Shown piece by piece: positions 1 through 64,000 of a stretch of 64,000 nt of DNA. The position numbers and the translations under genes were made by a program. Location of the stretch: positions 1-64,000 of the forward strand of contig JANYGC010000005.1 in the NCBI GenBank assembly GCA_025359425.1, written 5' to 3'. This DNA comes from Sphingomonadaceae bacterium (GTDB lineage Bacteria > Pseudomonadota > Alphaproteobacteria > Sphingomonadales > Sphingomonadaceae). The notes beneath the pieces were generated by a model. It saw only the letters and a program-made list of their open reading frames with translations. It was not told the origin of the DNA and did not search any database. The number at the start of each line of letters is the position of its first letter. Within the stretch, counting starts at the first letter, position 1.

Positions 1-56
1 AGCCCCTCCCCGATGGGGAGGGGGACTATGTCGGCGATTCAGTCAATTCCGAAGCG

Positions 57-410
57 CTAAGCCATCGCCCAGAACACCGCGCCCATCACGAGGTAAGCGA
101 GCAGGAAGGCCGCGCTGTCACGCCCGATTGCACGTGCGCTGACACCGTCACGAGTTTGCACAATCCACAGCGCCGGAATCACAATCGCGAGCGCGAGACC
201 GGCCGACTGCATCGCGTACAGCTGCGGCTTTTCCACCAGCTTGTCGGCTCCGATCCGGGCGAGCGCGTGGCCAAGCATGGCGGCAGGGACGATCTGAAGT
301 AGACAGATCCAATCGCCGCGCCCCCTGCCCTGCCTCCGCCCAACGAGCCACAGCACCGCCGCCGCGAGCACTGCGGCAATGACTACTGCAGCCCAGTTGA
401 TCGGATCCAT
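57..410 (-). CDS. Small integral membrane protein, DUF1761-like
   Basis: ORF 57..491; likely start at MDPINWAAVV (410). Several hydrophobic helices; ends LVMGAVFWAMA, resembling the C-terminus of the neighbouring DUF1761-like protein. Confidence 0.6.
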   Translation of the reverse strand: MDPINWAAVVIAAVLAAAVLWLVGRRQGRGRGDWICLLQIVPAAMLGHALARIGADKLVEKPQLYAMQSAGLALAIVIPALWIVQTRDGVSARAIGRDSAAFLLAYLVMGAVFWAMA

Positions 411-622
411 CACATCGCTGTAGGGTGCATGAAATCCAACGGTTGCCTCACCCCCGCCGTCAGAACCATAGGGATCGAAAGGCCCGCTCACTGGAACTGT
501 TCCACATAACGGGGATATACGTTCTTCGTCTGGCTTCGGCGCACTATTTCGCGAGTGAAATGGATCATATTGGGCTCTCTGGTGTTCGTGTTTCGAGGCG
601 TAATTTCGTCCAACATCCTAGC

Positions 623-1027
623 TCAAACCAGCGCGCCGAACACCGCGCCCATGGCGGTGTAGACAACGGTCCAGTAGCCGCCATCGATCAGGAACAGCTT
701 GAGCGAGTTGCGCGCGAACAGGTAGTTCACCCCGATCGAGGTGGCGACGAAGCCCAGTCCGACTCCGAAACCGATCATCGCCGAAATGTGCAGGCCCGGG
801 TGCTGATACGTCGTCATGACATGCGCCAGGATGAACGCGGCGACCAGATTGAGCACGAAAGTCAGCCCGAAGATCCTGCCCATGTTGGCGCTCTTCATCG
901 CCTCGTCCGACAGCCCGCTTTCGGCCTGCCATGCCTTGCCCAGCAGCGGCCCGTACCACAGTCCGCCGATCACAAATCCCGCCAATGCGGCGCCGAGCAC
1001 CGCGATCCAGTTCGTTTCCCACATCAT
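623..1027 (-). CDS. DUF1761 family membrane protein
   Basis: MMWETNWIAVLGAALAGFVIGGLWYGPLLGKAW... typical DUF1761 N-terminus; start inferred at 1027. Confidence 0.75.
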   Translation of the reverse strand: MMWETNWIAVLGAALAGFVIGGLWYGPLLGKAWQAESGLSDEAMKSANMGRIFGLTFVLNLVAAFILAHVMTTYQHPGLHISAMIGFGVGLGFVATSIGVNYLFARNSLKLFLIDGGYWTVVYTAMGAVFGALV

Positions 1028-1144
1028 GTTTCTCCCCCAAGAACCAGCGACCCGGCGGCAATGAGCCACGACCGGCACAAGTTGGCAACAGCCATTCGAC
1101 CAGCTGCACACAAGCGCGATCATGCCGCTGATTTCGGTAGTGGG

Positions 1145-1390
1145 TCAGTTTGAATCTTTGCGCGCAAACATGTGGTAGGCGCCAAAAATGGTCACCGCTA
1201 TGAAGGTTGCTAACAGGTAGCGCGCCTCAACCCAATCATGCAGCACAGACCAAAACTCATATGCGCTGCTTGGTGAGTAACTGCTGTAATAAGGTTCAGT
1301 AGCCTCGATTATACTTTTGCCAGAAGTCCAAAGTATTAAGCTGGCTCCTAAGCCTATGAATGTGAGTTTACGTGGCCAATTCTTTATCAT
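1145..1390 (-). CDS. Small membrane protein, transposon passenger
   Basis: 81-aa ORF with two hydrophobic segments; start overlaps transposase stop (ATGA, 1387-1390); stop codon lies inside the left TIR. Confidence 0.55.
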   Translation of the reverse strand: MIKNWPRKLTFIGLGASLILWTSGKSIIEATEPYYSSYSPSSAYEFWSVLHDWVEARYLLATFIAVTIFGAYHMFARKDSN

Positions 1391-2259
1391 ACGTCGCTCC
1401 TCTTTTTGTAAGGTCCGCGCTTTTTAGCAGGGGCTTCCACCGCTTCGACTAGCTTCACTATATCGCCGATCTCCCACAGCGTATCGCTCACGCCAGCAGC
1501 CATCGCGGGCGACATGCGGGTTTTGCCGTGGATGCGGACGAAGTTGTAATACATCATGTGGAGCGCCACGGCGTAGGCGTGGTTCTCAACCTTCTTTGAG
1601 AAGCCATTCGTGAGGCGCGTGAAGCGGCGCATGTGCATCCGCATTGTGAGGTTGTTCCGCTCGACGTAGCTGGTCGAAATGAAGCCAATGTCGGGGCGTC
1701 CTCGAACGCGGCGTTTTGCGGCCCCGATGCATTCCGGGGGGCTGTAACGGCCAGTCGGCGTTTGCCCGTAGGCCTTAATCAGCTGCGCGAAGTCGATATC
1801 GTCGCCGAATGCATCCTCAACTGCGCCGATGTAGGCGTTAAGGCCGTCAGCGGTAAGCTGGACGCGGTTGGCGAGACGGTCGGCCAGGTCCTGAATAAAC
1901 TCCACGGCATATTCAGCATCGCGACCACCAACGAGGTAGGAAACGATCATCTTGCTATCGGCGTCGATAGCGGTCCACGTCCACGTATCGCCAGCGCCTT
2001 CCGGGGCGGCTTTTGCCAACGCGACGTTCTTTTGCTTGGCGTAGGTGAAGCTCCAGATTTCATCGACCTCGATACGCTTCGCTTTCACATCGCGCACGTT
2101 AGCATCGTGATAGGCCATACAAGCCCGTCCGGTGTCTGCAAGCAAACGAACCACGGTGTTCTTGCCCACGCCGAGGATGCGAGTGATCGCACGGATGCTG
2201 CTTCCCTCGCACAGCATGTGGATGACTTGGGCGCGTTGTGTGGGGGAGAGCCTGTTCAT
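1387..2259 (-). CDS. IS1-like family DDE transposase
   Basis: MNRLSPTQRAQVIHMLCEGSSIRAITRILGVGKNTVVRLL (HTH), then VDEIWSFTYAKQKN..., TWTAIDADSKMIVSYLVGGRDAEYA..., and FVRIHGKTRMSPAMAAGV. Confidence 0.9.
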   Translation of the reverse strand: MNRLSPTQRAQVIHMLCEGSSIRAITRILGVGKNTVVRLLADTGRACMAYHDANVRDVKAKRIEVDEIWSFTYAKQKNVALAKAAPEGAGDTWTWTAIDADSKMIVSYLVGGRDAEYAVEFIQDLADRLANRVQLTADGLNAYIGAVEDAFGDDIDFAQLIKAYGQTPTGRYSPPECIGAAKRRVRGRPDIGFISTSYVERNNLTMRMHMRRFTRLTNGFSKKVENHAYAVALHMMYYNFVRIHGKTRMSPAMAAGVSDTLWEIGDIVKLVEAVEAPAKKRGPYKKRSDV

Positions 2260-2382
2260 GTATCCGTGATAGACCTGTATCCATGTCCAGTCAAGCAAAA
2301 AAGTTCGTTTGAACTTCCGCTAATGTTGACAAAGGTCCGTTTGAGCCTATTTAGGATGGGCGGCGAGAGACCTTAGTTCGTG

Positions 2383-2454
2383 AGCGGACGACGGGATTCG
2401 AACCCGCAATGGCTGACTGGGAAGAAAGCTGTTTTGCCGTTAAACTACGTCCGC
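2383..2454 (-). tRNA. tRNA-Gly-like gene with abnormal anticodon arm, transposon passenger
   Basis: Reverse complement GCGGACGTAGTTTAACGGCAAAACAGCTTTCTTCCCAGTCAGCCATTGCGGGTTCGAATCCCGTCGTCCGCT. Acceptor stem 7/7 paired, D-arm GTTT/AAAC, T-arm GCGGG-TTCGAAT-CCCGT. Anticodon arm pairs only GCT/AGC. Confidence 0.65.
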
Positions 2455-2509
2455 GTGGTGAGATGGTGAGGGCCGGGGTGAGGTTACCGCCTCTTCCCGG
2501 CCCCCGTTT

Positions 2510-3001
2510 CTACTTTAGCATCTCGTCGATAAGCGCCTCCCTCTTAGGTTGAAGAAACCAGTCAACGCCTTCTCGGCGGACCTTACCCGCTTTGCTAAGC
2601 CGGTAGAGGCTCATACCAGGCGTTTTCTCATGGACAGCACGCCCTATGCGCTCTTGAATGATCCGGCGAAAGTCAGCGGAGCGGAGTGGCTTCGGGTAGG
2701 TCTCGCTAAGCGCTTCAAGGATTATATCGGCAGCACTAGGCGAACTCCCCTGAACCGCAGGGCTGATCGGCGCTTCTTCCGTGGGGGTGAGTTCGAATGG
2801 CATCAGATCAATGCCAAGCGTGCGAGCTGCGGCCTTAATCTCGGCGGCCCGTTCTGACGCATGGTCGCGCCGCTCTTCGAGGATGCGCGCCTGATCGTCG
2901 CAATCCTTTATCGTCTGGACGCATGTATCAAGCTGGCCGCGCAATTCGTCCGCTGCGGCCTGCTTCCAGTCGTTGTGCGATATCGTAACCGTCACGGCCA
3001 T
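2510..3001 (-). CDS. Hypothetical protein, coiled-coil plus winged-helix-like C-terminus (transposon passenger)
   Basis: 163-aa ORF inside the TIR-bounded element; coiled-coil-like N-terminus and ADIILEALSETYPKPLRSADFRRIIQERIG...LYRLSKAGKVRREGVDWFL. Confidence 0.6.
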   Translation of the reverse strand: MAVTVTISHNDWKQAAADELRGQLDTCVQTIKDCDDQARILEERRDHASERAAEIKAAARTLGIDLMPFELTPTEEAPISPAVQGSSPSAADIILEALSETYPKPLRSADFRRIIQERIGRAVHEKTPGMSLYRLSKAGKVRREGVDWFLQPKREALIDEMLK

Positions 3002-3064
3002 CCTCCCGAAATCAACTATCGAGAAGGAGATAGGGCCAAACGTTACAGGTTACAACCCCTACGA

Positions 3065-3310
3065 CTACCCTGCCGATTGATTCTTTTGCCAGCGCTTTTG
3101 AGCCGCTGCCGTAGCGATGGCGCTACGCTCCTCGCTCGACAGCTTGTTTGCCCGCGCCACCCCGCCCTTTAACCCACCCTTGCGCCCAAGAGATACAGCG
3201 GCGGGGTCTTTCCCATCATCAACTGTGTCGGGAACCGCCCCGCTGGCAATATCTGTTATCAGCTTAGCGAGTTGGTTCGGGTCGCGCGGGCGGGGGGTGC
3301 GTTTTTCCAT
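3065..3310 (-). CDS. Small basic protein with GRKGGLKGG motif (transposon passenger)
   Basis: 81-aa ORF MEKRTPRPRDPNQLAKLITDIASG...GRKGGLKGGVARANKLSSEERSAIATAAAQKRWQ; inside the element. Confidence 0.6.
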   Translation of the reverse strand: MEKRTPRPRDPNQLAKLITDIASGAVPDTVDDGKDPAAVSLGRKGGLKGGVARANKLSSEERSAIATAAAQKRWQKNQSAG

Positions 3311-3413
3311 GTAGCCGCTATAGCGCAGATCGCAGCGAAGCGGCAGACCTCACGCGCAGCCTTTTCAAACTGACCCACTACCCTGATTTCGCCGCAGGTG
3401 ACGAGCGCGACAA

Positions 3414-4835
3414 ATGCGCCTATGCGCCGCGCCGATGACCTTAGAGATTTCCCGCCCCCGCATTCCCGAACTGCGTTCGATCCCCGATGCCAAGCGCATC
3501 GGCATGGTCAGCCTTGGCTGCCCCAAGGCGCTGGTCGACAGCGAACGGATCCTGACCCGGCTGCGCGCCGATGGCTATGCGATGAGCCCCGACTATGCCG
3601 GGGCCGACGTGGTGCTGGTCAACACCTGCGGCTTCCTCGATTCGGCCAAGGAGGAGAGCCTCGCCGCGATCGGTGAGGCGATTGCCGAAAACGGCCGGGT
3701 GATCGTGACCGGCTGCATGGGCAGCGAAGCCGACCTGATCCGTGCGAAGTTCCCCTCGGTGCTCGCGGTCACCGGGGCGCATCAATACGAGGCGGTGGTC
3801 GAGGCGGTGCACGCAGCCGCTCCGCCCAGCCAGGGTCCGTTCGTCGACCTGATCCCGCAGCCTGACATCAAGCTGACCCCGCGCCACTACAGCTACCTCA
3901 AGATTTCCGAGGGCTGCAACCACGCCTGTTCGTTCTGCATCATCCCGAGCCTGCGCGGCAAGCTCGCCAGCCGCCGGATCGACGCGGTGCTGCGCGAGGC
4001 GGAGAAGCTGGTCGCGGCGGGCACGCGTGAGCTGCTGGTGATCAGCCAGGACACCTCGGCTTACGGGGTCGATGTGCGGCACGAGGAGCGGTTGTGGAAG
4101 GGCAATCCGGTGCGCACCCACATGACCGACCTCGCGCGCGAACTGGGGGCCTTGCGCACCCCAGACGGCCACACACCGTGGGTGCGGCTGCATTACGTTT
4201 ACCCCTACCCGCACGTCGACGCGGTGATCCCGCTGATGGCGGAGGGACTGATTACGCCCTACCTCGACATCCCGTTCCAGCACGCCGCGCCGTCGGTGCT
4301 GAAGGCGATGAAACGTCCGGCCAACGAAGCCAAAGTGCTCGAACGGCTGCGCTCATGGCGCGAGATTTGCCCTGATATCACGGTGCGCTCGAGTTTCGTG
4401 GTCGGCTTCCCCGGCGAGACCGAGGCCGATTTCCAGTACCTGCTCGACTGGCTCGATGAAGCCCAGCTCGACCGGGTCGGCGCGTTCCGGTTCGAGCCGG
4501 TCGAAGGCGCTGCGGCCAACCACCTGCCCGGCGCGGTGCCGGAGGAGGTCAAGGAAGAGCGCTACGCCCGGATCATGGAGAAAACCGAGGCGATCAGCGC
4601 GGCGAAGCTGGCCGCCAAGGTCGGCCGCACGGTCCAGGTGATCGTCGATGAAGTGGGCGAGGCGGACGAAGACGGCGACATCGGCGCCACCGCGCGGAGC
4701 CAGGCCGATGCGCCCGAAATCGACGGTGCGGTCTATCTGCGCAACGTACCTGCCAGCCTCAAGCCGGGCGATTTCGCCACGGTGCTGGTCGAAGACGCCG
4801 ATGCCCACGACCTGTTCGGGGTGATTGCGGAGTAA
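3414..4835 (+). CDS. rimO: Ribosomal protein S12 methylthiotransferase RimO
   Basis: [18 protein letters not shown]...[15 protein letters not shown]...[24 protein letters not shown] radical-SAM motif; C-terminal TRAM-like region. Start may be 3435. Confidence 0.95.
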
Positions 4836-4867
4836 TCATATCTGTCTCCGTGGTGGCGATTGATTGG

Positions 4868-6031
4868 TTACAAAGAGCTCGCCGCCGCTGCCGCGCTGGC
4901 CCAGGCCCACTGGAAATTGTACCCACCGAGCCAGCCGGTAACGTCGACCGCCTCGCCAATCGCATAGAGCCCCGGCACGCGCCGCGCTGCCATCGTCTGC
5001 GATGACAGCTCGGCAGTGCTGATCCCGCCGACGGTGACTTCGGCCTTGGCAAAGCCCTCGCTGCCGTTGGGGTGGAATTGCCAGCCCCGCAGTGCAGCTT
5101 CGGCAGCGCCCAGCGCCTTGTCGCCGAACTGGCCCAGCTCACCGTCGATGCCAAGCCGTTCGGTCAGCACCGTTGCCAGGCGCTCGGACAGCGTTTCGGC
5201 GAGCAGCTTACGGACCAGTTGACGCGGCGCGGCGCGTTTGGCGGCACTGAGCCAGCCGGCGGGCTGCGCGGGCAGGAAATCGATGCCGACCGGCTCGCCG
5301 CGCCGCCAGTATGACGACACCTGCAGGATCGCCGGACCCGACAACCCGCGATGGGTGAACAGCGCCGCTTCGGCGAACGCCGCCTTGCCGCACTTTGCCA
5401 GCACCGGCGCGGAAACGCCCGACAACTCGCGGAACAGCACCTCGTCGCCGCCCAAGGTCAGCGGCACCAGCGCGGGGCGCGGCTCGACCACTTTGAGTCC
5501 GAACTGGCGCGCAAGATCGTAGGCCAGCCCGCTCGCGCCGAGTTTGGGGATCGATGGCCCGCCGGTGGCAATGACCAACGCTGGAGCGCTCGCCCCGGCG
5601 ACGTGAAACAACCCGCCGCGGTGCTCGACCGGCCCTGCATCCGCGCCGAACTGCAGCGTCACCCCGCCCTTGGCGCATTTGGCCAGCAGCAAGTCGACCA
5701 CCTGCCGCGCCGAGCCATCGCAGAACAGCTGACCGAGTGTCTTTTCGTGCCACGCGATCCCGTAAGCTTCGATCAACGCGATGAAGTCCTGCGGGGTAAA
5801 CCGGCTCAGCGCCGACTTGGCGAAGTGCGGATTGGCCGAGAGGAACCGCTCGGGGACGGTGTTCAGGTTGGTGAAATTGCACCGCCCGCCGCCCGAAATC
5901 AGGATCTTGCGGCCCGGCTCGGCGTTGTGATCGAGCAGCAGCACGCGCTTGCCCCGCTGCCCGGCAAGCGCGGCGCAGAACATCCCCGCCGCGCCTGCGC
6001 CAAGGATGATGGCGTCGTACTGGTCGCTCAC
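4868..6031 (-). CDS. NAD(P)/FAD-dependent oxidoreductase (BaiN/HI0933-like)
   Basis: YDAIILGAGAAGMFCAALAGQRGKRVLLLDHNAEPGRKILISGGGRCNFTN. True start probably GTG at 6031; the longer listed ORF translates a palindromic repeat. Confidence 0.88.
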   Translation of the reverse strand: MSDQYDAIILGAGAAGMFCAALAGQRGKRVLLLDHNAEPGRKILISGGGRCNFTNLNTVPERFLSANPHFAKSALSRFTPQDFIALIEAYGIAWHEKTLGQLFCDGSARQVVDLLLAKCAKGGVTLQFGADAGPVEHRGGLFHVAGASAPALVIATGGPSIPKLGASGLAYDLARQFGLKVVEPRPALVPLTLGGDEVLFRELSGVSAPVLAKCGKAAFAEAALFTHRGLSGPAILQVSSYWRRGEPVGIDFLPAQPAGWLSAAKRAAPRQLVRKLLAETLSERLATVLTERLGIDGELGQFGDKALGAAEAALRGWQFHPNGSEGFAKAEVTVGGISTAELSSQTMAARRVPGLYAIGEAVDVTGWLGGYNFQWAWASAAAAASSL

Positions 6032-6050
6032 CCCGCCACCTCCCAAATCT

Positions 6051-6131
6051 TCGTCATTGCGAGCGAAGCGAAGCAATCCAGGGCGTCGGCGCGTGGCGCT
6101 CTGGATTGCTTCGCTTCGCTCGCAATGACGA
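6051..6131. repeat. Perfect inverted repeat, 31-bp arms (CERSEAIQ/LLRFARND-type element)
   Basis: TCGTCATTGCGAGCGAAGCGAAGCAATCCAG (6051-6081) and its exact inverse (6101-6131), 19-nt loop. Confidence 0.95.
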
Positions 6132-6155
6132 GGGGAGAAGACCGGGTTTGAGAAC

Positions 6156-7763
6156 TCACCCCGCCACCAGATCGCAGGCCAGCGCTTCGGCCACCTTGAT
6201 CCCGTCAACCGCTGCCGAGAGGATCCCTCCCGCGTAGCCCGCGCCTTCGCCTGCCGGATAGAGCCCGCGGGTGTTGAGGCTCTGGCAATCCGCCCCGCGC
6301 GTGATCCGCACCGGCGACGACGTGCGCGTTTCGACCCCGGTCATCACCACATCGGGATGATCGTAACCAGCCATCTGCCGGCCGAACACCGGCAGCGCCT
6401 CGCGGATCGCGTCGGTGACGAAAGCGGGCAGGCATTCGGACAAGTCGGTCGGCTTGACCCCGGGCTGGTAGCTCGGTTCGATCGAACCGAACGCGTTGGA
6501 GGACCGACTTTTCATAAAATCGCCGGCCGACTGCCCCGGCGCGTGGTAGTTACTCCCGCCCGAAACGTAGGCCAGCGCCTCAAGTTCGCGCTGCAAGGCG
6601 ACCCCGGCCAGCGGGTGCCCGGGAAAGTCGCGCTCGGGTGAAATATCCACCACCAAGCCCGAATTGGCGTTGAATTCGGCGCGTGAGTACTGGCTCATCC
6701 CGTTGGTGACCACGCGGCCCTCCTCGGACGTCGCGGCGACCACGCGCCCGCCCGGACACATGCAGAACGAATAGACCGAGCGGCCATTGCTGGCCTTGTG
6801 CGCCAGCGCATAGCTCGCCGGGCCGAGCAGCGGATTGCCCGCCTCGGCGCCATAGCGAGCGCGGTCGATCCAGCCTTGCGGGTGCTCGATCCGCACCCCG
6901 ATTGCGAACGGCTTGGCCTCGATATGGACGCCATCTTCGTACAGCGCCTCAAACGTGTCGCGCGCCGAATGGCCAATTGCGAGCACCACATGGCGCGCCG
7001 CCAGCCGCTCGCCGGTTGAGAGGTGCAGCGCGGTGATCTGGCCGTCCTCGCGCTCGAACCGCTCGACCCGGGTGCCGAAACGGTATTCGCCGCCGAGCGC
7101 CTCGATCGTCTCGCGCAGGTTGATCACCATGGTGACCAGCCGGAACGTGCCGACATGCGGATGCGCTTCGGTCAGGATTTCGGGCGGCGCTCCAGCCTTG
7201 ACGAATTCGGCCAGCACTTTGCGCCCCAGATGGCGCGGGTCCTTGATCCGCGAATAGAGCTTGCCGTCAGAGAAGGTCCCCGCCCCGCCCTCGCCGAACT
7301 GGGCGTTGCTCTCGGGCTCCAGCACCCCGCGCCGCCACAGCCCCCAGGTGTCTTTGGTCCGTTCGCGCACCGCTTTACCGCGTTCGATGATAATCGGGCG
7401 AAAGCCCATCTGCGCCAGCACCAGCGCGGCGAGCAAGCCGCACGGCCCCGCGCCGATCACCACTGGCCGCGTCCCCGCCCAATCGGCCGGCGCCTGCACC
7501 GGCGGGCGATAGGTGGTATCGGGCGCAGCCCGGACATGCGGATCGCCGGCCAACCGCGCCAATGCAGCAGCTTCGTCAGCCAGTTCGACATCGAACGAAT
7601 AGACCAGCTTGATCGCCCCGCGCTTGCGCGCATCGTTGCCGCGCCGGACCAGCTGATGGCGCAGCACTCCGGCCGGTTCCACCCCGAGCCGCGCGGCAAT
7701 CGCGGGCAGCAGGGCTTCGGGCGAGTGGTCCAGCGGCAGGGCAAGGTCGGACAGGCGCAGCAT
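6156..7763 (-). CDS. FAD-dependent dehydrogenase (COG2509-like)
   Basis: RPVVIGAGPCGLLAALVLAQMGFRPIIIERGKAVRERTKDTWGLWRRG...; start MLRLSDLALPL at 7763. Confidence 0.85.
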   Translation of the reverse strand: MLRLSDLALPLDHSPEALLPAIAARLGVEPAGVLRHQLVRRGNDARKRGAIKLVYSFDVELADEAAALARLAGDPHVRAAPDTTYRPPVQAPADWAGTRPVVIGAGPCGLLAALVLAQMGFRPIIIERGKAVRERTKDTWGLWRRGVLEPESNAQFGEGGAGTFSDGKLYSRIKDPRHLGRKVLAEFVKAGAPPEILTEAHPHVGTFRLVTMVINLRETIEALGGEYRFGTRVERFEREDGQITALHLSTGERLAARHVVLAIGHSARDTFEALYEDGVHIEAKPFAIGVRIEHPQGWIDRARYGAEAGNPLLGPASYALAHKASNGRSVYSFCMCPGGRVVAATSEEGRVVTNGMSQYSRAEFNANSGLVVDISPERDFPGHPLAGVALQRELEALAYVSGGSNYHAPGQSAGDFMKSRSSNAFGSIEPSYQPGVKPTDLSECLPAFVTDAIREALPVFGRQMAGYDHPDVVMTGVETRTSSPVRITRGADCQSLNTRGLYPAGEGAGYAGGILSAAVDGIKVAEALACDLVAG

Positions 7764-7858
7764 GATGGCGGCCCCCATAGGCGACCCGGCGCAAACAATC
7801 GACTCTTGCGGTCACCTTCGCTACAATTCCCGTCAATACCGTCCGCCAAGGGGGAGCG

Positions 7859-9550
7859 ATGCCCGACATCTTCCTGTCCTATAACCGCGAGGACCAGCCA
7901 CGCGCCCGGCTGTTTGCCGAAGCGTTCGAGGCTGCCGGACTGTCGGTGTGGTGGGACGTAACGCTGCGTTCGGGCGAGGCTTACGACGAAGTGACCGAGG
8001 CCGCGCTGCGCGGGGCCAAGGCGGTGGTGGTGCTGTGGAGCCCGCGCTCGGTGGTGTCACGCTGGGTCCGCGCCGAGGCGACGCTGGCCGACCGCTTCAA
8101 GACCCTGATGCCCGCGATGATCGAGGCCTGCGAGCGCCCGATCATGTTCGAGCTGACCCAGACGGCCGAACTGTCGCACTGGCAAGGCCATGCACATGAC
8201 CCGGCCTGGCAAGGCTTTCTGGGCGATGTCCGCCGACTGGTTGAGCGGGAGCCAGATGGGGCGGCGGATGCACCCGGCCCGGCGCCGGCCACAGCCGCGC
8301 CGGTCGCCCCCGCCCGGCGGCCGTCGCTGGCCATCCTGCCATTCGTCAGCCGTTCGGGCGGCCCCGACGATACCGACTTCGGCGATGCCCTGTCCGAAGA
8401 TATCACCGCCTCGCTGGCGCTCGGGCGGGGCTTGCGCGTACTCGCACACGGGATCATCGCCGGCTACGCCGGCAAAGCGATCGACGTGCGGCGGATCGGC
8501 ACCGACCACGGCGTGGACTACGTGCTCGAAGGCAACTTGCGCCGGATGGGAACGTCGCTGCGGGTTACGGCGCAACTGGTCGGAGGGGAAAGCGGCGCGA
8601 TCCTGTGGACCCAGAAGTTCGACCGGCACAGCTTCGACCCGATGGGCCAGCACGACGATCTGGTCGACGAGATTTCAAACCATCTGGGCGTCCAGATCCA
8701 GCGGATCGAACTCAGCCGGGTGATGCGGATGGCCGATGCCACCACGCCGTGGGAGGCGATCAAGCGCTGCTGGGCCTTGATCCCCAAGTTGACGGTCGCA
8801 GCGCTGGAGCAGGCGATCGCGCACGGCCGCCGCGCGGTCGAACTCGCCCCCGATCTCGGCCTCGCGCAGGCCAGTCTCGGCATGGTGCTGGGGATCCTCT
8901 ACCAGCGAGGTGGCTCGCGCGAACCGGCGCTGCTGGCCGAGGCGCAGCAGCATGGCGAACGCGCGCTGGCGCTCAGCCCGGATCACGGGACGGTGCTATT
9001 TCAGGTCGCCCTGATCAAATATTACGCGCAGGACTGGGACGAATCGCTGCGGCTGGCCGAACGCGCCGTGGAGATCAATCCGCATGTGCCCGAAGCGCTG
9101 CACACGCTCGCCGGGGCCTTGACCCGGTTCGAACGCTATGACGAAGCGCTCGAACTGCTCGACCGCGCCGATCATTTTGCCCCGCACGGCTATGGCTTTG
9201 CGATCTCGCTGATCAACCGCTGCTGGGTGCTGTTCGGCATGGGGCGGATCGATGCCGCGCTCGAGGCGGCGAACCGGTTGCTGCAAGTGCTGCCGTCGGA
9301 TCACACCGGGCTGATGCTGCGCCCGGTATTTCATGCCGCGCTGGGGCAATGGGATCTGGCGCAGCAGCATCTGGCCGAGCTGCGGCGCGTGTTCCCCGGT
9401 GAGGACCTCGACTTGTTCATGGGTACAATCCGCGCCTCGCGTCAGGCCGATGGTCCGCGCAGCCGCAACGCCGAGCTGTTCGAGCAGGTGTGGACCATGG
9501 CCACCGGCAAGGCGCCGCAAGATCAGACATTGAGCGCAATCGCCGGATGA
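7859..9550 (+). CDS. TIR domain - TolB/FlgO-like - TPR protein
   Basis: MPDIFLSYNREDQPRARLFAEAFEAAGLSVWWD...VVVLWSPRSVVSRWVRAE (TIR); SLAILPFVSRSGGPDDTDFGDALSEDITASL; C-terminal TPR-like helices. Confidence 0.9.
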   Translation: MPDIFLSYNREDQPRARLFAEAFEAAGLSVWWDVTLRSGEAYDEVTEAALRGAKAVVVLWSPRSVVSRWVRAEATLADRFKTLMPAMIEACERPIMFELTQTAELSHWQGHAHDPAWQGFLGDVRRLVEREPDGAADAPGPAPATAAPVAPARRPSLAILPFVSRSGGPDDTDFGDALSEDITASLALGRGLRVLAHGIIAGYAGKAIDVRRIGTDHGVDYVLEGNLRRMGTSLRVTAQLVGGESGAILWTQKFDRHSFDPMGQHDDLVDEISNHLGVQIQRIELSRVMRMADATTPWEAIKRCWALIPKLTVAALEQAIAHGRRAVELAPDLGLAQASLGMVLGILYQRGGSREPALLAEAQQHGERALALSPDHGTVLFQVALIKYYAQDWDESLRLAERAVEINPHVPEALHTLAGALTRFERYDEALELLDRADHFAPHGYGFAISLINRCWVLFGMGRIDAALEAANRLLQVLPSDHTGLMLRPVFHAALGQWDLAQQHLAELRRVFPGEDLDLFMGTIRASRQADGPRSRNAELFEQVWTMATGKAPQDQTLSAIAG

Positions 9551-11286
9551 CCGCAGCGGCGGCCGGTGAGCAGGGGGACACTATGCCGACCACGCCAATC
9601 TCCAAAGCTTCCGACGGCTTCTACCATCCGGCCAGCGAGGCCGAAGTCATCGATTTGGTGAATTTCGCGCGCGAAAATGGCCTTCAGCTGCGGGTGCGCG
9701 GCGCGACGCATTCGGTGGCGCTGAGCATCTACACCGATCCGGTTGGCGGGCTGCCGGTCAACCAGACGCTTGAGCAAGTGCCGCCCACCGGCGCCAATAT
9801 CGACGTGGCGCTCGACCGGATGATGGCGCTGACCTGGATCGACGTAGCGCACGGTATAGTCGCGGCCGGGGCTGGCATCCACCTCGGCTTCGACCCCAGC
9901 GACCCGTTCCATACCTCCACCCTGGCCAACAGCTTCCTGTACCAGATTTACCTGAAGGGCTGGGCGCTGAACATCGTCGGCGGGATCACTCACCAGACGA
10001 TCGGCGGGTTCACCGGGACCGGCTCGGCCGGGGGCTCGGTGTGCTACGCCTTCGACAACGTGACCGCGTTCCGGGTGGTCGATGGACTCGGGCAAGCCAG
10101 CTGGATCGAGCGCGGCGATCCGGCCTTCCCGGCGATGCTGACCGCGGTCGGGCTGCTCGGAGTGGTCACCGAGATGCGCTTTCAGCTGATCCCGATGTAC
10201 AACGTTACCGGGACCGAGGTGACCACCGGCACTGGCAGCGACTGCCCGATCGACCTGTTCGGCCCGGGCGACGCGGCGCGGCCCTCGCTGGCCAAGTTCC
10301 TCACTGAAACGCCCTACAGCCGGATGACCTGGTGGCCGCAAAAAGGCTGTGAGCGGGTTCAGATCTGGCAGGCGAGCCGGACCGCGGCGAGCGATACCGG
10401 GCTGGTGCCTTATCAGGAGTTCACCCAGGATCTGGGCGGACAAGCCAAGCAACTGATGGCCTCGCTGTTTTTCGTGCTGCTCGGCAACCGCAGTCTGCTG
10501 ACGATTTTCGGACTGCTGTTCAAGAACGTCAGCCAGTTCCGCTGCAACGTCGCGGGGTACTGGTCGAGCGGCCTGCTCGGCGCGGCAGGCGCGCTGCTGG
10601 CGTGGATTCCGGCGGCAATCGGCGCGCTCGTGCTGGGCGCGGCCGGACTGGTGCTGGGGTTCATTCCGGGCACCATGCGCCACCTGTTCACCACCTTCCT
10701 GCCGCTGTTCAACCCGATTACCGGGACTGGCAAGCCGACCAGGTTCAGCGATTGGTACTGGCGCAGCCTGTGCATGGACAACACCGCCGACGACGTGCTG
10801 CTCGGCACCGAATTCGTCGAGATCTGGCTGCCGGTCCAGCACACCCAGCGCGTCATGACGCTGCTGCAAGGCCTGTTCGACGCGCAGGGCAGCGCCGCGA
10901 CCGGTTACTTCGCGCTCGAAATCTACGCCGCCGCGCCCAGCCCGGCGTGGATCAACCCGAGCTATTCGGACGGCGCGGATGTCTACCAGGACGGGGTCAG
11001 CCGGTTCGACGTCTACTGGTACCGCGACAACGCCGGCGCCCCCAATCACGCGCACGATTTCTTCACGCAGTACTGGGACCTGCTCCGCGCCAATGGCGTG
11101 CCGTTCCGCTTCCACTGGGGCAAGTTCATCCCGTTCTACGATTTCCCCGGCTGGGCGAAATACTACGCCGACAACCTGCCCAAACTGGGCAATTTCCTGA
11201 CGCTGCGCAAAGCGCGCGATCCAGCGAACGTGTTTTTCACCGAGTACTGGCAGCTGCGCCTGCTGGGCAAGCGCGTGGACGACTAG
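9547..11286 (+). CDS. FAD-binding (PCMH-type) oxidoreductase
   Basis: EAEVIDLVNFARENGLQLRVRGATHSV; start codon overlaps the TIR stop (ATGA 9547-9550), alternative start 9583. Internal hydrophobic segment LLAWIPAAIGALVLGAAGLVLGFIPG. Confidence 0.75.
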   Translation: MTAAAAGEQGDTMPTTPISKASDGFYHPASEAEVIDLVNFARENGLQLRVRGATHSVALSIYTDPVGGLPVNQTLEQVPPTGANIDVALDRMMALTWIDVAHGIVAAGAGIHLGFDPSDPFHTSTLANSFLYQIYLKGWALNIVGGITHQTIGGFTGTGSAGGSVCYAFDNVTAFRVVDGLGQASWIERGDPAFPAMLTAVGLLGVVTEMRFQLIPMYNVTGTEVTTGTGSDCPIDLFGPGDAARPSLAKFLTETPYSRMTWWPQKGCERVQIWQASRTAASDTGLVPYQEFTQDLGGQAKQLMASLFFVLLGNRSLLTIFGLLFKNVSQFRCNVAGYWSSGLLGAAGALLAWIPAAIGALVLGAAGLVLGFIPGTMRHLFTTFLPLFNPITGTGKPTRFSDWYWRSLCMDNTADDVLLGTEFVEIWLPVQHTQRVMTLLQGLFDAQGSAATGYFALEIYAAAPSPAWINPSYSDGADVYQDGVSRFDVYWYRDNAGAPNHAHDFFTQYWDLLRANGVPFRFHWGKFIPFYDFPGWAKYYADNLPKLGNFLTLRKARDPANVFFTEYWQLRLLGKRVDD

Positions 11287-13096
11287 ATCGCGGGCAGGTC
11301 CTGTTCGGCAAAGCCCCAGCCGGCGAGCGCCTTGTCGCGGCTGCGCTCGATCAATTTTGCAGCGTCGCCGATCGAGAACGGATGCGCGTTCTTCGTTCCC
11401 GCCAGTGCGTCCCAACTTATCGGCACCGCGACCGAGGCGCCTTCGCGGGCGCGGGCCGAGTAAGGGATCACTGCGGTGGCGCCGCGCTGGTTGCGCAGCC
11501 AGTCGATGAAAATCCGCCCTTGCCGCTTGGCCTTGCTCATCGTCGCGACGAACCGCTCGGGTTCGGCCAAGGCCAGCGCCTCGGCGAAGCGGCGGGCGAA
11601 ATCCTTGTGCACCTCCCACGAATGGCCGGGCCGCAGCGGGGCAATCACGTGGACCCCCTTCCCGCCAGAAAGCATCGCGAAGCTGACCAAGCCGAGGTCG
11701 GACAAGGTATCGCGGATATGCTTGGCCGCGCTCGTTCTGGGCCAGCAGCAGCGAGGCAAACGGCCGCGCCTTTCCTGGTCGATTTCTTCCACCCGGTCAC
11801 CACGAATTCCTGCCGCAGGATGCATTTGACCTTGACCCAGTCCTTGCTCCGGGTGGAGCGATAAGGCGCGTCGATCCGCTTCGAGATGATCCCTTCCTGC
11901 CCGGCCGCGCACATCCCCTTGAACAGCGCCTCGCCCGCCCCGATCACGTGGTCGGCGACGTGGATCGGCGCGGCCGCCCCGCGTAGCAGGGCTTCCAGGC
12001 GTTCCTTGCGCTCGACATTGGACAGAGCGGTCAGGTCCTCGCCGTGAAGTTCGAGCAGGTCGAAGGCATGGTAAGCGAGCTTGTCGCTGGGCGCCTGCGA
12101 CCCGTGTCCGCGTTTCAGCACCGCTTGCAACCGTGCGAAATCGGGGTTGCCTTGCGCATCGGGCGCGATGATCTCGCCGTCGATCAGGCAGCTGGGCAAA
12201 TCGAGCGCCACCAGTGCCTCGACCAGCGGTTGGAATTTGTCGGTCCAGTCCTTGCCATTGCGGGTCCACACGGTCACGTCGTGGCCCTTGGCGGCGATCA
12301 GCGCGCGATACCCGTCGAACTTGATCTCGTGCATCCAGCCGTTTCCGGCGGGCACCGCATCGACCAATGTGGCGAGCTGGGGTGCGCGAAACTTCGGCTT
12401 CGGCGCGGGCTTGGCCTTGCGCCGGGACGTCGGCGTCTTGGCCGCGTTGTGCTGGGCGGCGCTGGTCATCTCGGCGGCGAAAGCCTTGCCCGTCTTGCCC
12501 GCGAGCGAGTGGCTCCCGCCCGCATCCGCCGCGATCTCGGCCATCGAGCGTCCGGTCAGCACGCTGGTCAATTCGCGTTCGACCAGCGGATCGCCTTCGC
12601 CGGTGAATTCATCCTCGAGCTTGCGCAGCAGCCAGTTCTCGCGCTTCTCGTTCCCGCGCGGCTTGAGCCGGATCAGCAGCCATTCGCCCTTCATCCGGGT
12701 CCCAATGAGGGTGAAATGCAGGTGGCCCTGGTCGATATCCTGCCAGCTCTTGCCTGGCACCGGGGCCCAGGTGCCGCGGTCCCACAGCATCACCGTCCCC
12801 CCGCCGTATTCGCCCTTGGGGATCGAGCCTTCGAACTCGGCATAAGCGAGCGGATGGTCCTCGGTCCGTACCGCGAGGCGCTTGATCGCCGGATCGGGCG
12901 AAGGACCTTTGGTCACCGCCCAGCTTTTGAGCACGCCGTCCGCCTCGATCCGGAAGTCCCAGTGCAACCGCGTCGCATCGTGCTTCTGGACGATGAAGCG
13001 GTTGCCGCCTGAGCTGTGCTCGACCTTGCCCGCGGGCTCGGCCGTCAGTGTGAAATCGCGCTTGGCGTTGTAGGTGGACAGGCTCGCCTTGGCCAT
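11283..13096 (-). pseudogene. ligD: ATP-dependent DNA ligase LigD, frameshifted with internal deletion
   Basis: Frame 1 (11645..13183) carries 3'-phosphoesterase and ligase core (MHEIKFDGYRAL...DGEIIAPD). Frame 2 (11283..12269) carries only the C-terminal POL part (AAKHIRDTLSDLGLVSFAMLSGGKGVHVIAPL...MSKAKRQGRIFIDWLRNQRGATAV). OB fold and N-terminal POL missing. Confidence 0.85.
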
Positions 13097-13097
13097 G

Positions 13098-13964
13098 TCA
13101 GGCCCGTTTGCGTGCGGCTGGCTTCTTGTTCGTTGCCGTCTTGGCCGGTGCCTGCTTCGCCGGAGAGCGGCCCGTTTCTCCAACCGACTTCTTCAAAGCC
13201 GCCATCAGGTCGATCACATTGCTGCCACTGCGCGGCTCGGGATCCTCGGTATCCTCAAGGATCGCCGACTTGCTTTTCGACTTCGCCTTGCGATCGATCA
13301 GCTTGCGCAGCGCGTCGGCATAGCGATCGTGAAACTCGGCCGGGTCGAACGGCGCGTTGCGCTGCTTGATCAGCGTGGCGGCGAGATCGAGCAAATCGGC
13401 GCGCGGCTGCTCGCTGGTCACGTCGGTAAAGAACGACTGGCCCTTGCGGACCTCGTCGGCGTAGCGCAGCGTTTCGAGCAGCAGCCCTTTGCCGCAGGGT
13501 TTCAGCGCCACCAGCTTTTCCGAGCCGCGGATCGACAGCTGCCCCAGCCCGATCTTGCCCGCCTGGCGCAGCGCCTCGCGCAGCACCACGAAGGCTTCCT
13601 CGGCCAGATCGTCCGCCGGGGCGACGTAGTACGGCTTCTCGAAATAGAGCGGGTCGATCTCGTCGGCCCCCACAAACTGCACCAGCTCGAGCGTTTTCTT
13701 GCTCTCGATCTTGACCGCCTCGATCTCGCGGTCCTCGAGCAACACGTAGTTGCCCTTGGATATCTCGTAGCCCGAGATGATGTCGTCCTTGTCGACCGGC
13801 CCGACCCCGGCTGCGGTCTTTTCATACTTGATTGGCTCACCGCTCGGCTCATAAATCTGGCGGAACGCGATCTTCGCCCCCGACCTTGTCGCCGCGTAGA
13901 TTTCCACCGGGATCGAAACCAGCGCGAGCCGGATCTGTCCCTGCCAATATGCCCGTGCTGCCAT
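13098..13964 (-). CDS. ku: Non-homologous end-joining protein Ku
   Basis: MAARAYWQGQIRLALVSIPVEIYAATRSGAKIAFRQIYEPSGEPIKYEK... Confidence 0.95.
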   Translation of the reverse strand: MAARAYWQGQIRLALVSIPVEIYAATRSGAKIAFRQIYEPSGEPIKYEKTAAGVGPVDKDDIISGYEISKGNYVLLEDREIEAVKIESKKTLELVQFVGADEIDPLYFEKPYYVAPADDLAEEAFVVLREALRQAGKIGLGQLSIRGSEKLVALKPCGKGLLLETLRYADEVRKGQSFFTDVTSEQPRADLLDLAATLIKQRNAPFDPAEFHDRYADALRKLIDRKAKSKSKSAILEDTEDPEPRSGSNVIDLMAALKKSVGETGRSPAKQAPAKTATNKKPAARKRA

Positions 13965-14054
13965 GCGCGAAAACTCCTGTCGGGTAGAAACGAAGGCTGC
14001 GGGATTCGGTTTCAGGGCGTCGGCCGGGATCGGCTTTGGCTCCTGGCCGAATCA

Positions 14055-14077
14055 CCTTGGTAATTGGCTTCCCAAGG
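14055..14077. promoter_or_regulatory. Dyad CCTTGG-N11-CCAAGG upstream of the metal ATPase gene
   Basis: CCTTGGTAATTGGCTTCCCAAGG about 55-77 bp upstream of the inferred ATPase start. Confidence 0.35.
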
Positions 14078-14131
14078 CCCATGCCGGTCGGCGGTGCCGG
14101 GAGATTATTCGCTCTGAAACAGGGGTGCGAG

Positions 14132-16477
14132 ATGACTCACGTGCACGATCACGCGGAAAGTTCTGCGGAAAGTCCTACTGCCTCCAAAGTCCGTGATCCG
14201 GTTTGCGGAATGATGGTCGATCCCGCTGCAACCGCGCATCACGCCAGCCATGCCGGAACCGACTATCATTTCTGCAGCGCCGGGTGCCGGGGCAAATTCG
14301 TGGCCGATCCGCAGAAGTACCTGCAAGGTCCCGCCAATCCGGCGCCGAGCGAACCGGCCGGCACAATCTGGACCTGCCCGATGCATCCCGAAGTGCGGCA
14401 GGATCACCCCGGCAATTGCCCGATCTGCGGGATGACGCTGGAGCCCGAACTGGTTTCGCTGAGCGATGGCCCCGACCCCGAATATATCGGCATGCGCCGC
14501 CGGTTCTGGATATGCGCGGTGCTCAGCCTGCCGTTGTTCGTCTATGCGATGGGTGATCTGATCCCGGGCCAGCCGTTCGCCGGGCTGGCCGCGTCGCGCT
14601 GGTCGCAGTGGGCGCAATTGCTGGTCGCCAGCCCGGTCGTGCTGTGGGGGGCCTGGCCGTTCTATGTCCGCGCGGTCGCCTCGCTGCGGACAATGAACCT
14701 CAACATGTTCACCCTGATCGGGCTGGGTCTGGCAGTGGCCTATGGCTTCAGCGTTGTGGCTACGGTGCTGCCGGGCATATTCCCGCCGGCCTTCATGGAT
14801 ATGAACGGGCATATTGCGGTCTATTTCGAGGCCGCCGCAGTCATCACCACACTGGTCCTGCTGGGTCAGGTGCTGGAACTAAAGGCGCGCGGGCAGACTT
14901 CGGGCGCGTTGCGCGCTTTGCTTGAGCTAACCCCGCCGGTTGCCATCCGCATCGCTGCCGACGGGTCCGAGCAGGAGGTGCCGCTGGGCGAGGTTCACGA
15001 AGGTGACCAGCTGCGCGTCAAACCCGGAGCCAAGGTCCCGGTCGACGGCACTGTCGCGAGCGGATCGAGCAATGTCGACGAGTCCATGGTGACCGGCGAG
15101 CCGGTGCCGGTGCACAAAGTGGCTGGCGACAGCGTGACCGGCGGCACCGTCAACCAGACTGGCAGTTTCGTCATGGTCACCGAACATATCGGCAAAGACA
15201 CCCTGCTCGCCAAGATCGTTCAGATGGTCGCGCAGGCCCAGCGCAGCCGTGCCCCGATCCAGAAGCTGGTCGATCTGGTGGCAAGCTGGTTTGTGCCCGC
15301 CGTGATCGTCACCGCGCTGCTTACCTTCGCTGCCTGGGCGATCTGGGGTCCATCCCCGGCGCTGGGCTTCGCGCTGGTCAACGCAATTGCCGTGCTGATT
15401 ATCGCCTGCCCTTGCGCGCTCGGGCTGGCCACGCCGATGTCGATCATGATCGGCACCGGCAAGGGTGCCCAGAACGGCATCCTGATCAAAAACGCCGAAG
15501 CGCTGGAGACCTTCGAGAACGTCGACACCGTGGTCGTCGACAAGACCGGCACGCTGACCGAGGGCAAGCCGAGGCTGGTCATGGTCGCGCCGGCCGAGGG
15601 CTTTGGCGAAGACGATCTGCTCGCACTCGCGGCCGCCGTCGAACAGCCGAGCGAGCATCCACTGGCCGCAGCGGTGGTGTCTGGCGCAAAGGAGCGCGGT
15701 CTGACCCTCGCCAGCGCCGAACACTTCAATTCGGTCACTGGCGAGGGCGCCGAGGCCATGGTCGGCGCGCGCCGGGTCGCGATCGGCAACGAGAAGCTGA
15801 TGGCCCGCATCGGCGCGGGTAGCGAGGCGCTGGTGGCGCGGGCCACGGCAGGCCGCGCGCTGGGGCAGACGGTGATGTTCGTCGCGGTCGATGGCCAGGC
15901 AGCGGGTTTGATCGGAGTGGCTGACCCGATCAAACCCGCCAGCGCCGCTGCGATCGCCCGGCTGCGCCAGGCCGGGATCCACGTCGTGATGCTCACCGGA
16001 GACGCCGAAGGCACCGCGCAGGCGGTCGCCCGCCAGGTCGGGATCGACGAAGTGCGCGCCAATGTCTCGCCCGAGGACAAACACCGGATTATCGGCGAAC
16101 TCAAGGCAGCGGGCCGGATCGTGGCGATGGCCGGCGACGGGATCAACGATGCCCCTGCGCTTGCTGCCGCCGATATCGGCATCGCCATGGGCACCGGCAC
16201 CGATGTCGCGATGGAAAGCGCCGGGATCACGCTGGTCAAGGGCGACCTGTCGGGCATCGCCAAGGCCCAGCGCCTGTCGCGGCTGACAATGCGCAACATC
16301 CGCCAGAACCTGGTCTTCGCCTTTGGCTACAACACGCTCGGCATCCCGCTGGCCGCCGGGCTGCTCTATCCCACTTTCGGTCTGCTGCTCAGCCCGATGA
16401 TCGCCGCTGCCGCGATGAGCCTGAGCTCGGTTTCGGTGATCGGCAATGCGCTGCGGCTCAGGCACGCGAAGCTTTAG
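14132..16477 (+). CDS. Heavy-metal (copper/silver-type) P-type ATPase with YHS and metal-binding domains
   Basis: [10 protein letters not shown]...(YHS), [67 protein letters not shown]. Confidence 0.93.
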
Positions 16478-16779
16478 GTGTGGCCTGCGGCACTTTGTCC
16501 ACATCAGCCCCCTGAATTCCTTCCTCATCACCCCCGCGCAATTTACTTGCGTTTTTCCGCAATGCAGCATATATGAAGCTCACATCCAACCGGACCTTGC
16601 CCGGGCATTCGCCCCGGCAAGCCAGTTTGGCGCCGCGTGAAGCCTGCCTGATGGCAGGATAGCCCCGAACGCCCGGTTGACCGTTTACCAGCCGCCTTTG
16701 TCACGCAGGGTTGCACTTGATGCACCTGTCCAGCCGCGCCGTTTTCCGGCGTGTGCCCGGCTATTTTTGAAAGTTTTTT

Positions 16780-18498
16780 ATGTCCTATTTTTCCGACCTT
16801 GGTCTCGCCGAGCCGCTTTTGCGCGCACTTGAGACCAAAGGCTATGCCGATCCCACCCCTATCCAGCAGCAGGCCATTCCGGCGCTGCTCGAAGGGCGCG
16901 ACCTGCTCGGCATTGCGCAGACCGGCACCGGCAAGACCGCGGCCTTCTCGCTGCCCTCGCTGCACCGTCTTGCCGCCAATCCCAAAGCGCGGATGAGCGC
17001 GAGCTGCCGCATGCTGGTGCTCTCCCCCACCCGCGAACTCGCCGCCCAGATCGCCGAGAACATGCGCGGCTATGCGAAGTACCTCAGCTTGTCGGTGCAG
17101 TGCATCTTCGGCGGGGTGCCGGTGGGCAAGCAGGCCCGCGCGCTGGCTGGCGGGGTCGATATCCTCGTCGCTACGCCGGGCCGGTTGCTCGACCTGATCG
17201 ATCAGCGCGCGCTGACCTTGCGCAATGTCGAAATCTTCGTGCTCGACGAAGCCGACCAGATGATGGACCTCGGGTTCATCGTACCCTTGAAGCGTGTTGC
17301 CAACATGCTGCCCAAGGAACGCCAGAGCCTGTTCTTCTCGGCGACCATGCCCAAGGCGATCGCCGATCTGGGCAAGCAGTTCATCTCCAACCCGGTGCGG
17401 GTCGAAGTTGCCCCGCAGTCGACCACGGTCGAGCGCGTCGAGCAGTACGTGACCCAGCTTAATCAGGGCGAAAAGCAGGCCTTGCTCTCATTGAGCCTGC
17501 GCGCCGGTCTGGCCGATGGCAAGATCGACCGCGCGCTGGTCTTCACCCGGACCAAGCACGGCGCCGACCGCGTCGTCCGCCACCTGGTTTCGGCGGGCGT
17601 GCAAGCCGCCGCGATCCACGGCAACAAGAGCCAGCCGCAGCGCACCGCCGCGCTTAACGCCTTCCGCCAGGGTTCGACCCCGGTGCTGGTCGCGACCGAT
17701 ATCGCCGCGCGCGGGATCGATGTGACCGGGGTGAGCCACGTGTTCAACTTCGAGATGCCCAATGTGGCCGAACAGTACGTCCACCGCATCGGGCGGACGG
17801 CCCGCGCGGGCGCTGACGGTATCGCGATCAGCTATGTTGCGCCGGACGAGCGCGATTACCTGCGCGACATCGAACGGTTGACCAAGGTCAAGCTGTTCCC
17901 GCAGCCGCTGCCCGAGGATTTCCTCAAGGAAGCCGCGCGGCTGCCCGCTCCGGTGCGCAAGCCGCAGGAACTGGAGCAGGATGCCCGGCGCGATGCCCGC
18001 GATGCACGCGGCCGCGGCGGCCCCGCTGCACGCGGCGGCGGTGGACGCAGTGGCGGCCCCAACAAGAACCGCAGCACCGGCGGCCAGGCCCGCGACGGCC
18101 AGTCGCGCGACCAATATGTCCGCAATGACCGCATCGCTGCTGACCGCGGCGCGGGCGGCAGGGCGACTGCCCCGGCGCGCGGCCCGGTGTTCAACCCGCT
18201 CGGCGATGTCCGTCAGGATGGCAACCAGCCGCACGGGGAGCGCAGTGGCGGTGAACGCCGCCCGGCCCCTCAGCACCGCGATGCCGTTCGGCCCGCGCGG
18301 CCGCAGGGCGATCGTCCGCAGGGCGACCGTCCGCAAGGTGACCGCCCGCAAGGCGATCGTCCCCGCACCGATCGCCAGCATGGCGAGCGCCCGCGCACCG
18401 ACCGTCCCCAAGGCGACCGTCCGCGCGGTGATCGGCCCCAGGGCGACCGCCCGCAAGGCCCGCGCCGCCAGGGCGGCGGCGGCCCCCGCCGCGGCTAA
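16780..18498 (+). CDS. DEAD-box RNA helicase (RhlE-like) with RG/GDR-rich tail
   Basis: GIAQTGTGKTAAFSLPSL, LDEADQMMDLGF, FFSATMP, HRIGRTARAG. Confidence 0.93.
   Translation: MSYFSDLGLAEPLLRALETKGYADPTPIQQQAIPALLEGRDLLGIAQTGTGKTAAFSLPSLHRLAANPKARMSASCRMLVLSPTRELAAQIAENMRGYAKYLSLSVQCIFGGVPVGKQARALAGGVDILVATPGRLLDLIDQRALTLRNVEIFVLDEADQMMDLGFIVPLKRVANMLPKERQSLFFSATMPKAIADLGKQFISNPVRVEVAPQSTTVERVEQYVTQLNQGEKQALLSLSLRAGLADGKIDRALVFTRTKHGADRVVRHLVSAGVQAAAIHGNKSQPQRTAALNAFRQGSTPVLVATDIAARGIDVTGVSHVFNFEMPNVAEQYVHRIGRTARAGADGIAISYVAPDERDYLRDIERLTKVKLFPQPLPEDFLKEAARLPAPVRKPQELEQDARRDARDARGRGGPAARGGGGRSGGPNKNRSTGGQARDGQSRDQYVRNDRIAADRGAGGRATAPARGPVFNPLGDVRQDGNQPHGERSGGERRPAPQHRDAVRPARPQGDRPQGDRPQGDRPQGDRPRTDRQHGERPRTDRPQGDRPRGDRPQGDRPQGPRRQGGGGPRRG
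18301..18460 (+). repeat. Degenerate 15-bp in-frame tandem repeat encoding (G/T)DRPQ
   Basis: Repeated (C)CGCAGGGCGATCGTC-like units translating as GDRPQGDRPQGDRPQGDRPRTDR... Confidence 0.8.
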
Positions 18499-18509
18499 GT
18501 AATACCCCG

Positions 18510-18545
18510 GATCATGCGGCGCGGAGAGATCCGCGCCGCGTGATC
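18510..18545 (+). terminator. Strong hairpin after the DEAD-box helicase
   Basis: GATCATGCGGCGCGGA-GAGA-TCCGCGCCGCGTGATC; no obvious U-tract. Confidence 0.5.
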
Positions 18546-18588
18546 TGCATCACGGCCAATTCTGCGCTGTCCGGCTAGACCGGAGGCA

Positions 18589-19752
18589 ATGGAAAACCAG
18601 CAAACCCCGCCGTTTCATCAAGCCAGGACCGGCCTGAGTCTCGCCGCGCCATTCGCCTTGGTGCGCGCGGTGGTGCTGCGCGACTGGCGCTCGCTGCAAG
18701 TGACGCTGGTCGCCTGCGCGGTCGCGGCGGTGGTCACCGCGTTCCAGTATCAGGTCTATACCTCGTTCGTCCGCGCCGGGTCGGTCGGCCCGCGATTTGT
18801 CGGCGGCTCGGTCTGGGTCAGCGCCGGTTCGATCGAATGTTTCGATTTTCCCGGTGTCATCGGCGAGGATTACGCCGGGCAGCTGGCGCGTTATTTCCCC
18901 TCATCGAATGTGCGGCGCGTGGCCTTCGGCTTTGCCGGGTGGACCTCGCCCACTGGACGGCGCGGCAATGTCGCGGTGATCGGGATCGATGACGCGATCG
19001 GCCCGGACGGCGCGCCGCTGGCCGACAATGCCTTTCTCGCCGACCGTTCGGACCTTGGCCGGCTCGACTTGTCGCGCGGGACCGGCCAGCTCGCCACATT
19101 GGGGGCCGAGACCATGCAGCTGGGCGGCACCACCGACCGCCTGCCGACCTTTCTGGGCGCGCCCTACGTCGTCACCGGGTTCGACCGCGCGCGCAGCCTG
19201 CTGCGGATTGATCCCGGATCGGCCGCGTTTCTGGTGTTCGACACGCCCGGTGCCGATCGGGCCGCACTGGCCGGAGCGTTGACCGCAGCCCAGGCGCGCT
19301 ACCCCGAACTCACCCTGCGCAGCGAAGCGGCTTTCGCGCAAAGCTCATCGCGCTACTGGCAGCTCAAGACCGGGGCCGGGGCGGCGATCCTGCTCGCCGC
19401 GGTGCTGGCCAGCCTGCTGATGATGATCCTGCTCGCCAACGGCGTGCTGCGCTTTCTGCAGCGCTATGCGCAGGACCTGCTCTCGATGCTCGGCCACGGG
19501 GCCGGACAGCGCGAGGTATGGCTGGTCGCCGCCGGGATCGCAGTGGTGGTCGCAGTACTGACCACTGCCGCGATGCTGGCGCTGACCCCGCTGATGATCC
19601 TGGCGGCGCAACCGTTGCTGCCCTGGGTCTCGTTTGTTGCCGCAGACACCCTTCCCCCCGCCATCGCCATGCTGCTCGCGCTGGTTGCCGCCATCGCCAG
19701 CGCAGGCAGCGCGGTGCGCCAGTATGGCCCCGAAGCGGTGTTCCGGACATGA
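18589..19752 (+). CDS. ABC transporter permease (DevC/FtsX-like)
   Basis: N-terminal TM, periplasmic domain and three C-terminal TM segments; followed by coupled HlyD and ATPase genes. Confidence 0.8.
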   Translation: MENQQTPPFHQARTGLSLAAPFALVRAVVLRDWRSLQVTLVACAVAAVVTAFQYQVYTSFVRAGSVGPRFVGGSVWVSAGSIECFDFPGVIGEDYAGQLARYFPSSNVRRVAFGFAGWTSPTGRRGNVAVIGIDDAIGPDGAPLADNAFLADRSDLGRLDLSRGTGQLATLGAETMQLGGTTDRLPTFLGAPYVVTGFDRARSLLRIDPGSAAFLVFDTPGADRAALAGALTAAQARYPELTLRSEAAFAQSSSRYWQLKTGAGAAILLAAVLASLLMMILLANGVLRFLQRYAQDLLSMLGHGAGQREVWLVAAGIAVVVAVLTTAAMLALTPLMILAAQPLLPWVSFVAADTLPPAIAMLLALVAAIASAGSAVRQYGPEAVFRT

Positions 19753-20741
19753 AGGCACTCCTTCCCCTCTCCGCCGCAGTGGCACTGGCCGCGTGCGGCG
19801 TCTCGCAAGGCCAGCCAGCCAAGCCCGCCGCGTCGCCCTATCGCGCCACCTCGGTCGGCCGGATCGATGCCTTGGGCGAAGCGCGCGAACTGGTCGCCGC
19901 CGCCGACGGCGTGATCGCCAGAGTGCTGGTCCAGCGCGGTCAACAGGTCCGCGCCGGGCAAGTACTGCTGATGGTCGATTGCGCGCCGCGCAGCGGCCAG
20001 GCGTCGGCCGCGCTCGCGAGCGCGCAGCAAAGCGGTGCCAGTGCGGCCCTGGTCGCAGCAGGCCCGCGCGCCGAGACGATCGCCGCCGCGCGCGCCTCGC
20101 TTGCGGAAGCCGAAGCGCGGCTCGCCAATGCGCAGCAAGCGCTCGATCGCGCCGCCGCGCTGGTTGGCCGCGGCTTTGTGTCGCGCCGCGATCTTGAAGC
20201 CCGCACCGCCGAACGTGACGGCGCCAGAGCCGCGCGTGACCGGGCGCAAGCGCAACTGGCCGAGCTCGCCAATGGCGCGCGCCCACTTGAACGCGTCGCC
20301 GCCGCTGCCGGTGCGCGCGCCCAGCGCGGCGCAGCGCAAGCCGCCGCCGCAGCGCTCGGCCAGTGCGAACTGCGCAGCCCGATCGACGGCCAGGTGCTGC
20401 AAGTGCTGCGCCGCGAGGGCGAGTTTTCCGGCGCAAGCCAAGGCACCCCGCTGCTGGTGGTGGGCGACATGCGCAGCCGGATCGTGCGCGCCGAAGTGGG
20501 CGAACGCGACACCGCCGGAATCGCGATCGGCGCGCCGGTCGAAGTGTGGATCGACGGCTCCCCCCGCCGCTGGCGCGGCCACGTCAGCGAACTTGCCGCG
20601 CTGATGGGCCGCCGCACCGCGCGCTCGCTCGACCCGACCGACCGCTTCGACCGCGATGTGCGCGAGGCAATTATCGTGATCGACGACCCGGACCTGCCCG
20701 CAGTCGCCGGACTGCGCGTTACTGTGGGATTCAAGCAATGA
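19749..20741 (+). CDS. HlyD/DevB-type membrane fusion protein
   Basis: MKALLPLSAAVALAACG lipoprotein signal; biotinyl-lipoyl-like GVIARVLVQRGQQVRAGQVLLMVD; long coiled coil; ATGA overlap with upstream gene. Confidence 0.85.
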   Translation: MKALLPLSAAVALAACGVSQGQPAKPAASPYRATSVGRIDALGEARELVAAADGVIARVLVQRGQQVRAGQVLLMVDCAPRSGQASAALASAQQSGASAALVAAGPRAETIAAARASLAEAEARLANAQQALDRAAALVGRGFVSRRDLEARTAERDGARAARDRAQAQLAELANGARPLERVAAAAGARAQRGAAQAAAAALGQCELRSPIDGQVLQVLRREGEFSGASQGTPLLVVGDMRSRIVRAEVGERDTAGIAIGAPVEVWIDGSPRRWRGHVSELAALMGRRTARSLDPTDRFDRDVREAIIVIDDPDLPAVAGLRVTVGFKQ

Positions 20742-21394
20742 GTGCGCAGGTGCTGATGCTCGACGGGCTGGCCCGCTCGATGATCGAGGGGGATCAGGAA
20801 AAGCGCATGCTCGCGCCGCTCACCCGCAATTTCGCGCCGGGCAAGCTGCATGTGGTGAGCGGACCATCGGGCGTGGGCAAGACCACGCTGCTGTCGCTGC
20901 TCGCGCTGGCGGTGCCGCCCAGCCGGGGGATGCTGCATTGGGGCCACACCCCGCTATCGCAACTCAAGCCCGCTGCTGCCGCCGCGTGGCGCCGGGCCAA
21001 TCTGGGGCTGATCTTCCAGACCAGCCGGCTGGTTTCGGTGATGACGGCTTACGAGAACGTGTGCTTCGGCGGCCAGATCCGCGGGCTCGACGTCCGCACT
21101 GAGGCGCACCGGCTGCTCGATGGGTTCGGCCTGGCCGACAAGAAGCGCCAGCTCCCCGGCCAGCTGTCGGGCGGCGAAAAGCAGCGGGTGGCGATTGCCC
21201 AGGCGCTGGCTTGTGCCCCGGCGCTGCTGCTCGCCGATGAACCCACCGCGGCGCTGGATGCGGCCAATGCCGCGTTCGTCGCCGATACACTCAAAAGTTA
21301 TGCCCGCGCGCAAGGATCCACCGTGATCTGCGTCAGCCACGACCGCACCGTCATCGATGCCGCCGATGACTTGCTCCTCCTCGAACGGTCCTAG
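20738..21394 (+). CDS. ABC transporter ATP-binding protein (DevA/LolD-like)
   Basis: VVSGPSGVGKTTLLSLLAL (Walker A), LSGGEKQRVAIAQAL (signature), ALLLADEPTAALD (Walker B). Confidence 0.93.
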   Translation: MSAQVLMLDGLARSMIEGDQEKRMLAPLTRNFAPGKLHVVSGPSGVGKTTLLSLLALAVPPSRGMLHWGHTPLSQLKPAAAAAWRRANLGLIFQTSRLVSVMTAYENVCFGGQIRGLDVRTEAHRLLDGFGLADKKRQLPGQLSGGEKQRVAIAQALACAPALLLADEPTAALDAANAAFVADTLKSYARAQGSTVICVSHDRTVIDAADDLLLLERS

Positions 21395-21402
21395 GACCAC
21401 CC

Positions 21403-22275
21403 ATGCACAACGAACGATTTTTCGACCAGACGCTGGAAATGATCAACCGCGGCGCGATTCACGTCGCAGTGCCGATGCTGACGGGCAAATTATACAATGC
21501 GTTTGCCGATCCCGCGCGCTGGGCCGAAACCCGCGCCAGCCTGCATCGCCACGCGCTTCTTCCGGTCTTGATGCAGGATCCGCTGGCCGCGCACAGCGCC
21601 AGGCGGCCGCGCGGCTATCAGGGTGATGCCGGGTTGATCGACCTGATCTACGACATGGAGCCGCCAGCCGGAACTAGCGATTTCAGCCGCAAGTTCTTCG
21701 AGGTGACGGTCCAGTTTCAGGCGCCCGAAGCGGTTCGCCAGCGGCGGATCGCCGCCGAGCCGATGGTTGCGAAGGCTCACCACGCGGGGCAGCGGGTGCT
21801 GGTGCTGGCCTGCGGCCACTTCCGCGAGGGCGATCCGTTGACCAGTGCCGACCTGCGCCAGTTCACTCTGGTCGATCAGGATGCGCTGTCGCTCGAACGG
21901 GTGCGCGCTCAGCATGGCGCAGCGATCAATCTGGTCGAGGCAAACGTGTTTCGGTATTTGCGCCAGGCCGCCAAGCAGGGTCAGACCTTTGACCTGATCT
22001 ATACCCTGGGGCTGACCGATTATCTCGATACCCGCGCGATGCAGCTGCTGCACCGGCTGATGAAGTCTTGCCTCGCTCCCGGCGGCCGGATCGTGTTGGC
22101 CAATTTTGCGCCCAATCACCTCAGCATCGGCTGGATGGAAGCGGTGATGGACTGGCAGCTGATCTACCGCGACGAAGCCGAGCTGGAGGGCTACGCGCGG
22201 GAGATCGGCCTGACCGCCCGAACCTGGCGCGATCCGACCGATTCGGTAGTCTGGTGCGAAATGACCGGCGGTTGA
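21403..22275 (+). CDS. SAM-dependent methyltransferase-like protein
   Basis: VLVLACGHFREGDPL...DLIYTLGLTDYLDTRAMQLLHRLMKSCLAPGGRIVLANF; starts 8 bp after the ABC ATPase gene. Confidence 0.75.
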   Translation: MHNERFFDQTLEMINRGAIHVAVPMLTGKLYNAFADPARWAETRASLHRHALLPVLMQDPLAAHSARRPRGYQGDAGLIDLIYDMEPPAGTSDFSRKFFEVTVQFQAPEAVRQRRIAAEPMVAKAHHAGQRVLVLACGHFREGDPLTSADLRQFTLVDQDALSLERVRAQHGAAINLVEANVFRYLRQAAKQGQTFDLIYTLGLTDYLDTRAMQLLHRLMKSCLAPGGRIVLANFAPNHLSIGWMEAVMDWQLIYRDEAELEGYAREIGLTARTWRDPTDSVVWCEMTGG

Positions 22276-22369
22276 CCTCTGTGGGCCCTGTTCGGATCGG
22301 CAATGCCGAATCCTGCGGGCGGACATAGACGGCTTGTCTCCGCCGACAATCGGGCTAGCCTGCCCGCCC

Positions 22370-23607
22370 ATGAAGCATTTCGTCACTGCGCTTGTCGCTC
22401 TCGTCCTGCCCTTGCAGCCGCTCCTCGCCGCGCAGCCGCTGCAACCCGCCGAAGCGACCGCGATCGATGCGGCGGTGACCAAGGCGCTTAAGGAAACCGG
22501 GGTGCCCTCGGCCGAGATCGCGGTGGTCCGCGACGGACAGATCGTGCTGAGCCGCGCCTGGGGCAAACCGTCGGAGACGCTGACCCAGCCCGACGCAGCA
22601 CTACCCTACCAGATCGCCTCCAATTCCAAACAATTCCTCGCCGCGCTGCTGCTGTTGCTCGAGAACGACGGCAAGATCGACCTTGATGACAGGGTCTCCA
22701 AATGGCTGCCCGAGCTGCCCGACGGGGGCAAGATCACCGTGCGCCAATTGCTCTCACACACCTCGGGGTTGCAAGATTTCTGGCCGCAGGACTATTCATT
22801 CGCGGCGATGGAGCGCCCGGTCGCGCCGATGGATATCGTCCGCCGCTGGGGGATGAAGCCGCTCGATTACACGCCCGGCACGCGCTGGCAATATTCGAAC
22901 ACCGGCTTTGTCGTGGCCGGCCTGATCGCCGAAAAGGCTGGCTGTGGGCGGCGGGCGAGCTTAGCATGACCGCGGCGGAACTGGCCAAGTGGGATATCGC
23001 GCGGATGAACCGGACGCTGCTCCCGCGCGAGGACTGGGAAGAGATGGAGCGTCCGGTGCAACTCGCCGACGGCACCCACACCAGCTACGGCCTCGGCGTT
23101 TCCCGGACCCTGGTCGGCGACCGCTGGGTCGTCGATCACGGCGGCGAATCGGTTGGGTTCCTGTCGCAGAACTCGGTGTGGGTCGATGACAAGATCGCAA
23201 TCGTGGTGCTGACCAACGGCGACTTTGCCGGGGTGCAGGATGAGCTGACCGAGCGGATCGCCGAAATCGTGCTGCCCAAGGCGGTCCAGACGAACATCGG
23301 CGAAGTGTCCCGGCTGGACGATGTACGCACCACGCTGGTGAAAATCAGCGGTGGCAAATTCGATCCGGCGCTGTTTACCGACAATGGGCGTTACTATTTC
23401 AACGCGCAGACGCTGGACGATTACCGCTCAAGCCTGCGCGGCCTCGGCCCGCTCAAGTCGGTCACCGCGACCCGTCCGCCGCGGCTGCGCGGCGGCTTCG
23501 TCAACCGGGTGTTCCGGCTGCACTACGCCAAGAAGGCGCTGACCCTGATCACCTATGCCGAGCCCGGCACCAAAGGCCGGTGGGAGCAGTTCATGATCAC
23601 GCCGTGA
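22370..23607 (+). pseudogene. Serine hydrolase (beta-lactamase/S12 family), internal deletion plus frameshift
   Basis: Frame 1: IASNSKQFLAALLLLLENDGKIDLDDRVSKWLPEL...YSNTGFVVAGLIAEKAG. Frame 2 resumes: GWLWAAGELSMTAAELAKWD...VDHGGESVGFLSQNSVW. Junction near 22940-22950. Confidence 0.8.
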
Positions 23608-23617
23608 GCGCCGCGCG

Positions 23618-24601
23618 TCAAAGCCAGCCGATCCGCCTGAACCGGAAGAACAGCCCCCCGCAGATCGACGCGATCAGCGCGACGACAGCCGGATAGCCCC
23701 ACTTGTGGTGCAGTTCGGGCATATATTCGAAATTCATCCCGTAGATCCCGGCAATCGCGGTCGGCACCGCGAGAATCGCGGCGTAAGCGGCCAGTTGCCG
23801 GGTCATGTCGCCCTGGCGGTGCTGTTCGAGCAAGGCGGCGGTTTCGACGATGCTCGCCAAAGTCTCGCGCAAGCCTTCCATTCGCACCATCGTGCGCTTG
23901 ACGTGATCGAGCACATCGCGGAACCAGACCCGCGCGCCGGGATCGATCACCGCCAGTTCGGTCGTCGCCAGCCGTTCGCACACTTCGACCATCGGGCCGA
24001 TCACCCGCACAAACCGGCGGAACTGGCGCCGCAACCGGAAAATCCGGCGGATCGTCGAAGGTTCGGGGAAGACGTCGATCGCCCGTTCTTCCAGCACCTG
24101 CACGCCTTCCTCCAGCCGTTCGATCACCGGCAGATAGCCATCGACGATGAAATCTAGGATCGCGTGCGCGGCGTAGTCGGGCCCTTCGGCGAGCCGTTCG
24201 GGCACGCTTTCCAGCCGCGCCCGCAGATCATTGTGCGCGCGGGTCGAGCCAATCCGCACCGTCACCAGGAAATTGCTGCCAAGGAAGATCGCGGTCTGCC
24301 CGTAGCAGATGTTCTCGCCCTCTTCGATCGCCGCGGTACGCGCGACGATGAAGAGGTGTTGGCCGTAGATCTCGATTTTGGGGATCTGCTGGGGGTTGAC
24401 CGCATCCTCGATCGCCAGCGGGTGCAGGCCGAACTGGGTGCGCACCAGCTCGATTTCCTTGGCCGTAGGATCGTTCAGCCCGACCCAGTCGAACTGCGTG
24501 CCCTTCGGCAGCACATGCTCCAACCCGTCGATGACGAGCGGTTCCTTCTTGGGTTTTCCGCTGGCATAGCGGCGGGCGGCAATGATCGACATCGGCTGCA
24601 T
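23618..24601 (-). CDS. corA: Magnesium/cobalt transporter CorA
   Basis: C-terminal IYGMNFEYMPEL (GMN motif) and two TM helices. Confidence 0.92.
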   Translation of the reverse strand: MQPMSIIAARRYASGKPKKEPLVIDGLEHVLPKGTQFDWVGLNDPTAKEIELVRTQFGLHPLAIEDAVNPQQIPKIEIYGQHLFIVARTAAIEEGENICYGQTAIFLGSNFLVTVRIGSTRAHNDLRARLESVPERLAEGPDYAAHAILDFIVDGYLPVIERLEEGVQVLEERAIDVFPEPSTIRRIFRLRRQFRRFVRVIGPMVEVCERLATTELAVIDPGARVWFRDVLDHVKRTMVRMEGLRETLASIVETAALLEQHRQGDMTRQLAAYAAILAVPTAIAGIYGMNFEYMPELHHKWGYPAVVALIASICGGLFFRFRRIGWL

Positions 24602-24695
24602 GTGGCAAAGTGATGCAGGACTGGCAATAAGCCACAGGATTTGTTAAGCGGGCGGTTAATGCTGACCGCAGTGTCAGCGACCGGGAGCTTTGCAC

Positions 24696-26198
24696 ATGAA
24701 CATGGTCACGATCGCGTCCTCTGGGCCTGCCCCAATCCTCGACATGATCATCATCGGAGCCGGAATCTCGGGGATCGGCATGGCGGTGCACATGAAGCGC
24801 GATTGCCCGGGCAAGTCCATCGCGGTGCTCGAACGCCGCGACAATCTTGGCGGGACCTGGGATCTGTTCCGCTACCCCGGCATCCGCTCGGACAGCGACA
24901 TGCACACGCTGGGCTTTTCGTTCGAACCGTGGACTCACGAAAAGGCGATCGCCGACGGCCCCTCGATCCTCGATTACCTGAACATGATCACCGCCAAGTA
25001 TGATCTCGCCAAGGACATGCAGTTCGGGCGCAAGGTCGTCTCGGCCGAATGGGACAGCAAGACCGCGTGCTGGTCGGTCACCACCGAAGCCGCCGACGGC
25101 ACCACGCAATTGCTGCGCGGGCGCTTCCTGTTCCTCGGTTCGGGCTACTATGATTATGACAGCCCCTATGACGCCGGTTTCGCCGGGCGCGACACGTTCA
25201 AGGGCCAGGTGCTCCATCCGCAGTTCTGGCCGAACGACCTCGACTATGCGGGCAAAAAGGTTGTCGTGATCGGTTCGGGTGCCACGGCAGTGACGATCGT
25301 CCCCGCCATGGCCCAAAACGGCGCCGAACATGTCACCATGCTTCAGCGTACCCCGACCTGGATGGCCAGTCGCCCGTCCAAGGACGCCTTCGCCAACGCC
25401 TTGCGCAAGGTGCTGCCCGAAGGGCTCGCCTATCGGCTGACCCGCGCCAAGAACATTTTCCTGGGTGATCTGATGTTCAAGCGCGCGCGGACCCAGCCCG
25501 AAAAGGCCAAGGCGTTCCTGACCAAGCAAGTGCAAGGCCACCTTGGGGAGCACTACGACGAACAGGCGTTCACCCCGCCCTACAACCCGTGGGACCAGCG
25601 GCTGTGCCTGGTGCCCGACGCCGATTTCTTCGAGGCGATCAAAGCGGGCAAGGCCGGGGTTGTCACCGACCAGATCGACAGCTTCGACGAGACCGGGATC
25701 AAGCTCAATTCGGGCAAGCACCTCGACGCCGACATCATCGTCACCGCCACCGGCCTGACAATGAGCTTTGCCGGCAAAATCGCGATGAGCGTCGACGGCC
25801 AGCCGATCGATTTCAGCCAGCACTATTTCTACCGCAACTGCATGTTCTCGAACGTGCCAAATCTGGCCGGGGTGTTCGGCTATCTCAACGCCAGCTGGAC
25901 GCTGCGGGTCGATATCGTCGCGCAGTATATCACGCGGCTGCTCCGCCAGATGGACGCTTACGGCGCGGTTGCGGCGACCCCGGCGATGGCCAGCGGAGCC
26001 GAGCCCGAGATTGACGACATTTTCGATTTCTCCTCAGGCTATATCCAGCGCGGCAAGGACCAGATGCCCAAGAACGCGGCCACGCTGCCGTGGCGGCTCA
26101 ACCAGGAATACCGCAAGGACCGGATCGACATGCGGCAAGCTCCGATCGACGATGGCGTGCTGGAATTTGTGCGGGCGCGGGAACTGGTCGGGGGTTAG
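24696..26198 (+). CDS. Flavin-containing / Baeyer-Villiger-type monooxygenase
   Basis: MIIIGAGISGIGMAVHMKRDCPGKSIAVLERRDNLGGTWDLFRYPGIRSDSDMHTLGF; second Rossmann VVVIGSGATAVTIVPAMA. Confidence 0.9.
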   Translation: MNMVTIASSGPAPILDMIIIGAGISGIGMAVHMKRDCPGKSIAVLERRDNLGGTWDLFRYPGIRSDSDMHTLGFSFEPWTHEKAIADGPSILDYLNMITAKYDLAKDMQFGRKVVSAEWDSKTACWSVTTEAADGTTQLLRGRFLFLGSGYYDYDSPYDAGFAGRDTFKGQVLHPQFWPNDLDYAGKKVVVIGSGATAVTIVPAMAQNGAEHVTMLQRTPTWMASRPSKDAFANALRKVLPEGLAYRLTRAKNIFLGDLMFKRARTQPEKAKAFLTKQVQGHLGEHYDEQAFTPPYNPWDQRLCLVPDADFFEAIKAGKAGVVTDQIDSFDETGIKLNSGKHLDADIIVTATGLTMSFAGKIAMSVDGQPIDFSQHYFYRNCMFSNVPNLAGVFGYLNASWTLRVDIVAQYITRLLRQMDAYGAVAATPAMASGAEPEIDDIFDFSSGYIQRGKDQMPKNAATLPWRLNQEYRKDRIDMRQAPIDDGVLEFVRARELVGG

Positions 26199-26238
26199 TC
26201 AAAAAGGAGTTCGCGCAGAGGCGCAGGATCAAGAGAGA

Positions 26239-26369
26239 GTTCGCGCAAAGGCCGCAAAGACCGCAGAGTTGTTTTGCGCCGCAGGCTAGTTTTGGGAGTC
26301 GATCAGGACAGACTGCGGCTGCGCCGCAATGCCCATTTTCTTTGCGGCCTTTGCGGTCTTTGCGCGAAC
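26239..26369. repeat. Imperfect inverted repeat (GTTCGCGCAAAGGCCGCAAAGACCGCAGAG type)
   Basis: GTTCGCGCAAAGGCCGCAAAGACCGCAGAG (26239-26268) versus CTTTGCGGCCTTTGCGGTCTTTGCGCGAAC near 26340-26369; a partial copy occurs near 30015-30035. Confidence 0.8.
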
Positions 26370-26407
26370 CAATTGCCCACCAGAGCGCTTTCAACTAACC
26401 CACCCGA

Positions 26408-27169
26408 ATGACCACCACCCCCCGCATCTGGAAAGCCGCGCTGCTGGTGATTGGCGACGAGATTCTCTCGGGCCGCACCCAGGACAAGAACATTGCGCAG
26501 GTCGCTTCGTGGCTGGGGGTGCAAGGCATCCGGCTCGCCGAAGTGCGCGTCGTGGCCGACGATACCGCTGCGATTGTCGAGGCGGTCAACGCGCTGCGCG
26601 CACGCAATGACTACCTGTTCACCACCGGCGGGATCGGCCCCACCCACGATGACATCACCGTCGATGCGGTGGCCGAGGCGCTCGGGGTCGAGGTGGTGAT
26701 CCACCCCGAAGCCCGCGCGATTCTCGAACGCTATTACGAAACCCGCGGCGGGCTCAACGAGGCCCGGCTGCGGATGGCGCGGGTGCCCGATGGCGCCGAG
26801 CTCATCCCCAACCGCATGTCCGGTGCGCCCGGTATCCAGATCGGCAACGTGTTCCTGATGGCCGGGGTCCCCTCGATCACCGCAGGGATGCTCGATGCGC
26901 TGACCGGCGCGCTCGAGGGCGGGTTGCCGCTGCTCAGCCAGACCGTCGGCAGCTGGGCCGCCGAAAGCGAAGTCGCCGACCTGTTGCGCGAAACCGAACG
27001 CGCGCACGACGGTTGCGTGATCGGCAGCTATCCGTTTTTCCGGGAGGGCAAGGTCGGCGCGAATTTCGTGGTTCGATCGGTCGACGCGGCCAAGCTTGAG
27101 GACTGCTGCGAGGCACTGGTCATCGGTTTGCGCGCGCTTGGCCGCGAGGCCGTGCCGGGTGGGGTTTGA
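26408..27169 (+). CDS. Molybdopterin-binding / CinA N-terminal domain protein
   Basis: AALLVIGDEILSGRTQDKNIAQVASWL...FTTGGIGPTHDDITVDAVAEALG. Confidence 0.9.
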   Translation: MTTTPRIWKAALLVIGDEILSGRTQDKNIAQVASWLGVQGIRLAEVRVVADDTAAIVEAVNALRARNDYLFTTGGIGPTHDDITVDAVAEALGVEVVIHPEARAILERYYETRGGLNEARLRMARVPDGAELIPNRMSGAPGIQIGNVFLMAGVPSITAGMLDALTGALEGGLPLLSQTVGSWAAESEVADLLRETERAHDGCVIGSYPFFREGKVGANFVVRSVDAAKLEDCCEALVIGLRALGREAVPGGV

Positions 27170-27194
27170 AGCCGTTGCCAAAGCTGCCTTTACC

Positions 27195-27722
27195 ATGAGC
27201 GCATTTGCGTTTGCCGCCATCGCCCCTGCTCAATCATCGCAGCGCGCCGCATTCGAAGCGACGCTCGCCGCGCACGACAGCGCGACCGAGGCCTTGTCCA
27301 CCTGGTGCGAGGCGCGCGGGATCGCTCGCCCGGCGCAGATCGTGGCGCGCCCGGTCAGCGGAACTCCGGCCAAGCCGCCCAAGGGCCTGCGCCGCCTGCT
27401 GGGGGTGGGGCCGAAGGAGCCGCTCGGCTATCGCCATGTCGAACTGACTTGCGGCGGCCACATGCTGTCCTCGGCGCATAACTGGTATGTTCCGGGCCGC
27501 CTGACCGCAGAAATGAACGCCGCGCTGGCCGCTTCGCACATTCCGTTCGGCAAGATCGCCGCGCCCTTGCACTACCAGCGCGAGCCACTGGAAATTCTGT
27601 CCAAGCCCCCGCGCGATTGCCCGGCGAATACGATTTCGGCGCACCGGGCGCTGTTGCGGCTGCCCGATGGGCGCGCGCTGGCCTATGTTCTTGAATGCTA
27701 TACTTCTGACAACTTGAAGTAA
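27195..27722 (+). CDS. Hypothetical secreted protein
   Basis: Signal-like N-terminus MSAFAFAAIAPAQS; coding-like composition; family not recognised. Confidence 0.55.
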   Translation: MSAFAFAAIAPAQSSQRAAFEATLAAHDSATEALSTWCEARGIARPAQIVARPVSGTPAKPPKGLRRLLGVGPKEPLGYRHVELTCGGHMLSSAHNWYVPGRLTAEMNAALAASHIPFGKIAAPLHYQREPLEILSKPPRDCPANTISAHRALLRLPDGRALAYVLECYTSDNLK

Positions 27723-27814
27723 TTTGGCGTCACCGCGAGGCGGATCGCGCGCCTGCGTAACTTTAACTTAACCACGCGGGTTAATCCCAGTGCGAGACAG
27801 TCGCCGCGCGCTTC

Positions 27815-28276
27815 ATGCCGGCCCCCGGTAGCCACGCTGCCGCCGCGCTCGACAACTCTGGCGCCAGCCTCGATCCGCTGCTGTCGCGGCGCGAGCAGAT
27901 CGTCGCCGGGATCGCCGCAACCGACCATTCGCCGCTCCAGCGCCGCAAGCGGCCCTCGGGGCTCGGCATGTCCGGGCGGATCAACCGCGCGGTCACCCGC
28001 AACGCCGATCACCGCGCCGAGCGCCGCTACGCCGATGCCATCCCCGAAGGCACCGCGCTGGCCATCGGCGGCGAGAACGTCCGCGTGCTCAACGTCTCGC
28101 CCAGCGGGATCAAGGTCGGCGGTCTGCCCGCAACGGCGGAAATCGGCGCCCAGATCGACCTCGCGTTGGAAGGCTTCCCCGCGATGACCGGGTGGGTGGT
28201 GTGGATGGGCGGCAGCGACGCCGGGATCGCGCTGCCCGAGGCCTCGATCGAGTTGTTTGACCGGTCGGCGGCCTGA
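27815..28276 (+). CDS. PilZ domain protein
   Basis: [53 protein letters not shown]. Confidence 0.75.
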
Positions 28277-28346
28277 TCGACGTTTTGAAGGTGCACATCT
28301 ATTCGACGTGCCGAAGGGCGGCTTTGGGGTGGAAAGCGGACAAAGC

Positions 28347-28721
28347 TTACGAGGCCGCATCTAGCTGGCGGATCGGAATCACCACATTCTTACCGATTAG
28401 ATGGCGCTTCACTCTTAGCTCGCGGGATAGGCAAAGAGCCCATTCACGTTGGGCAGGCTCGCCCGTGGCTGTGCATCGATCAAGTAAGCCCGCTCTGTTG
28501 ACCCTGCATGTAAGGCTCACGCCACCTGATAGATCCACGTCCGTTTGCCTCGGCGCACACGCAGCGACGGTTTCCGATGACGGGGGAGAGATCCAATCCT
28601 TGGTCTTAATGCGTGTGGGTGCGTCTGACGATGCGCCGATCAACACGAGCGCGGCCACAGGGAAGACAAGCGTTTTCGACCGAAGGGTCAGCATGCTACC
28701 AATATGTCTTGATTGCCCCAC
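28347..28721 (-). CDS. Hypothetical secreted protein
   Basis: N-terminal hydrophobic segment; [28 protein letters not shown] faintly resembles TonB C-terminal folds. Confidence 0.45.
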
Positions 28722-28784
28722 GTCCGCAATCGGGTCGAAAGCTGTCGTTGCTCATAAGCTCGCAAATGGCACACCGTACAAACA

Positions 28785-28822
28785 AAAAGGGCCGGGGAAG
28801 CGTCTGCTTCCCCGGCCCTTTT
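28785..28822 (-). terminator. Rho-independent terminator of rplK-rplA (possibly bidirectional)
   Basis: AAAAGGGCCGGGGAAGC-GTCT-GCTTCCCCGGCCCTTTTGTT, perfect stem with T-rich tails on both strands. Confidence 0.88.
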
Positions 28823-28841
28823 GTTATGCTAGCCCGAGTGC

Positions 28842-29540
28842 TTACGCCCCCTGGATCGCCGCTACGTCGATCTTCAGGCCGGGGCCCATCGACGAGCTGA
28901 CCGATACCTTCTGCAGGTATTTGCCTTTGGCGCCGGCTGGCTTGGCCTTGACGATCGCGTCGAGGAACGCGTCGAAGTTGGCCTTGAGCTGGTCGTTCGA
29001 GAATGACAGCTTGCCGATCCCGCCGTGGATGATCCCGGCCTTTTCGACGCGGAATTCGATCTGGCCGCCCTTGGCTGCCTTGACCGCTTCGGCGACGTTC
29101 GGGGTGACGGTGCCCAGCTTCGGGTTCGGCATCAGGCCCTTGGGACCCAGCACCTTGCCGAGCCGGCCGACCACACCCATCATGTCCGGCGTGGCGATCA
29201 CGCGGCCATAATCGAGGTTACCGGCCTGCATGTCTTCGAGCAGGTCTTCGGCGCCAACCTTGTCGGCTCCGGCAGCGAGCGCCTTTTCGGCGTTTTCACC
29301 GCGCGCGAACACCGCAACCTTGACGTCCTTGCCGGTGCCCGAAGGCAGCACGACCATGCCGCGGACCATCTGGTCGGCGTGGCGCGGATCGACGCCCAGG
29401 TTGAGCGCAATTTCAAAGCCCTCATCGAACTTGGTGGTCTTGAGGTCCTTGAGCAGCTGGATCGCATCGGCGACGCCATAGAGCTGCTGGTTATCGCCGA
29501 GCTTTTCAGTCAGCATCTTGGCTTTCTTCGACTGTGCCAT
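28842..29540 (-). CDS. rplA: 50S ribosomal protein L1
   Basis: [33 protein letters not shown]...[19 protein letters not shown]. Confidence 0.97.
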
Positions 29541-29544
29541 GTGC

Positions 29545-29976
29545 TTAGCCCTCCACCACGGTGAGACCCATCGAACGGGCCGAGCCCTCGATGATCTTGG
29601 TCGCTTGTTCGATCGAGTTGGCCGAAAGATCGGCAAACTTGGTTTGCGCAATTTCAGTCAGCTGCGCGCGGGTGATTGTGCCGCCCGAAATCTTGCCCGG
29701 CTCCTTCGAACCCGACTTGAGCCCGGCGGCCTTCTTGATCAGAAACGATGCCGGCGGGGTCTTGGTCACGAAGGTAAAGCTGCGGTCGGCATAGACGGTG
29801 ATGATCGTGGGGATCGGCATGCTGGTTTCAAGGTCCTGCGTGGCGGCGTTGAACGCCTTGCAGAATTCCATGATGTTGACGCCGCGCTGACCCAGCGCCG
29901 GACCGATTGGCGGGGATGGTGTTGCTTTGCCCGCGGGCACCTGCAACTTGATATAGCCTTCAATCTTCTTGGCCAC
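29545..29976 (-). CDS. rplK: 50S ribosomal protein L11
   Basis: (V)[45 protein letters not shown] start at 29976. Confidence 0.97.
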
Positions 29977-30224
29977 GGGGGGCCTCCTTTCGTCCTGTTG
30001 GTGCTTTGCATGTTTTGCGCAAAGGCCGCAGAGTAAGTGGTCAGACAGCCGTGCGAACACAGCCTTCCACGGGGATTTGCCGCAGGAATGCCTGCCGCAA
30101 GCGCGCGCCCATAAAGCGCCCGGGGGCAAATGTGAAGCGGAAACGGCGGCAAACCGGATTGCGCAAATTCTGAAGCGCCATAGGATAGCGCCGCAGCGGC
30201 AATCCTGCCGCAGGGGACCAACCG

Positions 30225-30860
30225 ATGTTCGAACTCGCCGTCCGCGCCAAGGAACTGGCGTCGAGCAACCTCAATAGCCTAATCGACAAGGCGGTGAACC
30301 CGGCCAAGATGCTCAAATTGCTGATGGCGGAGCTGGAGGAAGCGGTGATCGAACTGACCCGCGACGCTGCCGGGCTCGATCGCAGTGCCGACCGGTTTAC
30401 CCTGGAATCCGAGCGGTTCGATGCCGCGGCGCAGACCTGGGCCGACAAGGCCAAGCTCGCCATGTCGCGCGGCCGCGAAGACCTGGCGCGCGGGGCCTTG
30501 GCTGAGCGCAATGCGGCGCGCGACGCCGCCGAGGCGCAGCGCGAAGCTGCGGGTGCCGCCCGCGATGAGGCCGCTGGGTTGCGCGCCAGCGTGGCGCAGC
30601 TTGAAGCCAAGCACGGCGAAACCAAAGTGCGGTTGCTGAAGGTGCTGTCGCAAGCTTCACCCACCCCGGCCTCGGCTGCCGCCGCGCGCGGCAAGACCGA
30701 CGCGCTGATGGACCGTTTTGCCAGCCTCGAAAAGCGGATCGACTATGCCGCCGGCAAAGCGGTCACGCTCGATCAGGAACTGGCCACGCTGGCGCACGAA
30801 GCCGCGCTTGAAGCTGGCCTTGCCGCGCTGCGCAAGGGTGCGGGCAAAAAGAAGAAGTAG
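30225..30860 (+). CDS. PspA/IM30 family protein
   Basis: [48 protein letters not shown]...; long coiled coil. Confidence 0.75.
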
Positions 30861-30890
30861 GCGGCAGAGCGGGGTCCGCGCTGCCCGCGC

Positions 30891-31427
30891 TTACTTGATC
30901 AGTTCGACATGCTCGAAGTCGAGTTCCACCGGCGTTGCACGCCCGAAGATCGACACCGAAACCTTGACCCGGTTCTTGTCGAAATCGAGTTCCTCGACGG
31001 TGCCGGTGAAGGTGTTGAACGGGCCGTCGAGCACCTTGACCGCATCGCCGATCTCGTAATCGACGCTGACGTGCTTCTTGGGCTCGGCCGCGGCAGCATC
31101 GCGCGCGCCGAAATAACGGGCCGCCTCGCGGTCGGTGATCGGCTGCGGCTTGCCATTGGGGCCGAGGAAGCCGGTGACCTTGGGGGTGTTCTTGACGAGG
31201 TGATAAACGTCGTCGTTGAGCCCCAGCTTGGCCAGCACATAACCCGGCATGGTCTTGCGTTCGACCTGAACCTTCTTGCCGCGCTTGACCTCGGTGATCG
31301 TCTCGGAGGGAACCTCGACCGCTTCGACCAGGGCTTCGAGCCCCATGCGCTGCGCCTCGGACAGGATCGAATCCCGGACCTTGCCCTCAAAACCCGAATA
31401 AGCGTGGATGATATACCAGCGAGCCAT
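30891..31427 (-). CDS. nusG: Transcription termination/antitermination protein NusG
   Basis: MARWYIIHAYSGFEGKVRDSILSEAQRMGLEALVEAVEVPSE...MPGYVLAKLGLNDDVYHLVKNTPKVTGFLG; C-terminal KOW. Confidence 0.97.
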   Translation of the reverse strand: MARWYIIHAYSGFEGKVRDSILSEAQRMGLEALVEAVEVPSETITEVKRGKKVQVERKTMPGYVLAKLGLNDDVYHLVKNTPKVTGFLGPNGKPQPITDREAARYFGARDAAAAEPKKHVSVDYEIGDAVKVLDGPFNTFTGTVEELDFDKNRVKVSVSIFGRATPVELDFEHVELIK

Positions 31428-31461
31428 ATGTGACGTGTCTCTAGCTTGCCCCGCCCGACCG

Positions 31462-31656
31462 TCAGGCCAGCGAGAGGAGGAACTGCACGATCTTGCCGAA
31501 GATCGTATCGATACCGAGGAAGAACAGCGCCAGCACAGCCATCATGATGCCGACGAAGATCGCGGTGGTGGTGGTTTCCTGGCGCGAGGGCCAGACGACC
31601 TTCTTGCCTTCTGCCTGAACCTGACGGACAAATTCGCCGGGGTTGAACTTCGCCAT
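31462..31656 (-). CDS. secE: Preprotein translocase subunit SecE
   Basis: MAKFNPGEFVRQVQAEGKKVVWPSRQETTTTAIFVGIMMAVLALFFLGIDTIFGKIVQFLL. Confidence 0.95.
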   Translation of the reverse strand: MAKFNPGEFVRQVQAEGKKVVWPSRQETTTTAIFVGIMMAVLALFFLGIDTIFGKIVQFLLSLA

Positions 31657-31868
31657 GGGCCTGTCACTCGCGTCGTTAGAACCAAATTCCTCGTGTCTTG
31701 CGCCAAGGGGATAGCGCCGCCCGGCGGCTGCCAGGCAGCTGGGCCGGAGGGGCGACTGATTCTCCTTGTGTCGGAAGACACGGCGGCACTTAGCTATGCG
31801 GCGGGGGATTTGCAAGACGGTGGTTCTGTTCCGGGTCACGCCGGTGCGGACCTGGCATCCGGCAGGTC

Positions 31869-33371
31869 CTACAACTCATCCGCAGGAATCACCCGCCGCG
31901 CCAGAATCCAGTGGTGCCCGCGGCGGACCTGGACGAAGCCGTACGGCAGCCGCACCGGGTCTTGCTGGCCCATGTACCAGAACCAGTCGGCGTGCAGCGC
32001 GGGCTCATAGTAATAGGTATCGATCGGCTTGCCCGCACGGTGGTTGAGGCGGTGGAACGGATCGCGGAAATAGGCGCTGTCTTCCTTGATCGTGAGCATG
32101 TGGATGCCGGGCAGCGCGAAATTGCAATTGATCATCGCATCGAGCCGCACCACCGCATAGCCGCAGATGTGTTCCTGGCTGTTGAAGCCCCATTCGTTGC
32201 GTTCGGTGACCATGTAGCTCGCGATTCTGGCGCCCTTCGGGAGACCATCGAGCGCGGTCAGCATCTCCACCGTCGCGCGGCTGTCGCGCCGCCAGTCCAT
32301 CGCGGTGTAGCCGAGCCGCCCGATGAACAGCAGCGTCGCCGCCATCACCACCCAGCGCGGCGCTTTCCAGGCGAGCGACAGCGCCCCGACCATCAGCCCC
32401 GCCGAAATCATTCGCGCATCGACCAGATCGCCGCCGAAGATATGGCGCGGCATCGCCAGCGAGGCCGCCAGCATCAGCAGCGCCGCCCAGCCCAGCCGCC
32501 AGTCCCACCGGCGGAACGCGATCGACACCGCCAGCATCGCGCAGATAATCGCCGCATTGGCATAGTCGAACCATTGCAGCGTGCCGCGCATCGCCTGCTT
32601 CCAGATTGCCCATTTGTAGATTTCCGGGCGCGGGCCATAGCTTGGCGGCTTGCCGACGGTGCCGCCGGCGAGCAACGCGAGCAGCGGGAAAAACAGCGGC
32701 CACGGGGCGATGAACGCCCGCCACGAGCGGTCCTTGTGCCATTCGTAGCCGAACACCATCAGCCCGAGGATGCCCCAGCCCGAAACGTGCGCCAGCCACA
32801 CCACCAGCCCGATCGGGATAAACAACGGGGCGCGCCAGCTCTTGCCCTCCAGCCGCACCCACAGCGCAAAGGCGAACAGCGCCATTGCTTGCGCGAGCCC
32901 GAAATTGAGGAACCCGAGCAGCATCGACGGCGACCAGACGAACGCAAAGGCGAGCATCGAGGCGAGGCCGATGCGTCCGCGCAAAGTCCATTGCACCGCC
33001 ATGATCCCCAGCGCGGTCAGCGGCGGGATCGCGGCGGCGATCAGCCAGCCAGCCGTTTCAAGCGGCATCAGGTGCGACAATGGCCGGATCAGAAGGTCCG
33101 CGCCCAGGTTGCCCATCCAGTGCCATTCGAACCCGTAAAACTGCTGCAGGAACGGGCTCTGGTCGCGGGTCAGCATCACGTGGAAGCGCGCCAGATGCGC
33201 CGGATAATCGACCATCTGCGGGTACGGCGTCATCAGGAACGGCAAGCTGGCGAGCAGCGTGAAGAACAGCCCGAGCCCCAGCCCTTCGCGCGGCGCGGGC
33301 GGATCGAGCAGGAACCGGCGCAGCCGCAAAAGCAACGTAGCGGGCGGCGATGCGATCGTTTCAGCCGTCAT
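31869..33371 (-). CDS. Polytopic membrane protein (glycosyltransferase-like)
   Basis: About 500 aa with many TM segments; start MTAETIASPPAT at 33371. Confidence 0.65.
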   Translation of the reverse strand: MTAETIASPPATLLLRLRRFLLDPPAPREGLGLGLFFTLLASLPFLMTPYPQMVDYPAHLARFHVMLTRDQSPFLQQFYGFEWHWMGNLGADLLIRPLSHLMPLETAGWLIAAAIPPLTALGIMAVQWTLRGRIGLASMLAFAFVWSPSMLLGFLNFGLAQAMALFAFALWVRLEGKSWRAPLFIPIGLVVWLAHVSGWGILGLMVFGYEWHKDRSWRAFIAPWPLFFPLLALLAGGTVGKPPSYGPRPEIYKWAIWKQAMRGTLQWFDYANAAIICAMLAVSIAFRRWDWRLGWAALLMLAASLAMPRHIFGGDLVDARMISAGLMVGALSLAWKAPRWVVMAATLLFIGRLGYTAMDWRRDSRATVEMLTALDGLPKGARIASYMVTERNEWGFNSQEHICGYAVVRLDAMINCNFALPGIHMLTIKEDSAYFRDPFHRLNHRAGKPIDTYYYEPALHADWFWYMGQQDPVRLPYGFVQVRRGHHWILARRVIPADEL

Positions 33372-33398
33372 GGTGCGCCACATCTTGGGTGGAATGCC

Positions 33399-33474
33399 TG
33401 GCAGGAGCGGGGGGACTCGAACCCACGGCCCTCGGTTTTGGAGACCGATGCTCTACCAACTGAGCTACGCTCCT
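33399..33474 (-). tRNA. tRNA-Trp (CCA)
   Basis: AGGAGCGTAGCTCAGTTGGTAGAGCATCGGTCTCCAAAACCGAGGGCCGTGGGTTCGAGTCCCCCCGCTCCTG + encoded CCA; all stems paired. Confidence 0.97.
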
Positions 33475-33548
33475 GCAGGCGGGGGTGCCTCTATCCGCAA
33501 GACTGCATCATGACAAGCGATCTGCATAGGTCCATATGAAGAATCGCG

Positions 33549-34337
33549 ATGCACGCTCCCGCCGCCCCGCCCCCGATCGATCCCGCGCTGTTGCTGCTGG
33601 CCTATCGCAGCGGTATTTTCCCGATGGCCGACGCGCGCGACGATCCCGAAGTGTTCTGGGTCGAGCCGCGCCGCCGCGCGGTGCTGCCGCTGGAGGGCTT
33701 CCACTGCTCGCATTCGCTGGCCAAGGTGCTGCGCCGCGGGACTTACGAGGTCACCTGCAACCAGGCTTTTGCCGCGGTGATCGAAGCCTGTGCCGGCCCG
33801 CGCCGCGATACGGGCGAGACCTGGATCAGCAGCCGGATCGCGCGCAGCTACATCGCGCTCCACGAAGCGGGCCAGGCGCACTCGATCGAATGCTGGCAGG
33901 GTGGCGCGCTACTGGGCGGGCTCTACGGCGTCGGCTTCGACCGCGTGTTCTGCGGCGAATCGATGTTCAGCCGGGCGGCCGATGCCTCCAAGGTCGCGCT
34001 GGCCTGGCTGGTGGCAGCGCTGCGCCGGGCGGGCGGCGAGCTGCTCGACTGTCAGTTCATGACCGGACACCTCGCCTCGATGGGCGCGGCTGAAATCAGC
34101 CAGGCCGAATACCTCGACCTGCTGCGCGCGGCTCAGCGGGCCGGGCTGGGTGTTGGCGAAGGTTTGGGCGAGGGCTTGGCGCTGGGCGACGATGTCGGCG
34201 TCGGCGCAGCCGAGGGCTTGGCCGCTGGCGCCGCGCTGCCGGCCGGCTTTGCCGCGCTGCTCGAAGCTGCGGCAGCGGCGGGACTGTCCTCCTCGCCCGG
34301 GAACTTCATCGCGCAGTCCTTGACCCAGACGTCGTAA
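33549..34337 (+). CDS. aat: Leucyl/phenylalanyl-tRNA-protein transferase
   Basis: LLLAYRSGIFPMADARDDPEVFWVEPRRRAVLPLEGFHCSHSLAKVLRRG...GVGFDRVFCGESMFSRAADASKVAL. Confidence 0.93.
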   Translation: MHAPAAPPPIDPALLLLAYRSGIFPMADARDDPEVFWVEPRRRAVLPLEGFHCSHSLAKVLRRGTYEVTCNQAFAAVIEACAGPRRDTGETWISSRIARSYIALHEAGQAHSIECWQGGALLGGLYGVGFDRVFCGESMFSRAADASKVALAWLVAALRRAGGELLDCQFMTGHLASMGAAEISQAEYLDLLRAAQRAGLGVGEGLGEGLALGDDVGVGAAEGLAAGAALPAGFAALLEAAAAAGLSSSPGNFIAQSLTQTS

Positions 34338-34795
34338 ATCGGGTGCTGGACCACGCTTAACGCCGGTGAATTCTTGAACAGCCAGCCCGAGAAGACCTTG
34401 CGCCAAGTGAGCGGCTGGTCGGCGCGTTCGCGCTCTTCGACGAAGACCTGCACGAAGGCGCCGGTTTCGGGCGGACTTTCCCACGGCAACGAGCGTTCGC
34501 AAGTCGCCAGCTTGACGATCACGTTGCCGATCCGCTTGGCCTCGCCCACTTTCAAGACCACATCCTGGGTCAGGTTGTTGCGCTTGTTAAGCAGGCCCAC
34601 TGTGGCGACGCGGTCCTTGACCGGGGTGCCGTATTCGCTTTCGACCACCTGCGCGCTGGCGCCGGGGCTGTTGAACGATTTGGGCACTTCGGTGGCGACC
34701 GCTTCGGCGGCGTCGTTCGAGCCGCGGTTGCAGGCTGACAACAGCATCAGCGCCGCGAAGGGCGCGACCAACCGGAACTGTTGCGCAGCACGCAT
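34133..34795 (-). CDS. DUF2155 domain protein with Ser/Pro/Ala-rich tail
   Basis: VATVGLLNKRNNLTQDVVLKVGEAKRIGNVIVKLATCERSLPWESPPETGAFVQVFV...FSGWLFKNSPALSVVQHPIYDVWVKDC. Confidence 0.85.
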   Translation of the reverse strand: MRAAQQFRLVAPFAALMLLSACNRGSNDAAEAVATEVPKSFNSPGASAQVVESEYGTPVKDRVATVGLLNKRNNLTQDVVLKVGEAKRIGNVIVKLATCERSLPWESPPETGAFVQVFVEERERADQPLTWRKVFSGWLFKNSPALSVVQHPIYDVWVKDCAMKFPGEEDSPAAAAASSSAAKPAGSAAPAAKPSAAPTPTSSPSAKPSPKPSPTPSPAR

Positions 34796-34800
34796 CGGGT

Positions 34801-35220
34801 TCAGGCGTCCGGTGTCCATGATTCGTAGTCACCTGTAGCAGCCGCGCGCTTGCCGCCACGTTCGAGCGCTCCGGCCGGGCGATAGGCTGCGCCGGTGCCG
34901 GTGGCATTGGGGGTGTAATCGACTTCCCAGATGCGCGGCGCGGGCAGATTGCTTTCGGGCACCTCGCCGCCCGCAAAGGCGCCGTGCAGCCAGCCGTGCC
35001 ATTCCGCCGGAACCCGGCTGGCATCGTTGGCCCCGTTGTAGATCACCCAGCGGCGTTCCTGCCCGGCGAACGGGTGGCCTTTGCCGAACGGCTTTTTGGC
35101 GCGGAAGTAAGTATTGCCAGCGGCATCGCTGCCCACCTTCTCACCCTTGAGGGCGGAGTTGAACAGCGTGCCGATCGTGGCGCCGTCCCACCAGGTGAAG
35201 ATCTTGCCGAGGATTCCCAT
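34801..35220 (-). CDS. NADH:ubiquinone oxidoreductase NDUFA12-like subunit
   Basis: MGILGKIFTWWDGATIGTLFNSALKGEKVGSDAAGNTYFRAK...RRWVIYNGANDASRVPAEWHGWLHG. Confidence 0.93.
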   Translation of the reverse strand: MGILGKIFTWWDGATIGTLFNSALKGEKVGSDAAGNTYFRAKKPFGKGHPFAGQERRWVIYNGANDASRVPAEWHGWLHGAFAGGEVPESNLPAPRIWEVDYTPNATGTGAAYRPAGALERGGKRAAATGDYESWTPDA

Positions 35221-35265
35221 AGCCAGCGCGTTAGCGCTTAACCCTGCCCGCATGCAAGTGGTCCG

Positions 35266-35739
35266 CTACCAAGTCACCGCGTCGCCCGGCACGATTCCCA
35301 GCGCAGCCGCGCGCCCGCCGGGGAGTTCGAGCACCGCTTCGACCGGGCCGGCCGAAGAAAGTCGGGTTTCGTCGTAGGGCTTGGCATTGGCCGCGATGTT
35401 GGCGATCCGCCCACCGGGAGCGATGAACAGCAGGTCGAGCGGGATGACGGTGTTGCGCATCCAGAAGCTCGCCGGAAGCGGCGGCTCCATCGGGAACAGC
35501 ATCCCCTCGTCCGCGCCCAGTCTGGTGCGGAACATCAGCCCGCTTTCCTGGTCCTTGGCGCTTTTGGCCAGTTCGACCTTGAAGCGGTGCTGCTGCCCGG
35601 CGTGCGTGATCGTCAGCGGAATCACCGCGAGCCCCGATTCGGGATGCACGACCTGGGCCGCGCCCGACGACCCCGCTGGCCCCTTGCACCCGGGCAGACA
35701 GACGGCAAGCGCCGCCGCAAAGATCAGGCTGCGCTTCAT
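35266..35739 (-). CDS. DUF192 family lipoprotein
   Basis: FKVELAKSAKDQESGLMFRTRLGADEGMLFPMEPPLPASFWMRNTVIPLDLLFI. Confidence 0.92.
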   Translation of the reverse strand: MKRSLIFAAALAVCLPGCKGPAGSSGAAQVVHPESGLAVIPLTITHAGQQHRFKVELAKSAKDQESGLMFRTRLGADEGMLFPMEPPLPASFWMRNTVIPLDLLFIAPGGRIANIAANAKPYDETRLSSAGPVEAVLELPGGRAAALGIVPGDAVTW

Positions 35740-36308
35740 TCGTCGTCCCCTTCGTCAGATCCTGCCCAGTCCTGCGCCGCCTTGACGTCGCCCGCCGTGA
35801 CCAGAGCCCGCGCGGTGTCAAACGAATGCCCGGCGCGCAGCATGGCCGCGATCTGCTTGTCGCGTGCGGTCCGGTCGAGCTCGGCACCGCCGAACGGTCC
35901 GAACCGGCGTTTGGCAGCCAGCGCCAGCGCGGCGCGGCGCTCGGCGGCCTCGCCGGCGCGGACTTCGGTGCGGATCTCCTCGGCAATCCCGGCCGCGCTC
36001 AGCGCCTGCCCGATCCGCCGATTGCCAAAACCGCGGCGCAGCAATGCGCCGCTTTTGGCGCGGGCATAAGCCTCGTCGTCGATGTATCCAGCCGCGACAA
36101 ATTTGCCGACAAGGCCGGCAAGGTCCGGATCGTCCTCCCCGTCCCATCCGCGCTCGCGCAATTTTCGCCGCAGATAGTCCTCGAGCTTGGCCGCGCTGGT
36201 GGCAAACCGTGCGACATAATGCAGCGCCAGATCGTTCAACCGCCGCGGGTCGAGCGGCTTGGGCGGCCGCTTTTCCTTGCGTTGATAAGTCCCGGATTTG
36301 GTTACCAT
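35736..36308 (-). CDS. recX: Regulatory protein RecX
   Basis: ALHYVARFATSAAKLEDYLRRKLRERGWDG...VAAGYIDDEAYARAKSGALLRRGFGNRRIGQAL; ATG at 36308. Confidence 0.88.
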   Translation of the reverse strand: MVTKSGTYQRKEKRPPKPLDPRRLNDLALHYVARFATSAAKLEDYLRRKLRERGWDGEDDPDLAGLVGKFVAAGYIDDEAYARAKSGALLRRGFGNRRIGQALSAAGIAEEIRTEVRAGEAAERRAALALAAKRRFGPFGGAELDRTARDKQIAAMLRAGHSFDTARALVTAGDVKAAQDWAGSDEGDDE

Positions 36309-36441
36309 GGCCTTATTCGTGCCACAGTCCCCGGCAAATGGAATAGGCCAGTGCAGGCGCCATGCGGGGTCTGTGAACGCTTGGGGATGCGCGGGATCGG
36401 AAAATCTGGCCTCACGCATTGATAAGAAACGGGTTTTAACA

Positions 36442-38202
36442 ATGACCGACGCCGCCACGCTAGTGATCGACGCCGCTGGAACTCTTGTTCCTACCCCCAA
36501 CCACGACGGCCTGCCACGCCGGCTGTCGACTTTTGCCACGTTCGGCGAAGCGCTCGACTATGCAGCGAGCGGAAAGCGCGGCCTCAATTTCCACGATCCG
36601 CGCGGCAACCTGGTGCGGCCCTACCCGTTCAGCGAACTGCGCGATGAAGCACTGGTCGCCGCGCGCCGCCTGATCGCGCACGGGGTCAAAAAGGACGACC
36701 GGATCGCGCTGGTCGCCGAAACCGGGCCGGAATTTGCGGCGCTGTTTTGCGGCTGCATCTATGCCGGGGCGTGGCCGGTGCCGCTGCCGCTGCCGACCAG
36801 CTTCGGCGGCAAGGACAGCTATATCGACCAGCTGGGGGTGCAATTGCAGTCAAGCGACCCCAAACTCCTGTTTTACCCCGCCGAAATCGCCGAAATGGCC
36901 GGTGCCGCCGCGGCGCGGCAGGGCTGCGAGGGGATCGCCTGGGAGCAGTTCGCCGAGCAGGATGCCCCAGAAACCGCGCTCCCCGCCGCGCACACCGACG
37001 ACATCTGCTACCTCCAGTATTCGAGCGGCTCGACCCGTTTCCCGCACGGCGTCGCGGTGACGCACGCCTCGCTGCTCAACAACCTCGCTGGCCATGGCGA
37101 AGGGATGCATCTGATCGACGGCGACCGCTGCGTTTCGTGGCTGCCGTGGTATCACGACATGGGGCTGGTCGGCTGCTTCCTCTCGCCGATCGCCAACCAG
37201 ATGTCGGCTGATTATCTCAAGACCGAGGATTTCGCGCGGCGGCCGCTCGCCTGGCTTGACCTGATCAGCCGCAATCCCGGCACCACGCTGAGCTACTCGC
37301 CGACGTTCGGCTACGACATCTGCGCCCGCCGCATCTCGAGCCAGAGCCATGTCGGCGAACGCTTCGACCTGTCGCGCTGGCGGGTCGCGGGTAACGGCGC
37401 CGACATGATCCGCCCCGACGTGATGCAGGGCTTCGTCAACGCCTTTGCCGGGGCCGGGTTCAAAGCCAGCGCCTTCCTGCCCAGCTACGGCCTTGCCGAA
37501 GCTACCCTGGCGGTAACGATCATGCCGCCGGGCGAAGGCATCCGGGTCGAACTGGTCGAGGAAGAGCGCCTGTCGGGCACCCCGCGCGATCTATCCCGCC
37601 CAGCCCGCTACCGGGCAATCGTCAACTGCGGCAAGGCGGTCAAGGACATGGTCATCGAAGTGCGCGGCGAAAGCGGCCACGCACTGCCCGATCACCACAT
37701 CGGCAAAGTCTGGTGCAAGGGCCCGAGCGTGATGCATTCCTACTTCCGCGATCCCGCCTCGACCGCCGATTGCCTGGTCGACGGCTGGCTCGACACCGGC
37801 GACATGGGCTATCTGGTCGATGGCTACCTGTTCATCGTCGGCCGGGCCAAAGACATGATCATCATCAACGGCAAGAACCACTGGCCGCAGGATATCGAAT
37901 GGGCGGTCGAACAGCTGCCCGGCTTCCACCAGGGCGACATCGCGGCCTTCTCGGTCGAGACCGAAAGCGGCGAGGAAGTGCCCGCCGTGCTGGTCCACTG
38001 CCGCGTCTCCGATCCGGTGGAACGGATCAAGCTGCACGACCAGATCCGCGACAAGGTCCGTTCGATCACCGGCATGAACTGCGTGATCGAACTGGTCCCC
38101 CCGCGCACCCTGCCGCGCACCTCGTCGGGCAAGCTCAGCCGCGCCAAAGCCAAGAAGCTGTATCTGTCGGGCGAGATCGAGCCGTTTAAATTGGCGGCGT
38201 AG
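36442..38202 (+). CDS. Fatty acyl-AMP ligase (FAAL-like)
   Basis: LQYSSGSTRFPHGVAVTHASLLNNL...SWLPWYHDMGLVGCFLSPI...LDTGDMGYLVDGYLFIVGRAKDMIIINGKNHWPQDIEWAVE. Confidence 0.9.
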   Translation: MTDAATLVIDAAGTLVPTPNHDGLPRRLSTFATFGEALDYAASGKRGLNFHDPRGNLVRPYPFSELRDEALVAARRLIAHGVKKDDRIALVAETGPEFAALFCGCIYAGAWPVPLPLPTSFGGKDSYIDQLGVQLQSSDPKLLFYPAEIAEMAGAAAARQGCEGIAWEQFAEQDAPETALPAAHTDDICYLQYSSGSTRFPHGVAVTHASLLNNLAGHGEGMHLIDGDRCVSWLPWYHDMGLVGCFLSPIANQMSADYLKTEDFARRPLAWLDLISRNPGTTLSYSPTFGYDICARRISSQSHVGERFDLSRWRVAGNGADMIRPDVMQGFVNAFAGAGFKASAFLPSYGLAEATLAVTIMPPGEGIRVELVEEERLSGTPRDLSRPARYRAIVNCGKAVKDMVIEVRGESGHALPDHHIGKVWCKGPSVMHSYFRDPASTADCLVDGWLDTGDMGYLVDGYLFIVGRAKDMIIINGKNHWPQDIEWAVEQLPGFHQGDIAAFSVETESGEEVPAVLVHCRVSDPVERIKLHDQIRDKVRSITGMNCVIELVPPRTLPRTSSGKLSRAKAKKLYLSGEIEPFKLAA

Positions 38203-38205
38203 GGT

Positions 38206-38928
38206 TCACCAGATCCCCGCCGCTTTGAACCGGGCATCCACCACCTTCCAGTCAATGTTGCGCATGAAGGCGTCGACATATTTTGCGGCCGCAGCGCCGT
38301 AATCCATCTGGAAGGCGTGCTCGTACATATCGAGCACCAGCAGCGGCGTGCTCATTGCCGGGCCGTTGGTGTGGTCCCACGCCCAGTAATTGTGCAACGA
38401 ACCAGTGTGGCGGTTCCACGCGAGGATCGCCCAGCCCGAGCCGCCAGCGAGCGACAGGGCGGTGCGGCGGAACTCGGCCTCCCAGTTGGCGTAGGACCCG
38501 TGACTCGCAGCCAGCGCCGCTGCCACGGGGCCGCCTGCCTGACCATTTCCGCCAAACTGCTCGAAATAGAACTCGTGCAGCACCACCGACCCGGTGCGGT
38601 GCAATTCCTCGCGCTTGAGCCCGCCATAGACCACCGGCGGAAGGTCCTTGTCAGCCATTGCGCCCGAGAGACGCCCTTCGATCATGTTGAGCGCCTTGAC
38701 CGAGCCCTGATAATTGTTCTCCCAGTGCGAGCGGATCAGCTTTTCAGAAAGACCGTCAAGCTTGGCCGGATCGAACTCGAGCGGCTTGACTTCATGCGTT
38801 CCAGCAAAAGCACGGACTGAGGCCGCTGCACGCACGGGCACTCCGCCCGGCGCAGCGCGGGCGGCACCGGCTGCGGCCGTCACTGCCAAGGTACCGACCA
38901 GCGCATTTCGGCGAGTAAGATTGGTCAT
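38206..38928 (-). CDS. Fe/Mn superoxide dismutase with Tat-like signal
   Basis: TNLTRRNALVGTLAVTAAAGA signal; LDMYEHAFQMDYGAAAAKYVDAFMRNIDW (SOD D-x-x-x-H region). Confidence 0.88.
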   Translation of the reverse strand: MTNLTRRNALVGTLAVTAAAGAARAAPGGVPVRAAASVRAFAGTHEVKPLEFDPAKLDGLSEKLIRSHWENNYQGSVKALNMIEGRLSGAMADKDLPPVVYGGLKREELHRTGSVVLHEFYFEQFGGNGQAGGPVAAALAASHGSYANWEAEFRRTALSLAGGSGWAILAWNRHTGSLHNYWAWDHTNGPAMSTPLLVLDMYEHAFQMDYGAAAAKYVDAFMRNIDWKVVDARFKAAGIW

Positions 38929-38948
38929 CAGCCTTCTCCTTTATGAAT

Positions 38949-40262
38949 TCAGCCCAGCTGGCTCAGCACCAGTCCACCGATCGCGGCTACGCCAAGCACG
39001 CGGATTATGCTCCACTTCGTTCGGAAAATCAGCAACGCGGCGAGTCCCGCCAATAGCGCCGCACGCCAGTCGAAGCTCGACAGCCGCGGCAATTCGATCT
39101 GCCACGCGCCCAGCGCCACCTTCTCGCTCGCACGAAATAGAACGTGGAGCGCGAACCATAACGACAGGTTGGCGATCACTCCGACCACCGCCGCAGTAAT
39201 CGCGGCGAGCCCGCCTTTAAGCCGCTTGGCATGCTCAAGCCGCTCCATCCACGGGGCGAGCGCGAAGATCCACACGAAGCACGGCACGAAGGTGACCCAG
39301 GTGGTCAGACCCGCGCCGAGCAGCCCGGCAACCAGCGGCGAGAGCGTTCCGGGGCTGCGCAGCGCGGCGAGATAACCGACGAATTGCGTGACCATGATCA
39401 GCGGCCCGGGCGTGGTTTCCGCGAGCCCCAGCCCGTCGGCCATCTCGCCCGCGCTCAGCCAGCCAAACCCCGAGACCGCCTGCTGCGCCATATAAGCCAG
39501 CACCGCATAGGCCCCGCCGAAGGTCACCACCGCGAGCTTGGAGAAGAACACGCCGATCTGCCACAGCACGTGCTCCGGCCCGAGCGTCAGCCAGACCGCG
39601 AGCATCGGTGCCGCCCACACCGCGCCGCCGATCAGCACCGCGCCCAGGCTCGTGCGCCATGGCCGCGGGGCGAACTGTGGCGGTGCGCCCGCAGACGTCA
39701 AGGCAAGCCAGTCGGGCCGCAGCGCCGCGACGATCGCGCCTGCCAGCCCCGCGCCGAGGACCACCAGCGGAAATGGCAGCGCCAGCACGAACAGCCCGGC
39801 GAAGGCCAGCCCGGCGACCCAGCGTTTGAAAGTCGTATTAAGCGCTCGCCCCGCAACGCGCAGCAAGGCCTGCACGACAATCGCCAGCACCGCCGCCTTG
39901 ATCCCCAGAAACAGCGCTGCAAACCAATCGAGCCGCGCGGCGAGGCCATAAATTACCGACAGCGCGAGGATCACCAATGCGCCGGGGATCACGAACAGCA
40001 GCCCCGCCGCGAGCCCGCCCTTCACCCCGTGCAGCTTCCACCCGATCCACACCGCGAGCTGCTGCGCCTCGGGTCCGGGCAGCAGATGGCAGAGGTTGAG
40101 CGCGTGGAGATACTGCTCCTCGCTGACCCACCCGCGCTGCTCGACAATCTCGCGGTGCATCAGCGCGATCTGCCCGACCGGCCCGCCGAAGCTGAGGCAG
40201 CCGATGCGGGCGGAAACCCGCACGAGTTCGCCAAAAGTGGGGGTTGGGGAAGCCGTGGCCAT
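38949..40262 (-). CDS. chrA: Chromate transporter ChrA
   Basis: SARIGCLSFGGPVGQIALMHREIVEQRGWVSEEQYLHALNLCHLLPGPEAQQLAVWIGWKLHG; duplicated TM halves. Confidence 0.92.
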   Translation of the reverse strand: MATASPTPTFGELVRVSARIGCLSFGGPVGQIALMHREIVEQRGWVSEEQYLHALNLCHLLPGPEAQQLAVWIGWKLHGVKGGLAAGLLFVIPGALVILALSVIYGLAARLDWFAALFLGIKAAVLAIVVQALLRVAGRALNTTFKRWVAGLAFAGLFVLALPFPLVVLGAGLAGAIVAALRPDWLALTSAGAPPQFAPRPWRTSLGAVLIGGAVWAAPMLAVWLTLGPEHVLWQIGVFFSKLAVVTFGGAYAVLAYMAQQAVSGFGWLSAGEMADGLGLAETTPGPLIMVTQFVGYLAALRSPGTLSPLVAGLLGAGLTTWVTFVPCFVWIFALAPWMERLEHAKRLKGGLAAITAAVVGVIANLSLWFALHVLFRASEKVALGAWQIELPRLSSFDWRAALLAGLAALLIFRTKWSIIRVLGVAAIGGLVLSQLG

Positions 40263-40681
40263 CGCGCAAAGTACCTTTCCGTCCGCAGAGGCAGACCTGT
40301 GAAAGGCAACGCTTGGGCCAAAACCTGACCGGGAGGTTGCTCGTTCCCGGTAAGCCCGCATTATCGCGCGGCAGCGGTGAGCGCAATCCTTGGCCTTGGC
40401 CTTGGCCGCCCTTGCCCTTGCTGGCCGCCGCAAGCGGCTTTCCTACACGCCGGGCCTCTGGCAGGCTGCCCGGACGGCACCGATCGGTACCCACTCTGCT
40501 CTGCCGTTGCAGCGTGCGCGATCGGATGCCGCTGCGAATGCGTTTTGGTGTGACCTTCGTGTGACCTTTCGATCCGGCCGCACCATTTCCTTGCCCGCTC
40601 TGTCTTATCTTGATAATACAGCTTGCAGAACCGGCCAGGCATCCCACATTGGCCAGGCAACCAAGGATACGGACCCGATCG

Positions 40682-41890
40682 ATGGCCTCAACGCTGACCG
40701 ATACCGCTGCTGCCCCCGCAATCACGCTGACCGCGCCCGATCCGGTGCCGGTGATCGCGCCCGAGGCGGCGATTGGCCTCGTTCCGGTGTCCGACGACAA
40801 CAAGTCGAAGCTTGAGGCGAAAGTCGATGCGTTCGTCAACGACCTGATCTCTTCGGACGCCAATTCACCCGAATTCGGCAAGAAGGTCGATCAGATCACC
40901 AACATGGGCCGCAAGGAAATCATGGCCGCAGCGGGCATGTCGAACCGTTTCCTCGACCGCCCGGTGCGCGCGATGGACAAGGACATGGGGGTCGGCGCGA
41001 ATCTGGCCGAGCTGCGCCGCACGGTCGAGGAACTCGATCCGGGCAAGAACGGCAAGCTGTCCTCGGGGCGCAAGTTCCTCGGTATCATCCCGTTCGGTAA
41101 CCGGATGAAGCGCTACTTCAACTCGTACCAATCGGCGCAGGGCCACATCCAGTCGATCCTCACCCATCTCGGATCGGGCAAGGACGAGCTGCTGATGGAC
41201 AACGCCGCGATCGACGTCGAGCGGTCGAAGCTGTGGGAGGCGATGGGCAACCTCGAGCAGATGATCCACATTTCGCGGACCTTGGATGAAAAGCTGGCAG
41301 AGAAAGCGGCCGATCTCGATGTTGCCGATCCGGCCAAGGCCAAGGCCGTGCGCGAAACCGCGCTGTTCTATGTCCGCCAGCGCACCCAGGACCTGCTCAC
41401 CCAGATGGCGGTGGCGGTGCAGGGCTACCTCGCGCTCGATCTGGTCAAGAAGAACAACGTCGAACTGGTCAAGGGCGTCGACCGCGCCAGCACCACCACC
41501 GTCGCGGCGCTGCGTACCGCAGTGACCGTGGCGCAGGCGATGACCAACCAGCGGCTGGTGCTCGAACAGGTCACTGCGCTCAATTCGACCACCGCCGGGA
41601 TCATCGATTCGACCAGCACCCTGCTGCGCGACCAGACCGGCAAGATCCACGAACAGGCGGCCAGTTCGACCATCCCGGTCGAGGTCCTGCAGCGCGCGTT
41701 CCAGAACATCTACGACACGATGGACAACATCGATACGTTCAAGGTCAAGGCGCTCGAAAGCATGAAGCAGACCGTCACCACGCTCACCGCGGAGGTCGAA
41801 AAATCGCGCGGCTACATCGCGCGGGCCGAGGGATCGAACCAGGCCAAGCTGGCGCACGATACCCCCAGCGTGCTGAGTCTGGAGGGCTAG
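40682..41890 (+). CDS. Toxic anion resistance protein TelA/YaaN family
   Basis: ITNMGRKEIMAAAGMSNRFLDRPV...LDPGKNGKLSSGRKFLGIIPFGNRMKRYFNSYQSAQGHIQSIL. Confidence 0.92.
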   Translation: MASTLTDTAAAPAITLTAPDPVPVIAPEAAIGLVPVSDDNKSKLEAKVDAFVNDLISSDANSPEFGKKVDQITNMGRKEIMAAAGMSNRFLDRPVRAMDKDMGVGANLAELRRTVEELDPGKNGKLSSGRKFLGIIPFGNRMKRYFNSYQSAQGHIQSILTHLGSGKDELLMDNAAIDVERSKLWEAMGNLEQMIHISRTLDEKLAEKAADLDVADPAKAKAVRETALFYVRQRTQDLLTQMAVAVQGYLALDLVKKNNVELVKGVDRASTTTVAALRTAVTVAQAMTNQRLVLEQVTALNSTTAGIIDSTSTLLRDQTGKIHEQAASSTIPVEVLQRAFQNIYDTMDNIDTFKVKALESMKQTVTTLTAEVEKSRGYIARAEGSNQAKLAHDTPSVLSLEG

Positions 41891-41911
41891 AGGTGACTCG
41901 CGCCTCATGGT

Positions 41912-42054
41912 CCTCTCCGTTTTTCCGCAGGACAAACGGGGAGGTGGCAGCCCTGCAAGGGCTGACGGAGGGGTATCGAGGCTCGCTCCGAAACCCCTCC
42001 GTCAGTGCTTCGCACTGCCACCTCCCCATTTGCGCTAACGCGAAAATGGAGAGG
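41912..42054. repeat. MITE-like palindromic repeat between telA-like and xpaC-like genes
   Basis: Outer arms TCCTCTCCGTTTTTC.../...GAAAATGGAGAGGA, GGGGAGGTGGCAG/CTGCCACCTCCCC; inner arms CTGACGGAGGGGT/ACCCCTCCGTCAG. Confidence 0.88.
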
Positions 42055-42059
42055 ATCTG

Positions 42060-42803
42060 ATGGCCGACGAATCGCGCAATTCCGACCTGATCCTGCAGCA
42101 GGCCAAGTCATCGCTCGCCGATCAACGCGCCGGTGGACGGCGTCGCCCGATACCGCAGGGCGCGCGCCAGATCCGGCGCGGGCATTTCGGGCGCAAGCTG
42201 CGCAACATCGCCTTCGCGGTGGTCGGGATCTGGCTGGGGCTGTCGATCATCGGCGGGATTATCAGCGGGATCGGTTTTACCGGGCTCGCGATCGGGGCTG
42301 CGGCGACGGTCGCAGCGGTGTGGTTATTTGGCCAGTATCCCAAGCTCAAGATACCGAGCCGGGCTGACCTCAATCCCGCCAGCCCGGACGTCAAGGCGCT
42401 GGTCGGGCGGACCGAACTGTGGCTCGAAAGCCAGCGCCGCGCGCTCCCCGCCCCGGCGGTCAAGCTGGTCGATACCATCGGGCTGCAGCTGGATTCGCTG
42501 GGCGCGCAACTGGTCGGGCTCGACCAGGCCAGCCCGCAGGCCGCCGAAGTGCGCAAGCTGGTGGGTGAACACCTGCCCGACATGATCGACGGCTACCGCA
42601 AGATCCCCGATCACCTGCGCTATGAAGCGCGCGCCGGGACCACGCCCGCCAAACAGTTTCTCGAAGGCTTGCAGACGATCAGCACCGAGATCGACAGCGT
42701 CACCCGCCAGCTCGCCGCCGGCGCGCTCGACAACCTCGCGATCAAGACCCGCTACCTCGAATACAAGTACGGCGATGCTGCTCACGAAGAGACGCCCGCC
42801 TGA
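42060..42803 (+). CDS. XpaC-like membrane protein (partner of TelA)
   Basis: Two TM segments then helical domain; position immediately after the TelA-like gene. Confidence 0.65.
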   Translation: MADESRNSDLILQQAKSSLADQRAGGRRRPIPQGARQIRRGHFGRKLRNIAFAVVGIWLGLSIIGGIISGIGFTGLAIGAAATVAAVWLFGQYPKLKIPSRADLNPASPDVKALVGRTELWLESQRRALPAPAVKLVDTIGLQLDSLGAQLVGLDQASPQAAEVRKLVGEHLPDMIDGYRKIPDHLRYEARAGTTPAKQFLEGLQTISTEIDSVTRQLAAGALDNLAIKTRYLEYKYGDAAHEETPA

Positions 42804-43099
42804 TGCGCGTGCCGATCCCGCACCGCCTCGGCAAGGACGAAGCCCGCCGCCGCCTCAAATCGCGCAGCGGCGATCTGGCTGGAATGATGCCCGGCGGCAT
42901 GGCCGATGTGGCGGTGACCTGGCCCGAGGAGGACCGCATGAACCTTGCAGTCACCGCGATGGGCAGCAGCGTCGATGCCGCGGTGGAAGTGGGCGATAGT
43001 GCCGTGACGGTGATTGTCGACCTGCCGCTGGCGCTCAAATTCTTCGAACCGATGATCCGCAGCGCGGTCGAGAAAAACGGGCAGAAGCTGCTCAAATAA
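42803..43099 (+). CDS. Polyhydroxyalkanoic acid system family protein (PHA_gran_rgn-like)
   Basis: MRVPIPHRLGKDEARRRLKSRSGDLAG...VTWPEEDRMNLAVTAMGSSVDAAVEVGDSAVTVIVDLPLALKFF. Confidence 0.78.
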   Translation: MRVPIPHRLGKDEARRRLKSRSGDLAGMMPGGMADVAVTWPEEDRMNLAVTAMGSSVDAAVEVGDSAVTVIVDLPLALKFFEPMIRSAVEKNGQKLLK

Positions 43100-43177
43100 T
43101 GCCTAAGGACGCACTCCAGAAGCATGATAACAATTTTCCGTCTTGCACAATTCTGCGCGAAACCGTATATTTGCTCC

Positions 43178-43426
43178 ATGGCACAGTTGAACATTTCAGT
43201 CCCCGATGGCCTCAAGGATTGGGCCGACAAACGCGTGGCCGAAGGCCGTTATTCGAGCACCAGCGATCTGGTTCGCGACATTATGCGCCGGGTACAAAAC
43301 GAAGAAGCGGAACTGGCAGCGCTGCAGATGGCTATCGACAAGGGGCGGGCCTCGGGAATCGATCCGCGTCCGGTCGCCGAGATATTCGAGAGCATCAAGC
43401 GCGAAAATCGCGCCAAGCATGGCTGA
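43178..43426 (+). CDS. parD: ParD-type antitoxin
   Basis: MAQLNISVPDGLKDWADKRVAEGRYSSTSDLVRDIMRR ribbon-helix-helix. Confidence 0.88.
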   Translation: MAQLNISVPDGLKDWADKRVAEGRYSSTSDLVRDIMRRVQNEEAELAALQMAIDKGRASGIDPRPVAEIFESIKRENRAKHG

Positions 43427-43709
43427 AAGCACCTTCAGCCCCGCGGCGAGCGCCGATCTTGCCGACGTCTACGCCTTGAGTGCCGCGCAGTTCGACGAAG
43501 ATACCGCCAACAGCTATCACGGTGGGTTGCAGGCGGCGGTCGAGCAGCTTGCGCAATTTCCGCAATCGGGGCCGGTCTTCCCAGGAATTCGCCCGCCAGT
43601 GCGCTATCTGGCCTACAGGCGGCATCACATCATTTATGACTACAATGGCGACACTGTCTGGATAATCCGCATCATCCACCATGCAAGGGATGTGCGGCAG
43701 TTGATGTGA
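43419..43709 (+). CDS. parE: ParE/RelE-type toxin
   Basis: MAESTFSPAASADLADVYALSAAQF...YLAYRRHHIIYDYNGDTVWIIRIIHHARDVRQLM; 8-bp overlap with antitoxin. Confidence 0.88.
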   Translation: MAESTFSPAASADLADVYALSAAQFDEDTANSYHGGLQAAVEQLAQFPQSGPVFPGIRPPVRYLAYRRHHIIYDYNGDTVWIIRIIHHARDVRQLM

Positions 43710-43712
43710 AGG

Positions 43713-44478
43713 GGCGGAGTTTGGGGGTTAAGTGAAGTGTCACCGTATTGTGGTATTGTGGATCAAACCTCAGCGTGGCTTGCGCAGGAGCGACGGATGC
43801 TAATTAGTATTGCGTCCCCGGAATTATTGGAATTATTGGAATTATTGTATTGGAATTATTGAATTATTTGTCCCCAATTATTTGTCCCCGGAATTGTGTC
43901 TTGGAATTAGGTATCTGGCCGTGATTGATGACGCTGCCGCCTATATAAGCCATTGAAAGGGTGCGAATCTGATATGTGTGATGATCAAATTGATCGTCGA
44001 TCCATTGCAACCATTCGCCACGTCTACTGAGCAGTTCCATCACTTCTAGCCATTTACTTAGATCCTCATATTCGAGGAACTGTGACTTCATTTGTTTCAA
44101 CTCAAGGGCCCATGTCGCATCCATATCGTCATAAACGCATTCGAGTTTAACGGTGTCTATGCCATGCTGATCAATCGCAGTGGCAAGTTCCTTTTTAAAA
44201 GTCTCGAGCATTTCCTCCCTCAGTGGAAGAACGTACTTGCTCTGGAATTCACCCCATAAGCGATAGAAATTGGCGTTTAATCCTTCACGGATATACTGCC
44301 CTCGAGGGTCGGCCTTGGGCTCGGACTTAGATTTAGATTTCCATCCAAACATCACAGCCTCCAATCACGCGAAGTGCATGTTGATATCAAAATTACGAAA
44401 TTACGGTGAGAAATTACGAAATTAGGATTACGGTGACACTTTGGATTACGGTGACACTTTACTTAACCCCCAAACGCC
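43713..44478. mobile_element. Low-GC insert bounded by imperfect inverted repeats
   Basis: Left GGCGGAGTTTGGGGGTTAAGTGAAGTGTCACCGTATT (43713-43749) and inverse ATTACGGTGACACTTTACTTAACCCCCAAACGCC (44445-44478); internal GTCCCCGGAATTATTGG and GATTACGGTGACACTTT short repeats. Confidence 0.7.
43864..44364 (-). CDS. Hypothetical protein (166 aa) inside the low-GC insert
   Basis: MEAVMFGWKSKSKSEPKADPRGQYIREGLNANFYRLWGEFQSKYVLPLREEML...; visibly lower GC than surroundings. Confidence 0.6.
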   Translation of the reverse strand: MEAVMFGWKSKSKSEPKADPRGQYIREGLNANFYRLWGEFQSKYVLPLREEMLETFKKELATAIDQHGIDTVKLECVYDDMDATWALELKQMKSQFLEYEDLSKWLEVMELLSRRGEWLQWIDDQFDHHTYQIRTLSMAYIGGSVINHGQIPNSKTQFRGQIIGDK

Positions 44479-44541
44479 ACCGCCCATCTCCTCGAATCGA
44501 CCGTTCACGCATAGCCGCAACTTTCGGACGGGGACACGCAA

Positions 44542-44565
44542 TCCTTCGACAAGCTCAGGATGACC
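44542..44565. repeat. Short dispersed repeat (TCCTTCGACAAGCTCAGGATGA)
   Basis: ATCCTTCGACAAGCTCAGGATGAC; a motif common between genes in many alphaproteobacteria (prior knowledge). Confidence 0.55.
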
Positions 44566-44594
44566 GGATGTTCCCGGGGATCGACTTTGTTCAA

Positions 44595-46523
44595 TTACCG
44601 CCCCTCGCTCAGCAGCACATCGACCACGCCCGGATCGGCCAGCGTGCTGGTATCCCCCAGGTTGCTTACATCCCCCTCGGCGATCTTGCGCAAAATCCGC
44701 CGCATGATCTTGCCGCTGCGGGTCTTGGGCAGGCCGGGGGCGAAGTGGATTACGTCGGGGGTCGCGATCGGGCCGATTTCCTTGCGGACCCATTTGACCA
44801 GGTCGGCACGCACCGCGTCTGACGGGTCTTCGCCGGCGTTAAGCGTGACGTAAGCGTAGATGCCCTGCCCCTTGATCTCGTGCGGGAAGCCAACCACCGC
44901 CGCCTCGGCGACTTGGGCGTGCGAAACCAGCGCAGATTCGACTTCGGCGGTACCCATGCGGTGGCCCGAGACGTTGATCACATCATCGACCCGGCCGGTG
45001 ATCCAGTAGTATCCGTCGGCGTCGCGCTTGCACCCGTCGCCGGTGAAATACTTGCCCTTGTAGGTGGTGAAATAGGTCTGGAAGAACCGCTCGTGATCGC
45101 CCCAGACGGTGCGCATCTGGCCCGGCCAGCTTTGCGTGATGCACAGGTTGCCCTCGGCCGGTCCTTCCAGCACCGCGCCCTCGCCGTCGACGATTTGCGG
45201 CACCACCCCGAACATCGGAAAGCTCGCCGCGCCGGGCTTGAGCGCGTGCGCGCCGGGCAGCGGGGTCATCATGCAGGCGCCGGTTTCGGTCTGCCAATAG
45301 GTATCGACGATCGGGCAGCGGCCACCGCCGACCACCCGCCAGTACCATTCCCACGCCTCGGGATTGATCGGTTCGCCGACCGAGCCAAGCAGGCGCAAGG
45401 ATTTGCGGCTGGTCGCGGTGACCCAGGCATCGCCTTCACGCATCAAGGCCCGCAGCGCAGTCGGCGCGCCGTAGAAGATCTCCACCTGATGGCGGTCGAC
45501 AATCTCCCAGAAGCGGCTGTGCGTCGGGTAATTGGGTACGCCTTCGAACATCAGCGTAGTCGCGCCGTTGGCCAGCGGGCCATAGACCACATACGAGTGC
45601 CCAGTGACCCAGCCCACGTCGGCAGCGCACCAGTAGATCTCGCCCGGGCGGTAATCGAATACGTAATGGTGAGTCATCGCGGCCCAGGTGAGGTAGCCGC
45701 CGGTGGTGTGGAGCACGCCCTTGGGCTGGCCGGTGCTGCCCGAGGTGTAGAGGATGAACAGCGGATCTTCGGCCGACATTTCCTCTGACGGGCAATCGGG
45801 CGAAACCGCGTCGCGCAACGCGTGCCACCAGTGATCGCGGCCGTCGACCACGGCGGCATCGTTGCCGACATGGCGCACCACCAGTACTGCACCGACCGAC
45901 GGGCACTGCTCCAGCGCGGCATCGACGTTGGCTTTGAGCGGCACCAACTTGCCGCCGCGCATCCCCGCGTCGGCGGTGATCACCAGATTGGAATCGCAGT
46001 CCTGAATCCGCCCCGCCAGCGCCTCTGGGCTGAAGCCGCCAAACACGATCGAATGGATCGCGCCAATCCGCGTGCAGGCCAGCATCGCCATCGCCGCTTC
46101 GGGGATCATCGGCAGGTAGATCGTTACCCGGTCGCCGCGCTTGGCGCCCATGGCCTTGAGCGCATTGGCCATGCGGCAGACTTCGCCGTGCAGTTCGCGG
46201 TAGGTCAGCTTGCGCTGCTGGCTGGCATCGTCGCCTTCCCAGATGATCGCCACCTGATCGCCGCGGGTCGCCAGATGCCGGTCGAGGCAGTTGGCCGAGA
46301 CGTTGAGCGTGCCGTCGGCGAACCATTCGATCCCGAAGTCGGCTTCATCGAACGAACATTGGCTCAGCTTGGTCCACGGCTTGATCCAGTCGATCCGCGC
46401 ACTTTCCTCGCGCCAGAATGCTTCGGGCTGCTCCAGCGCGGCGGCGACCTTTTCGGAATAACCAGCCGCGTCGACATAGGCGCGGGCAGCCCATGCGGGC
46501 GGGACGGGATGCGTGGTGGCCAT
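44595..46523 (-). CDS. acs: Acetate-CoA ligase
   Basis: [62 protein letters not shown]...[17 protein letters not shown]. Confidence 0.96.
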
Positions 46524-46579
46524 GGGGTACTCTCCGGGTCAGGATGCTTTGGGCGGTTATGGACGCCGCAGGCCGCGCG

Positions 46580-47314
46580 TCAATAATACCACGATTGCTT
46601 CCAGCCATAGACCGACCCCACCGGCTTGCCGCTGGCATCGGTCGCAGGCTTGAAACGGAAGCGCTTGAGCGCGAGCTGGCAGGTGATCGCATTGGCCTGC
46701 GCATCCTTGCTCGGCCGCGCGACGCGGCAGCCGGTCGGACGGCCGTCTGCGCCTACGGTAACCGCGACAACGACATAATCGTTGATTCTGAGGTCGCGCG
46801 TGGCGATCGGGTAATCGCGCGCGGAGTTGATGTCGCCTGCGGTCTTGACCGCCTTGGTCACCGCGCCGCCGCCCGTCCCGCCGCCGCCGTTACCGCTGCC
46901 GGTGCCATTGCCGGGACCACCCGCGCCAGTGCCGGTGCCTTGCGTGCCCGCGCCCGAGGTATTGGCGCTGCCCGTGCTGGAGGCACGCGGCGCGGGAACT
47001 TTGGCGATCGGCTGCTTGACCGGCGGAGCGACCACTTCACGCGGGACCGCCTTCTTGCCCTCCGCGCCGCTTTTGCCCGCTGGTTCCGGCGCTTTTGGCG
47101 AAGGTTCGGGCATCGGCGGGGTGGTGACGGTGACCGAGAAAGTGTTGAGCACGGTATCGACCACTTTGGCCGCGAAATCGGGAGTGAAAGCGCGCACCAG
47201 TCCGGCGATTATCAGCACCTGCAGCACGATCACGAGCAGCGCCACGCCCACTTTGGTGCGGCGCGGCGCAGACAAGTCGAGATCGTCGTCGGTGGCGAGT
47301 TGTTCGTCCATCAT
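46580..47314 (-). CDS. Energy transducer TonB family protein
   Basis: N-terminal TM, Pro/Gly-rich linker, C-terminal DYVVVAVTVGADGRPTGCRVARPSKD...LKRFRFKPATDASGKPV. Confidence 0.82.
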   Translation of the reverse strand: MMDEQLATDDDLDLSAPRRTKVGVALLVIVLQVLIIAGLVRAFTPDFAAKVVDTVLNTFSVTVTTPPMPEPSPKAPEPAGKSGAEGKKAVPREVVAPPVKQPIAKVPAPRASSTGSANTSGAGTQGTGTGAGGPGNGTGSGNGGGGTGGGAVTKAVKTAGDINSARDYPIATRDLRINDYVVVAVTVGADGRPTGCRVARPSKDAQANAITCQLALKRFRFKPATDASGKPVGSVYGWKQSWYY

Positions 47315-47422
47315 GCCGGTCTATGCCATTCGCAGCGAGGCCCTGCAATTGCCGCCGCTTCATCCACAGTCGCTCCGCCGGAAGCAGTTTGCATGGCGTT
47401 AGCGCCGGGTTAGGAGGCGGTT

Positions 47423-48517
47423 ATGGTCGCCTCGCCCCTTTCCGCAATCACCCGCCGCCGCGCGCTGCAAGGGCTCGGTACCGCGGCGATTGCGCTGACG
47501 CTGGGTGGCTGCGGGGAAAGCGGCAGCCTCAACTTCGCCAACCTGGAAAACTATCTGGGCGAAACCACGCTCGACGATTTCCGCGCAGCAACCGGGATCG
47601 ATGTCTCGCTCAGCGTGATCGCCAGCGAGGATGCCTTGTTCGCCCAGTTGCGGGGCGGCACCAGCGTGCCCGACGTGCTGATGGCCTCAAACCGGATGAC
47701 CGAACGGCTGGTCGCGGCGCATCTGCTCGCCCCGCTCAGCCACGCCCGACTGCCCAGCCTGCGCAATGTCGATCCGCGCTTCGCCGATCCGCCCTATGAT
47801 CGCGGACTGATCTATTCGGTGCCCTTCACCTGGCAAGTCTACGGGATCGGCTACCGCAAGTCGAAAGTGCCGGTTCCGCCGAGGGGCTGGCAGGACCTGT
47901 GCGACAATCCCGCCTTCGCCGGCCGGTTCGCGCTGCCCGCCGATGCGTCCGAACTGTACGGGATCGTCGCGCGCACTCTGGGCAAGGGGCCTGAGGATAT
48001 CGAGCTGGACGACGTGCCGCTGCTCACCACGCTGCTCCAGAACCAGCTGCCCCGGATCAAGGCGTTCCACGCCGATGACGGGCAGGACCTGCTGCTCAAC
48101 AAGGCGGTCGATCTGGTCGCCGAATTCAATGGCGACATCGCGCAGGTGATGCTCGAAGATAACGACCTCGGTTTTGTCATGCCGATCGAGGGCAGCGAGC
48201 TGACCTGCGACGGACTATGCGTTCCCGCGCATGCCGATAATGCCGGTAACGCGCACCAGTTCATCGAGTACCTGCTGCAAAGCCAGGCCGGGATGCGGGT
48301 GCTGCACACGATATTGTACCCCACCCCGAACCTTGCCGCGAAAGCGCTGATGCCGAGCGACTACCAGACCAGCGGAGTGCTGTTCCCGCCGGCCGGGCTG
48401 ATCGCCAAGAGCGCCTTTGCGCGGTGGAACCCGCCGCTCGACAGTGCCATTCAAGCCGCCGCCAAGCCACTCATCAGTCGCGGTACAGCGCCGGATACGT
48501 CACCTTCAGCTTCTTGA
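47423..48517 (+). CDS. Extracellular polyamine-type substrate-binding protein (PotD-like)
   Basis: TRRRALQGLGTAAIALTLGGCG signal/lipobox; LNFANLENYLGETTLDDFRAATGIDVSL; VPFTWQVYGIGYRKSKV. Confidence 0.82.
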   Translation: MVASPLSAITRRRALQGLGTAAIALTLGGCGESGSLNFANLENYLGETTLDDFRAATGIDVSLSVIASEDALFAQLRGGTSVPDVLMASNRMTERLVAAHLLAPLSHARLPSLRNVDPRFADPPYDRGLIYSVPFTWQVYGIGYRKSKVPVPPRGWQDLCDNPAFAGRFALPADASELYGIVARTLGKGPEDIELDDVPLLTTLLQNQLPRIKAFHADDGQDLLLNKAVDLVAEFNGDIAQVMLEDNDLGFVMPIEGSELTCDGLCVPAHADNAGNAHQFIEYLLQSQAGMRVLHTILYPTPNLAAKALMPSDYQTSGVLFPPAGLIAKSAFARWNPPLDSAIQAAAKPLISRGTAPDTSPSAS

Positions 48518-49085
48518 CCCGGGGGACATCCCAGCGCTGGATGTAACCATGCGTCGGGTTCTTGCGCATGAAATCCTGGTGATAGGCTTCGGCCGGGTAG
48601 AACCCCCCGCTCTCGATCCGCGTCGCGACCCGGCCCTGCAAGGGCGGACGGCTGTTGAGACCCTTGATATAGGCCGCGACGAAGGCTTTCTGCGCCGGGG
48701 TCTGCGGGAAGACGGCGCTGCGGTAGCTCGGGCCTTCGTCGGGATACTGGCCGTTCTTCTGGGTCGAATCGTGCGCCACCACGAAATAGACCTGCATGAT
48801 CTGGCCGAGCGAGACTTTGCTGGGATCGAAGGTCACGCGGATCGCTTCGGCGTGGCCGGTGCGCTCGGTGCTGACCCGGTCGTAAGTCGCATCCGCAGCG
48901 CTGCCGCCGGCATAGCCCGAGACCACGCTGGTCACGCCCTTCACATGCTCGAATGTCCCTTCCATGCCCCAGAAACACCCGCCGGCCAGAACAATGGTTT
49001 CGCTTGGCGCGGGAGCAGCAGGGGCAGCTATCGGGGCTGCGAGCATAAGCGCCGCAGTGGCGGCGAGGATCGACTTCTTGACCAT
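48474..49085 (-). CDS. msrA: Peptide methionine-S-sulfoxide reductase MsrA, exported
   Basis: IVLAGGCFWGMEGTFEHVKGVTSVVSGYAGG; N-terminal signal peptide. Confidence 0.95.
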   Translation of the reverse strand: MVKKSILAATAALMLAAPIAAPAAPAPSETIVLAGGCFWGMEGTFEHVKGVTSVVSGYAGGSAADATYDRVSTERTGHAEAIRVTFDPSKVSLGQIMQVYFVVAHDSTQKNGQYPDEGPSYRSAVFPQTPAQKAFVAAYIKGLNSRPPLQGRVATRIESGGFYPAEAYHQDFMRKNPTHGYIQRWDVPRVKKLKVTYPALYRD

Positions 49086-49114
49086 CAGAAAAACTCCTTC
49101 ACCCCCAGATACGC

Positions 49115-50587
49115 TCAGGTTCCGCAAAAGGTTACGTGATGCGGAGATCCATCTGCTGGAATTGCCGAATAATCCTCCCAGCCGGGCTGCGCCGCATTAG
49201 GCTGGCTGACCGCCGCGAGCATGCCACTGAACGGCGCTAGGTCCCCTGCCTCGGCAGCGCCGAGCGCGGCATCCAGCCGCTGATTGCGCGGGATATAGAG
49301 CGGATTGACCGCGTCCATCGCCGCCGCGCGAACTGCCGGATCGAGCGGTTCGAGCGCCAGACGCCCCTGCCAGCGCGCAAACCACGGCTGCAATTTGTCC
49401 GGCTCGAGCAGCTGCGCGGCGAACACGTCAAAACCTTGCGTCAAGGCGCTCGCCAGCGCACGGAACGTCATGGTAAAATCGGCTTGCTGGCCTTCGAGTA
49501 ACGAAAACAGGTCTTGCGCCAGCGCATCATCATCATCGTGCTCGGTCGCAAGCCCGAGCTTGGCGCGCAGTTCGCGCAACCAGTGCGCGCGGTAGCGCAG
49601 CGGCCAGTCCTCGAGCAGCGCCCGTGCGGTTTCGACGCCTGCCCCGTCGGCCGCCGCGATCGCCTCGATCAACGCCGAGGCAAGCTGGTAGAGGTTCCAG
49701 CGGCACACCACAGGCTGCTGGCCGTAAGCATAGCGGCCCTGCCGGTCGATCGAGCTGAACACTTCACCGGCAGAATAGGTATCCAGAAACGCGCACGGGC
49801 CGTAGTCGATCGACTCGCCCGAAATGGTGACATTGTCGGTGTTCATCACGCCGTGGACGAAGCCCAGCGCCATCCATTTCGCGACCAGCCGCGCCTGCGC
49901 CTCGGCCACCGCCCCGAGCAGCGCCAGCGGGCGGTTGGGCGCATCCAGCAGCGCTGGGTGGTGCCGGGCCAGCGCATAGTCGCACAGCCGCTCAACTGCT
50001 TCGCGCCCCTGATGCGTGGCGGCGAACTCGAAGCTGCCGATCCGCAGATGGCTGGCCGCGACGCGGGTCAGCACCGCTGCCGGGTGCGGCTGCTCGCGCC
50101 AGATCCCCGAACCCGTTGCGACCACTGCGAGGCTGCGGGTGGTCGGCACGCCCAGCGCGGCCATCGCCTCAGACACCAGATATTCGCGCAGAGCCGGACC
50201 CAATGCGCACATTCCGTCGCCGCCGCGCGAATAGGGCGTGCGGCCTGAGCCCTTGAACTGGAGGTCGAACCGCGCGCCGCCGGGCGTGACGATCTCGCCC
50301 AGCAGCAGCGCGCGGCCATCGCCCATGGTGGGATTGAACTGGCCGAACTGGTGCCCGGCATAAGCCAGCGCGGCGGGTTCGCTGCCCGGCACGGGAGCGG
50401 CGCCCGAATACCACTCCGCCAGTTGCGCGCCACCCGCCTCGCGTCCGGGCAGGCCAAGCTGAGCGGCCAGCGCGTCGTTGAACAGCACCAGTTTGGGGGC
50501 CTTGGGCACTTCGGCCTGCCACGGCGTAAACAGCCCCGGCAGCTCACGCAGGAAGCTGTTGTCGAACGTCCACGCTGCCGTGTTCAA
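49115..50587 (-). CDS. selO: Protein adenylyltransferase SelO/YdiU
   Basis: ALAYAGHQFGQFNPTMGDGRALLLGEI...LQFKGSGRTPYSRGGDGMCALGPALREYLVSEAMAALGVPTTRSL. Confidence 0.95.
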   Translation of the reverse strand: MNTAAWTFDNSFLRELPGLFTPWQAEVPKAPKLVLFNDALAAQLGLPGREAGGAQLAEWYSGAAPVPGSEPAALAYAGHQFGQFNPTMGDGRALLLGEIVTPGGARFDLQFKGSGRTPYSRGGDGMCALGPALREYLVSEAMAALGVPTTRSLAVVATGSGIWREQPHPAAVLTRVAASHLRIGSFEFAATHQGREAVERLCDYALARHHPALLDAPNRPLALLGAVAEAQARLVAKWMALGFVHGVMNTDNVTISGESIDYGPCAFLDTYSAGEVFSSIDRQGRYAYGQQPVVCRWNLYQLASALIEAIAAADGAGVETARALLEDWPLRYRAHWLRELRAKLGLATEHDDDDALAQDLFSLLEGQQADFTMTFRALASALTQGFDVFAAQLLEPDKLQPWFARWQGRLALEPLDPAVRAAAMDAVNPLYIPRNQRLDAALGAAEAGDLAPFSGMLAAVSQPNAAQPGWEDYSAIPADGSPHHVTFCGT

Positions 50588-50597
50588 GGCCGCCGCG

Positions 50598-51041
50598 TCA
50601 GTCAGCCAGCTTCTCCAATGATACCGCGTTCATACAATAGCGCAGCCCGCTGGGCGGCGGACCATCGGGGAAGACGTGGCCGAGATGCGCATCGCAGACG
50701 TTGCAGACCGCCTCGACCCGCTGCATCCCGTAACCGGTATCAAGGTGGTAGCCGACCACGCCTTCGGCCACCGGCTCGGAAAAGCTGGGCCAGCCGGTGC
50801 CGCTTTCGAACTTGGTCGCGCTGTCGAACAGCGGCGTGCCGCAGCCCGCGCAGGCATAGCGGCCGGGCTTGAACAGGCTGCACATCTCGTTCGAGAACGC
50901 CCGCTCGGTCCCTTTGAGGCGCATCACGTCGTATTGGTCGGGCGAAAGCACCGCGCGCCACTCGTCCTCGCTGCGCTCGTCGCGGCGCGGCGGCGGGTTT
51001 TCGGCGCCTTTGGCCAGAGAAATCGCTTCTCCCCAATTCAT
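50598..51041 (-). CDS. msrB: Peptide methionine-R-sulfoxide reductase MsrB
   Basis: RYACAGCGTPLFDSATKFESGTGWPSFSEPV...VCNVCDAHLGHVFPDGPPPSGLRYCMNAVSL. Confidence 0.95.
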   Translation of the reverse strand: MNWGEAISLAKGAENPPPRRDERSEDEWRAVLSPDQYDVMRLKGTERAFSNEMCSLFKPGRYACAGCGTPLFDSATKFESGTGWPSFSEPVAEGVVGYHLDTGYGMQRVEAVCNVCDAHLGHVFPDGPPPSGLRYCMNAVSLEKLAD

Positions 51042-51234
51042 CGCAGCTCTCCTGATTGCAGTGGCGACAGTGCAATGTGCGCCAGGACGCCCAAAATGGG
51101 AAGTCGGCGCGGATTGCGCAAGACGGGCAAGTGCTTGCCCTAATCCTGCCAAGGGCATAGCATCATGTCTGGCTCCCGCCGTGCAACGCGGCCGCCAAAC
51201 GGGGACAGCATGCGCCAGACAGTGGCTTCAGACG

Positions 51235-53166
51235 ATGGCAACTGACAGCACTGGCGCAGCGCCGTCGGCGCCATCGGTCTTCGTCAGCTACTCGCGTGAG
51301 GATCTGAAGCTGGTCCACCCGATCATCGCCGCGATCGAGGCGGCGGGTTATCCGGTGTGGTGGGACGGCATGCTCAGCCCGGGCGAGCGCTTTGCCACCT
51401 CGACCGAGGCGGCATTGGAGGGCGCGCGCGCGGTGGTGGTGCTGTGGTCGGCCAAGTCGACCGCCTCGCACTGGGTCCACGACGAAGCGACCCGCGGGCG
51501 TGACCGCGGCTGCCTGGTTCCGCTCAGCGTCGATGGCAGCAAGCCGCCATTGGGGTTCCGCCAGTTTCAGACCTACAAGGTCAACCCGCGCCGCGCCGCG
51601 CACGATCCGGGCGTGGCGGCGATGCTCCAGGCGATCGCGGCGCTGCACGATGGCCCGGCGCAGCGCCCGGTGACCGTGCTGCGCTCGCCCGGGGTGAGCC
51701 GCCGGGGTGCGCTGATCGGCGGCGGATTCGCTGTGGCCGGGGTCGCCGCTGGCGGCGTTTGGTGGAGCGGCATTCTCGCCTCCGGGGCCAAGGCCAACAG
51801 TGTGGCGGTGCTGCCTTTCGCCAACCTCAGCGGGGACAGCGAGGGCAATTATTTCTCCGACGGCCTGTCGGCCGAAGTGCGCTCGCAGCTCGCCGCCGAG
51901 AGCTTGCTGGCGGTGGCAGCGCAAACCTCATCGGCCAAAGTCGCCAAGGAAAAACAGGACGCGGGTGCAATCTCGCGTGCGCTCAATGTCGCCTATCTGC
52001 TCGAAGGGACGGTGCGCCGCGATGCGAGCCAGGTGCGCGTCTCGGTCGAACTGATCGAAGGCCGCAGCGGGTTCAGCCGTTGGGCGCAGAGCTTCAACAG
52101 CGAGCTGAGCAGTGCCTTCGCCGTACAGGAAAAGATCGCCGCCGCCGTGGTGAGCGAGCTGACCCGGCAGATGGCCGCGCAGGGTGCCAAGGGCAGCAAC
52201 AAGGAACTGGGCGGGACCCACAGCTTTGCCGCCTACGACGCCTATCTGCGCGGGCTGGATCAGTTCGCGATGGAAAGCGGGCGCGACAGCGACGAGTTGG
52301 CGCTCAAGAGCTTTCGCGCCGCAGTGGTCGAAGATGCCCAGTTCGCGCTGGCGCAGGCTGCATTGGCGCGCACGCTGGTGGTGTTCGGCAACCAGTACGA
52401 TCAGGGCGCGGCGCGCAAGGCGCGGTACGATGAGGCCATCGCCACCGCGCGCCACGCGGTCCAGCTCACTCCCAACCTCGCCGCTGCTCAGGCCACATTG
52501 GGTTTTGCCTTGATCGACGGACGACTCGATGCGCGCGGTGCGCGCCAACCTTACCGGATATCCTACGAGCTGGCCCGCGGCGATGCCGATATCCTCAGCC
52601 GGTTCGGCAATTTCGAGGCGCGCTGCGGCCGCTTCGACAGCGCCCGCCCGGCGGTCCAGCGCGCTGCCGAACTCGATCCGCTCAACGCGCGGGCCTTCCG
52701 CCAGATCGGCCTGGTCGAGTTCAGCGCGCGCAATTACGCCGCGGTTGCCGCGCCGATTGCGCAGGCGCTCAAACTCAATCCCGAGATGTCGAACGCTTGG
52801 TCGACGCTGGGCATGGCGCAGCTGATGCGCGGCGATCTGGCCGCAGCGGCGGCAAGTTTTGCCAAGGAAAAAAGCAACCTGTTTCGTATCCCCGGGCTCA
52901 CCATGGTGGCGATCAAGCAGGGCAAGAGCGCCGAGGCCGAGCGCCTGCTGGCCGAACTGACCGCCAGCGACGGCGACAACAGCCTGTACCAGCGCGCGCA
53001 GATCATGACCCAGTGGGGCCGCAAGGACGAGGCGCTGGCCTTGCTCGAAACGGGCTATGCAGCGCTCGATTCGGGGCTGATCCAGCTGCAGGTCGATCCG
53101 ACCCTCGATCCGCTCCGCGCCGACCCCAGATTTATTCGTTTGGTCAATGCGATAGGTTTCGGTTAA
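51235..53166 (+). CDS. TIR - TM - TolB/FlgO-like - TPR protein
   Basis: SVFVSYSREDLKLVHPIIAAIEAAGYPVWWDGML...VVVLWSAKSTASHWVHDEA; TM ALIGGGFAVAGVAAGGVWW; SVAVLPFANLSGDSEGNYFSDGL; TPR. Confidence 0.92.
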   Translation: MATDSTGAAPSAPSVFVSYSREDLKLVHPIIAAIEAAGYPVWWDGMLSPGERFATSTEAALEGARAVVVLWSAKSTASHWVHDEATRGRDRGCLVPLSVDGSKPPLGFRQFQTYKVNPRRAAHDPGVAAMLQAIAALHDGPAQRPVTVLRSPGVSRRGALIGGGFAVAGVAAGGVWWSGILASGAKANSVAVLPFANLSGDSEGNYFSDGLSAEVRSQLAAESLLAVAAQTSSAKVAKEKQDAGAISRALNVAYLLEGTVRRDASQVRVSVELIEGRSGFSRWAQSFNSELSSAFAVQEKIAAAVVSELTRQMAAQGAKGSNKELGGTHSFAAYDAYLRGLDQFAMESGRDSDELALKSFRAAVVEDAQFALAQAALARTLVVFGNQYDQGAARKARYDEAIATARHAVQLTPNLAAAQATLGFALIDGRLDARGARQPYRISYELARGDADILSRFGNFEARCGRFDSARPAVQRAAELDPLNARAFRQIGLVEFSARNYAAVAAPIAQALKLNPEMSNAWSTLGMAQLMRGDLAAAAASFAKEKSNLFRIPGLTMVAIKQGKSAEAERLLAELTASDGDNSLYQRAQIMTQWGRKDEALALLETGYAALDSGLIQLQVDPTLDPLRADPRFIRLVNAIGFG

Positions 53167-53202
53167 TTTACCTACAGGGATCGCACACCCGGAGGACGAC
53201 TC

Positions 53203-53376
53203 ATGGACAAGCCTGGCAAAACTGAGAAGAACAAGGACCGCGGCGTTGGCGATCGTGGTTCGCGCGGAGTCGGTGATCGGGGCTCACGCGGGGTTGGCGA
53301 TCGTGGCAGCCCGGCTGGCGGCAGCGCCGGCAGCGATGAAAACGACGGCGGCCGCGGGGTAGGCGACCGCGGCTAA
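53203..53376 (+). CDS. 57-aa GVGDRG-repeat peptide (not in the ORF track)
   Basis: MDKPGKTEKNKDRGVGDRGSRGVGDRGSRGVGDRGSPAGGSAGSDENDGGRGVGDRG*, RBS-like GGAGGA at 53191; 36 bp after the TIR-TPR stop. Confidence 0.75.
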   Translation: MDKPGKTEKNKDRGVGDRGSRGVGDRGSRGVGDRGSPAGGSAGSDENDGGRGVGDRG

Positions 53377-53427
53377 CCAGAGCGGCGCGCTGGACCGGTC
53401 GAACTGGCCGGTTCGGCGTCCGTCTGC

Positions 53428-55494
53428 TCAGTTTCCCGGCTGGCGCATAGAACCATAGTCGATCCGCGGCGGCGCGAGCGCAGCATCCGGCGATTCGGAC
53501 GCTGGGGCCTCCACGGCGCTCCCATCCTCTTGAGTGCGGTACGGTTTACACCTTTCGATCAACACCTTCGGCGTCGTGGCCTGTGTGCAAACGTCGATCA
53601 GGTCGGCCTTGAAATCGAGCGGGTCCTTGCCCGCGCCCTTCACCTCGCCCTCGAGCAGCTCGAACAATTCGCGCCCGATTACGGGATCCGGCCATGGTCG
53701 CCAGAAGTAGTGGTGCCATAGCGCGGCCTTCAACTTGACGAGGGTCACCACGTCTTGCGGGTGTGCGGCGCGAGCCGCGCGCTGCTCTTGTTCGAGCAGG
53801 CGGAATTGGGCCAGCCCTTGGTCGGGAGAGATCGTGCCATAAGTCTCGTCCGCGCCGTAAAGCCGCCACCAGAAGCTTTTCTCAGCCATGCCGTCGGGGA
53901 CGTCGCGCGGCGCGAAATCACGGTTGGTGTTGGATACACGCACCGACTCGTGCGCCCATCTGGCGATCCCCAAGGGGTCGATCCGGTCGGCGGGGCGCGC
54001 CCTGGCATAGACTCCGAATGCGATTACGTCGGCCGCATTGCTGGCATTGGCTTTGTCGACTTGCGCTTGGGCCTGCTGAAGTTCGGCGGTGCGCGCCTGC
54101 TCTGCGCTCGTGCGCGCCTGGTCACGGTTGTGCAGCACCAGCGCCAGGGGAATGATCAGAGCAAGCGCCAGCCCGCCGGCCCAAGCAAACCGGCGCAGCC
54201 ACATCCGCCGGCGGCTCCTTTGCTCGAAGTCAACGGCTGCGGCATCGAGCTTTAGCATCATGCTGCCGTCGAGCGGATCGCGGATGCGCCGGGCCTGCCG
54301 GACCAGTGCCAGCTCTTCGGGGTTCAGCAAAGTCCCGGTCTGACCGAATTCGGCGACCCGGTTGCCGACCAGCTGTTCGACCATCAGCAACCGCTTGCTT
54401 TCGGCGCTCCGGCGCTCGTCAATGCGCGTGGCGAGCGCGTCGTGGGCCAGTTCGTAATGATCATCGACCCGGCGCAGCAGGCGGCTGTTCTGCATGAGGT
54501 CGAGCGCGCGCTGCAGCCACGGTTCGGCATTGGGGATCTTCTTGAGCACTTCGGCGTAAGTGCTGGGCTGCTTGGTCCCCTTCACCGAAACGAATTGTTC
54601 GAGCAGCCGGGCAATCACGCCGGGCTGTACCTTGCCGCCAAGTTGCGCTGCGATTGCCTTTTCCTGCTCGTCGAGGAACCCGGCCATTATATCGCCGAGC
54701 TTGCCCGCCTCGGCGATTGCGGCATCGGTGAAGATCACCGGCCCGCTTCCCACTGCAGCGGTGCGATAGAGGTGGTCAAGGTAGACTTGGAGGTATGCTA
54801 GCTGGACGCCGATCCGCTTGTCGTCGAGCTGGGCGATAATCAATTTCGCTGTGTCGAGGCCGTGCTCGAGAACGATGCCGTGCGCCGCACAGGTGCCGAC
54901 GATGACCTTCTCGACATTCGAATTGGTCATCACTTCGACCCGTAGCCGCTTGTCGAACAGGCTCGGCACCGCCCGCTCGAACGAATCGAGCGCGGCAAGG
55001 TATTCCTCGCGCAACGAGACGATGATCCGGCATGACACATCGGTACCCAGTACGTCGCGCACGGTTGCGTAGAACTTCTCCTGCTCAGCGATCTTGCCGA
55101 GGACGTAAAGTTCTTCGAACTGGTCGAAGATCAGGAACAGCGGGCGGAGATGGTCGAGATAGACCGAGCGCACCGCTTGCGGAACCGAGGTATCGGCGGC
55201 GAGCGGGGTGATCGCCAGTCCCTTGAGTGCCGTCATCAGTGCATCGTTGATGTTGTCGCCGCGGCGGACGTTGACCGGAAGCCAATTGGTCGGGCTGAAC
55301 TTGTGGGTCAGGCCGCACTGGATCAGGCTGGTCTTGCCGGTGCCCGATTGCCCGTAGACCAGCACCAGCCGGCTTTCGGTGAGCAGCCGGTAAAGTGTCT
55401 CGATCTCCTCGTCGCGGCCGAAGAATACCGCGCTGTCCTGCGCGCCGTAAGCGTCGAGGAACTTGAACGGCGAGGTGGGTGTCACGCCGCTCAT
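53428..55494 (-). CDS. nSTAND-type ATPase with TM segment
   Basis: FFGRDEEIETLYRLLTESRLVLVYGQSGTGKTSLIQCGL (Walker A), RPLFLIFDQFEELYVLG (Walker B), TM WAGGLALALIIPLALVLHN. Confidence 0.9.
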   Translation of the reverse strand: MSGVTPTSPFKFLDAYGAQDSAVFFGRDEEIETLYRLLTESRLVLVYGQSGTGKTSLIQCGLTHKFSPTNWLPVNVRRGDNINDALMTALKGLAITPLAADTSVPQAVRSVYLDHLRPLFLIFDQFEELYVLGKIAEQEKFYATVRDVLGTDVSCRIIVSLREEYLAALDSFERAVPSLFDKRLRVEVMTNSNVEKVIVGTCAAHGIVLEHGLDTAKLIIAQLDDKRIGVQLAYLQVYLDHLYRTAAVGSGPVIFTDAAIAEAGKLGDIMAGFLDEQEKAIAAQLGGKVQPGVIARLLEQFVSVKGTKQPSTYAEVLKKIPNAEPWLQRALDLMQNSRLLRRVDDHYELAHDALATRIDERRSAESKRLLMVEQLVGNRVAEFGQTGTLLNPEELALVRQARRIRDPLDGSMMLKLDAAAVDFEQRSRRRMWLRRFAWAGGLALALIIPLALVLHNRDQARTSAEQARTAELQQAQAQVDKANASNAADVIAFGVYARARPADRIDPLGIARWAHESVRVSNTNRDFAPRDVPDGMAEKSFWWRLYGADETYGTISPDQGLAQFRLLEQEQRAARAAHPQDVVTLVKLKAALWHHYFWRPWPDPVIGRELFELLEGEVKGAGKDPLDFKADLIDVCTQATTPKVLIERCKPYRTQEDGSAVEAPASESPDAALAPPRIDYGSMRQPGN

Positions 55495-57284
55495 CGCCGC
55501 GCCACCGTCGAGCGGAACTCCTGGTAGAGTTTGAGCATCGGCGGGTGCGACACATCGAACGGCGGCGGCATCTGGCTGCGGATTTCGATCCGGTCGGAGT
55601 CCTCGCTGATCTGAGTGTAATGCAGCGTGCCCGCCGCTTCATCGTACCAATGGAAGAAATACAGGTTGGTCCCCGGATTGCGGGTCAGCGCATTCTGGTC
55701 AAGCACGAGGGGTGACAGGTTGATGTAGCTGGTGACGTCGTCGAGGTCCTTGAGCAGAATCACCGATTCGTTGTCGGCATAATGCAGCAGCGCCTGGGTA
55801 TCGTCTTTGTAGAGCGCAGCGGCAGCGCGATCGAGCACCACGCGGCGATGCAGGAACGATGCGTCCTTGCGCCGCGTCCGATTGATCGTGATCTCCTTGA
55901 TCGTCGCGAGTTTGTATCCGGCGACAAAGGTCATCAAGTAAAGCGCATTATCGAGGTGGGTGTCGGCCTGCTGCGCCAGATCGGCAGCTTTGGCTGGATC
56001 GACGCTGCGATCGAAGATGGCACCGCGCATCGTGTTCATGAAACTTTGCGCTGCCGCGCAAGCGGGCTGCGCCATCGCCGCTGCCAGCTCGTCGCACTGG
56101 CTCATGTAAGCCGGTATTCCATTGGCCGCGAGTGCCGCGTTCAGCTGGATCGCGAAATCGAGAAAATCGAACCGCGCCGACCCCGCCTCATCCAGCTGGT
56201 TGAACGCCTCTATCGCCACCCACTGCGCATCGCTCAGCGTCACCGCGCCGGGCTTGTCCTCGAACAAGTCCCACAACTGCGCGAGCAGCGCGAAGGCCAC
56301 AAAGCGCGTGGTAATGTCATAAGTCGCGACCGCCAGCCGCAGCCGCGGATCGCCCATTTGTCCGCCCGCGAACAGAATCCGCAGTTTTTCCCCGATAGGC
56401 GATGGAAACGCGTTGATGATCCCCTCGCGGACCAGCCGCTCGTCGACGGTGCCGTCGCGGCTGAGCTTTCGCTCCAATTCCATCCGCTCGCGAAAACCGG
56501 CATCGAGCTCGCCCACCGCCGCAGCCTGCCGCGCGATCAGCCCGTCGCTGGGGCTGGCGATTTGCGTGGCGGTAACCGGCGCACTGGCCTCGATCACGAA
56601 ATTGGCGGCGCGGTGATCGGGCAGGGTCCAGGCCAGCGCGGCCTCCTTGCCCTGGACCGCGTAAAGCCCCCACTTGGCCGCGCCGATCAACGGCGGGGCA
56701 TCGCTGCCCGCGCGCATGCCGCGGCTCTCGATTTCGATCGCGCTGCCCTTGGCCGTGGCGACCAGCGCCTTGGCGCGGGCGAAGGCGAAATCGATCGTCC
56801 GGCTCGCTCCGGGATCGGCCAGCGCGGTGTAGAATTCGCGGGCGAATTGGAGCGCGATATCATCCTCGACCGGGGCCGCAGTGGCGATCACCGCCGGCAC
56901 GCCCTGGGCGAGCAGCTGCTCGACGTGCCCTTGGGTGGCGCAGCCGTTGAGGAACACCAGCTTCAGATTGGGCAGCGTACCGAGCAGCTGCGCCAGACCC
57001 TCGCCATGCGCGGCGGCATTGCCGCCCCCTGCAGCCTGCAAATCGAGCACCGAACCGTCGGCATGGCCGCCGTAATGCAGCACCGCCAGATCATCGCCGT
57101 AGTTGCCGATCAGATCGAACAGCCGCGCGATGTCGGCCGCGGTCTGGGTCTTGAACTTGATGATCCCGGCGTCGTCTTTCTTTTGCAGCGCGTCGCTGAT
57201 CGCGTCGCATTCCCGCTGCAAGCCGTCGAGAAACCGGCCCTGGTCATTGGCGAACGCCGCCAGAATGACCGGCGCTCCGGCCAT
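55491..57284 (-). CDS. CHAT-domain (caspase-like) protein
   Basis: DDLAVLHYGGHADGSVLDL and LKLVFLNGCATQGHVEQLLAQGVPAVIATAAPVEDDIALQFAREFYTAL; candidate His/Cys dyad. Confidence 0.88.
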   Translation of the reverse strand: MAGAPVILAAFANDQGRFLDGLQRECDAISDALQKKDDAGIIKFKTQTAADIARLFDLIGNYGDDLAVLHYGGHADGSVLDLQAAGGGNAAAHGEGLAQLLGTLPNLKLVFLNGCATQGHVEQLLAQGVPAVIATAAPVEDDIALQFAREFYTALADPGASRTIDFAFARAKALVATAKGSAIEIESRGMRAGSDAPPLIGAAKWGLYAVQGKEAALAWTLPDHRAANFVIEASAPVTATQIASPSDGLIARQAAAVGELDAGFRERMELERKLSRDGTVDERLVREGIINAFPSPIGEKLRILFAGGQMGDPRLRLAVATYDITTRFVAFALLAQLWDLFEDKPGAVTLSDAQWVAIEAFNQLDEAGSARFDFLDFAIQLNAALAANGIPAYMSQCDELAAAMAQPACAAAQSFMNTMRGAIFDRSVDPAKAADLAQQADTHLDNALYLMTFVAGYKLATIKEITINRTRRKDASFLHRRVVLDRAAAALYKDDTQALLHYADNESVILLKDLDDVTSYINLSPLVLDQNALTRNPGTNLYFFHWYDEAAGTLHYTQISEDSDRIEIRSQMPPPFDVSHPPMLKLYQEFRSTVARR

Positions 57285-60200
57285 CAGTGCCAGGCCACGG
57301 TGTTGAGCGCCGCCTGCCCGGCAGGGCTCGAGAAGTAGTTGAGGTGGTGGCACGCGACATTGCTGCGTGCCGCCGGATGATCGCCCAGCACGTCGTCGAG
57401 CAGGATCGAATGGGTCTTGACCGCGATGTCGTTGGCGGCGGAATCGAACAGCCTGTCCAGCGGAGCCGAGCGGGTGATGCGGGTCATCAGCGCGTCGAAA
57501 AACGCCTGGTCGGGCGCTTGGTAGTCGGCGATGTTGCCGGCGAGGATGGTGTAGCGTGTCGCCGTTGGCGCGCTGCCGTTGAGCGCCGTGATGAATTCCG
57601 AGCCCGGCGCCATCTGCTCAAGCGTCCTGGTCAATGCGGCCGAGGCGCTGATCACCCCCGCCGCGCTGGCGCAGACCGGCAGCAATCCGCAATTGGCCCC
57701 CACCGCCATCAACGCGAGCAGCACCTTGCGCGCCTTGCCGATCTCGCCGAACGGCGATCCGGCGTTGGGGGTGCCGCACATCACCAGATGGTCCACCACG
57801 GTGCTGCCGCCTTCCTTCTCGATCAGCCAGCGCGAGACCAGCCCGCCCATCGAATGTGCCAGCACGGTGACGTCCTTGCCGTCGTCCGCGCCGATCCCGA
57901 CCTTGGCCAGATCGGCCTTAAGGGCGCGCGCGGTCTGGTCGATCGGGGTCGACAGGTTCTCGTAATCGTAGGCCAGCACGCAATCGAAACCCTGGTCGAG
58001 CCCGCAGGCATGCAAGCCTTCGAGCATACCCCGCGTGTCGCCAATGATCCCGTGGATCACCACCAGCACGCGGGTGGCGGCCTTGACCGCGCCGATCAGC
58101 CCGTCAGTCGAGTATCTGGCCTGGCCGGCCACATCGAAGCTCGCCAGCCGCAACCGGTTGACGTGATCGATCCCGATCGACTTGAAGAAATACATCCGCA
58201 GCGACCCGCCCAGGCTGCGCTGGTCGGCCAGCGGCGCGGGGACGTGGCTGACTTCAACGTGAGTCGAACCGTCAGCGTCCCGCCAGAAATCGCCCGCCGG
58301 CATCAGGTATGGCCCGTCCTGAACCAGCGGCATCAGCACTTCGCCCGCCGCCAGTTTCAGGTCGAGCCTGATTTTGAGCGGATTGTCGGTCAGTTTGGCT
58401 GGATCGGAGATGTCGGTGATGTCGAGCGCCACCGGGCCATCGCCGCGCTGCCCCGCCACGCCTGCGGGGACAATCCCTGCTGCGGCGAGCGCACCGACGA
58501 AATGATCGTCCGCGCCGATCCCGCGCGACGCCCCGAGCGAGGTTACCAGCGCAAGGTTGGCGGTGACCGAGGGATGGCCGCCAATCGTGATCTGGCCTTG
58601 CGACAGCTGCGCCGGTGCAGCCCCGACCGCAGCCAGCCGCTTGGTGACGCGCACGGTCAGATCGAGCGTGAACCAGTCGTCCGTGACCACCTTGGGGGCC
58701 GCCTTGCGCGAGCCCATCCCGCGGTCCGAATTGAGCCCGTCCATCTCGAGCAGGAAAGTGTCGATCGGCTCGGTCGTCAGCACCAGCTTGAGTTGCTCGA
58801 CCGCTGCATCGCCCTCGTCGATATAGAAATCCACTGCGGTATCCGGGCCGCCCCCGGTATCGACCATCAGCGTCATGTAACCATCAACCGATGGCACCTG
58901 ATCGTGCGCTACGACCTTGATCGAATAGTGGCTCTTCTGCTCAAAGTCGTAGGTTATGAAGCGGATCAGCGCGAAATTGAGCGGCATGCCGGTGCGGTTG
59001 CGCAGCCGCAGTTCGCCGCTGACGCCGCATTGGCCATCTGCATCCACAGCAGCATCAAAGGTCAGCGCAGGGCCCGGCAGCAGACGCCCGGAACCGTCCG
59101 CGTCCTTGAGCGCATAGACGAAATCGACCTTGCCGGGATCGAGCTGCGGTTGCGGATTCGACAGCGCCAGCAAGCGCCGCCAGCCCGCGACATGGGACAC
59201 TGTTTCGACCAGTCGGCGCGGCCACGAACCCGCATCAGACTGATTGATAGTGGCAAAATTAACCCCGTCATCGCGCCGGGTCAGGGTCAGCGAGCCGCCG
59301 CCGGCGGTCAACGCGAAGCCGTCGTCTTCGTCCTCCGCGCTGACCAGCTGGGCGATCATCCCGCCATCGTCGTCGAATGCCTTTTGCACTGCAGCCCGTT
59401 CGGCCGCGTCACCGTCGAAGCGCAGCCGCAGCGGCGCTTCGGGCAGCGAGGTCAGCGTGGCGAGATAGCGCTGCGCCGGATCGGCCGCGAAATCGGGCAG
59501 GATATCGCTTTTGGTCCCGCCCACCCGGGTGACCTGCGCGGTGCCGACGGGTTTGTCGGGATTGGCCTCGAGCGCGAGCGACAGTGTGGCCGGTTTGTCC
59601 GGACGCACCGGCAGCCCGGCAATTGCGCCTGCCGCCACGCTCCACTGCTCGCCGAGACTGCTCACGACATAGGTCTTGCGCCCGATCCTGCGCGCGCGGC
59701 CGAGGAACCCCTGCCAGCCATCGAACCCGCCGATTGCCTCGAACTGCGGGCGCTGCGGCGTCTTGTTGGCGCGGGCGATGTACTGGGCGACCCGGGTCCG
59801 AGCGCGAGGAAACAGTTCGGCGTAGGACAGATCGCCATTGGTCTCGCGCAGCACCTGATACAACGATTCGGTGAAGATCCCGCAGCGGTTGTCGAGGTCT
59901 TCTTTCGACGTCTCGTCGCGGTCGCAGCCGGCCAGCAGCATGTGGCGGGCGTGCGGCACCTGAATGTCGCCGGCTTTGAGCATGCCGGCGTATTGCCCCT
60001 CGAGGTAGGCTTCGAGCTTGCGCGGGAAATTGCCGTCTGTCGTTCCGCGGATCCCGGCCCGGCTGGTCCCTTCCAGATCGCGGGTGCCACTGCCCGAATG
60101 GCAGCAATCGAACACCCAGGCGATGTGCGGGTCGTTCTTTGCCAGTTCCGCCAGCAGCAGCGCCAGCTCCTTGTCGGCAAGGTCGAAGTTGTCGCCGACC

Positions 60201-60526
60201 CGGCTGTCGTAACAGACCAGCCCCTGATCGCGCCCGCCCAGGTCGAACCGGGCGAATTCCGGCGCAGCGGTCGAGCGCGCGCCGTGGCCGCTGTAGTGCA
60301 GGTAGGCGACATCGTCCTGACCCGCTTGCCCCAGATGTTTGCGCACCTGGGCAATGACATTCGCATAAGTCGCGTCGGCATCGTTCAGCGTGACGATCGC
60401 CGGGTCGGTGCAGTGGGTTTTGAGAAAGTCCGCGACGTTGGCAGTATCGGCAAGGCACCCTTCGAGCGGCTCCGTGCCAGCCGGATAGCTGTCTATCCCG
60501 ATCAGCAGCGCATAGACTCTACCCAT
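57284..60526 (-). CDS. Caspase (peptidase C14) - alpha/beta-hydrolase (lipase-like) fusion, 1080 aa
   Basis: MGRVYALLIGIDSYPAGTEPLEGCLADTANVADFL...VAYLHYSGHGARS...IAWVFDCCHSGSGTRDL; C-terminal VLVVIHGIIGDTRGM...VTVLAHSMGGLVSRWLIEKEGG. Confidence 0.92.
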   Translation of the reverse strand: MGRVYALLIGIDSYPAGTEPLEGCLADTANVADFLKTHCTDPAIVTLNDADATYANVIAQVRKHLGQAGQDDVAYLHYSGHGARSTAAPEFARFDLGGRDQGLVCYDSRVGDNFDLADKELALLLAELAKNDPHIAWVFDCCHSGSGTRDLEGTSRAGIRGTTDGNFPRKLEAYLEGQYAGMLKAGDIQVPHARHMLLAGCDRDETSKEDLDNRCGIFTESLYQVLRETNGDLSYAELFPRARTRVAQYIARANKTPQRPQFEAIGGFDGWQGFLGRARRIGRKTYVVSSLGEQWSVAAGAIAGLPVRPDKPATLSLALEANPDKPVGTAQVTRVGGTKSDILPDFAADPAQRYLATLTSLPEAPLRLRFDGDAAERAAVQKAFDDDGGMIAQLVSAEDEDDGFALTAGGGSLTLTRRDDGVNFATINQSDAGSWPRRLVETVSHVAGWRRLLALSNPQPQLDPGKVDFVYALKDADGSGRLLPGPALTFDAAVDADGQCGVSGELRLRNRTGMPLNFALIRFITYDFEQKSHYSIKVVAHDQVPSVDGYMTLMVDTGGGPDTAVDFYIDEGDAAVEQLKLVLTTEPIDTFLLEMDGLNSDRGMGSRKAAPKVVTDDWFTLDLTVRVTKRLAAVGAAPAQLSQGQITIGGHPSVTANLALVTSLGASRGIGADDHFVGALAAAGIVPAGVAGQRGDGPVALDITDISDPAKLTDNPLKIRLDLKLAAGEVLMPLVQDGPYLMPAGDFWRDADGSTHVEVSHVPAPLADQRSLGGSLRMYFFKSIGIDHVNRLRLASFDVAGQARYSTDGLIGAVKAATRVLVVIHGIIGDTRGMLEGLHACGLDQGFDCVLAYDYENLSTPIDQTARALKADLAKVGIGADDGKDVTVLAHSMGGLVSRWLIEKEGGSTVVDHLVMCGTPNAGSPFGEIGKARKVLLALMAVGANCGLLPVCASAAGVISASAALTRTLEQMAPGSEFITALNGSAPTATRYTILAGNIADYQAPDQAFFDALMTRITRSAPLDRLFDSAANDIAVKTHSILLDDVLGDHPAARSNVACHHLNYFSSPAGQAALNTVAWH

Positions 60527-60607
60527 CTTCTTCGCCTTTCGCAGTCCGTTCGTCTGCGACCCGTTACGGGGTTGCTCTCATGCTTTGAGGGCAAGGTCAA
60601 AGGTTTA

Positions 60608-60979
60608 TCAGAACAGCCTTGAACCGTTGGGGACCGCGTGGTCGGGGGCGAACAGGATCACCGCGCCAGCTTCGTCGGCAAAGCCCAGAGTCAGCACTTC
60701 GGACATGAACTTGCCGATCTGGCGCGGCGGGAAGTTGACCACCGCCGCGACCTGCCGCCCGGGCAGTTCGTCCAGCCGGTACCGCTCGGTGATCTGCGCG
60801 CTCGATTTCCTGACGCCGATCGCCGGGCCGAAGTCGATCACCAGCTTGTAGGCGGGCTTGCGCGCTTCGGGGAACGGCTCGGCGCTGAGCACGGTGCCGA
60901 TGCGGATGTCGACGGCGAGGAATTGGTCGAACGTGATCTCCTCCCCGCGCGGCGAATCCGGATCGTGGCTGAGGTGCAT
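60608..60979 (-). CDS. tRNA-binding domain protein (CsaA-like)
   Basis: FDQFLAVDIRIGTVLSAEPFPEARKPAYKLVIDFGPAIGVRKSSAQITERY...GKFMSEVLTLGF. Confidence 0.9.
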   Translation of the reverse strand: MHLSHDPDSPRGEEITFDQFLAVDIRIGTVLSAEPFPEARKPAYKLVIDFGPAIGVRKSSAQITERYRLDELPGRQVAAVVNFPPRQIGKFMSEVLTLGFADEAGAVILFAPDHAVPNGSRLF

Positions 60980-60980
60980 C

Positions 60981-62999
60981 TTATTCCAGCTCCAATATCA
61001 CCGCATCGACTGCGAGGCTTTCGCCTTGCTTGGCATTGACCGCCTTGACCGTCGCGCTTTTCTCGGCGCGGAGGATGTTTTCCATCTTCATCGCCTCGAT
61101 CACCGCGAGCGGCTGTCCGGCCTCGACCTTGTCGCCAACGGCGACATTGAGCGAAACCAGGAGCCCCGGCATCGGGCAGATCAGGAAACGCGACAGATCG
61201 GGCGGAATTTTCTCGATCATGTGCCTGGTCAAAGGCGCGACTGCGGCGGGCAACACCTGCACCTGATGGATTGCGCCGCGCGTGGTCATCCGGAACCCGG
61301 TGCGGGTCGGGCTGAGTTTGATTCCGTAGGTCTGCTCGCCCACTTCGGCTTCGATCAGCCGGTCACCGGGGGTGTATTCGAGCGCTAGATCGACCGGCTC
61401 GCCATCGACGGTGATCTCTTCGTCGAGCGACACCGCGAAGGTCTTGCCCGCAAGCGTCACCGACCAGTCGTAAGGCGGCTCGAGCTCATCGGCGAGCTGC
61501 TGATCGGTCTGCCGCGCCCGGTCGGCGCGCGCGGTGGCGACGAACCCGGCGACGGCTGCAAGGTGCCTCAGCACCTCGTCCGAAGTCGCCGCGCCATGGA
61601 AGCCGTCGGGATATTCCTCGGCGATGAACCCGGTGGTCAGCTCGCCCGAGCGGAAGCGCGGGTGCTGCATGATCGCGCTGACGAAATCGATGTTGTGGCC
61701 CAGCCCTTCGATCTCGAACGCATCCAATGCGGCGATCTGTTTGTCCGCCGCTACGTCACGGGTCTCGCCCCAGGTCACCAGCTTGGCGATCATCGGATCG
61801 TAGAACATCGAGACCTCGCCGCCTTCGTAGACCCCGTCATCGACGCGGATGCCATCCACGCCGCGGCGGCCATTGGCGGCACCGTCATCTTCCCAGCCGG
61901 GCACCGGCGGATCGTAGCGCACCAGCCGTCCGGTGCTCGGCAGGAACCCGCGATAGGGGTCTTCGGCATAGACCCGGTTCTCGATCGCCCAGCCATCGAT
62001 CCCGATGTCGGCCTGGGTCATCGCCAGCTTCTCGCCGTAAGCGACGCGGATCATCTGTTCGACCAGATCGATCCCGGTGATCGCCTCGGTCACCGGGTGC
62101 TCGACCTGCAGCCGGGTGTTCATTTCGAGGAAGTAGAAGCTCTCACCCGAAGGGTCCGCGCCGCTGACGATCAGCTCGACCGTACCGGCGCTGTAGTACC
62201 CCACCGCGCGGGCCAAGGCCACGCACTGCTCGCCCATTGCCTGGCGCATCTTGGGCGTGACGAACGGCGACGGCGCTTCCTCGACCACCTTCTGGTGGCG
62301 GCGCTGGATCGAGCATTCGCGCTCGTTGAGATAGAGGATGTTGCCGTGCTGATCGCCGAGGATCTGGATCTCGATGTGGCGCGGATTGAGGATGAATTTC
62401 TCGATGAACACGCGCTCGTCGCCGAACGAATTGAGCCCCTCGCGCTGGGTCGCCTCGAAGCCCTCCTCGACGTCCTTGTCATTATACGCGAGCCGCATCC
62501 CCTTGCCGCCGCCGCCGGCGCTGGCCTTCATCATCACCGGATAGCCGATCTCGCGGCTGACCGTCAGCGCTTCGGCAGTATCGGCAATCGCCTCGGGTGA
62601 TCCGGGCACGGTGTTGACCCCCGCGGCCTTGGCGAGCTTCTTGCTCTCGATCTTGTCGCCCATCGCAGCAATCGCGCCCACCGGCGGCCCGATAAAGGCG
62701 ATGCCTTCTGCGGCGAGCGCCTCGGCAAAGCTCGTGCGTTCCGAGAGGAACCCATACCCCGGATGCACCGCCTCGGCCCCGGTCTGCTTGGCCGCAGCAA
62801 TGATCTTTTCGGCAATCAGATAGCTCTGCGCGGCGGGCGACGGGCCGATATACACCGCCTCGTCGGCCATCTGCACAAACGGCGCGCGCGCATCGGCGTC
62901 GGAATAAACCGCGACGGTCTGGATACCCATCCGCCGGGCGGTCTTGATGATCCGGCACGCGATTTCACCACGGTTGGCGATGAGGATTTTTTTGAACAT
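60981..62999 (-). CDS. pccA: Acetyl/propionyl-CoA carboxylase alpha subunit
   Basis: MFKKILIANRGEIACRIIKTARRMGIQTVAVYSDAD...; C-terminal biotinyl VIEAMKMENILRAE. Confidence 0.95.
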   Translation of the reverse strand: MFKKILIANRGEIACRIIKTARRMGIQTVAVYSDADARAPFVQMADEAVYIGPSPAAQSYLIAEKIIAAAKQTGAEAVHPGYGFLSERTSFAEALAAEGIAFIGPPVGAIAAMGDKIESKKLAKAAGVNTVPGSPEAIADTAEALTVSREIGYPVMMKASAGGGGKGMRLAYNDKDVEEGFEATQREGLNSFGDERVFIEKFILNPRHIEIQILGDQHGNILYLNERECSIQRRHQKVVEEAPSPFVTPKMRQAMGEQCVALARAVGYYSAGTVELIVSGADPSGESFYFLEMNTRLQVEHPVTEAITGIDLVEQMIRVAYGEKLAMTQADIGIDGWAIENRVYAEDPYRGFLPSTGRLVRYDPPVPGWEDDGAANGRRGVDGIRVDDGVYEGGEVSMFYDPMIAKLVTWGETRDVAADKQIAALDAFEIEGLGHNIDFVSAIMQHPRFRSGELTTGFIAEEYPDGFHGAATSDEVLRHLAAVAGFVATARADRARQTDQQLADELEPPYDWSVTLAGKTFAVSLDEEITVDGEPVDLALEYTPGDRLIEAEVGEQTYGIKLSPTRTGFRMTTRGAIHQVQVLPAAVAPLTRHMIEKIPPDLSRFLICPMPGLLVSLNVAVGDKVEAGQPLAVIEAMKMENILRAEKSATVKAVNAKQGESLAVDAVILELE

Positions 63000-63563
63000 T
63001 TATGATCCCATCAGTGCCTGCCACCAAGGCAGTCTGTAATTCTCGACGGTCACACCAATGCCCGTCTTGTTGTCAAAAGCAGATTCACCCAAATCCATAT
63101 GTGACTTGGTGCCTCTGCTAGATCGCCACCACCATTCCCGTTCGCCCTTGCCGCGACCATTTGCCAGCTTTGCTAGTTCCGAAGCCAAAAGCTCTGGCTT
63201 AGGAGCGGCAGTTCCCTCGATAATGATAGTGCAAACAGATACATCCGGTCCTGCCGGATTACCTCGAATCAAACGAACCGGAGGGCTAGACCAGAGATCG
63301 AGTGAAAGTGGTTGCTTGGGATCGGAATGCTGAACCTGCGTCCAAGCCCAACGAGTCGCTGCCAAAGCGTGATTCATCGTTTCCGTTGAAGCCGACTGCC
63401 TGACGCACAACTCATCGACCAAGCGAACCACAGTTATGAGATTGGCAGTCGCAGCCCCTTCAAGAGCGGGCAGCGGCTTCTTCGGTGTCGGATTCGCTTG
63501 CTCGCTGTTGCAACTCGCTAGCAATCCGACGGCTAGGACCAAAACGATACGGTCTTTCGGCAT
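63000..63563 (-). CDS. Hypothetical lipoprotein
   Basis: MPKDRIVLVLAVGLLASCNSEQANPTPKKP (lipobox); no family recognised. Confidence 0.6.
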   Translation of the reverse strand: MPKDRIVLVLAVGLLASCNSEQANPTPKKPLPALEGAATANLITVVRLVDELCVRQSASTETMNHALAATRWAWTQVQHSDPKQPLSLDLWSSPPVRLIRGNPAGPDVSVCTIIIEGTAAPKPELLASELAKLANGRGKGEREWWWRSSRGTKSHMDLGESAFDNKTGIGVTVENYRLPWWQALMGS

Positions 63564-63568
63564 GTTGG

Positions 63569-64000
63569 TCACCCCTCCACCGGCGGCATATTGTGCCCGA
63601 GCAGCCGCAGCAGGTCCGACGCGCATTCGACCACGTTGCTGCCCGGCCCGTAGATCCCCTGGACCCCGGCCTCGCGCAGGAAGTCGTAGTCCTGCGGCGG
63701 GATTACGCCGCCGGCGACGACCTTGATGTCGGGGCGGCCAGCTTCGCGCAGCTGGGCGATCAGCGCGGGGACCAGCGTCTTGTGGCCCGCTGCGAGCGAG
63801 CTGGCACCGACTGCATCGACGTCGTTCTCCAAGGCCAGTGCGCAAGCTTCCTCAGGCGTCTGGAACAGCGGGCCTGAAGTCACATCGAAGCCCATGTCGG
63901 TGAAGGCGCTGGCGATCACGTTGGCACCGCGATCATGCCCGTCCTGGCCCATCTTGGCGACGAGCAGGCGCGGCGCGCGGCCGAGGCGGCGGGCGACGGC
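63569..64000 (-). CDS. Methylmalonyl-CoA mutase, B12-binding C-terminus (runs off window)
   Basis: [38 protein letters not shown]...[28 protein letters not shown]; DxHxxG motif. Confidence 0.95.

What the first reader, a model, noticed from the sequence alone, without database searches (positions are those of the whole stretch)
2383..2454. Transposon-borne tRNA-Gly-like gene with a disrupted anticodon arm
Sequence: acceptor, D and T arms are intact, but the anticodon arm pairs only GCT/AGC around a 12-nt loop TTCTTCCCAGTC. Preserved amino-acylation and T-arm features with a non-decoding arm suggest a tRNA mimic (inference): a decoy, a non-translational Gly donor, a regulatory RNA, or simply a decaying pseudo-tRNA.
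Basis: partly seen in the sequence, partly recalled or inferred. Interest (0 to 1): 0.7.

Follow-up and report, generated by a model that had tools for sequence, protein, structure and literature searches.

The report
Transposon-borne tRNA with odd anticodon arm
A small jumping gene carries a copy of a glycine transfer RNA whose body is strictly preserved but whose codon-reading arm is unusual, and related jumping genes repeatedly carry other altered tRNAs in the same spot, which suggests that tampering with tRNAs helps these elements in a way not yet described.

Summary
Window 2383-2454 (-) is a tRNA-Gly-type gene (Rfam 47.6 bits) with intact acceptor, D and T arms and an atypical anticodon arm. 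It lies in a complete 2,247-bp IS1-family element (1136-3382; perfect 19-bp inverted repeats, 8-bp target duplication) between passenger genes and the transposase gene.

At least nine other relatives, scattered over the transposase tree, carry a tRNA-like gene at the same place, on Gly-, Arg- or Gln/Glu-like bodies. In all ten copies the 16 body pairs are perfect (160/160 cells, 12 pairs with double-sided changes); the anticodon stem is paired in only 70% of cells. Between the window and its nearest relative, body identity is 46/48 and flank identity about 58%. Their anticodon arms keep one atypical hairpin (3 bp, U.C/U.U mismatches, 1 bp, loop UUCCCA) through three double compensatory changes. 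So it is selected, not decaying.

Other relatives carry an apparent ochre-suppressor tRNA-Ser(UUA), a HigB-like toxin or defence genes instead.

Best reading: a new passenger class for insertion sequences, a chargeable tRNA with perturbed decoding that acts as decoy or miscoder. Expression, charging and target are untested. A cis RNA-processing role is the main rival.

The parts
1136..3382 (.). complete IS1-family, passenger-carrying insertion sequence (2,247 bp)
   Evidence: perfect inverted repeats; flanking 8-bp duplication; one whole copy in the genome plus a 69%-identical transposase region elsewhere
1136..1154 (+). terminal inverted repeat, transposase side, GGTAGTGGGTCAGTTTGAA
   Evidence: same or similar repeat at the ends of most relatives
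3364..3382 (-). terminal inverted repeat, passenger side
1128..1135 (.). target-site duplication CTGATTTC, left copy
   Evidence: sequence; 124 of 158 two-ended elements have identical 8/9-bp flanks (records partly redundant)
3383..3390 (.). target-site duplication CTGATTTC, right copy
   Evidence: sequence
2383..2454 (-). tRNA-Gly-type gene with atypical anticodon arm; U73, no encoded CCA
2412..2429 (-). atypical anticodon arm GCUUUCUUCCCAGUCAGC: 3 bp, UU/UC mismatch, 1 bp, 6-nt loop
   Evidence: three of its four pairs are doubly compensated in the Tsuneonella copy
2418..2423 (-). anticodon loop UUCCCA (CCC anticodon)
   Evidence: identical in the Tsuneonella copy
2470..2504 (-). GC-rich hairpin just upstream of the tRNA
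   Evidence: read from sequence; a comparable hairpin was seen by eye before the other tRNAs
2510..3001 (-). orfB, 163 aa, predicted long helix plus winged helix; passenger
   Evidence: no Pfam match; model mean pLDDT 69.5; found only in elements that have the tRNA
3065..3310 (-). orfA, 81 aa, accessory protein shared by nearly the whole IS family
1387..2259 (-). IS1-family transposase; likely start MNRLS at 2259 (ORF open from 2298)
   Evidence: DDE_Tnp_IS1 above its cutoff; many relatives align only from that Met
2266..2294 (-). likely transposase promoter TTGACT-17-TATCAC, 6 nt before the start codon
   Evidence: TTGAC motif at about the same distance in most relatives; not picked up by the consensus scan
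1145..1390 (-). 81-aa open frame after the transposase, hydrophobic, possible further passenger
   Evidence: no family

Best explanation
The gene is a selectively maintained tRNA passenger of an IS1-family insertion sequence. It is probably transcribed with orfA-orfB, trimmed like a tRNA, given CCA by the host enzyme and charged with glycine. Because its anticodon arm is distorted, it does not read GGG like the host's own tRNA-Gly(CCC). It acts in trans as a tRNA with perturbed decoding, either a miscoding (suppressor-type) tRNA or a decoy for enzymes that handle or cut tRNAs. The benefit goes to the element, in the slot where sister elements carry toxin-antitoxin or defence genes. Shown: location, mobility, preserved body, maintained atypical arm, recurrence. 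Inferred: transcription, charging, activity in trans and benefit.
For: Body helices 100% paired in 10 of 10 copies, 12 of 16 pairs with double-sided changes, anticodon stem 70%. Window versus Tsuneonella: body 46/48, flanks 76/137 and 73/121 aligned columns. Three of four arm pairs doubly compensated, loop UUCCCA kept (simulated P about 2e-5, register taken from the window fold). Same position in unrelated parts of the transposase tree and in a distant IS1-type element at 38% identity. Anticodon changed between close relatives L052 (CCC) and L058 (GCU): arm region 15/25 against body 47/50 and flanks about 82-90%. GlyRS identity features U73, G1-C72, C2-G71, G3-C70, C35, C36 (established knowledge) are present in the window and Tsuneonella copies. 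Arg-like copies mostly keep A20 and C35. Four further relatives carry a well-formed tRNA-Ser with UUA anticodon. The host already has ordinary tRNA-Gly CCC (two genes), UCC and GCC, so the gene is not needed for decoding. HigB-like toxin genes sit before the transposase in others, and Shedu and ABC-3C genes lie near the transposase in others.
Against: No expression, charging or phenotype data. Body isotypes, anticodons and neighbouring genes differ between copies, so one shared function is not proven. No sigma-70 promoter or terminator matched near the tRNA. Most copies lack encoded CCA, and several copies have C55 in the T loop, which could lower activity. A role in cis would also preserve the body.
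Confidence: 0.5

Rival explanations
1. Cis-acting processing insulator: the tRNA fold in the passenger transcript is cut by RNase P and 3' tRNA nucleases, which separates incoming transcripts from the transposase gene so that only its own promoter drives transposition.
For: Always 80-150 nt upstream of the transposase on its strand; only the parts read by these nucleases are fully conserved; a GC hairpin precedes the tRNAs; window passengers run toward the transposase.
Against: The window/Tsuneonella arm is kept by compensatory change, which this role does not need. Most loops keep U33 and A37. In L073, L122 and L299 an oppositely directed gene already lies upstream. The tRNA-Ser(UUA) passengers lie on the other strand.
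Confidence: 0.25
2. Strict informational-suppressor model: all these tRNAs miscode (frameshift at GGG for the Gly copies, Arg at Ser or Gly codons for the Arg-like copies, Ser at UAA for the UUA copies), as in classical suppressors and the tRNA-ProX family. This is a narrower form of the best explanation.
For: L073: Arg-like body with A20, C35, A73, encoded CCA, full stem and GCU anticodon; L273 similar with CCC. UUA copies have full or nearly full anticodon stems and a Ser-type body. The Gly arm has a 6-nt loop.
Against: Several anticodon stems carry mismatches. No element gene was found that needs the recoding: in-frame TAA before the transposase is promoter sequence, and stops occur there in many relatives.
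Confidence: 0.25
3. Decaying or captured tRNA pseudogene without function.
For: Atypical arm, no encoded CCA, low Rfam score (47.6 bits against 68.6 for the window's tRNA-Trp). The IS family inserts near tRNA genes unusually often, which would give chances of capture.
Against: 160/160 body pairs with 12 covarying pairs, 96% body against about 58% flank identity, compensatory arm changes, repeated occurrence at one position.
Confidence: 0.07

Closest known systems
IS1-family insertion sequences, transporter (passenger-carrying) type
   Same: DDE_Tnp_IS1 transposase, inverted repeats, 8-bp target duplication, variable passenger genes
   Different: single unframeshifted transposase frame, conserved orfA, and tRNA genes as passengers; no such passenger was found in the papers searched
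tRNA-ProX mistranslating tRNAs of Streptomyces (PMC10365949, on Vargas-Rodriguez 2021 and Schuntermann 2023)
   Same: dispensable extra tRNA with anticodon not matching the body (here the Arg-like copies), plausibly miscoding
   Different: Gly, Arg or Gln/Glu-like bodies, carried by an insertion sequence, no dedicated synthetase gene beside it, irregular anticodon stems
frameshift-suppressor tRNA-Gly (sufD type; from general knowledge)
   Same: tRNA-Gly(CCC) with altered anticodon-loop geometry
   Different: here a 6-nt loop on a 6-position stem with two mismatches rather than an 8-nt loop, natural and mobile
Bacillus cereus pseudo-tRNA (tRNA-Other; from general knowledge)
   Same: extra tRNA-like gene outside normal decoding with possible regulatory role
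   Different: not transposon-borne as far as I know, different sequence

Membership tests
tRNA (Rfam RF00005) | cloverleaf score over gathering threshold | tested here: met
   47.6 bits against 29
tRNA (Rfam RF00005) | 5-bp anticodon stem with 7-nt loop | tested here: not met
   18-nt arm, two mismatches, 6-nt loop; so a tRNA-type gene, not an ordinary tRNA
functional elongator tRNA-Gly | charged with glycine and used on the ribosome | not testable with these tools
   identity features for charging are present by sequence only
IS1 family | IS1-type DDE transposase | tested here: met
   PF03400 36.3 bits over cutoff 24.1; NCBIfam transpos_IS1 70.3 bits is below its cutoff of 100, so a divergent member
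IS1 family | short inverted repeats and 8-9 bp target duplication | tested here: met
   19-bp perfect repeats, CTGATTTC duplication
IS1 family | InsA-InsB made by -1 frameshift (classical IS1 only) | tested here: not met
   one continuous transposase frame; IS1 groups with a single frame are known from general knowledge, so I keep the family assignment but not the classical IS1 subgroup
tRNA-ProX mistranslation family | tRNA-Pro body next to a ProRSx gene | tested here: not met
   Gly body, no synthetase in the element

The most novel reading that the evidence does not exclude
IS1-type transposons have repeatedly recruited tRNA genes and re-shaped their anticodon arms into trans-acting agents (miscoding tRNAs or decoys) that do for the element what toxin-antitoxin and defence modules do in sister elements: a mobile class of tRNA-based persistence or conflict genes.
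Probability: 0.3. Interest if true: 0.87.

Novelty: new variant of a known kind. Interest (0 to 1): 0.68.

Why it matters
I know of no report, and found none in the papers searched, of insertion sequences that carry tRNA genes as a recurrent passenger. A gene whose tRNA body is kept while its codon-reading arm is remodelled gives a direct handle on how mobile elements may interfere with host translation or with tRNA-targeting toxins, and warns that annotation pipelines file such genes as odd or ordinary tRNAs.

Tried and rejected
Read-through of in-frame TAA by the UUA tRNA: the conserved TAA before the transposase of those elements is promoter sequence, and stops of all kinds occur there in other relatives. 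Guide-RNA idea (anticodon arm pairing with the target site): arms and duplications compared by eye for five elements, no match. Recent capture of a host tRNA-Gly: host genes match only the 3' part. orfB family: none in Pfam, NCBIfam or PADLOC and only weak PHROGs scores; no plasmid match. Same Gly tRNA in viral contigs by pattern: none; on plasmids only a Paenibacillus stretch at 78%.

Full report
Observation. The tRNA-like gene at 2383-2454 (-) is real. Its sequence is GCGGACG UA GUUU AACGGCA AAAC A GCUUUCUUCCCAGUCAGC CAUU GCGGG UUCGAAU CCCGU CGUCCGC U, followed by CAC, not CCA. Acceptor, D and T stems are complete.

Setting. It lies inside a complete insertion sequence, 1136-3382, with perfect 19-bp inverted repeats and an 8-bp duplication CTGATTTC. 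Reading on the minus strand the order is: inverted repeat, orfA (81 aa), orfB (163 aa), GC hairpin, tRNA, transposase, an 81-aa hydrophobic frame, inverted repeat. The transposase is a divergent IS1-family member. Its likely start is MNRLS at 2259, 6 nt behind a TTGACT-17-TATCAC promoter; the TTGAC motif keeps about this distance in most relatives.

Relatives. Searches with the transposase gave 80 loci in species genomes, 30 more loci in a class-wide sample of genomes, and further sets. Most have the same or similar inverted repeats, and 124 of 158 two-ended elements show identical 8/9-bp flanks (records partly redundant). orfA is almost universal and the rest of the cargo varies. Some relatives have a HigB-like toxin gene pointing away from the transposase. 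Plasmid records have Shedu, RES-Xre or ABC-3C genes near the transposase (element ends not mapped there).

tRNAs at the same position. A tRNA-like gene 80-150 nt upstream of the transposase, on its strand, is found in the window, Tsuneonella rigui (four identical copies), Parvibaculum L052, Rhodobiaceae L058, Caulobacter L073, Rhodospirillales L077, G526 (L122), viral contigs L265 and L273, and a distant IS1-type element L299 whose transposase is 38% identical to its query. ARAGORN finds none in 4,000 shuffled upstream regions. On the transposase tree the bearers are scattered. Closely similar Parvibaculum-type transposases go with this tRNA (L052, L058), with the UUA tRNA (L061) or with a HigB-like toxin gene (L055), so cargo is swapped.

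Selection. In an alignment of the ten tRNAs, the 16 acceptor, D and T pairs are standard in 160 of 160 cells and 12 of them vary on both sides; the anticodon stem, in the ordinary register, is standard in 70% of cells. Window against Tsuneonella: body 46/48, arm plus variable region 16/23, flanks 76/137 and 73/121 aligned columns. L052 against L058: body 47/50, arm region 15/25, flanks 103/126 and 99/110. The body is therefore under strong constraint and the arm changes faster. The ten copies are not all independent (two Gly copies and three Parvibaculum-type copies are close kin).

The arm is not junk. Between window and Tsuneonella the 18-nt arms differ at six places, and these are exactly three pairs changed on both sides (G-C to C-G, U-A to G-U, C-G to U-A). 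The mismatches U.C and U.U and the loop UUCCCA are unchanged. Six random changes gave three such compensated pairs in about 2 of 100,000 trials; the register was taken from the fold of the window sequence. So an atypical hairpin carrying CCC is maintained in this pair. In the Arg-like copies the anticodons are CCC, CCC, GCU, GCU, ACU, CGU and, with uncertain register, CGU; none reads an Arg codon.

Isotypes and possible charging. The nearest ordinary tRNAs are Gly for the Tsuneonella copy and, after it, for the window; and Arg for L052, L058, L073 (after other element copies), L077 and L122. L299 looks Gln/Glu-like by eye. Known GlyRS identity features are all present in the Gly copies; A20 and C35, used by ArgRS, are present in L052, L058, L073, L265 and L273. 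This is sequence reading plus general knowledge, not a charging test. Five copies (L052, L058, L073, L273, L299) have C at T-loop position 55; in a sample of 96 distinct tRNA sequences only element copies had it. The host has two ordinary tRNA-Gly(CCC) genes, one UCC and a GCC.

A second tRNA cargo. L061, L157, L108 and L114 carry, on the strand opposite to the transposase, a well-formed tRNA-Ser-type gene with anticodon UUA, which should read UAA. Its best full-length phage matches, 81-84% identical, are mostly annotated tRNA-Ser. No gene of the elements that needs UAA read-through was found.

orfB. It occurs only in elements with the tRNA (window, Tsuneonella, L052, L058, L273), but other tRNA-bearing elements lack it, so it is not a required partner. 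Its model is a long helix plus a winged helix at moderate confidence (pLDDT 69.5).

Mechanism. I take the most likely reading to be a chargeable tRNA with perturbed decoding that acts in trans, as decoy or miscoder (0.5). A cis-acting processing insulator is the main rival (0.25): it explains position and body conservation but not the compensatory arm changes. The strict suppressor model (0.25) is a narrower form of the first and fits L073, L273 and the UUA copies best. A pseudogene is unlikely (0.07).

Novelty. Mistranslating tRNAs are known (tRNA-ProX, PMC10365949) and passenger-carrying insertion sequences are known. Recurrent, selected, anticodon-altered tRNAs as insertion-sequence cargo were not found in the papers searched; absence from an open-access library is not proof. 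I rate it a new variant of a known kind.

Noticed in passing
L061:2742-2830(-), L108:3472-3558(+), L114:343-440(-), L157:3424-3512(+): tRNA-Ser-type genes with UUA anticodon (putative ochre suppressors) as passengers on the strand opposite to the transposase, with a 262-266 aa protein of unknown family between them and the transposase.
   Followed up: partly
L307, L004/L136, L383, L414, L011, L071 (element ends): Insertions of this IS family lie within 200 bp of host or phage tRNA genes far more often than the flanks further out would predict (0.23 against 0.009 tRNA genes per kb; L383 and L414 within 0-8 bp). Few independent insertions, and intergenic bias was not controlled.
   Followed up: partly
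window 2266-2310(-) and equivalents in relatives: In many relatives a sequence like the terminal repeat (AAACTGACC) lies just before the TTGAC box of the transposase promoter, as if the transposase could repress itself.
   Followed up: no
tRNAs of L052, L058, L273, L073, L299: T-loop C55 instead of U55, which removes the usual pseudouridine site; not seen in the sampled ordinary tRNAs.
   Followed up: partly
L007, L021, L031, L048, L051, L062, 80-200 nt upstream of the transposase: These relatives share a different non-coding stretch (ACCTCTCGC-like motif plus a strong hairpin) where others have the tRNA.
   Followed up: no
window 40306-40350(-): Rfam chrB-b cis-regulatory RNA just over its gathering score (37.7 against 36.5 bits).
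   Followed up: no

Follow-up and report, generated by a model that had tools for sequence, protein, structure and literature searches.

A caspase paired with an alpha/beta hydrolase is already known from the VMAP systems, in which the caspases always have an alpha/beta-hydrolase gene adjacent (Kaur et al., 2020, PMC7159879). The SAVED-CHAT system of type III CRISPR runs a proteolytic cascade that is initiated by a CHAT protease (PMC11229360), and in Canu a caspase complex activates a pro-nuclease (PMC12799240). Type IV Thoeris (Rousset, 2025), as described in PMC12847820, uses a TIR-derived signal to activate a caspase-like protease. Fungal NLRs with a SesB-like lipase couple an alpha/beta-hydrolase effector to a STAND NTPase (PMC4986451), and LypABC of Caulobacter is an alphaproteobacterial three-gene protease-NTPase system for lysis (PMC13236601).

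The locus described here lies in a 64,000-nucleotide stretch of DNA from a Sphingomonadaceae bacterium (the window), where a gene for a single-chain caspase-lipase is the first of a coupled CHAT-STAND operon (Table 1). Like VMAP (vWA-MoxR)/GAP1-N1, it combines a caspase-superfamily peptidase with an alpha/beta hydrolase in what would be an NTPase-regulated conflict locus. The VMAP hydrolase, however, is encoded separately, next to the caspase, and the partners there are MoxR and vWA, whereas here both enzymes occupy one chain and the partners are CHAT and nSTAND1 proteins. Pfam finds no MoxR ATPase, vWA or VMAP gene among the seven proteins encoded at 49-61 kb, and we rejected VMAP membership because these required genes are absent from the scanned locus. 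Since VMAP makes the pairing of caspase and alpha/beta hydrolase known, it is the single-chain CHAT-STAND form that is new, as far as the openly accessible literature goes.

SAVED-CHAT has a CHAT protease, which here too is expected to act upstream in the cascade, but it also has SAVED; none was found here, and the presumed trigger is the STAND NTPase. Membership was rejected given that Pfam reports CHAT only and that the PADLOC SAVED_CHAT match is weak and confined to residues 145-182. In Canu, as proposed here, a bacterial caspase controls an effector enzyme, and in both the caspase is followed by a beta-rich region (Ig-like in Canu), but the Canu effector is a separate MBL-type nuclease, while here the hydrolase is fused in cis; the operon and its Pfam-scanned neighbours hold no MBL-type nuclease gene, and this assignment was likewise dropped. 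Type IV Thoeris resembles the locus in having a TIR gene beside a caspase effector, but here the TIR gene is convergent and outside the operon, the effector carries a hydrolase, and CHAT and STAND proteins are present. With the adjacent TIR gene on the opposite strand and only marginal similarity to ThsB, we did not assign the locus to that type. The lipase of the fungal NLRs is the NLR's own N-terminal effector, and the account of them includes neither a caspase-lipase chain nor a CHAT partner, whereas LypABC uses a trypsin-like protease with a CARD-like domain, its paper making no mention of a hydrolase, lipase or CHAT. Finally, the EACC1-caspase family was rejected on its profile score (NF047832, 40.1 bits against a cut-off of 140).

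Table 1. Genes, domains and key residues of the locus, in coordinates of the window.
Feature	Position	Strand	Remarks
TIR (PF13676) - TolB-like - TPR protein, 643 aa	51235..53166	+	WVHDE motif
Small ORF, 57 aa	53203..53376	+	DRG repeats; convergent with the STAND gene
nSTAND1 NTPase, 688 aa	53428..55494	-	Pfam; one transmembrane helix at about 436-454
CHAT-domain protein, 597 aa	55491..57284	-	Pfam; helical C-terminus, uncharacterised
Caspase-lipase, 1080 aa	57284..60526	-	C14 peptidase, beta-rich linker and DUF7379 alpha/beta hydrolase
Peptidase_C14 domain, residues 4-264	59735..60517	-	Pfam; dyad H81 and C142
H81, caspase dyad His	60286-60284	-	codon
C142, caspase dyad Cys	60103-60101	-	codon
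Linker, residues 265-810	58097..59734	-	predicted beta-rich; low-confidence model
R602-G603, conserved	58723-58718	-	codons; low-confidence loop
DUF7379 alpha/beta-hydrolase domain, residues about 811-1080	57287..58096	-	Pfam and invariant S892/D1033/H1061
S892, hydrolase nucleophile	57853-57851	-	codon
D1033, likely hydrolase acid	57430-57428	-	codon; in NDIAV
H1061, likely hydrolase catalytic His	57346-57344	-	codon; in ACHHLNYF

The caspase-lipase chain

A preliminary description, drawn from the sequence alone, had placed the gene at 57284-60526, and it was recovered exactly so; it encodes 1080 residues and begins with ATG, with a purine-rich sequence 5' of the ATG. Pfam recognizes Peptidase_C14 (PF00656, E 3e-21, 76.5 bits against a cut-off of 21.4) and, from residue 821, DUF7379 (PF24096, E 6e-14, 52.8 bits against a cut-off of 33). 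The motifs that had been picked out as C14 signatures, HYSGHGA (H81) and WVFDCCHSG (C142), both fall inside the first match, and AHSMGG, proposed to hold a serine nucleophile, places S892 within the second; because they lie in domains that exceed the Pfam cut-offs, none of the three is a chance motif. The separation of about 600 residues between caspase and nucleophile given in the same description was too small, the actual spacing from Cys to Ser being about 750 residues. The caspase-lipase is the sole C14 match in its own genome, and sequence matches to the PDB identify metacaspases as the closest solved relatives of its caspase domain. The hydrolase additionally yields weak Pfam profile matches to PGAP1 and palmitoyl-thioesterase, and a literature search for DUF7379 by name returned no paper.

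An alignment of ten full-length sequences, comprising six from alphaproteobacteria including that of the window and plasmid-encoded single-chain relatives from Rhizobium, Deinococcus, Anabaena and Nostoc (29-33% identity), reveals that H81, D140, C142, S892, D1033 and H1061 are invariant across several phyla. One alphaproteobacterial protein (L034) reads DCCNSG, with Asn replacing the His that follows the Cys, which leaves the catalytic pair unaffected. D27 (in GCxxD) and D140 (in DxC) align with their metacaspase equivalents, and the two may serve as the acidic residues of an S1 pocket with Arg/Lys specificity. The proposal of a catalytic His near the C-terminus points to H1061 rather than H1060: the former never varies, and the latter becomes Asp in distant relatives, so H1061 is the likely catalytic residue. 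When the window is compared with four more distant loci, the two enzyme domains are 57-60% and 54-55% identical versus 33-43% for the linker, and against the closest relative (L032) they give dN/dS values of 0.16 and 0.19, a sign of purifying selection. That the enzyme domains are the most conserved parts and have low dN/dS values argues, if short of proof of activity, that both enzymes are in use.

AlphaFold models of the caspase-lipase and the CHAT protein were built from six-sequence alignments and reached mean pLDDT values of 54.5 and 58.4. In the final 60 hydrolase residues and across the greater part of the caspase domain, pLDDT is 24-46, too low at both active sites for judging catalytic geometry, the check that the preliminary description had called for. 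Residues 785-1080 of the hydrolase model match many lipases and esterases (VIA-align Z 12-14), and for the CHAT model the match is 8tl0, the protease filament of SAVED-CHAT. Pfam domains, fold matches and the conservation of both catalytic sets in the ten sequences thus bear out the central claim of the preliminary description, that a protease and an alpha/beta hydrolase are joined in a single chain.

The linker had been put at about 400 residues without an assignment. It is longer (about 545 residues), but it does lack a convincing match: its profile matched nothing in the PDB, and the comparison with Pfam gave nothing convincing and no known signal-binding domain. The AlphaFold prediction, of modest confidence here, is mostly beta-strand. 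Foldseek matches to transglutaminases, complement and C5a peptidase were discarded, their rmsd being above 15 A, and hint at most at a beta-sandwich-like look. The N-terminal part of the linker is common to caspases without a hydrolase at loci from Saprospiraceae, Nostoc and Embleya (L037, L044-L046). Conserved basic residues (R602, R668, R694 and R770) occur in predicted loops of low confidence and are no more than candidates for cleavage by a protease specific for Arg/Lys; because all four qualify, we picked no single self-cleavage site.

Operon partners and distribution

The stop codon of the caspase-lipase has one base in common with the CHAT start codon (TGATG), and an ATGA overlap links the end of the CHAT gene to the start of the STAND gene. 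The CHAT domain scores 45.7 bits in Pfam against a cut-off of 24 (PF12770), and its dyad, H74 and C115, is invariant in all six alphaproteobacterial loci. Elsewhere in the same genome, a second CHAT-domain match lies on another contig (L047, G000:C107:16914-17615). The nSTAND1 match (PF20703, E 9e-41) is accompanied by the P-loop GQSGTGKTS. The STAND helix is hydrophobic, with a basic stretch just before it, and we infer from this portion of the sequence that the N-terminus would lie inside. Between the window and four distant loci the NTPase part is 57-59% identical versus 17-20% for the part after the helix, and a hypervariable C-terminus on a conserved NTPase is the pattern expected of a sensor. 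Embedding in a CHAT-STAND operon that faces a TIR-TPR gene, a setting absent from the preliminary description, likely shifts the trigger to the partner protease and sensor, rather than leaving it with the fusion alone.

A five-gene arrangement, in which the TIR-TPR gene and the small ORF converge with the operon, is kept in all six alphaproteobacterial loci: the window, a metagenome bin (L032), an Erythrobacter MAG, Allopontixanthobacter and an Erythrobacteraceae MAG (L033-L035), and Pacificimonas (L036). The flanking contexts number three, one shared by the window and L032, one by L033-L035 and one at L036. Our genome searches were samples of the order, class and phylum. Full-length caspase-lipase was found in three of 396 genomes of the order and, among 385 genomes of the class, in the source genome alone, and there was no additional full-length member among 398 genomes of the phylum. 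A scan of viral contigs found no relative.

Outside the alphaproteobacterial loci, CHAT genes adjoin the caspase-hydrolase chain on Rhizobium and Anabaena plasmids. On Nostoc plasmid pNLP1 (L042:3491-12664), a chain of 3057 residues comprises caspase, DUF7379, nSTAND1 and a periplasmic-binding-type domain (Peripla_BP_6), and this fusion independently ties a STAND switch to the caspase-hydrolase. Such partners are not universal, because the annotated flanks of the Deinococcus relative, where annotation is incomplete, hold neither a CHAT nor a STAND gene.

Possible functions of the operon

The domains, the invariant catalytic residues, the conservation of the operon, the Nostoc fusion, the variability of the STAND protein, the patchy distribution and the precedents above together lead us to favour a three-gene self-destruct operon, NLR- or apoptosome-like and of the abortive-infection type, that would probably act against phage; we give this reading about an even chance. 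The membrane-anchored STAND NTPase would use its variable C-terminal region to sense an insult and would oligomerise on NTP, and the assembled STAND protein would then activate the CHAT protease, which in turn may cleave or engage the caspase-lipase. The caspase domain, with a predicted preference for Arg or Lys, would cut its targets and possibly its own linker, and the freed alpha/beta hydrolase would attack lipids or other acyl esters, leaving the cell stopped or killed. By analogy we infer, rather than observe, the sensing, the order of activation, the self-cleavage, the lipid substrate and the defence role of the operon. A membrane-damaging lipase released by proteolysis, as the fusion had originally suggested, is plausible, although the substrates of the hydrolase may be small molecules instead of membranes.

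Release from the chain is one point on which other readings differ. The protease, acting on host or phage proteins, and the hydrolase, acting on lipids, may simply share a scaffold that STAND/CHAT assembly alone activates, a possibility that we take seriously while holding it somewhat doubtful. Such a scaffold would suit the preservation of the full-length chain, long linker included, across large distances, and because the caspase and alpha/beta hydrolase of VMAP are unfused neighbouring genes (PMC7159879), the pair can function without release from a fusion; the conserved basic residues in the low-confidence linker loops, on the other hand, would suit cleavage. It seems rather unlikely to us that all five genes form one system in the manner of Thoeris, with the product of the tail-to-tail TIR-TPR gene generating a signal from NAD to switch on the caspase-lipase or its partners. 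The convergent placement of the TIR-TPR gene and small peptide in six of six loci would fit such a system, as would the invariance of TIR Glu84 (in WVHDE) in all six and the precedent from type IV Thoeris of a TIR signal acting on a caspase-like protease (PMC12847820). Three genomes (G233, G239 and G324; loci L091, L092 and L093) also have TIR-TPR genes no more than about 3 kb away from other caspase genes, which suggests a recurrent TIR-caspase linkage beyond the caspase-lipase operon and makes a functional link an attractive possibility. Against this, the TIR-TPR gene, usually with its small repeat gene, is widespread in the absence of the operon (it occurs in 69 of 396 genomes of the order), it is on the opposite strand and hence not co-transcribed with the operon, the PADLOC similarity of its product to ThsB is marginal (E 0.0045), and the linker offers no known signal-binding domain. 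The repeat peptide and the TIR-TPR gene form a conserved neighbour module that is likely linked to the operon in function.

The locus may also have no part in conflict, and instead serve as a regulator of envelope stress or housekeeping in which the hydrolase is an esterase or thioesterase for small molecules or for lipid groups on proteins. The hydrolase fold matches do span diverse esterases, the weak PGAP1 and palmitoyl-thioesterase matches point the same way, and of the flanking genes in the window that were scanned with Pfam all are of the housekeeping kind, with the TIR gene as the one defence-type exception. We counted this against a defence role, along with the lack of any relative in the viral contigs scanned. 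We nonetheless judge this improbable in view of the patchy distribution, the plasmid relatives, the hypervariable STAND C-terminus and a protease-STAND architecture typical of conflict systems. A further scheme, in our estimate a long shot, is a five-gene immune device in which the STAND sensor and CHAT initiator switch on a caspase that cleaves its own lipase free, while the TIR enzyme and the Arg-Gly repeat peptide, possibly a protease decoy or substrate, set the threshold; this would be a bacterial cascade like that of the inflammasome, with lipid hydrolysis as its final step in place of a gasdermin pore.

If the three-gene self-destruct operon is real, one compact set of bacterial genes would encode a whole pathway, from a sensor of the NLR type through two successive protease steps to an executioner that attacks lipids and is covalently bound to the caspase. 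A lipase would then join the nuclease, the gasdermin pore and general proteolysis as known caspase endings. Because the gene set is fixed, the order of activation is open to direct laboratory test.

Repeat peptides and further caspase neighbours

The small repeat ORF has an equivalent in all five homologous loci. In most of the loci examined across the order (L062-L090), a small gene lies tens of bases 3' of the TIR-TPR gene, and the genes in this position encode repeat peptides (DRG, NDQG, DERTG, DDRTG and similar) or lipoproteins with repeat tails. We accordingly rejected the notion of a repeat peptide exclusive to the operon; the exact DRG form is rare, yet related peptides and lipoproteins trail TIR-TPR genes elsewhere.

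Caspase genes keep other company as well. On the Deinococcus plasmid (L041:2581-7960), two caspase genes, including the one for the caspase-hydrolase chain, are closely preceded on their upstream side by genes for a C1 peptidase and an I42-type protease inhibitor. In a 1312-residue protein of Chitinophaga (L039:9017-12955), an N-acetylmuramoyl-L-alanine amidase domain and a caspase domain share one chain, and some of the caspase genes near TIR-TPR at L091, L092 and L093 look as though their products are exported.
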